A stretch of 22,224 nucleotides of DNA, taken from positions 1 through 22,224 of the forward strand of contig PHAM01000030.1 of the NCBI GenBank assembly GCA_002841685.1, read 5' to 3'. Below the pieces are notes generated by a model. It searched no databases, was not told where the DNA came from, and worked only from the letters and a program-made list of their open reading frames with translations. Source of the DNA: Elusimicrobia bacterium HGW-Elusimicrobia-2 (GTDB lineage: Bacteria > CG03). Shown piece after piece: positions 1 to 22,224 of this stretch. Both the position numbers and the translations under genes were made by a program. The number at the start of each line of letters is the position of its first letter. Position 1 is the first letter of the stretch.

Positions 1-255
1 CCTTATCTTCTTTTCATATTCTTCCCCAAAACAAATCAACCTGATAAACCTATATTTCTTCCCAGGGGGGTCACGATGTCCCTTCCTATTCCCAGACAAG
101 CCAATGAGCCTTATTGTAATTGGCGGGGTTATTTGTTAAGCTTGCGACTGGATAGGAATTAGGATTTGTAAAGAGACATATTTTGACACATCTGAAAAAC
201 ACATCATATACTGATTTGCCAAAGGTGAAATTAAAGTTAAAGTAACGGAGTAAAA
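1..255. other. Non-coding upstream region of the DEAD-box helicase gene
   Basis: No supportable gene is visible in the first 255 bases. The stretch is relatively AT-rich, and the only long reading frame crossing it runs antisense into the helicase gene and resembles no family. Its 3' end carries the helicase promoter and ribosome binding site. The remainder may be the tail of an upstream intergenic region. Confidence 0.6.
183..212 (+). promoter_or_regulatory. Sigma-70-type promoter of the DEAD-box helicase gene
   Basis: A perfect -35 box TTGACA (183-188) is followed after 18 bases by TATACT (207-212), one mismatch from the -10 consensus. Transcription would start near 219, leaving a leader of about 37 bases that holds the ACGGAG ribosome binding site (246-251) ahead of the ATG at 256. 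The call rests on sequence match only. Confidence 0.65.
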
Positions 256-1428
256 ATGATTGAAGGAAATTTTAAGGATCTGGGTATTAACGACGAGCTG
301 GCCGAAATACTCAAAAAGAAAGGTTTTGAGCATCCCACGCCCATACAGAAGCAGACCATACCTCTGATACTCGATGGAAAAGACCTGATAGGGCAGGCGG
401 AAACGGGTTCGGGCAAAACCGCGGCCTGCGCGATACCCCTCGTCCAACAGGTGGACAAGAGCGTCAATGACATACAGACGCTCATCCTCACGCCGACGCG
501 TGAGCTGGCGCTGCAGTATCTGGATGAGGTGAGTTCCTTCGGCACGCCTTACGGGGTGACGCCCTTTGTTATCTACGGAGGGTTCAATAAGGATATACAT
601 CTGGCAAAACTGAAATCGGGCGTTCAGATACTCGTGGCCACACCCGGCAGGCTCATCGACATTATTTACAATCACTATCTCGCGCTGGAAAACCTCAAGA
701 CAATGGTCATAGACGAGGCCGACGAGATGTTGAAGATGGGTTTCATAGAAGATGTCGATTTTATAAAAAGCTGCATAGTGCAGAAGCATCAGACGCTTCT
801 TTTTTCGGCGACAATGCCGCCGCCCATCAAGCGCCTCGCGGGAAAATACATGAAGGACGCCGTGCATATAAAACTTAACGCCGACCAGTCCGGGCCGTCA
901 AGCCTGATTCATTATGTCATACACGCTGAAAGCCGCTCCAAGGACAGGCAGCTCTCCATGCTGCTTGCACAAAAAGATATAACGCAGGCCATTGTTTTCT
1001 GCAACACCCGCACCCGCGTGAAAACTCTCTACAAATCGCTGCAGGATAAATTCCGCGACGTGGATTATCTCCACGGCGGCATGGAACAGAACCTGAGAAC
1101 AAGGATAATGGACAAGTTCCGAGCGAAGAAAATAAAAGTCGTAATCACGACGGATGTCATGGCCCGGGGCATAGATGTCAGGGGAGTTTCGCACATAATC
1201 AATTACGATTTTCCAAAGACCTCAGAGAGCTATGTGCACCGCACAGGGCGCACGGCGAGGCTGGGCGGCGAAGGCACGGCCATATCCATTGTAACGCGCT
1301 CGGACGCTGATATTTACAAAGAAGTCAGCGAAAAATACGGCATCAATCCCGTTGCCTTTCCCGGCTCCGCCGCAGAAGATGACAGTTCGGCTTCAAGGCC
1401 TCACCGCGGCCGCTCAAGAAAAAAGTAG
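256..1428 (+). CDS. DEAD-box ATP-dependent RNA helicase
   Basis: This 390-residue protein is a cytoplasmic RNA helicase that uses ATP to unwind short RNA duplexes, a role usually tied to ribosome assembly or RNA decay. All family motifs are present in order: Q motif with PTPIQ (27-31), Walker A AETGSGKT (48-55), PTRELALQ (80-87), TPGR (129-132), DEAD (153-156), SAT (184-186), TDVMARGIDV (299-308) and HRTGRTAR (328-335). The two RecA-like domains fill nearly the whole length. Only a short basic, Ser-rich tail follows, so this is a minimal RhlE-like helicase without the long RNA-binding extension of E. coli DeaD. The ATG is preceded by ACGGAG and a strong promoter. It lies just upstream of rplT, which has its own promoter. 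The family assignment is certain; the subfamily is not. Confidence 0.95.
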   Translation: MIEGNFKDLGINDELAEILKKKGFEHPTPIQKQTIPLILDGKDLIGQAETGSGKTAACAIPLVQQVDKSVNDIQTLILTPTRELALQYLDEVSSFGTPYGVTPFVIYGGFNKDIHLAKLKSGVQILVATPGRLIDIIYNHYLALENLKTMVIDEADEMLKMGFIEDVDFIKSCIVQKHQTLLFSATMPPPIKRLAGKYMKDAVHIKLNADQSGPSSLIHYVIHAESRSKDRQLSMLLAQKDITQAIVFCNTRTRVKTLYKSLQDKFRDVDYLHGGMEQNLRTRIMDKFRAKKIKVVITTDVMARGIDVRGVSHIINYDFPKTSESYVHRTGRTARLGGEGTAISIVTRSDADIYKEVSEKYGINPVAFPGSAAEDDSSASRPHRGRSRKK

Positions 1429-1435
1429 TCTTTGC

Positions 1436-1465
1436 TTGCCAAAGAGAGCTTCCATTTGTTATAGT
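1436..1465 (+). promoter_or_regulatory. Sigma-70-type promoter of rplT-pheST
   Basis: TTGCCA (1436-1441) and TATAGT (1460-1465) are separated by 18 bases. The start site would be near 1472, giving a leader of about 39 bases with an AGGAG ribosome binding site (1498-1502). The leader is too short for a T-box or a large L20 autoregulatory structure. This suggests that rplT-pheS-pheT can be transcribed separately from the helicase gene. Confidence 0.55.
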
Positions 1466-1510
1466 TTACCGTTTAGATCGGGAAAAATTTAGTGTTTAGG
1501 AGAAAAAGAT

Positions 1511-1855
1511 ATGGCTAGAGTGAAAAGAGGCGTTACAAAAAGAAAAGCACATAAGAAGGTTCTGAAACTGGCGAAGGGCTTTAAGGGAGCCAAAAAAAAT
1601 CATTACAGACAGGCGAACGAGAATCTTGAAAAGAGCATGATCTACGCCACCCGTGATAGAAAGGTGAAGAAGAGAGAATTCCGATCGCACTGGATAACGA
1701 ATCTCTCGATCGCCTGTGAAAAAACGGGCTTTAAATATTCAAGGTTCATTGACGCTATGAAAAAAAAGAACGTGACGCTCTCGCGGCCCATGCTCTATAA
1801 GATAGCGGTGAACGACTTTGAGACATTCAGAAAAATCGCCGATTTTGTAAAATGA
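1511..1855 (+). CDS. rplT: 50S ribosomal protein L20
   Basis: L20 binds 23S rRNA and is needed early in assembly of the large subunit. The 114-residue protein starts with the family hallmark MARVKRGV and has a long basic N-terminal extension (about 1-60, including KGFKGAKKNHYR). A compact C-terminal domain follows, with NLSIACEKTGFKYSRF and the usual LSRPMLYKIA-type helix. Length is normal for the family. AGGAG lies 8 bases before the ATG. pheS follows after 25 bases, as in many bacteria. The usual partners infC and rpmI are not upstream; a DEAD-box helicase gene takes that place. Confidence 0.97.
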   Translation: MARVKRGVTKRKAHKKVLKLAKGFKGAKKNHYRQANENLEKSMIYATRDRKVKKREFRSHWITNLSIACEKTGFKYSRFIDAMKKKNVTLSRPMLYKIAVNDFETFRKIADFVK

Positions 1856-1880
1856 TTTTATCCTTTCAGGAGTTGACAAA

Positions 1881-2894
1881 ATGCACATTGATGCGGAAAT
1901 ATCAAGAATACGTAAAAATTTCTTTGAGACGATCAAAGATATCAAAACAGCCGAACAGCTCACGAATGTCAGAGTTGTCTATATAGGCCGTAAAGGCAAA
2001 GTCTCAAGACTTTTAAGGGAAGTGCATGGCCTTCCCGCCGACATAAAGCCTCGTGTGGGTAAAGAGCTGAATCTGCTCAAAAACGAGATAGAGAAAAATA
2101 TCATGGACATCTCATTGCGTTTTACGCCCGGCGCGAAAGAAGAGGCCATCGACGAGACTCTCCCCGGAAGGCCTTTTTCCGTCGGGGGGCGTCATCCGCT
2201 GAGCATAATCAGGAACAAAATAGTGGAGATATTCTTCTCAATGGGCTTTTCCCTCGTGGAGGGGCCTCTCATGGAAGATGACTGGCACAATTTCACGGCC
2301 CTCAATGTGCCCGAATTCCATCCCTCCAGGGATATGCACGACACTCTTTATCTTGAAGGCAAGGATAATATACTTCTTCGCACGCACACCTCGCCCGTTC
2401 AGGTGCGCGTGATGAAACACAACAAGCCGCCGCTGGCGGTGATAGTGCCGGGCAAATGTTTCAGGAACGACGCCATAGACGCCTCCCATTTTCCGGTCTT
2501 CCATCAGGTTGAGGGCCTTTGGGTGGACAAGGATATTTCCCTGGCCGATTTGAAGGGCGTACTCAGCGCTTTTGTGCACCGCCTCTTCGGCAATGTCAAG
2601 GTGCGTTTCAGGCCGAGTTATTTTCCTTTCACCGAGCCTTCCGTTGAGCTGGATATGGGTTGCCCTGTGTGCGGAGGCTCCGGATGTTCCACCTGCGGAC
2701 ATGGCGGCTTCATGGAGATAATGGGTGCCGGAATGGTACACCCGGAAGTGTTCAGGAATTCCGGTTATGAGGAAAAATACCAGGGATTCGCTTTCGGCAT
2801 GGGAATAGAGAGGATAGCGATGATATATTACGGCCTGGCCGATATAAGGGATTTTTATAACAACGATTTGAGATTTCTGGAGCAGTTCAAATAA
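1881..2894 (+). CDS. pheS: Phenylalanine--tRNA ligase alpha subunit
   Basis: This is the catalytic alpha subunit of the (alpha-beta)2 enzyme that charges tRNA-Phe in the cytoplasm. The 337 residues match the usual length. An N-terminal coiled coil (about 1-90) that would contact tRNA precedes the class II catalytic core. Visible core motifs are HNFTALNVPEFHPSRDMHDT (from 136), FRND (194-197), FTEPSVELDM (from 250) and motif 3 GMGIERI (306-312). The C-terminal DIRDFYNNDLRFLEQF is typical. CPVCGGSGCSTCG provides a cysteine cluster often seen in bacterial PheS. AGGAG (1868-1872) supports the ATG. pheT follows after 15 bases, so the two are co-expressed. Confidence 0.98.
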   Translation: MHIDAEISRIRKNFFETIKDIKTAEQLTNVRVVYIGRKGKVSRLLREVHGLPADIKPRVGKELNLLKNEIEKNIMDISLRFTPGAKEEAIDETLPGRPFSVGGRHPLSIIRNKIVEIFFSMGFSLVEGPLMEDDWHNFTALNVPEFHPSRDMHDTLYLEGKDNILLRTHTSPVQVRVMKHNKPPLAVIVPGKCFRNDAIDASHFPVFHQVEGLWVDKDISLADLKGVLSAFVHRLFGNVKVRFRPSYFPFTEPSVELDMGCPVCGGSGCSTCGHGGFMEIMGAGMVHPEVFRNSGYEEKYQGFAFGMGIERIAMIYYGLADIRDFYNNDLRFLEQFK

Positions 2895-2909
2895 AATGGA
2901 GATGGAAGG

Positions 2910-5264
2910 ATGCTGATACCGGTTAAATGGCTCAGGGATTTTGTGGATGTTTCAGGCGCCTCCGAGGTGAAGGACATACTGCTCAAGGCGGGTTTTGAGG
3001 CCGAGCTCGTCTTCAGCAAAGAGAAATTCAACGGCGTTGTGGCCGCGCAGGTGCTCAAGGCCGCGCCGATCCCGGGCACGCATCTTAAGAGCTGTCTTGT
3101 CAGCGACGGGAAGGAGCTCTGTTCGGTTATATGCGGCGCTCCCAATGTGGACAAGGGCCAGTTCGTGGCTTTCGCCCGCGTGGGCGCTGAGCTGCCCGGC
3201 GGGATCAAAATATCAAAGCGGAAAATACAGGGCAATGTCTCCTGCGGTATGATAGTTTCGGAAAAGGAACTCGGAGTGGGTGACGGCGCTTCGGGCATCA
3301 TGGTGCTGAAAGAGGAACTGCCTCTCGGGACGCCCTTGACCTTTCAGAAGGATGAGATGGTTGAGGTTGAGATAACACCGGACAGGGGCGACTGCCTTTC
3401 CATTCTGGGAATAGCCAGGGAAATAAGTTTTTTCGGCGGCAAAGAACTAAAAAATCCCATTATAGAAAATATAGCAGAGGAAGGCGCTCACTCCGGTTTC
3501 AGGGTTGAGAGGGTGTCTGGGAGCTGTCCTTTTTATACGGGCTGTCTCATAGAAGGCGTGAAAATAGCACCGTCGCCGGACTGGATCAAAAACAGGATAT
3601 TATCAATGGGACTCAATCCACAGAACAATGTCGTTGACATTACCAACATGATACTTTTTGAGCTGGGCCAGCCGCTCCACGCTTTTGACGCGGATAAGAT
3701 AAAGAGCGGGATAATAAGGATATCAGACGCCGTGGATGGTGAGAAAATCACTCTTCTAGACGCTAAGGAGCGCGCGCTCAAAGAAGGCCTGTGTCTTATA
3801 AGGGATGGCGACAGGCCCATAGCTCTGGGCGGCGTGATGGGAGGCGCGGAAACGGGCGTTTCAAATACAACGTCGAGGGTGTTCCTGGAAAGCGCCTACT
3901 TTGAGCCGGGCGCGATATACAGGAGCGCCAGATATCTTGGCATAAACTCACCTTCCTCAATGAGATTTTCAAGAGGCGTGGATCCGCTGATGGTCAAAAA
4001 AGCCCTGATGAGAGCCGTTACGCTGATCAAAGAAACGGCATCGGGCCTCGTAAAGGAATTTTTCCATGAAGGCAGGGTGCCCGGTAAGCAGCCCATAACG
4101 GTCAGAAGAGAATATGTGAGATCTCTTCTGGGCGTTGATATACCGTCGGACGCTCTGGCTAATGCCCTTGCTTTTGCCGGCGATGTGCAGAGCACTGACG
4201 GCGGGACCATAAAAATCCTTCCATATTCATGGAGGAACGATCTCAGTATAGAGGAGGACATGGTTGAGGAGGCTGTCAGGTCTATAGGATATGACAGCAT
4301 TCCGCCGAAGTATCCTGCTTTGAGGCGGATGCCCTACGGTTTGCCGGATCCTGTAAGAGATAGAGAAAAACTGATGAGCGCTTTTGTTGCCTCGGGCTTC
4401 AGCGAGGTTATAACGCCGGACATGATATCTGAAAGCCGGCTGTTCCAGAATTTTCCGGAAGTCATAAAAATAAAGAATCCGGTTTCAGCCGATATGGGTG
4501 TGGCGAGGCCGACGCTTTTTGTCAATCTGGCTGATGTGGCCAGGCACAACATATCCCGCGGCATAACTGATGTCAGGATATTTGAGGGCGGTTCGGTTTT
4601 CAAAAATGATTCGGGAAAATATACTGAAGAGGAAATGATAGCGGGAATGGCCACAGGCCTCGTGGCGCCGCTGAGCCATTACAAGAGCGAGCCCGTTGAT
4701 TTTTTTTATGTGAAGGGCGTAATTGAGGGCGCGGCTGAAAGTCCGCCGGTAGGCGCGGCTATGCGCATGTCTGTCAGTGAGAGGATCAACGCGCCCTTTC
4801 TTGAGAACGCCGTTCTTTTCAAGGAAGGGGGCAAACAGCTTTTTATGATAGGAGAGGTGACGGATAAAGCACTTAATTCTTTTGACATAAAGAAGGATTT
4901 TCTCACATCGCCTATCATATATTTTGAATTCTATTTCAAGAACCTTCCCGCCGTGGCGAAAAAATATTCGGCGCCCCCGATGGTGCCGGCATCGATGAGA
5001 GACCTTTCAATTCTGATAAAGGAAGATGCCAGTTTCGCCGATGTGGAGAAGAAGATATTCGAAAGCGGCGCTCTTAATCTGGAAAAAGCCGTTCTTATCG
5101 ACCTTTATCGCGGCGCCCAGGTGGAAGAAGGAAAAAAGAGTATGAGTTTCCGGCTTTTTTTCAGGGGCAAGGAGACCCTCATCCACAGCGACATCGACGC
5201 GCAGCTTGCCAGGATATTAAAAGCTCTGGCGGATGCTTTCGGCGCCGAGCTGCGGAAAAAATAA
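2910..5264 (+). CDS. pheT: Phenylalanine--tRNA ligase beta subunit
   Basis: This is the large beta subunit, which completes PheRS, binds tRNA and carries the editing site for mischarged Tyr-tRNA. The 784 residues are of normal length. Visible parts, in order, are an N-terminal segment, an EMAP-type tRNA-binding OB domain (about 40-150, with VICGAPNVDKGQFVAFARVG), the B3/B4 editing region with NNVVDITNMILFELGQPLHAFD, the B5 and catalytic-like core, and a C-terminal ferredoxin-like anticodon-binding domain (about 690-784, with MVPASMRDLSILI). GGAG (2898-2901) sits 8 bases before the ATG. The next gene starts directly after the stop codon. Confidence 0.97.
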   Translation: MLIPVKWLRDFVDVSGASEVKDILLKAGFEAELVFSKEKFNGVVAAQVLKAAPIPGTHLKSCLVSDGKELCSVICGAPNVDKGQFVAFARVGAELPGGIKISKRKIQGNVSCGMIVSEKELGVGDGASGIMVLKEELPLGTPLTFQKDEMVEVEITPDRGDCLSILGIAREISFFGGKELKNPIIENIAEEGAHSGFRVERVSGSCPFYTGCLIEGVKIAPSPDWIKNRILSMGLNPQNNVVDITNMILFELGQPLHAFDADKIKSGIIRISDAVDGEKITLLDAKERALKEGLCLIRDGDRPIALGGVMGGAETGVSNTTSRVFLESAYFEPGAIYRSARYLGINSPSSMRFSRGVDPLMVKKALMRAVTLIKETASGLVKEFFHEGRVPGKQPITVRREYVRSLLGVDIPSDALANALAFAGDVQSTDGGTIKILPYSWRNDLSIEEDMVEEAVRSIGYDSIPPKYPALRRMPYGLPDPVRDREKLMSAFVASGFSEVITPDMISESRLFQNFPEVIKIKNPVSADMGVARPTLFVNLADVARHNISRGITDVRIFEGGSVFKNDSGKYTEEEMIAGMATGLVAPLSHYKSEPVDFFYVKGVIEGAAESPPVGAAMRMSVSERINAPFLENAVLFKEGGKQLFMIGEVTDKALNSFDIKKDFLTSPIIYFEFYFKNLPAVAKKYSAPPMVPASMRDLSILIKEDASFADVEKKIFESGALNLEKAVLIDLYRGAQVEEGKKSMSFRLFFRGKETLIHSDIDAQLARILKALADAFGAELRKK

Positions 5265-6470
5265 TTGGCGTTTTCCCAAAGAAAACCTTTTAATCAAAAT
5301 TGGTTTTACGCAGCATTGTTTCTCACGGCGCTGATACTTTCTCTTTATGTGAGATTTTCTGTTATAGCCGCGAACAACAGCGAACCTCTCAGGGGCGACG
5401 CCGGAGGTTTTGTTTTGCACGCTCGGTCTATGACAAATTTTTACTCCGCTTCTCCCCGCGAGCCATTTTGGATTTTATGGGTCAAGTGCGTCGCGGCGTC
5501 TTTCCAAGAAGCCAAAACCGGCATGAGATTTGCCGCCGCCGGGGCTTTTTCCCTTTCGGCCATTCTGCTCTTCCTTATTCTGAGGCGTGAGCTTGGAAAT
5601 GCGCCGGCTCTTGCGGGAGGTCTTTTTTATCTCGTGATACCCTATATGTATTTCAGCCACATCAGGGCGCACCGACTGGAACTCTATCTTTTTCTGCTCC
5701 TTCTTTTCTGCTATATTCTGATCAGGGGGTTAAATAGTGTTTTTTCCGTTCTTGCCGCGGGACTAAGCGCGGCGGCTCTTGTTTTAACGAGGATGGAATC
5801 GCTGGCCGTTATAATCCCCGGTTTTGTTTTTTATGTTTTCGGACAGAGACGAGTGCCGCTGCCGGCTCTTAAGAACAGCGCTCTCGCGCTTCTTGCCGCG
5901 CTGATACTGGCGGCTCCGTTTTTTATCTCCTGCCGGAGAGCATATGGCTCCTTTTTCCACGATTTGAACAATCACGCCAGATTCTGGGATTCGCACGAGC
6001 ACGCCGGAGAAGAGGGCTTCCGTTCACCAGAGGATACGCTTGCGAGGCCTTATGGGGGCAGAAATGTCTCGGTTTTTCAGTACGTTTTTTCCGGCAGAAA
6101 CTTAAAAAATATAACCGTCAGATTCGTCAAAGGCTATTATAAAACTTTTACGCGGGCGGCCAGGCACATGCTGAGATTTTATTATGACCTTTCTTTTTTG
6201 ATATATCCTTTCTGGGCGGGGCTTTTAATGATGCCTTTTTCAAAAAAAGGAAGGGGCCTTCTTTTTTGGGGGCTTCTTTTCATTTTCCCGCACGCTTATA
6301 TTCTTAATTTGAATGTTGTGGGAAAACCTTCCGTTGATATAAGGTTCGCGGCTTCGTCCGTGCCGCTAATGGCTTTTGCCGCGGGATTTTTTATTTTCGC
6401 CTCAGCCAGGATATACGCTTTTGCCTCTGCTCATTTCAAAAAGCGATACCCCTCTTATTTTCCGTGTTGA
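5265..6470 (+). CDS. Polytopic membrane protein, GT-C/ArnT-like glycosyltransferase candidate
   Basis: This is a 401-residue inner-membrane protein with a hydrophobic segment at about 13-36 and roughly eight further membrane helices. A short loop after the first helix carries RGDAGGFVLHA (43-53). That is the place where PMT/ArnT-type GT-C glycosyltransferases have their catalytic Asp followed by an aromatic and Ala motif. A longer extracytoplasmic loop near 235-290 (with FWDSHEHA) would fit the acceptor region. Such enzymes move sugars from polyprenyl-phosphate carriers to lipid or protein. The start is a TTG immediately after the pheT stop, with GGAA about 10 bases upstream, implying translational coupling. 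Membrane topology is clear; enzyme activity is inferred. Confidence 0.6.
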   Translation: MAFSQRKPFNQNWFYAALFLTALILSLYVRFSVIAANNSEPLRGDAGGFVLHARSMTNFYSASPREPFWILWVKCVAASFQEAKTGMRFAAAGAFSLSAILLFLILRRELGNAPALAGGLFYLVIPYMYFSHIRAHRLELYLFLLLLFCYILIRGLNSVFSVLAAGLSAAALVLTRMESLAVIIPGFVFYVFGQRRVPLPALKNSALALLAALILAAPFFISCRRAYGSFFHDLNNHARFWDSHEHAGEEGFRSPEDTLARPYGGRNVSVFQYVFSGRNLKNITVRFVKGYYKTFTRAARHMLRFYYDLSFLIYPFWAGLLMMPFSKKGRGLLFWGLLFIFPHAYILNLNVVGKPSVDIRFAASSVPLMAFAAGFFIFASARIYAFASAHFKKRYPSYFPC

Positions 6471-6484
6471 GGCAATGCGTTTTC

Positions 6485-6514
6485 TTGACAACAGTGGGGG
6501 GAATTAAATAAAAT
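6485..6514 (+). promoter_or_regulatory. Promoter of the coiled-coil/zapA pair, probably giving a leaderless mRNA
   Basis: A perfect TTGACA (6485-6490) and TAAAAT (6509-6514) are spaced by 18 bases. The expected start, about 7 bases after the -10 box, falls at 6521-6523, on or next to the ATG at 6523. An AAGGA (6516-6520) is present but sits only 2 bases from the ATG, too close for normal use, so a leaderless transcript is plausible. Confidence 0.5.
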
Positions 6515-6522
6515 CAAGGACA

Positions 6523-6771
6523 ATGAAAGATGATCTAAAAAGACTTTCGGACGACGTAGACAGAGCGGTGAGAGTTATAAAGGCCCTCAAGGCGGAAAAC
6601 GAAAAACTAAACAGCGCCCTGCTCCTTAAGGACGAGCAGATACGCGCTCTGGATTCACAGGGCAGGAACTCCGAGAAAATAGTACGGGATTTTGAAAGGA
6701 TGAAACTGGAAAGGATAAAAATAAAAGACAAGGTCGGTGTGCTGCTTAACGCTCTGGGGGATGTTCAATGA
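6523..6771 (+). CDS. Small coiled-coil protein upstream of ZapA (ZapB-like)
   Basis: This 82-residue, highly charged, almost entirely helical protein has clear heptad patterning from about 5 to 45 (LKRLSDDVDRAVRVIKALK and following) and again at 50-75. It has no signal or membrane segment. Size and character match E. coli ZapB (81 residues), a coiled-coil protein that joins ZapA at the division ring. Its gene overlaps the zapA start by 4 bases (ATGA). A divisome role is inferred from this coupling; low-complexity coiled coils cannot be assigned by sequence alone. It appears to have its own promoter and possibly a leaderless start. Confidence 0.7.
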   Translation: MKDDLKRLSDDVDRAVRVIKALKAENEKLNSALLLKDEQIRALDSQGRNSEKIVRDFERMKLERIKIKDKVGVLLNALGDVQ

Positions 6772-7049
6772 GTACTTCCGTGACCCTTATGGGGAACAAA
6801 CTCAGTATTTCCGACGATGAATTGAGCCCTGAGACGATAAAGGCCGCCGCCGAGATGGCCCAGAAGGAGATGGACGCTCTGCGGCAGGCGCTGGGAATGC
6901 AGGACACGCTGAAACTTGCGGCGCTGACGATGATACAGATAGCCGGGCGTCTTTTGGAACTGGAGAAAAAGGGTTATTCCCGCACGGAGGGGTACAGTAA
7001 GGGTTTGGAAGAGATGGCGAAAAAGTTAGAAGACGAGATAAACGCGTGA
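6768..7049 (+). CDS. zapA: Cell division protein ZapA
   Basis: ZapA binds FtsZ and bundles its filaments at the division site. The 93-residue protein has the family layout: an N-terminal strand region (VTLMGNKLSI), a DELSPETIKAAAEMAQKEMDAL-type helix, and a central hydrophobic helix KLAALTMIQIAGRLLELEKK that leads into a C-terminal coiled coil used for tetramerisation. The start overlaps the upstream coiled-coil gene by 4 bases. The 6S RNA gene follows downstream, and a folate cyclo-ligase gene lies beyond it, the same linkage known from many proteobacteria. That linkage supports an otherwise divergent sequence match. Confidence 0.8.
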   Translation: MSTSVTLMGNKLSISDDELSPETIKAAAEMAQKEMDALRQALGMQDTLKLAALTMIQIAGRLLELEKKGYSRTEGYSKGLEEMAKKLEDEINA

Positions 7050-7110
7050 AAGAGGAAGAGGAGCGAAAACAAGCGCAGTGGCAAACCGGTCGTCCGGAGC
7101 CGTTGTTAAA

Positions 7111-7265
7111 AATATTTCTGCGGCCGTGGTGATGAATGTGATTTTTGAAGGGCTCTAAGAAGAATACGGGATTTTGATGCCGCGGTTCTTGGACCGCGGC
7201 TTAGAAAACCCACTTTGCTGTTCGCAGCCTTCTTCTGATCACATCCACCCGGCCGCGGATGATTT
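7111..7265 (+). ncRNA. ssrS: 6S RNA
   Basis: The spacer after zapA folds into the 6S RNA shape. GCGGCC (7120-7125) pairs with GGCCGC (7251-7256), GTGG (7126-7129) with CCAC (7245-7248) and ATGTGAT (7136-7142) with ATCACAT (7238-7244), forming the closing stem. A central bubble follows. Its 3' side holds a small GCTG-TTCG-CAGC hairpin (7217-7228), as in known 6S RNAs. The apical arm pairs GGGATTTT (7168-7175) with AAAACCC (7205-7211), and GCCGCGGT (7179-7186) with ACCGCGGC (7193-7200). 6S RNA mimics an open promoter and binds sigma-70 RNA polymerase, mainly in slow growth. Its position between zapA and ygfA is a known arrangement. Exact ends are uncertain and no clear own promoter was found, so it may be processed from the zapA transcript. 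Confidence 0.85.
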
Positions 7266-7307
7266 TCGATTTCTCACCGCTATTCATCGCACGATAAGGA
7301 TTTAGGG

Positions 7308-8534
7308 ATGAAAACAAAACAGGGTGATATACAGCCGCTCTCATGGCGGCTGGTGCCGGATTCTATTGACGGTTTCCTCGGACAGGATCATCTTTTTGCC
7401 CCGGGTGCGCCGCTGAGGGAAATGATCATGAAAGGGCGCTTCATGTCCTCACTCCTCTGGGGGCCGCCCGGAACGGGTAAGACTGCTTTTTCCAGGTTTA
7501 TAGCCGGAAAATTAAAATACAAACTGGTTTTTATCAACGCCATAACTTCCGATGTCGCGGGGGTAAGGGAAATTCTTAAAGTCGCGGATTTTGAAAAGTC
7601 CAGCAAAGAGACGCTCCTGGTTGTTGATGAGATAGAGCATTTCAGCCGTTCGCAGCAGAATATTTTTCTGCCCTGCACCGAGAGGGGGGATATAAAACTG
7701 GTGGGGATAAGTTTTGAAAACCCGTATTACCGCATGAACACGGCTCTTCTTTCAAGGCTGAAGGTCTTTGAATTCAAAGCCCTTCCGGCAAAGGACATAG
7801 CGGGGATCCTGGAAAACGCGCTGAAATCGGATAAGGGCTACGGCGGTAAAATAAAAATGAACTCCTCCGTTCAGGATCTGCTCATAAGGGAATCAGCCGG
7901 TGACGCGCGTAAGCTCCTGAACCTGCTGGAGATGCTGGTATGCGGCTGCGAAGGCAAAACAATCACGGAGGAAGCCGCGCGGAAAGCGTTTACCGGGGGC
8001 CGGAAATATGACAAAAACGATCATTATGAGATGATATCGGCTTTTATAAAAAGTGTCAGGGGCTCCGACACCGACGCGGCGCTTTACTGGCTGGCCTGTA
8101 TGCTCAAAGGCGGCGAGGATCCCCGTTTCATAGCAAGGCGGCTCATGATACTCTCGTCGGAAGACATAGGCAACGCCGATCCGGCTGCCCTGACCCTGAC
8201 GGTTTCGGCGATGAAAGCAGTGGAATCGGTGGGTATGCCGGAGGCGCGGATCATTCTCGCTCAGGCCGTCATCTATTGCTCAATGACATCCAAGAGCAAC
8301 GCCTGTTATGAGGCCATTTCAGCGGCTGAGAAGGCGGCTGAAGAGTCCCGCCCCGAGGTGCCGAGACATCTGACGCGCGCCGGGGCGGCGGATTATGTCT
8401 ATCCCCATGATCACGGCGGTTGGGCGGATCAGCAATACAGCGCCGTTAAAAAGAAAATTTATAAAAGCCGTAAGAAGGGCTTTGAGAAGGAGCTTGACAG
8501 GATACATGAAGCTGTCAGAAAAAGAATCGCTTAG
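7308..8534 (+). CDS. rarA: Replication-associated recombination protein A (RarA/MgsA) family AAA+ ATPase
   Basis: RarA acts at stalled replication forks and interacts with SSB and the replisome. The 408-residue protein begins with the typical WRLVPDSIDGFLGQDHL segment. It has Walker A GPPGTGKT (52-59), Walker B VVDEIEHF (105-112), a sensor-1 region ending ENPYYRMN, and the arginine-finger region TALLSRLKVFEF. The C-terminal part contains the tetramerisation domain, with EDPRFIARRLMILSSEDIGNADP and a PHDHGGWADQQY end. RarA usually has DEIHRFNK and GATTENP; here these read DEIEHFSR and GISFENP, so the protein is divergent. AAGGA (7296-7300) precedes the ATG by 7 bases. The last 29 bases overlap the next gene. 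Confidence 0.9.
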   Translation: MKTKQGDIQPLSWRLVPDSIDGFLGQDHLFAPGAPLREMIMKGRFMSSLLWGPPGTGKTAFSRFIAGKLKYKLVFINAITSDVAGVREILKVADFEKSSKETLLVVDEIEHFSRSQQNIFLPCTERGDIKLVGISFENPYYRMNTALLSRLKVFEFKALPAKDIAGILENALKSDKGYGGKIKMNSSVQDLLIRESAGDARKLLNLLEMLVCGCEGKTITEEAARKAFTGGRKYDKNDHYEMISAFIKSVRGSDTDAALYWLACMLKGGEDPRFIARRLMILSSEDIGNADPAALTLTVSAMKAVESVGMPEARIILAQAVIYCSMTSKSNACYEAISAAEKAAEESRPEVPRHLTRAGAADYVYPHDHGGWADQQYSAVKKKIYKSRKKGFEKELDRIHEAVRKRIA

Positions 8535-9093
8535 GGAAAGGGGTCGTCGGATACGCAAGATTTTGCCGGCGAAAGCCTTTTTGAGCGGTCAGATATGTGA
8601 GAGGATAATGGGCTGGGATCTGTTCGTGTCCCCGCGGAGGGTCATGAGTTATTGCGCAATAGACGGCGAAGTCGATCTCGGCGCACTGAACATCGCCGTG
8701 CCCGCCCGCGAACTTTATCTTCCCGCCGTTGTCCCTGATAAGAGCGGTTTAGCGATTGAGCCGCGAAGATTTTTTCAAGGCGCTGTTTGCGTGAAGGGTA
8801 AATTCGGCATAGACGAAGCGCCCGAAGGCGCCCCTGTGATAAAGCCGGAAGAGCTTGATCTCATTCTTGTGCCGGGGATAATGTTCAGTCTGGCGGGCGG
8901 GCGGATAGGTTTCGGACACGGTTATTACGATCGCTTTCTGGCCTCATGTGCCCCAGCGGTGAAAGCCGGCGTGTGTTTTGAGGCCCAGCTCGGAGAAGAT
9001 TTTGAACCGGATAAAGATGATGTGAGCATGGATTTTGTGATCACGGAAAAAAAGATTTACGAGATCGTTAAAAGAAAAGAGGAGGGAAAATGA
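8506..9093 (+). CDS. ygfA: 5-formyltetrahydrofolate cyclo-ligase
   Basis: This enzyme converts 5-formyl-THF to 5,10-methenyl-THF with ATP, returning stored folate to one-carbon metabolism. The chosen ATG gives 195 residues, the usual size; an upstream ATG at 8395 would add 37 basic residues lying wholly inside rarA and is less likely. AAGGAG (8487-8492) lies 13 bases before the ATG. Signature regions are an N-terminal helix with basic residues, a KFGIDEAP segment, and LDLILVPGIMFSLAGGRIGFGHGYYDRF. In that last motif the usual acidic residue after VPG-x-x-F is a Ser. The gene overlaps rarA by 29 bases and rny by 4 bases. Confidence 0.9.
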   Translation: MKLSEKESLRERGRRIRKILPAKAFLSGQICERIMGWDLFVSPRRVMSYCAIDGEVDLGALNIAVPARELYLPAVVPDKSGLAIEPRRFFQGAVCVKGKFGIDEAPEGAPVIKPEELDLILVPGIMFSLAGGRIGFGHGYYDRFLASCAPAVKAGVCFEAQLGEDFEPDKDDVSMDFVITEKKIYEIVKRKEEGK

Positions 9094-10619
9094 ATATTAT
9101 CGCAGCTGTTATAGCAGGTTTTGCCGCGGGCGCGCTGCCCGTTTATCTTATTCACAGGAGCGCCATGGGAAAGAAAGGCGCGGGGATAATCAGAAAAGCC
9201 GAGGAAGAGGCGGCGTTCATACGCGAGAAGGCGCTTCGTGAAAATGAAAGAAAACTTAAAGAGAAAGAAGAAGAGCTTATGAGTAATCAGCGCTCAAGAC
9301 AGAGCGCACTGGATAAAAAAGAAAATGAGCTGTCTTCAAAGGCGCAGGAGATAGAACGCAAGGTCGGTGAATTTGAACAGGAACGGAGAGACGTGGAAAA
9401 CAGCAGAAGAGATTGCGAACGCAAAGAGAAACTGCTGAAGATGAAGGAAGAGGAACTATCCTCCAAGCTCGTGATCCAGAAAGAGCAGCTGCAGAAAGCG
9501 GCGCACATGACGCCGGAAGAAGCGAAAAAAATCCTTGTTTCGTCCATGGAAGACGAGGCGAGAAAAGACGCGCACAAGCTCATAGGCGATATCATCAGGC
9601 AGGCTGAAATAGACGCTTCGGAAAAAGTCAGGCGCATAATAGCCACATCCATACAAAAGGCTGCCACCGACGAGGTGCAGTCTTTGACCACGACCGTCGT
9701 GCAGCTCAAGAACGATGATCTGAAAGGCAGGATCATAGGAAAAGAGGGAAGGAACATAAAAGCGTTTGAGGCCGCCACCGGCGTTGAGCTTATCGTGGAT
9801 GACAGCCCCGGTGTCATCACTTTATCAAGTTTTGACGGTGTGCGCCGCTATGCGGGGGCATTGACGCTGGAAAAATTGATTTCGGACGGCAGGATACATC
9901 CCGGAAGAATAGAGGAGCTCGCCAAAAAATCCCAGGCGGAGGCGGAGATTCATATAAAGGAAACCGGCCGCAAGACGGCGGAACTTCTGGGCGTCAAGGA
10001 CCTGAAAGACAATCTGATTGAAATGCTCGGCCGCATGGAATTCCGTTTTTCCTACGGGCAGAACATCCTTCAGCATTCCATTGAAGTGGCCAGGATAGCG
10101 AAAGCCATGGCCTTTGAGATAGGGGCGAATCCCACGCTGGCCTGCCGCGCCGGATTGCTCCATGACATAGGCAAATCCCTGCCGGGCGAAGTAGACGGCA
10201 GTCACGCCATTCTGGGGGCGGAGTTTCTTGAAAATAACGGTGAGTCGGCAAAAGTCATCAATGCCGTGAAAGCCCATCACGAAGAAGCGCCTTTTGAGAC
10301 TGTTGAGGCCGTGCTGGTCGCCGCTGCCGACGCTTTATCGGCGACGCGTCCCGGAGCGAGGATGGAATCCGTCGAACACTATTTCAAGAGGATACAGAAG
10401 ATAGAAGAGATAGCCATGCTTTTTGAGGGCGTCGAGAGGGCTTACGCGATTTCTGCCGGCCGCGAGGTGCGGGTTATAGTGTGCCCCGAAAAAATTACCG
10501 AGGCTAACGCTCCCGTTGTCGCCAGGGAAATCGCCCAGAAGATAGCGAGGGAAGTGGAGTATCCCGGCCAGCTCAAGGTGTCTCTCATCAGAGAACAGCG
10601 CTGGAACGAGCTGGCATGA
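9090..10619 (+). CDS. rny: Ribonuclease Y
   Basis: RNase Y is a membrane-anchored endoribonuclease that starts mRNA decay. The 509 residues show the full family layout: an N-terminal membrane helix (about 2-22), a long charged coiled coil (about 30-175), a KH domain with GRIIGKEGRN (213-222), an HD domain with HSIEVARIAK, the catalytic HDIGK (H358, D359), AHHEE and VAAADALSATRPGAR, and a C-terminal AYAISAGREVRVIV domain ending in YPGQLKVSLIRE. Nothing is missing. GAGGAGGG precedes the ATG, which overlaps the previous stop. The stop overlaps the next gene in ATGA. This places it with a YmdB-type phosphodiesterase, the same pairing known in Bacillus. Confidence 0.97.
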   Translation: MNIIAAVIAGFAAGALPVYLIHRSAMGKKGAGIIRKAEEEAAFIREKALRENERKLKEKEEELMSNQRSRQSALDKKENELSSKAQEIERKVGEFEQERRDVENSRRDCERKEKLLKMKEEELSSKLVIQKEQLQKAAHMTPEEAKKILVSSMEDEARKDAHKLIGDIIRQAEIDASEKVRRIIATSIQKAATDEVQSLTTTVVQLKNDDLKGRIIGKEGRNIKAFEAATGVELIVDDSPGVITLSSFDGVRRYAGALTLEKLISDGRIHPGRIEELAKKSQAEAEIHIKETGRKTAELLGVKDLKDNLIEMLGRMEFRFSYGQNILQHSIEVARIAKAMAFEIGANPTLACRAGLLHDIGKSLPGEVDGSHAILGAEFLENNGESAKVINAVKAHHEEAPFETVEAVLVAAADALSATRPGARMESVEHYFKRIQKIEEIAMLFEGVERAYAISAGREVRVIVCPEKITEANAPVVAREIAQKIAREVEYPGQLKVSLIREQRWNELA

Positions 10620-11377
10620 AGGTTTTATTCATAGGGGATATTTTCGCCAGGCCAGGCAGGGAGATCGTCGCGGAGACCCTCCCGCGGATTTTTCAGACGG
10701 ACAAGCCGGATTTTGTCGTGGCAAACGCCGAGAACGCGGCCGGAGGCAAGGGCCTGACGCCCAAAACGGCATATGAATTGTTTGATGCCGGAGTGGATGT
10801 CATCACGCTGGGAGATCACGCCTGGGACAGGAGGGAGGTTCTGGAAATTATAGACGATAAGCGTATTTTAAGGCCGCTGAATCTGCCCGCCGGAAATCCG
10901 GGCCGCGGCAGGGGAATTTACACAAAAGGGGAAAATAAACTCTGTGTTGCCGCCCTGATGGGGCGGACTTTTATTGAAAGGCCTATGGATTGCCCTTTTG
11001 CCGCCGCCTCAAAAGAGGTTTTTGACGAACCCACACTCATTGATTTTCACGCTGAGGCCACAAGCGAAAAAATCGCGATGAAATGGTTTCTCGCGGGGCG
11101 CGTCGCCGCGCTCCTGGGCACGCACACGCACATAGCCACCGATGACGCCGTCATAGAAAAAGGCACCGCCTACATAACCGATTGCGGCATGACGGGCGCG
11201 TATGATTCCGTGATAGGCGTGGACAAAGACATAATAATAAAGCGTTTTCTGACGGGTATGACGGAGCGTTTTGAGCCGGGCCGCGGGGATGTTCAATTCC
11301 ACGGGGTGATGGTGGATATTGAAGGAACAAAAGCCGTCGCTATCCGGAAGATAACTATCAAGGACGGGGAAAAATAA
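10616..11377 (+). CDS. ymdB: YmdB-family metallophosphoesterase (TIGR00282 type)
   Basis: This family consists of cytoplasmic phosphodiesterases active on cyclic nucleotides, linked in Bacillus to RNase Y function and biofilm choice. The 253-residue protein has the family layout with probable metal ligands D8 (GDIFARPGR), E39-N40 (NAENAAGGKG), the DHAW stretch (67-70), H145 (DFHAEATSEK) and H170/H172 (GTHTH), and ends with TDCGMTGAYDSVIGVDKD. Position 67 is Asp where the Bacillus protein has a metal-binding Asn (GNH); catalytic H68 is kept. The gene overlaps rny by 4 bases, so a shared role in RNA turnover is a fair inference. The gene after it begins 25 bases downstream. Confidence 0.92.
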   Translation: MKVLFIGDIFARPGREIVAETLPRIFQTDKPDFVVANAENAAGGKGLTPKTAYELFDAGVDVITLGDHAWDRREVLEIIDDKRILRPLNLPAGNPGRGRGIYTKGENKLCVAALMGRTFIERPMDCPFAAASKEVFDEPTLIDFHAEATSEKIAMKWFLAGRVAALLGTHTHIATDDAVIEKGTAYITDCGMTGAYDSVIGVDKDIIIKRFLTGMTERFEPGRGDVQFHGVMVDIEGTKAVAIRKITIKDGEK

Positions 11378-11402
11378 TAGCGTTTTGCTTACGGAGGAAT
11401 TT

Positions 11403-12911
11403 ATGAAAAGAGTTATGAAGATTGCGCTCGGAGTTCTGCTGGCGGGGCTTGTTATTTTGGCGTCAAGAGAAATATATGTGCGAAACACCACCGACGAGAT
11501 ATACCTTGTCTACACATCCGATATCCACGGCCATGTCCTTCCGGAAAAACACTACGACGCTGCCACTGGCGTGACATGGGAGACGGGCGGCGCGGGTTCG
11601 ATGAGCGCCTATCTGTCTTTTCTGGACAAGCCCTATCTTCTTATCGACGCGGGCGACATCTTTATGGGAACGCCTGAGGGCGCTCTGGAAAAGGGCGAGT
11701 TCATTGTTAAGATCATGAATGACCTGAAATATTCGGCGGTTGCCGCGGGTAACCACGAGCTTGATTACGGCCTCGAGAATTTTCGGCAGCTCTCCGGAAA
11801 AGCGGATTTCCCTTTTTTGTGCTGCAATCTCATCAACAGCGACGGATCAGAAATCCCCTTCGTAAAACCTTATGAGATTTTTGATGTCGCCGGATACAGC
11901 ATAGGGGTGACGGCCGTCATAGAGGAGGATATCCATAAGGTTTTGACAGGCGAAAACGCCGCGATGTTCGCTGTGCGCAGCGCCTCAGCAAGCGTTCAGC
12001 GGGTCGCGGACGAGCTCGCTGAAAAATGTCACGCCGTGGTGGTGCTCTCCGGCCTCGGACTGGACGGGGATAAAGAGCTGGCGCGGCAGATCACGGGCGT
12101 TGATATAATCGCCGGCGGTGAGACCCACATAGCCCTGAAAAAAGCTTTGATGATCAACGGCATCATGGTCTGCGAGCCCGGCTGGGGCTTGCGCTACGCG
12201 GGGAAAATAAAAATGCGCCTGGGGACGCGCGGTTTGGTAAGGGCAGAATGGAAGCTGGATAAACTTCTGGCTTCTCAATATACCTCTGGCAGTTTTGTTT
12301 CGGAGCGCATAGGCGTCTTCGAAAATGAAGATTATAAAAGGATGAATATACCGGTGGGTTCCGCGTCAATGTGGATACAGCGTTCTTCGGGAGGGCCCGT
12401 CAACCCCATGGGCAATCTTGTTGCCGACGCTATGAGGATCGTAGCGGGCACTGATTTCGCGTTCCAGAATGAATACGGGATACGCGCGGAGATCGCCCCG
12501 GGCACCGTCAGGATAAGGGATCTCGTCGCGGTCTCGCCTTTCGGCAACAAAATAGTGACAATGAAGCTGACCGGCTCCGAGATCCGGGAACTGCTGGAGC
12601 AGAGCGCAACCAAAGAGAAGGGTTTGCTTCAGATGAGCGGCTTAAAGATGATATTCAATTCGGAGCTCCCGAAAGGCAGAAAGCTCCTCAACGTCATCGT
12701 TAAGAACGCTGATATATGCCCGGAAAAAGAATACACGGTGGCGACAAACAGTTTTCTCGCCGGCGGCGGCGACGGTTTTGTCACATTCAAAAAAGGCAGG
12801 GACATAGGGGACGCGGGGATGAAGCTGCTGGATGCCACTATTGAATATTTCAAGAACAACTCACCCGTGGACCCCTCTCAGGAAGAAAGGGTAACAGATA
12901 TCAGAAATTAA
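11403..12911 (+). CDS. 5'-nucleotidase / UshA-like metallophosphatase family protein with altered metal site
   Basis: This 502-residue protein has an N-terminal hydrophobic export segment (about 6-20), so it should act in the periplasm. It has the two-domain layout of UshA-type nucleotidases. The N-terminal metallophosphatase domain carries TSDIHGH (38-44, with D40 and H42), GDIF (84-87) and GNHELDYG (116-123). The C-terminal substrate domain begins near 320, with NLVADAMR and TVRIRDLVAVSPFGN, and ends with an AGGGDGF loop. Where the family normally has LSHLG and GGHSH it has LSGLG (G217) and GGETH (E240), so two expected metal-binding histidines are replaced. The ATG at 11403 follows GGAGG (11393-11397); a TTG at 11385 is less likely. 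Its last 11 bases overlap the opposing gene. Confidence 0.85.
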   Translation: MKRVMKIALGVLLAGLVILASREIYVRNTTDEIYLVYTSDIHGHVLPEKHYDAATGVTWETGGAGSMSAYLSFLDKPYLLIDAGDIFMGTPEGALEKGEFIVKIMNDLKYSAVAAGNHELDYGLENFRQLSGKADFPFLCCNLINSDGSEIPFVKPYEIFDVAGYSIGVTAVIEEDIHKVLTGENAAMFAVRSASASVQRVADELAEKCHAVVVLSGLGLDGDKELARQITGVDIIAGGETHIALKKALMINGIMVCEPGWGLRYAGKIKMRLGTRGLVRAEWKLDKLLASQYTSGSFVSERIGVFENEDYKRMNIPVGSASMWIQRSSGGPVNPMGNLVADAMRIVAGTDFAFQNEYGIRAEIAPGTVRIRDLVAVSPFGNKIVTMKLTGSEIRELLEQSATKEKGLLQMSGLKMIFNSELPKGRKLLNVIVKNADICPEKEYTVATNSFLAGGGDGFVTFKKGRDIGDAGMKLLDATIEYFKNNSPVDPSQEERVTDIRN

Positions 12912-14049
12912 GGTTTGTCTCGAAAAGGATCTGTGTCACTTTTCCGCCGGTGGCTGACAATGCTTCTCCGCGGCTGAAAGACGAGTATATCAGGCGGAAA
13001 TCAAGATTTTTTGTGCGGGCGTATTCCATGCCGATGTCCATTTCTTTTCCGAGTTCTTTCATCCCCTGTACGTCAACGGCGGAGAGCTCATAGGTGAAGT
13101 AGTTGAACAGCAGTTTCATGGGTTTGTTCATGACGGATGATTTGAATCCCGCACCCAGTATCCTGAGATTTTCAAGGCTGTTCTCCCTTCCGTTTTCCCT
13201 GTTCCTTATATAGTACTCGCCGAAATTTTCCTCTTCGTTTATGAAAGCCGCCCCATTATTGAAATGTTCTTTAGCGTCGGCAAACAGTATAAAAGCGTTT
13301 CCTTCGCCTAATGTATATATATCTCCGTAGGCCGTGGTCCGCGCGAGCATGGCGCTCGTGTCGACCCCGCCGCTGCCGCTTTTGGCGTATTCAAAAACCC
13401 ATTGCACCTCTCTGTCTTTGCCGCTTTCATAGCGTATATCCATCAGACTGAGTTCTGTCGCGCTTGAAAGAGTATGGTCATAATCTCTGAAATAAGTCAG
13501 AGTCGCCTTTCCGTTCAGAGCGTTCCTTGAAAGAGAAATAAAAGAGATGTCCCTGTCCGAATCGCCGCCGGCGAAAGAGGCGCTTGACGCCTCTATGAGT
13601 TTGAAGGACGCGCCCGCGGCGTTAAAGCCCCAGGGCAGAGACGCGTTGAATTTTACCCCGCTGAGCCCTGTTTCATCATCGTTTATGAGAAGGCCGTCGC
13701 CGAGCTTGCAGCCCTGCCGGCCGAGAGATGCCTCAAGAGGAAGGCCCAGGAGCCCGCCCGCGCTTATGCAGGCCCTGTCAAGAAAAAGTTCATCCTCGCC
13801 GTTTCTCCCCCAGACCCCGTTATTTTGGAGAGTGACATTCGCTTTCACGTCTTTTTGGAGCATGCCCTCAAAATAAAAGCGTGAGCGCTGTTCAAAATAA
13901 GAAATTTTCCCGCCGCTTTCGGAAAGGGCGTCCGCGCCGAAAGCTCTTCCCCTTATGTCGAGTCCTGTGTTGATATCGGCGCGCGCCCCGGCGGCCGCGA
14001 GAAGAATTGTCAAGGCGGCCGCGGCAAAATATCTGTTCGTGTTCTTCAT
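12901..14049 (-). CDS. Predicted outer-membrane beta-barrel protein (porin-like)
   Basis: The 382-residue protein begins with a clear signal peptide (about 1-24, cleaved after Ala-Arg-Ala). It continues with many alternating polar/hydrophobic strands such as INTGLDIRGRAF, RFYFEGMLQ and MDIRYES, and ends in TQILFETNLNF. The C-terminal Phe and aromatic alternation fit the signal read by the BAM complex, so an outer-membrane barrel is likely. I do not recognise a specific family, and the transported substrate is unknown. No ribosome binding site is visible, and the predicted promoter would start transcription about 2 bases before the ATG. It converges on and overlaps the nucleotidase gene by 11 bases. 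Confidence 0.75.
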   Translation of the reverse strand: MKNTNRYFAAAALTILLAAAGARADINTGLDIRGRAFGADALSESGGKISYFEQRSRFYFEGMLQKDVKANVTLQNNGVWGRNGEDELFLDRACISAGGLLGLPLEASLGRQGCKLGDGLLINDDETGLSGVKFNASLPWGFNAAGASFKLIEASSASFAGGDSDRDISFISLSRNALNGKATLTYFRDYDHTLSSATELSLMDIRYESGKDREVQWVFEYAKSGSGGVDTSAMLARTTAYGDIYTLGEGNAFILFADAKEHFNNGAAFINEEENFGEYYIRNRENGRENSLENLRILGAGFKSSVMNKPMKLLFNYFTYELSAVDVQGMKELGKEMDIGMEYARTKNLDFRLIYSSFSRGEALSATGGKVTQILFETNLNF

Positions 14050-14057
14050 ATGGGATA

Positions 14058-14086
14058 ATGATAAAATTTTTAAGTAAAATTTGCAA
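14058..14086 (-). promoter_or_regulatory. Promoter of the outer-membrane barrel gene, possibly leaderless
   Basis: Read on the minus strand, TTGCAA (14086-14081) and TATCAT (14063-14058) are spaced by 17 bases. The start would be near 14051, only 2 bases before the ATG at 14049, and no Shine-Dalgarno sequence exists upstream of that ATG. The -35 hexamer is its own reverse complement and is shared with the divergent promoter. Confidence 0.5.
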
Positions 14087-14110
14087 ATATGGCGGCTTTT
14101 ATATTAGAAT
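14081..14110 (+). promoter_or_regulatory. Divergent promoter of the methyltransferase gene
   Basis: TTGCAA (14081-14086) and TAGAAT (14105-14110) are spaced by 18 bases. The start would be near 14117, leaving a 29-base leader with CGGAGG just before the ATG at 14146. The -35 box is the same palindrome used on the other strand, so polymerase could occupy only one promoter at a time. Confidence 0.5.
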
Positions 14111-14145
14111 AAACTCCGCAAAAAATGGTAATACGGAGGAAAAAG

Positions 14146-14730
14146 ATGTTGAACAAAGAGAAATCCGCCTGCGGCGGAAAAAACAAATTTGAGAAAGTGA
14201 CTTTCAGAACGGTGCCTGTCTACATGGCGGTTATAGCGCTGCTTTATTTTGCGGACAAACAGGATATGAACAGGCTGTTCCTCATAACGGGAGCCGTGAT
14301 CGCGGCCATAGGCGAGCTGCTCAGGATATGGGGCTGCGGGCATCTTGTGAAAACCAAAGAGCTGATAATTTCCGGCCCTTACGCGCATTTGAGGCACCCT
14401 CTTTACACGGGCACATATCTTATAACTTTCGGTTTCTGTATGATGGCCGGTATGTGGTGGCTGCTCATTGTCAGCCAGCTGGTTTACGCGCTGTATTATT
14501 ATCCGCGTAAGGAAGTCGTTGAGGGTTTCAGGCTCGCCGCGATCTACGGCGAGGAGTATTACAAATACGCCCGTGCTGTGCCGGCACTCATTCCGTCGCT
14601 GAAACCCTATGGGAAAAGCGATAAAAAATGGTCTTTTAAAAGAGTGGTCAAAAACAGTGAGATAGGCATACTTCTTGCCGTTATAGCGGCCATCGCCGTT
14701 CTTTATCTCAAGTTCACCGGAAAGATTTGA
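14146..14730 (+). CDS. Isoprenylcysteine/phospholipid-type membrane methyltransferase family protein
   Basis: This is a 194-residue inner-membrane protein with several hydrophobic helices (about 15-30, 40-60, 95-118 and 168-186). It carries the ICMT/PEMT-family core: the LLRIWGCGHL helix, then SGPYAHLRHPLYTGTYL, and a C-terminal block with E, FRLAAIYGEEYYKYARAVP and LIPSLKPY. Members use S-adenosylmethionine to methylate lipids or lipid-linked groups; the substrate here is unknown. The ATG at 14146 is chosen because a CGGAGG ribosome binding site ends 6 bases before it; an ATG 21 bases upstream lies before that site. Its stop codon overlaps the TTG start of the kinase-like gene, implying coupling. 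Confidence 0.85.
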   Translation: MLNKEKSACGGKNKFEKVTFRTVPVYMAVIALLYFADKQDMNRLFLITGAVIAAIGELLRIWGCGHLVKTKELIISGPYAHLRHPLYTGTYLITFGFCMMAGMWWLLIVSQLVYALYYYPRKEVVEGFRLAAIYGEEYYKYARAVPALIPSLKPYGKSDKKWSFKRVVKNSEIGILLAVIAAIAVLYLKFTGKI

Positions 14731-15299
14731 ATTTCATAAAAAGTCTGTCTAATCCGTCGTATCATCAGGCGGATGTGTGGCTCGCGGAAGAGCTCGGAAG
14801 AAAATTCGTCCGTAAAGATTTCCGCAAATGGGGCTGGCCGGGCAGATTCCTGCTCGACCGTGAGGCCGCTTTTTACAAAAGGCTCGCCGGGATAAAAGGT
14901 ATTCCCGCGTTTTACGGCTCTCCCGAAAGCGGCGTCATGGACATAGAATATATAGAAGGGAACTCCATAAAAGACAACAGGAATCTGCCGGCGGAGTTTT
15001 TCGATAAATTAGAGAAACTGGTTTCCGCTATGCATGAGAGGGGCGTTCTTTATTTTGACCTGCGGCACAAGAGCAATGTGCTCGTCAGCAATGGCGAGCC
15101 TGTGATAATAGATTTCGCCACCTGTTTTCATATGCCGCCGATGGTGCCTTTCCTGGGATGGGTGGATTCGGAGGCGGTTTTGTTCCTCAAACACAGCGTA
15201 TCGCCGGAGCTTTTGAGCGCGGCGCAACTGCGCCATGTTAAAAAAATGAACCGGCTCTGCAAGCTGTGGTTCTTCAACTGCATTGTCAAAGGGGACTGA
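14727..15299 (+). CDS. Small protein kinase-like / RIO-like phosphotransferase
   Basis: The 190-residue protein shows a reduced kinase fold. It has a basic FVRKDFRK strand that may hold the ATP-binding Lys (about K26-K34), an Glu-containing helix REAAFYKRL (45-53), a hinge-like MDIEYIEGNSI, a catalytic loop YFDLRHKSN (D111, N117) and a metal-binding IIDFA (D129, Phe-Ala in place of Phe-Gly). The His of the usual HxD motif is Tyr-Phe-Asp here. Lipopolysaccharide-core kinases and RIO kinases are similarly minimal. The substrate is unknown; coupling to a membrane methyltransferase points to a lipid or envelope substrate, which is inference. The start is TTG within TTGA, overlapping the previous stop. 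Confidence 0.7.
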   Translation: MNFIKSLSNPSYHQADVWLAEELGRKFVRKDFRKWGWPGRFLLDREAAFYKRLAGIKGIPAFYGSPESGVMDIEYIEGNSIKDNRNLPAEFFDKLEKLVSAMHERGVLYFDLRHKSNVLVSNGEPVIIDFATCFHMPPMVPFLGWVDSEAVLFLKHSVSPELLSAAQLRHVKKMNRLCKLWFFNCIVKGD

Positions 15300-15407
15300 C
15301 AGCGCGTTATTTTGTGTGGGCTGGTAAGTAGAATCTGTACACGTGTCCATCTGATATCATGCTGTATAGTTGTAAGAATAGTAGCATTTCAAAAGTACAA
15401 TTATTTC

Positions 15408-15426
15408 TACACTTTTTAGCAGTGTA
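15408..15426. repeat. Inverted repeat, 6-bp arms with 7-base loop
   Basis: TACACT (15408-15413) and AGTGTA (15421-15426) flank TTTTAGC. The stem is weak and no T-run follows, so it is not a convincing terminator. It may be a protein binding site. Confidence 0.45.
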
Positions 15427-15453
15427 TCTTGGAGAATACTACAAAAATGATCA

Positions 15454-15468
15454 GGAAAAATATTTTCC
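15454..15468. repeat. Inverted repeat, 6-bp arms with 3-base centre
   Basis: GGAAAA (15454-15459) and TTTTCC (15463-15468) flank ATA. The site lies 17 bases upstream of the -35 box of the toxin-antitoxin promoter, a place where an activator or repressor could bind. Confidence 0.4.
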
Positions 15469-15484
15469 GACAATTTCGTCTACC

Positions 15485-15538
15485 TTGACAAATCAAGCAG
15501 AATACAATAGAATACATTAGAAGCAGATAGAATAAAAA
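15485..15538 (+). promoter_or_regulatory. Toxin-antitoxin promoter with phased operator repeats
   Basis: TTGACA (15485-15490) and TAGAAT (15508-15513) are spaced by the ideal 17 bases. Four 10-base units that each begin AGAA lie head to tail at 15499, 15509, 15519 and 15529, covering the -10 box and start site. A 10-bp period puts each unit on the same face of the helix, as expected for side-by-side ribbon-helix-helix dimers. AGGGGGG (15541-15547) follows as the ribosome binding site. Confidence 0.65.
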
Positions 15539-15550
15539 CAAGGGGGGCAA

Positions 15551-15793
15551 ATGTCTAAAGTAATAACGCTAAGGCTTTCGCAGGATGAATACAAAAAAAT
15601 ATCGGCGGCGGCTGATATTGAACGCCGGCCTATTTCGAATTTTATCACAACGAGGGTGCTGACGGATATAGAAGATTCTTATTATGCGGATTCAATTGAG
15701 ATGTCTCAGATCAAATCTGATAAACGATTGTTAGACAGGATTAGGGCAGGGCACAATGACGCGAAAAAGAGAAAAGGAAAATTTGTTGAATAA
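15551..15793 (+). CDS. Ribbon-helix-helix antitoxin of a RelE/ParE-type toxin-antitoxin pair
   Basis: The 80-residue protein opens with a ribbon strand and helix typical of CopG/DUF1778-like antitoxins: VITLRLSQDEYKKISAAADIERRPISNFITTRV (residues 4-36). The first part is the DNA-binding strand MSKVITLRL. The C-terminal half (about 45-80), with DKRLLDRIRAGHNDAKKRKG, would wrap the toxin. It should neutralise the toxin and repress its own promoter. The ATG has a strong AGGGGGG site 3 bases upstream. The toxin gene follows with overlap. The predicted operator units lie directly upstream, which supports autorepression. Confidence 0.85.
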   Translation: MSKVITLRLSQDEYKKISAAADIERRPISNFITTRVLTDIEDSYYADSIEMSQIKSDKRLLDRIRAGHNDAKKRKGKFVE

Positions 15794-16070
15794 ATTCAGA
15801 ATTTTTGAAACAAATCAATTTCTAAAAGACCTTAAACTTGATTTTGGAGGCAGGCAGGAAAAAATAAAAACAAAGCTCAACGGGTACGTTTATCCGCAAT
15901 TAAGGCAAAATCCCTATTTTGGCAGGAATATAAAAAAACTTAGGGCCTATAAGCCCGATACGTGGAGATATAGAATAGGCGATTATAGATTTTTTTATAC
16001 GATAGACAAGCGAGAAAATGTTGTTTCAATGATAGCCTCAGATACCCGCGAAGATTCATATCGAAATTAA
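15786..16070 (+). CDS. RelE/ParE-family toxin
   Basis: The 94-residue protein has the compact RelE/ParE layout: FRIFETNQFLKDL at the start, a basic middle with NIKKLRAYKPDTWRYRIGDYRFFY, and the final VVSMIASDTREDSYRN. The WRYRIGDYRFFYTID block is the family's signature strand pair. RelE members cleave ribosome-bound mRNA and ParE members block gyrase; these cannot be told apart here. The TTG at 15786 is chosen because AAGGA (15774-15778) lies 7 bases upstream and the overlap with the antitoxin is then 8 bases. An ATG at 15756 would add ten basic, unfamily-like residues and has only a weak AGGG site. Confidence 0.85.
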   Translation: MNKFRIFETNQFLKDLKLDFGGRQEKIKTKLNGYVYPQLRQNPYFGRNIKKLRAYKPDTWRYRIGDYRFFYTIDKRENVVSMIASDTREDSYRN

Positions 16071-16102
16071 GTAAGGAATTTGGGCGTGTGCGCGCGGGGA
16101 TT

Positions 16103-16129
16103 TTGACTTTGAGGCGTAAATTTTATAGT
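16103..16129 (+). promoter_or_regulatory. Probable promoter of the rpsP operon
   Basis: TTGACT (16103-16108) and TATAGT (16124-16129) are good boxes but are only 15 bases apart; shifting the -35 to TTTGAC gives 16. The start would be near 16136, giving a leader of about 46 bases with GAGGAGG (16170-16176) before the GTG at 16182. The short spacing lowers confidence. Confidence 0.4.
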
Positions 16130-16181
16130 GTTATTGGTGATTTTTAGGCGGTTATAGCCGTCAGGCACGAGGAGGAAAAGA

Positions 16182-16430
16182 GTGGTTAAGATAAGACTCA
16201 AGAGATTGGGGGCGAAGCACAGCCCTTATTACAGAATTGTTGTTATGCCGTCGGAGAGGCGGCGTGACGGGCGTGAGATAGAAAAGCTCGGCTGGTATGA
16301 CCCCACGAACAAGGGCAAAGAGCAGTATAAAATAGATATTGAACGCGCCGAGTACTGGCTTTCCAAAGGCGCTCAGCCGACGGAAGTGGTGCGCGGGTTT
16401 ATTAAAAAAGAAAGAGTAAAGAGCGCCTGA
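16182..16430 (+). CDS. rpsP: 30S ribosomal protein S16
   Basis: S16 is an early-assembling small-subunit protein. The 82 residues show the family pattern: MVKIRLKRLGAKHSPYYRIV, then RRDGREIEKLGWYDP and a C-terminal AEYWLSKGAQPTEVV. The start is GTG with a strong GAGGAGG 5 bases upstream. It heads the classic rpsP-rimM-trmD-rplS operon; no KH-domain gene (ylqC) is inserted, as it is in Firmicutes. Its stop codon lies in the loop of a small hairpin that covers the start region of rimM. Confidence 0.97.
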   Translation: MVKIRLKRLGAKHSPYYRIVVMPSERRRDGREIEKLGWYDPTNKGKEQYKIDIERAEYWLSKGAQPTEVVRGFIKKERVKSA

Positions 16431-16436
16431 AGGCGC
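16423..16436 (+). promoter_or_regulatory. Hairpin covering the rpsP stop and the rimM ribosome binding site
   Basis: GCGCC (16423-16427) and GGCGC (16432-16436) pair around TGAA, whose first three bases are the rpsP stop codon. The only AAGG upstream of the rimM ATG (16430-16433) lies partly in the stem. Ribosomes finishing rpsP would open it, a layout that fits translational coupling. Confidence 0.4.
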
Positions 16437-16440
16437 CCTT

Positions 16441-16959
16441 ATGGTCAGGGTGCTGATAGGCAGGATCGGCCGCAGGCACGGTTTGGGTGATGAGTTTTAT
16501 ATGACCGCTTTTATGCCTCTTCCCGAAGATTTAAAGTGTGTTTTTCTGGAAGATAACCCGGACAGTCTCGGCGAGAACTCGCGGCAGATACGGATCGACT
16601 CGCTGAAACAGGTCCACCACGGCGGACATTCTGCCGCGGATAAGTGGCTTGTCACATTTACGGGCGGGGATGACTCGTTGACAGGTAAATATATAAGCTG
16701 CGAGAAATGGGATCTTGACGGCGGTTTTTTCTGGCGTGAAGACCTCGTGGGATGCGAGGTTTCGGAGCCGTCCGGAAGAAAGCTGGGCAGGCTTTCGGAA
16801 ATTATAGATGATGCCTCCCAGGTGTGGATCCGGATAGAGGAAGAATCCGGAGGGATGATCTCTGTTCCTTTTTTGGAAAGGTTTGTCAAAAAAGTGGACA
16901 CAAGAGAAAAAAAGATCATTGCCAGTTTCCCGGAAAGCGTGATCGTGAGGGGAGAATGA
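16441..16959 (+). CDS. rimM: Ribosome maturation factor RimM
   Basis: RimM binds S19 and helps mature the 16S rRNA 3' domain. The 172-residue protein has the two-domain layout: an N-terminal RimM barrel with VLIGRIGRRHGL (a variant of the usual GRI-x-x-x-HGL-x-G) and a C-terminal PRC barrel with DLVGCEVSEPSGRKLGRLSEI and ISVPFLERFVKKVD. The normal YYWxDLxG hinge reads FFWREDLVG. The N-terminal domain carries an unusual acidic stretch, LEDNPDSLGENS. The ATG lies 10 bases after rpsP, and the stop overlaps trmD by 4 bases. Confidence 0.9.
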   Translation: MVRVLIGRIGRRHGLGDEFYMTAFMPLPEDLKCVFLEDNPDSLGENSRQIRIDSLKQVHHGGHSAADKWLVTFTGGDDSLTGKYISCEKWDLDGGFFWREDLVGCEVSEPSGRKLGRLSEIIDDASQVWIRIEEESGGMISVPFLERFVKKVDTREKKIIASFPESVIVRGE

Positions 16960-17594
16960 AAATAGACATCCTCACAATATTTCCGGAATATTTTGACGGG
17001 CCGCTCAAAAGCGCCATGCTGGGCAAGGCGCTTGATAGGGGTTTGCTGGAAATAAGAGTGACGAATATAAGGGATTTCACCCCCGACGGCAAAGTGGACG
17101 ACAGTCCCTTCGGCGGCGGGCCGGGCATGATATTGAAGGCCAAGCCCGTTTACAAGGCGGCGGAGAGCGTAATGGCGCCCGGAGCGGAAGTGATAATGCT
17201 GTGTCCGGCGGGAGAGCGTTTTACGCAGGAGACGGCGGCGGCTCTTTCCGGGAAAGAGCACATCATCCTCATAAACGGCCGGTATGAGGGAATAGACGAG
17301 CGTGTGGCCGAGCTTCTGGGAGCGAGGAAGATCTCCATAGGGGATTTTGTCCTCAGCGGCGGCGAGGCGGCGTCAATGGTGATTATTGAGGCCGTGACGA
17401 GGCTTATACCGGGCTTTATGGGAAATCCCGGCAGCCTTAGGGACGAGTCTTTTATAGACGGTTATGTTGAGTATCCTCAATATACGAGGCCCGCGGAATT
17501 TATGGGCTTGAAGGTGCCGAAAATCCTTTTGAGCGGCGACCACGGAAAAATTGAGGAATATAGAAAAAATAAAAAGAGGAAGGTTAAAGCATGA
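16956..17594 (+). CDS. trmD: tRNA (guanine37-N1)-methyltransferase
   Basis: TrmD methylates G37 of many tRNAs and so prevents frameshifting. From the ATG at 16956 the protein has 212 residues. It opens with MKIDILTIFPEYFDGPLKSAM and shows the knotted SPOUT motifs PFGGGPGMILK, CPAGERFTQE, INGRYEGIDERV, and SIGDFVLSGGEAASMVIIEAVTRLIPG. The usual C-terminal extension after LSGDHGKIEEYR is missing: the chain ends in a basic tail where family members continue for about 25-30 more residues. An earlier ATG (16824) would lie inside rimM. It overlaps rimM and rplS by 4 bases each. Confidence 0.95.
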   Translation: MKIDILTIFPEYFDGPLKSAMLGKALDRGLLEIRVTNIRDFTPDGKVDDSPFGGGPGMILKAKPVYKAAESVMAPGAEVIMLCPAGERFTQETAAALSGKEHIILINGRYEGIDERVAELLGARKISIGDFVLSGGEAASMVIIEAVTRLIPGFMGNPGSLRDESFIDGYVEYPQYTRPAEFMGLKVPKILLSGDHGKIEEYRKNKKRKVKA

Positions 17595-17896
17595 GAACTG
17601 GATTTGACAATTTTAAGTCGGGGGATACGGTGGATGTGACGCAGAAGATCAAGGAGGGCGAGACTGAGCGCCTGCAGATTTTCAGCGGCGTGGTCATGGC
17701 GGTCAAGGGGAAAAAGAATCCTGTGACTTTTACCGTCAGGAAGGTGTCCTACGGCGTTGAAATAGAAAAAGTCTATCCTTACAACCTGCCCGCGATCCAA
17801 TCGGTGAAGATAAAGAGCAGAGGCAAGGTGGCCCGCGCTAAGCTTTATTATCTCAGGGGCCTCACCGGCCGAGCGGCGAGGATAAAAGAGCTGTAA
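17591..17896 (+). CDS. rplS: 50S ribosomal protein L19
   Basis: L19 sits at the subunit interface. The 101-residue protein has the core pattern FKSGDTVDVTQKIKEGETER, then FSGVVMAVKG, TFTVRKVSYGVEIEKVYP and RGKVARAKLYYLRGLTG. It begins directly before the barrel (MRTGFDNF). The N-terminal helix of about 12-15 residues present in most L19 proteins is absent; the frame upstream lies inside trmD with no better start. The gene overlaps trmD in ATGA. Confidence 0.96.
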   Translation: MRTGFDNFKSGDTVDVTQKIKEGETERLQIFSGVVMAVKGKKNPVTFTVRKVSYGVEIEKVYPYNLPAIQSVKIKSRGKVARAKLYYLRGLTGRAARIKEL

Positions 17897-17906
17897 GGCT
17901 CTTCCT

Positions 17907-18260
17907 GTGGTATCGTCCAAGAGAATAGCCGGGGATATCGCTGAGGGGAAGGCTTGTTCTTTCCTGGAAGAAAGGGGGCTTAAAATACTTTACAGGAATT
18001 ACACGGCCCGAACAGGCGAGATAGACATCATCGCCGCCGACGGAGATGAACTGTGTTTCGTGGAGGTAAAATCCTCCTCGGGAGATTTTCTGCATCCGGA
18101 GCTCAAAGTGAATAAAATCAAACAGAAAAAAATCATCAGGACAGCATCTGTTTTTATGGACAGAGAAGGCAGGGAATTCGACGCTTTCAGATTTGATGTG
18201 ATATCTTTTAACGGCGGCGAAGTCAGGCATTACAGAAACGCCTTTACAGCGGATTTATGA
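17907..18260 (+). CDS. yraN: YraN/UPF0102-family protein (endonuclease-like fold)
   Basis: The 117-residue protein has the family layout: AGDIAEGKACSFLEERGLKILYRNY, then GEIDIIAADGDELCFVEVKS, which forms the D-x(n)-E-x-K pattern of restriction-endonuclease-like folds, and a C-terminal KQKKIIRTASVFM helix. Function is not established in the family; links to DNA uptake and recombination have been proposed. The start is GTG. It lies between rplS and ruvB, overlapping ruvB by 4 bases; the rnhB gene often found between rplS and yraN is absent. Confidence 0.9.
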   Translation: MVSSKRIAGDIAEGKACSFLEERGLKILYRNYTARTGEIDIIAADGDELCFVEVKSSSGDFLHPELKVNKIKQKKIIRTASVFMDREGREFDAFRFDVISFNGGEVRHYRNAFTADL

Positions 18261-19273
18261 ACGAAGATAAAAGCATAAAAGCTTTTGCCGGCTTCGGAGA
18301 AAAGGAATTTGACAACAGCCTCCGCCCGCGGGAGCTGGGCGAATTCATAGGGCAGGCCTCTCTCAAAAAGAAACTTGATATATGCCTGCGCGCCGCGGAG
18401 GGAAGGGAACAGCCGCTCGACCATCTTCTTTTTCACGGCCCGCCGGGCTTAGGCAAAACGACGCTAGCCTATATTATGGCGAAAGAGATGGGCGTTAACA
18501 TAAGATGCACATCGGGGCCGGCTCTTGACAAAGTGGGCGATCTTGCCGCGATACTCAGCAGTTTCTCGCCGGGAGATGTTTTTTTTATAGACGAGATACA
18601 CAGGCTCAAAGCCAGCGTTGAGGAGGCATTGTATCCTGCGATGGAGGATTTCAGGCTTGATATAATCATAGGCGAGGGCCCGTCGGCCAAAACGATGCAG
18701 CTGCCGCTGCCGAAATTCACGCTTATCGGCGCCACGACCCGGAGCGGTTCTCTGGGCGGCGCTCTGAGGGACAGGTTCGGCATTGTTGAGAGAATAGGCC
18801 TTTATCCGAGCGAGGAACTCTCCCTTATAATAGAAAGGTCCGCCGGCATTCTGCGGGTGAGGATAGAGAAGGACGCTTGTTTTCTGATAGCGTCCAGATC
18901 CAGGGGCACGCCGCGTATAGCCAACAGGCTTCTGCGCCGCGTCAGGGACTGGGCTCAGGTGCACGGGCAGGATATTGTTTCAGCAGCCGCTGCCGACGAA
19001 GCGCTGGCTGTTTTCGGCGTGGACAAAAACGGTTTGTGCGAGATGGACAGAAAGCTGCTGACGGTTCTTATAAAAAATTACAACGGCGGCCCCGCGGGCC
19101 TCAAGACTCTTGAGGCGGCGCTGGGAGAGGATGCCGACACGATAAGTGATGTATACGAACCTTACCTCATACAGGAAGGTTATATAGAAAGAACAAAAGC
19201 CGGGCGTATGGTTACGATGAAAGCCCGGAAAAAACTCGGGCTTTCAAAAAACAGCGATGGCGAGCTCTTCTGA
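18257..19273 (+). CDS. ruvB: Holliday junction DNA helicase RuvB
   Basis: RuvB is the AAA+ motor that drives branch migration at Holliday junctions with RuvA. The 338-residue protein starts SLRPRELGEFIGQ and has Walker A GPPGLGKT (61-68), the GPALDKVGDLAAIL segment, Walker B FIDEIHRL (110-117) and GATTRSGSLGGALRDRFG with the arginine finger. The C-terminal winged helix has EPYLIQEGYIERTKAGR. Typical LTSPLRDRFG reads LGGALRDRFG and typical RTPRGR reads RTKAGR, so it is mildly divergent. Neither ruvA nor ruvC is adjacent. Its end overlaps queH by 17 bases. Confidence 0.96.
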   Translation: MNEDKSIKAFAGFGEKEFDNSLRPRELGEFIGQASLKKKLDICLRAAEGREQPLDHLLFHGPPGLGKTTLAYIMAKEMGVNIRCTSGPALDKVGDLAAILSSFSPGDVFFIDEIHRLKASVEEALYPAMEDFRLDIIIGEGPSAKTMQLPLPKFTLIGATTRSGSLGGALRDRFGIVERIGLYPSEELSLIIERSAGILRVRIEKDACFLIASRSRGTPRIANRLLRRVRDWAQVHGQDIVSAAAADEALAVFGVDKNGLCEMDRKLLTVLIKNYNGGPAGLKTLEAALGEDADTISDVYEPYLIQEGYIERTKAGRMVTMKARKKLGLSKNSDGELF

Positions 19274-19808
19274 TTGCCTCGTTCATATCTGCTGCGGGCC
19301 TTGTATGAGCGGGGTCTATCCGCCACTGGGCAAAGAAAAAAAGATAACCGGATTTTTTTATAACCCCAACATACATCCCCGCTCCGAATACATCAGCCGA
19401 TATATGGCGGCGGGTTTTACCGCTTCATATTTCGGTTTTCCCATGATCTCCGATACGGAATATGACACTGAGCGCTGGGCGAGGGATGTTTTAGAGGGGA
19501 CTTCCCGCTGCGAGGCCTGTGTAAAATACAGGCTCATGAAAACCGCCCAAACAGCGAGGGAAAAAGCTTTCCCGTCTTTTACGACAACGCTCCTTTTGAG
19601 CCCCTATCAGGATCATGATTTTATCAGGGAGGAGGGAGAGAGGATAGCTTCTCTTACGGGAATTGAATTTGTTTACAGGGATTTCAGAAAAAATTACGCC
19701 GAGTCCGTTAGGCTTTCAAAGCAAATTTTGTTGTACAGGCAGAAATACTGCGGCTGTGTGTTCAGTGAAGCCGAGCGCTTCAGGCCGCCCGGTAAGGTCT
19801 CATCATGA
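19257..19808 (+). CDS. queH: Epoxyqueuosine reductase QueH
   Basis: QueH performs the last step in queuosine tRNA modification, reducing epoxyqueuosine, and is the non-homologous replacement for cobalamin-dependent QueG. The 183-residue protein has all expected cysteines: HICCGPC (C12, C13, C16), RCEAC (C85, C88) and KYCGC (C165, C167). It also has YNPNIHPRSEY and FTTTLLLSPYQDHDFI. These bind metal and an iron-sulfur cluster in the family. The start ATG lies inside the end of ruvB. The stop overlaps the next gene in ATGA. Confidence 0.95.
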   Translation: MASSSDCLVHICCGPCMSGVYPPLGKEKKITGFFYNPNIHPRSEYISRYMAAGFTASYFGFPMISDTEYDTERWARDVLEGTSRCEACVKYRLMKTAQTAREKAFPSFTTTLLLSPYQDHDFIREEGERIASLTGIEFVYRDFRKNYAESVRLSKQILLYRQKYCGCVFSEAERFRPPGKVSS

Positions 19809-20974
19809 GACATAATTTCTCGTGGTTCGGCACGATAAAAAGAATCAGAACCGTCCCCATTCTTCCCATTCTTTTTGTAATGGCTGTTTTTTTGCCGGTG
19901 TTTTTGTGCGCCTGTGACCCGCAGATAATCACGATATTGATAGAACGCAATCAGAAATCCGTGAATATTTCTTCTCCCGACGGGATGACGGCGGCGGATA
20001 TGCAGACGGGCCGCAGGGTTCTTTTTCCCAAAGGCAGTTCATACAGGGCCGAGCCGGCCGCTGGCGGCGTAAAGATAAGGGGAGAAATGTTCGGCGCTAT
20101 GGTGAGGCTCATACCGGAAGGTAAAAGCGTAAGGGTGAATGGCCGCGCCTTCAGGGACAGTATTATATTGCAGAATGAGGCCTCTCGTTTGTCGGCGATA
20201 AATGAAATAGGCGTTGAAAGTTATCTTTGCGGCGTTTTGCCGAAAGAGCTTTCTCCCTCATGGGATGAGGAGGCGTTAAAAGCACAGGCGGTTGTTTCAA
20301 GGACTTATATAATGGCCAATCTCGGAAGATTCGCCAAACAGGGATATGATCTCACCTCTTGTGAAAATTCCCAGGTTTACGGCGGACTTGATTGTGAGCA
20401 GGATTCGACTTCCGAGGCTGTCCGCGTGACGGCAGGAGAGGTTATTAAATACAGGGGCGGCATAGCGAGGGTTTACTTTCACGCCGACGCCGCGGGCCAC
20501 ACAGAAAGCCCCGAGTTCGTGTGGGGCTCCCCGGATCCTCCGCCTTACCTTAAAGGGCGGCGGGAACCGGTCAGAAAAGACACGCCCTATTCCTCATGGG
20601 AATATGAGACGAGTTTTGAAGATCTATCGCGTGTCTTTAAAAAAAACGGGTATAAAACGGGCGCGATAAAACGCGTTGTCATCAAGAATAAAACCCCGTC
20701 GGGCAGAGTTAAAAATTTCATGGTATATTCCGCATCCGGCAAGACGGAAATTAAATCCGGGAAATTCAGAACGATGCTCGGCGGCCGGAATATCAAGAGC
20801 ACAAAAATTAATAAAATTATAAACGGCAGAAAAAGCGTTGTTTTCACAGGCGCCGGCTGGGGACACGGTGTGGGAATGTCCCAGTGGGGCGCGAAAGAGC
20901 TCGCCGAAAAGGGCTGGGATTACAAAAAAATACTCAGGTTATATTTTCCGGGAACCGGAATAGCTAAATATTAA
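19805..20974 (+). CDS. SpoIID/LytB-domain exported protein
   Basis: SpoIID/LytB proteins cut the glycan strands of stem-peptide-free peptidoglycan. The 389-residue protein has a hydrophobic export segment (about 17-36) ending in Leu-Cys-Ala-Cys, so it may be a lipoprotein modified at C37 (Asp follows). The core shows VESYLCGVLPKELSPSWDEE with the probable catalytic Glu, ALKAQAVVSRTYI, SCENSQVYGG, HADAAGHTES, and a C-terminal GWGHGVGMSQWGAKELA with YFPGTG. It lies at the end of the rpsP operon, overlapping queH by 4 bases, and shares TTAA with the opposing stop codon. A role in cell-wall remodelling is likely; spore formation is not implied. Confidence 0.9.
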   Translation: MRHNFSWFGTIKRIRTVPILPILFVMAVFLPVFLCACDPQIITILIERNQKSVNISSPDGMTAADMQTGRRVLFPKGSSYRAEPAAGGVKIRGEMFGAMVRLIPEGKSVRVNGRAFRDSIILQNEASRLSAINEIGVESYLCGVLPKELSPSWDEEALKAQAVVSRTYIMANLGRFAKQGYDLTSCENSQVYGGLDCEQDSTSEAVRVTAGEVIKYRGGIARVYFHADAAGHTESPEFVWGSPDPPPYLKGRREPVRKDTPYSSWEYETSFEDLSRVFKKNGYKTGAIKRVVIKNKTPSGRVKNFMVYSASGKTEIKSGKFRTMLGGRNIKSTKINKIINGRKSVVFTGAGWGHGVGMSQWGAKELAEKGWDYKKILRLYFPGTGIAKY

Positions 20975-21351
20975 AGTATCTCGTCGGGTATATCCTGTCT
21001 TTTGTAAACAGGTTTTGATGGTGAAGGCCGGAGATCGCGGCTTTTTTTTATCGGACGGGGGATCGCCCGCGGCAGTTTTTCAAGTATTTCAAAAATATCG
21101 TCACGAAGAAAAATATTCTGCAGCCTTGACGGTATTCTCCCGCAAATAAACATCAGCCGTTCAGGGGGCATCTTTATAAACTCCGCAATCCTGGCTATCG
21201 CCGCCTCCTCCGAGGGAGGGTTCCGTTTGCCTTTCAGCACTTTAGAAAGGTAAGAACTGTCGATGGAGCATTGTTTAGCGAAAGAGCGCAGCGAGAGCCC
21301 CGAGTCTTTTAACGCTTCTTTTATGACGAGCGCGAAATTTTTCTGGCTCAC
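20971..21351 (-). CDS. XRE-family helix-turn-helix protein
   Basis: The 126-residue protein has an N-terminal helix-turn-helix domain (about 5-65): [20 protein letters not shown], then [20 protein letters not shown], the recognition-helix region. The C-terminal half is basic and proline-rich ([18 protein letters not shown]) with no known domain. It would bind DNA in the cytoplasm. It overlaps the upstream LysM gene by 4 bases (ATGA) and is therefore probably co-translated with it. Its regulatory targets are unknown. The stop codon lies in the same TTAA as that of the opposing gene. Confidence 0.85.
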
Positions 21352-22013
21352 TTATCTTTGGAGAGTCTCACAAAGTCGCCTATTTCGACAGGCCCCTTGG
21401 AGTATTTGACTGTGGCAATGCAGGATTTATCCTCTATGTCGTCGCTTACTACCAGTATGCCGATGCGTCTTATAAGCACTCCCATGATTTTTTTGGTTTC
21501 GGGATGATATATTTTTTTGCTCGGCCGGTAAATATCAAAAGTGTCGTTGGCCTTTACCCCGTCTTTCTTTCCCGCGTCAATGATCACTTTTGACCGCTGG
21601 GCATGGATAGCTATGTCTTCCGTAAAAGCCGAGATTTTGCCGGTATATTTGAAATCCAGCGGCACCACAGCGTTCTCATTGTAAGGAGCGATAAACATAT
21701 CAAAGTTTTCAGCTTCTTCTTTTGTTTCTTTGGCCGGCTCAACCGGCGTGGCGGCTATTTTCTTTTCGCGCTCAATGGGAATGATGAGCTCGTCTCCCGG
21801 AAAGATCCAGTGCGATTTCTTAATGTATTTGTTAAAGTCCCATATGTTCTTCCAGTGTTCTCCCTCGCCGTAGAAATGATCGGCAATCTTAAATAAGGTG
21901 TCGCCTTTTTTAACGGTGTAAACCTTGAAAACTGTCTCCATTTCGGCCCCTGATGCGCCGGATGCGAGAATCAGCACTAACACCAGAGAACTCAAACTTA
22001 TTTTTTTAGACAT
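21348..22013 (-). CDS. LysM-domain exported protein
   Basis: The 221-residue protein has a signal peptide (about 1-22) followed by one LysM domain (about 29-81: [41 protein letters not shown]), which binds the glycan of peptidoglycan. A Lys/Glu-rich linker leads to a C-terminal beta-rich region (about 115-221) with [31 protein letters not shown] and VEIGDFVRL. That pattern resembles the C-terminal domain of FlgT-like and related LysM proteins. It should sit in the periplasm. The ATG is preceded by AGGGGGA at 8 bases. Specific function is unknown. Confidence 0.88.
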
Positions 22014-22051
22014 CGTCTATTCCCCCTTTTCGCGTACAGCTATACGGTGTT

Positions 22052-22081
22052 ATAATATCAAATGTGCCGGAGTCTTGTAAA
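22052..22081 (-). promoter_or_regulatory. Promoter of the LysM-HTH pair
   Basis: On the minus strand TTTACA (22081-22076) and TATTAT (22057-22052) are spaced by 18 bases. The start would be near 22045, giving a leader of about 31 bases with the AGGGGGA ribosome binding site before the ATG at 22013. Confidence 0.55.
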
Positions 22082-22090
22082 GCTGAAAAG

Positions 22091-22122
22091 CGCCGCGCCG
22101 CGCCGCGCCGGTGTTTCGGCGC
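22091..22122. repeat. Four CGCCG tandem units leading into a GC hairpin
   Basis: CGCCG is repeated four times (22091-22110). GCGCCG (22105-22110) then pairs with CGGCGC (22117-22122) around GTGTTT. No T-run follows on either strand, so a normal intrinsic terminator is not supported. It lies just upstream of the LysM promoter. The rest of 22123-22224 holds nothing I can call. Confidence 0.5.
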
Positions 22123-22224
22123 AATTAGAGGGAACGGCAAATACATCGTAACCCCTTTTATTTGAAAAAGCAATTTTTTTCTTAAGCAAAGAACAAAGAT
22201 CAACAGGCGGGATCATAGCAATGT

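Follow-up and report, generated by a model that had tools for sequence, protein, structure and literature searches.

A divergent 6S RNA gene in the zapA–rarA spacer of an Elusimicrobia bacterium

6S RNA, common in bacteria, resembles an open promoter and ties up RNA polymerase. In beta- and gamma-proteobacteria its gene, ssrS, follows zapB and zapA and is often followed in turn by ygfA; 6S is inconsistently annotated there, conceivably through divergence (PMC7641849). In lactic acid bacteria rarA is the constant neighbour of 6S, and it also lies near 6S-1 of B. subtilis. Divergent 6S RNAs of lactic acid bacteria were found only by synteny-guided, unfiltered searches, and the GG near the pRNA 5' end is reported as conserved beyond this group (PMC8414754). 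A central bubble collapse helix is a feature of B. subtilis-type 6S, with B. subtilis 6S-1 and A. aeolicus 6S treated in PMC8876501. Our literature search found no paper treating 6S RNA in Elusimicrobiota.

We analyzed a stretch of 22,224 nucleotides from Elusimicrobia bacterium HGW-Elusimicrobia-2, referred to below as the window. A preliminary description, made from the sequence alone, had placed a 6S RNA between zapA and a rarA-like gene. We conclude with high confidence that 7112-7265 is the gene of a 6S RNA, the only one found for this bacterium, whose mode of action is most likely that of other 6S RNAs.

Gene neighbourhood and the Rfam search

The spacer and the genes around it were as follows.

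6523 to 6771, plus strand: gene of a small coiled-coil protein, placed where zapB would be (PF06005, E 0.008, under the cut-off; equivalent position in relatives)
6768 to 7049, plus strand: zapA (PF05164, E 4.5e-9)
7050 to 7307: spacer between zapA and rarA
7308 to 8534, plus strand: rarA (mgsA) (PF12002, E 1.1e-50)
8395 to 9093, plus strand: ygfA-type 5-formyltetrahydrofolate cyclo-ligase gene (PF01812, E 1.1e-24; TIGR02727 above cut-off)

The Pfam and TIGRFAM matches bore out the neighbours that had been named, and the genes characteristic of a 6S neighbourhood (zapA, ygfA and rarA) are present at the window locus. The closest named relatives of its RarA are from Elusimicrobia MAGs. The ygfA-type gene begins at the end of rarA, with its real start probably nearer 8531 than 8395, and gives the order zapA-6S-rarA-ygfA. 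The same gene run continues just 3' of ygfA with an RNase Y gene (9090-10619); to regard RNase Y as the processing enzyme of a 6S precursor would be speculation.

Farther along the window, a small ribbon-helix-helix-like gene (DUF6290, just over cut-off) overlaps the ParE-type toxin gene that follows it (PF05016, over cut-off); the two occupy 15551-16070, just upstream of the rpsP-rimM-trmD-rplS operon. This pair is probably a type II toxin-antitoxin system. A small kinase-like protein (14727-15299; WaaY match over cut-off, protein-kinase match weak) is encoded next to a membrane protein gene (14125-14730).

The search with the Rfam 6S covariance model (RF00013) that the preliminary description had proposed gave no significant match over 7111-7265, an outcome that under the condition set there would, on its own, refute the 6S reading. 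There was no match in the window at the gathering score, and none in the spacer even at E 10; nothing was detected with this model in the whole genome of the bacterium or at the related loci of its family. We searched 16 Elusimicrobiota genomes with RF00013, 7 of the window's family and nine outside it. Matches were seen in 0/7 genomes of the family, while each of the outside genomes gave exactly one (9/9; 38.8-54.2 bits, five above cut-off). The gene order at all nine positive loci was pheT–zapB-like–zapA–6S–rarA, with 6S on the same strand, so the 6S of this phylum resides in the zapA–rarA spacer. RarA does sit between the RNA and ygfA, as had been described, but the arrangement is no oddity: rarA lies directly 3' of 6S throughout the phylum sample. 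In rarA neighbourhoods of Bacillota, Chloroflexi and Leptospiraceae we detected no 6S at the gathering score, and these loci carry no weight in the argument.

Within the window's family, a conserved RNA was found in the zapA–rarA spacer of 6/7 genomes, from three genera. The seventh genome (G005) has a contig end within pheT and gave no rarA match, therefore the locus is probably unassembled. Since relatives carry 6S in the same spacer, and since bridging models and compensatory changes were found as given below, we consider the silence of RF00013 a false negative. It was not counted as exclusion, because a search threshold is not a biological criterion.

Homology, fold and compensatory changes

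We obtained a covariance model (R1) from six Rfam-positive relatives, with zero sequences of the window's family, and ran it unfiltered over the window. The best place was 7112-7265 (30.0 bits, E 1.1e-5), and the runner-up scored 10.4 bits. With R1 the six loci of the family were all recovered (16.5-30.0 bits), as were, with the expected ends, three Rfam-positive loci that had been held out, L039, L045 and L046 (53.7-115.3 bits; 53.7 bits for L039, genome G007). All R1 matches at E up to 0.3 were in the zapA–rarA spacer. The reciprocal model (R2), made from family sequences only, matched the window at 7111-7266 and found the L039 6S with identical ends (46.3 bits, E 1.2e-9). L039, which belongs to the same class as the window's family and scored 54.2 bits with RF00013, is a bridge between this family and recognised 6S. 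For the other eight relatives R2 indicated the right place weakly (10.6-17.3 bits, best unrelated place 10.1). In each family genome it pointed to one place only, and in two of them both strands responded. The E-values of these short-calibrated models are rough, and we put the weight on score gaps. Homology to recognised 6S was found both by R1 in the window and by R2 to L039, and the blocks common to the family and the relatives were CTGCGG, GGGATTCC/GGGAATCC, ACCCAC/ACCAC and a 3' GCGG.

The folding energy of the spacer RNA was -73.6 kcal/mol, compared with a shuffled mean of -51.9 (z -5.1; 0/200 shuffles as good). The 6S-like shape that had been described, with a long closing stem, a central bubble and an apical arm, was indeed found at these coordinates. 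The length of the candidate, approximately 154 nt, fits the about 150-200 nt of a 6S rod. Its parts are listed below.

7112 to 7265, plus strand: 6S RNA gene (ssrS), approximate extent (R1 match, R2 match 7111-7266, fold, synteny)
7117 to 7143, plus strand: closing stem P1, 5' strand (consensus fold, compensatory changes)
7149 to 7154, plus strand: inner helix P2, 5' strand (AGGGCT), base of the central bubble (6 pairs, one changed on both sides)
7155 to 7167, plus strand: central bubble, 5' strand (alignment with the GAGCCUACA block of relatives)
7158 to 7164, plus strand: distal 5' bubble strand AGAAGAA (predicted alternative helix with 7230-7236 while the pRNA template is in use; constrained folding)
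7168 to 7175, plus strand: lower part of the apical arm, 5' strand (GGGATTTT in the window, GGGAATCC in relatives; alignment, consensus fold)
7179 to 7200, plus strand: apical hairpin, 9 bp, CTTG loop (compensatory change in 4/9 pairs)
7204 to 7211, plus strand: lower part of the apical arm, 3' strand (GAAAACCC in the window, GGACAACC in relatives; alignment, consensus fold)
7217 to 7228, plus strand: small TTCG hairpin on the 3' bubble side (family alignment; not conserved across the family)
7226 to 7231, plus strand: inner helix P2, 3' strand (AGCCTT) (consensus fold, compensatory changes)
7230 to 7236, plus strand: TTCTTCT, predicted collapse-helix partner, overlapping the P2 3' strand and extending past it (constrained folding, shuffle test)
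7237 to 7259, plus strand: closing stem P1, 3' strand (consensus fold, compensatory changes)

Two details of the described shape call for comment. The apical stem has 9 bp (7179-7187 with 7192-7200) and not 8 bp. The TTCG hairpin occurs in the window as well as in the two relatives closest to it; L004 has a degraded form and L005 and L006 lack it, therefore it is not a conserved part.

We further analyzed six family sequences in the consensus structure. Standard pairs occupied 96.7% of cells, and 11 pairs were changed on both sides (1/500 shuffles as high). The covariation score was above all 500 shuffles, and when partners were slid there were three such pairs at most. As the family set is limited to six sequences, of which two are nearly identical, and the shuffles keep relatedness, this support is good, not overwhelming. 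The architecture recurred in six independent relatives, where helix P2 reads TGAGC/GCTCA, and by alignment the AGGGCT strand of the window corresponds to the TGAGC strand of these canonical relatives. The compensatory changes in related genomes on which the preliminary description had made its reading depend were thus present, and together with the nine same-spacer Rfam-positive relatives and R1/R2 they support the 6S identity of the spacer RNA. We observed homology to 6S, a 6S position, a conserved structure and, by the family model, a single copy.

Departures of the family and alternative readings

In relatives the template GAGCC(U/A)ACA would give the pRNA GUAGGCUCAA or GUUGGCUCC, with GG near the 5' end, while the family template GGGCUCUAAG or similar would give AGAGCCCUUC or similar, without GG (starts inferred by alignment in both cases). 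The putative pRNA start of the window is near T7156, in the 5' bubble strand. GG at pRNA positions 4/5 or 5/6 was not found in the family; this motif is common, not strictly defining.

The 3' end differed as well. In 9/9 relatives the closing stem continues into a T-rich tract before rarA, and since it runs straight into this tract it may act as an intrinsic terminator. At these loci (L039-L047) the tract precedes the rarA start by a few to some tens of bases. It was missing in 6/6 family members with the locus, so their 3' end would probably come from processing or Rho. Concerning the 5' end, a promoter scan of 6900-7400 revealed no sigma-70-like promoter and inspection by eye gave no convincing conserved promoter upstream, which agrees with the earlier remark that no strong own promoter was visible. 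In L040, L045 and L046 the TAA opening the matched RNA completes the zapA stop codon, therefore at these loci a promoter of its own within the spacer is not possible for the RNA start. Either co-transcription with zapA followed by processing or a promoter inside zapA is possible.

When the 14-nt putative template was constrained to be unpaired, 6/6 family members paired AAGAAG of the 5' bubble with the P2 3' strand. The predicted alternative helix has 7-9 bp, and bubble-strand shuffles were as good in 0.3-2% per sequence (about 2% in the window), in tests that are not mutually independent between sequences. By the same measure relatives reached 5 bp at most, in a comparison that leaves out L043. 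Low-complexity purine/pyrimidine tracts could produce such a helix without selection. It is conceivable, if on balance doubtful, that the family has a reshaped 6S. In this reading another motif would have taken the place of the ancestral one in the pRNA template, a 7-9 bp collapse helix would have been gained, and release would follow a B. subtilis-like refolding absent from sister families.

Several alternatives to 6S were weighed. The RNA shares its strand with rarA and sits just ahead of it, and in L006 rarA begins right after it, as would be expected of a cis-acting leader, a riboswitch or attenuator whose folding within the mRNA would control rarA. However, the RNA at the same position in nine relatives is called 6S by Rfam, and there it ends in a T-rich tract before rarA, hence it looks like a separate transcript. 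No Rfam leader matched the spacer up to E 10, and to our knowledge a rod with a central bubble is not a form taken by leaders. We judge a leader very improbable. Throughout the family the GG motif and the U-tract are gone, and RF00013 fails to recognise the RNA any longer, as would fit a former 6S that has decayed or been repurposed and no longer serves as a pRNA template after GG loss. Against this, the central part is strongly conserved in the family, with CTCTAAGAAG invariant across six sequences, and the conserved bubble is the very site of polymerase and pRNA action. Conservation of the center and stems kept by compensatory change indicate an RNA under selection, and we consider decay unlikely, though less so than a leader.

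Two further readings have next to no weight. Intergenic inverted repeats are common, and a chance hairpin, terminator or repeat without RNA function could in principle stand here, but the z of -5.1, the compensatory changes, the conservation over three genera and six genomes and the R1/R2 homology speak strongly against it. The spacer does contain short plus-strand frames (26-43 aa), so a small protein was considered and rejected: the frames are broken by single-base indels between relatives in the 3' half of the RNA, and changes follow pairing. We regard both as negligible and retain the 6S reading.

Proposed action and comparison with known systems

By analogy with described 6S RNAs, we infer that the 7112-7265 RNA binds RNA polymerase, directs pRNA synthesis and is released. 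The rod with its central bubble would mimic an open promoter, RNA polymerase with the housekeeping sigma would be occupied under nutrient shortage, and release would follow once polymerase uses the 5' bubble strand as template for a short pRNA. An RpoD-like sigma is encoded in the genome (323 bits, which narrowly misses the curated cut-off of 354). In this family pRNA synthesis may in addition open P2, and the freed P2 3' strand could then pair with AAGAAG of the 5' bubble and aid release.

Compared with the other Elusimicrobiota 6S RNAs (RF00013), the RNA of the window shares the zapA–rarA spacer, the length, the rod with bubble and the blocks GGGA(A/T)TCC and ACC(C)AC. The family differs in being below RF00013 detection, in carrying the template block GGGCUCUAA where relatives have GAGCCUACA, with loss of the pRNA GG, in having no 3' U-tract, and in the further pairing that the 5' bubble strand could form with P2. 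It is an ordinary RNA of known kind, divergent enough for the standard model to miss. In this clade an apparently missing 6S is an annotation blind spot, and a same-phylum model combined with synteny recovers the RNA. The changed template and bubble make the family a natural comparison for what polymerase needs of 6S and for the evolution of release helices.

B. subtilis 6S-1 shares with the window the collapse helix of the central bubble, formed by the distal part of the 5' bubble strand with the 3' strand of P2, which in our case is only a prediction; it also has a small hairpin in the 3' bubble strand, present in the window but not conserved in its family (PMC8876501). Around E. coli ssrS, in the order zapB-zapA-ssrS-ygfA, zapA is upstream and ygfA downstream on the same strand, as here, whereas the window has rarA between the RNA and ygfA (PMC7641849). 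In lactic acid bacteria rarA is likewise a neighbour, but it lies upstream of 6S with uspA downstream, while here rarA is downstream (PMC8414754). The order zapA-6S-rarA-ygfA combines the proteobacterial arrangement with that of lactic acid bacteria.
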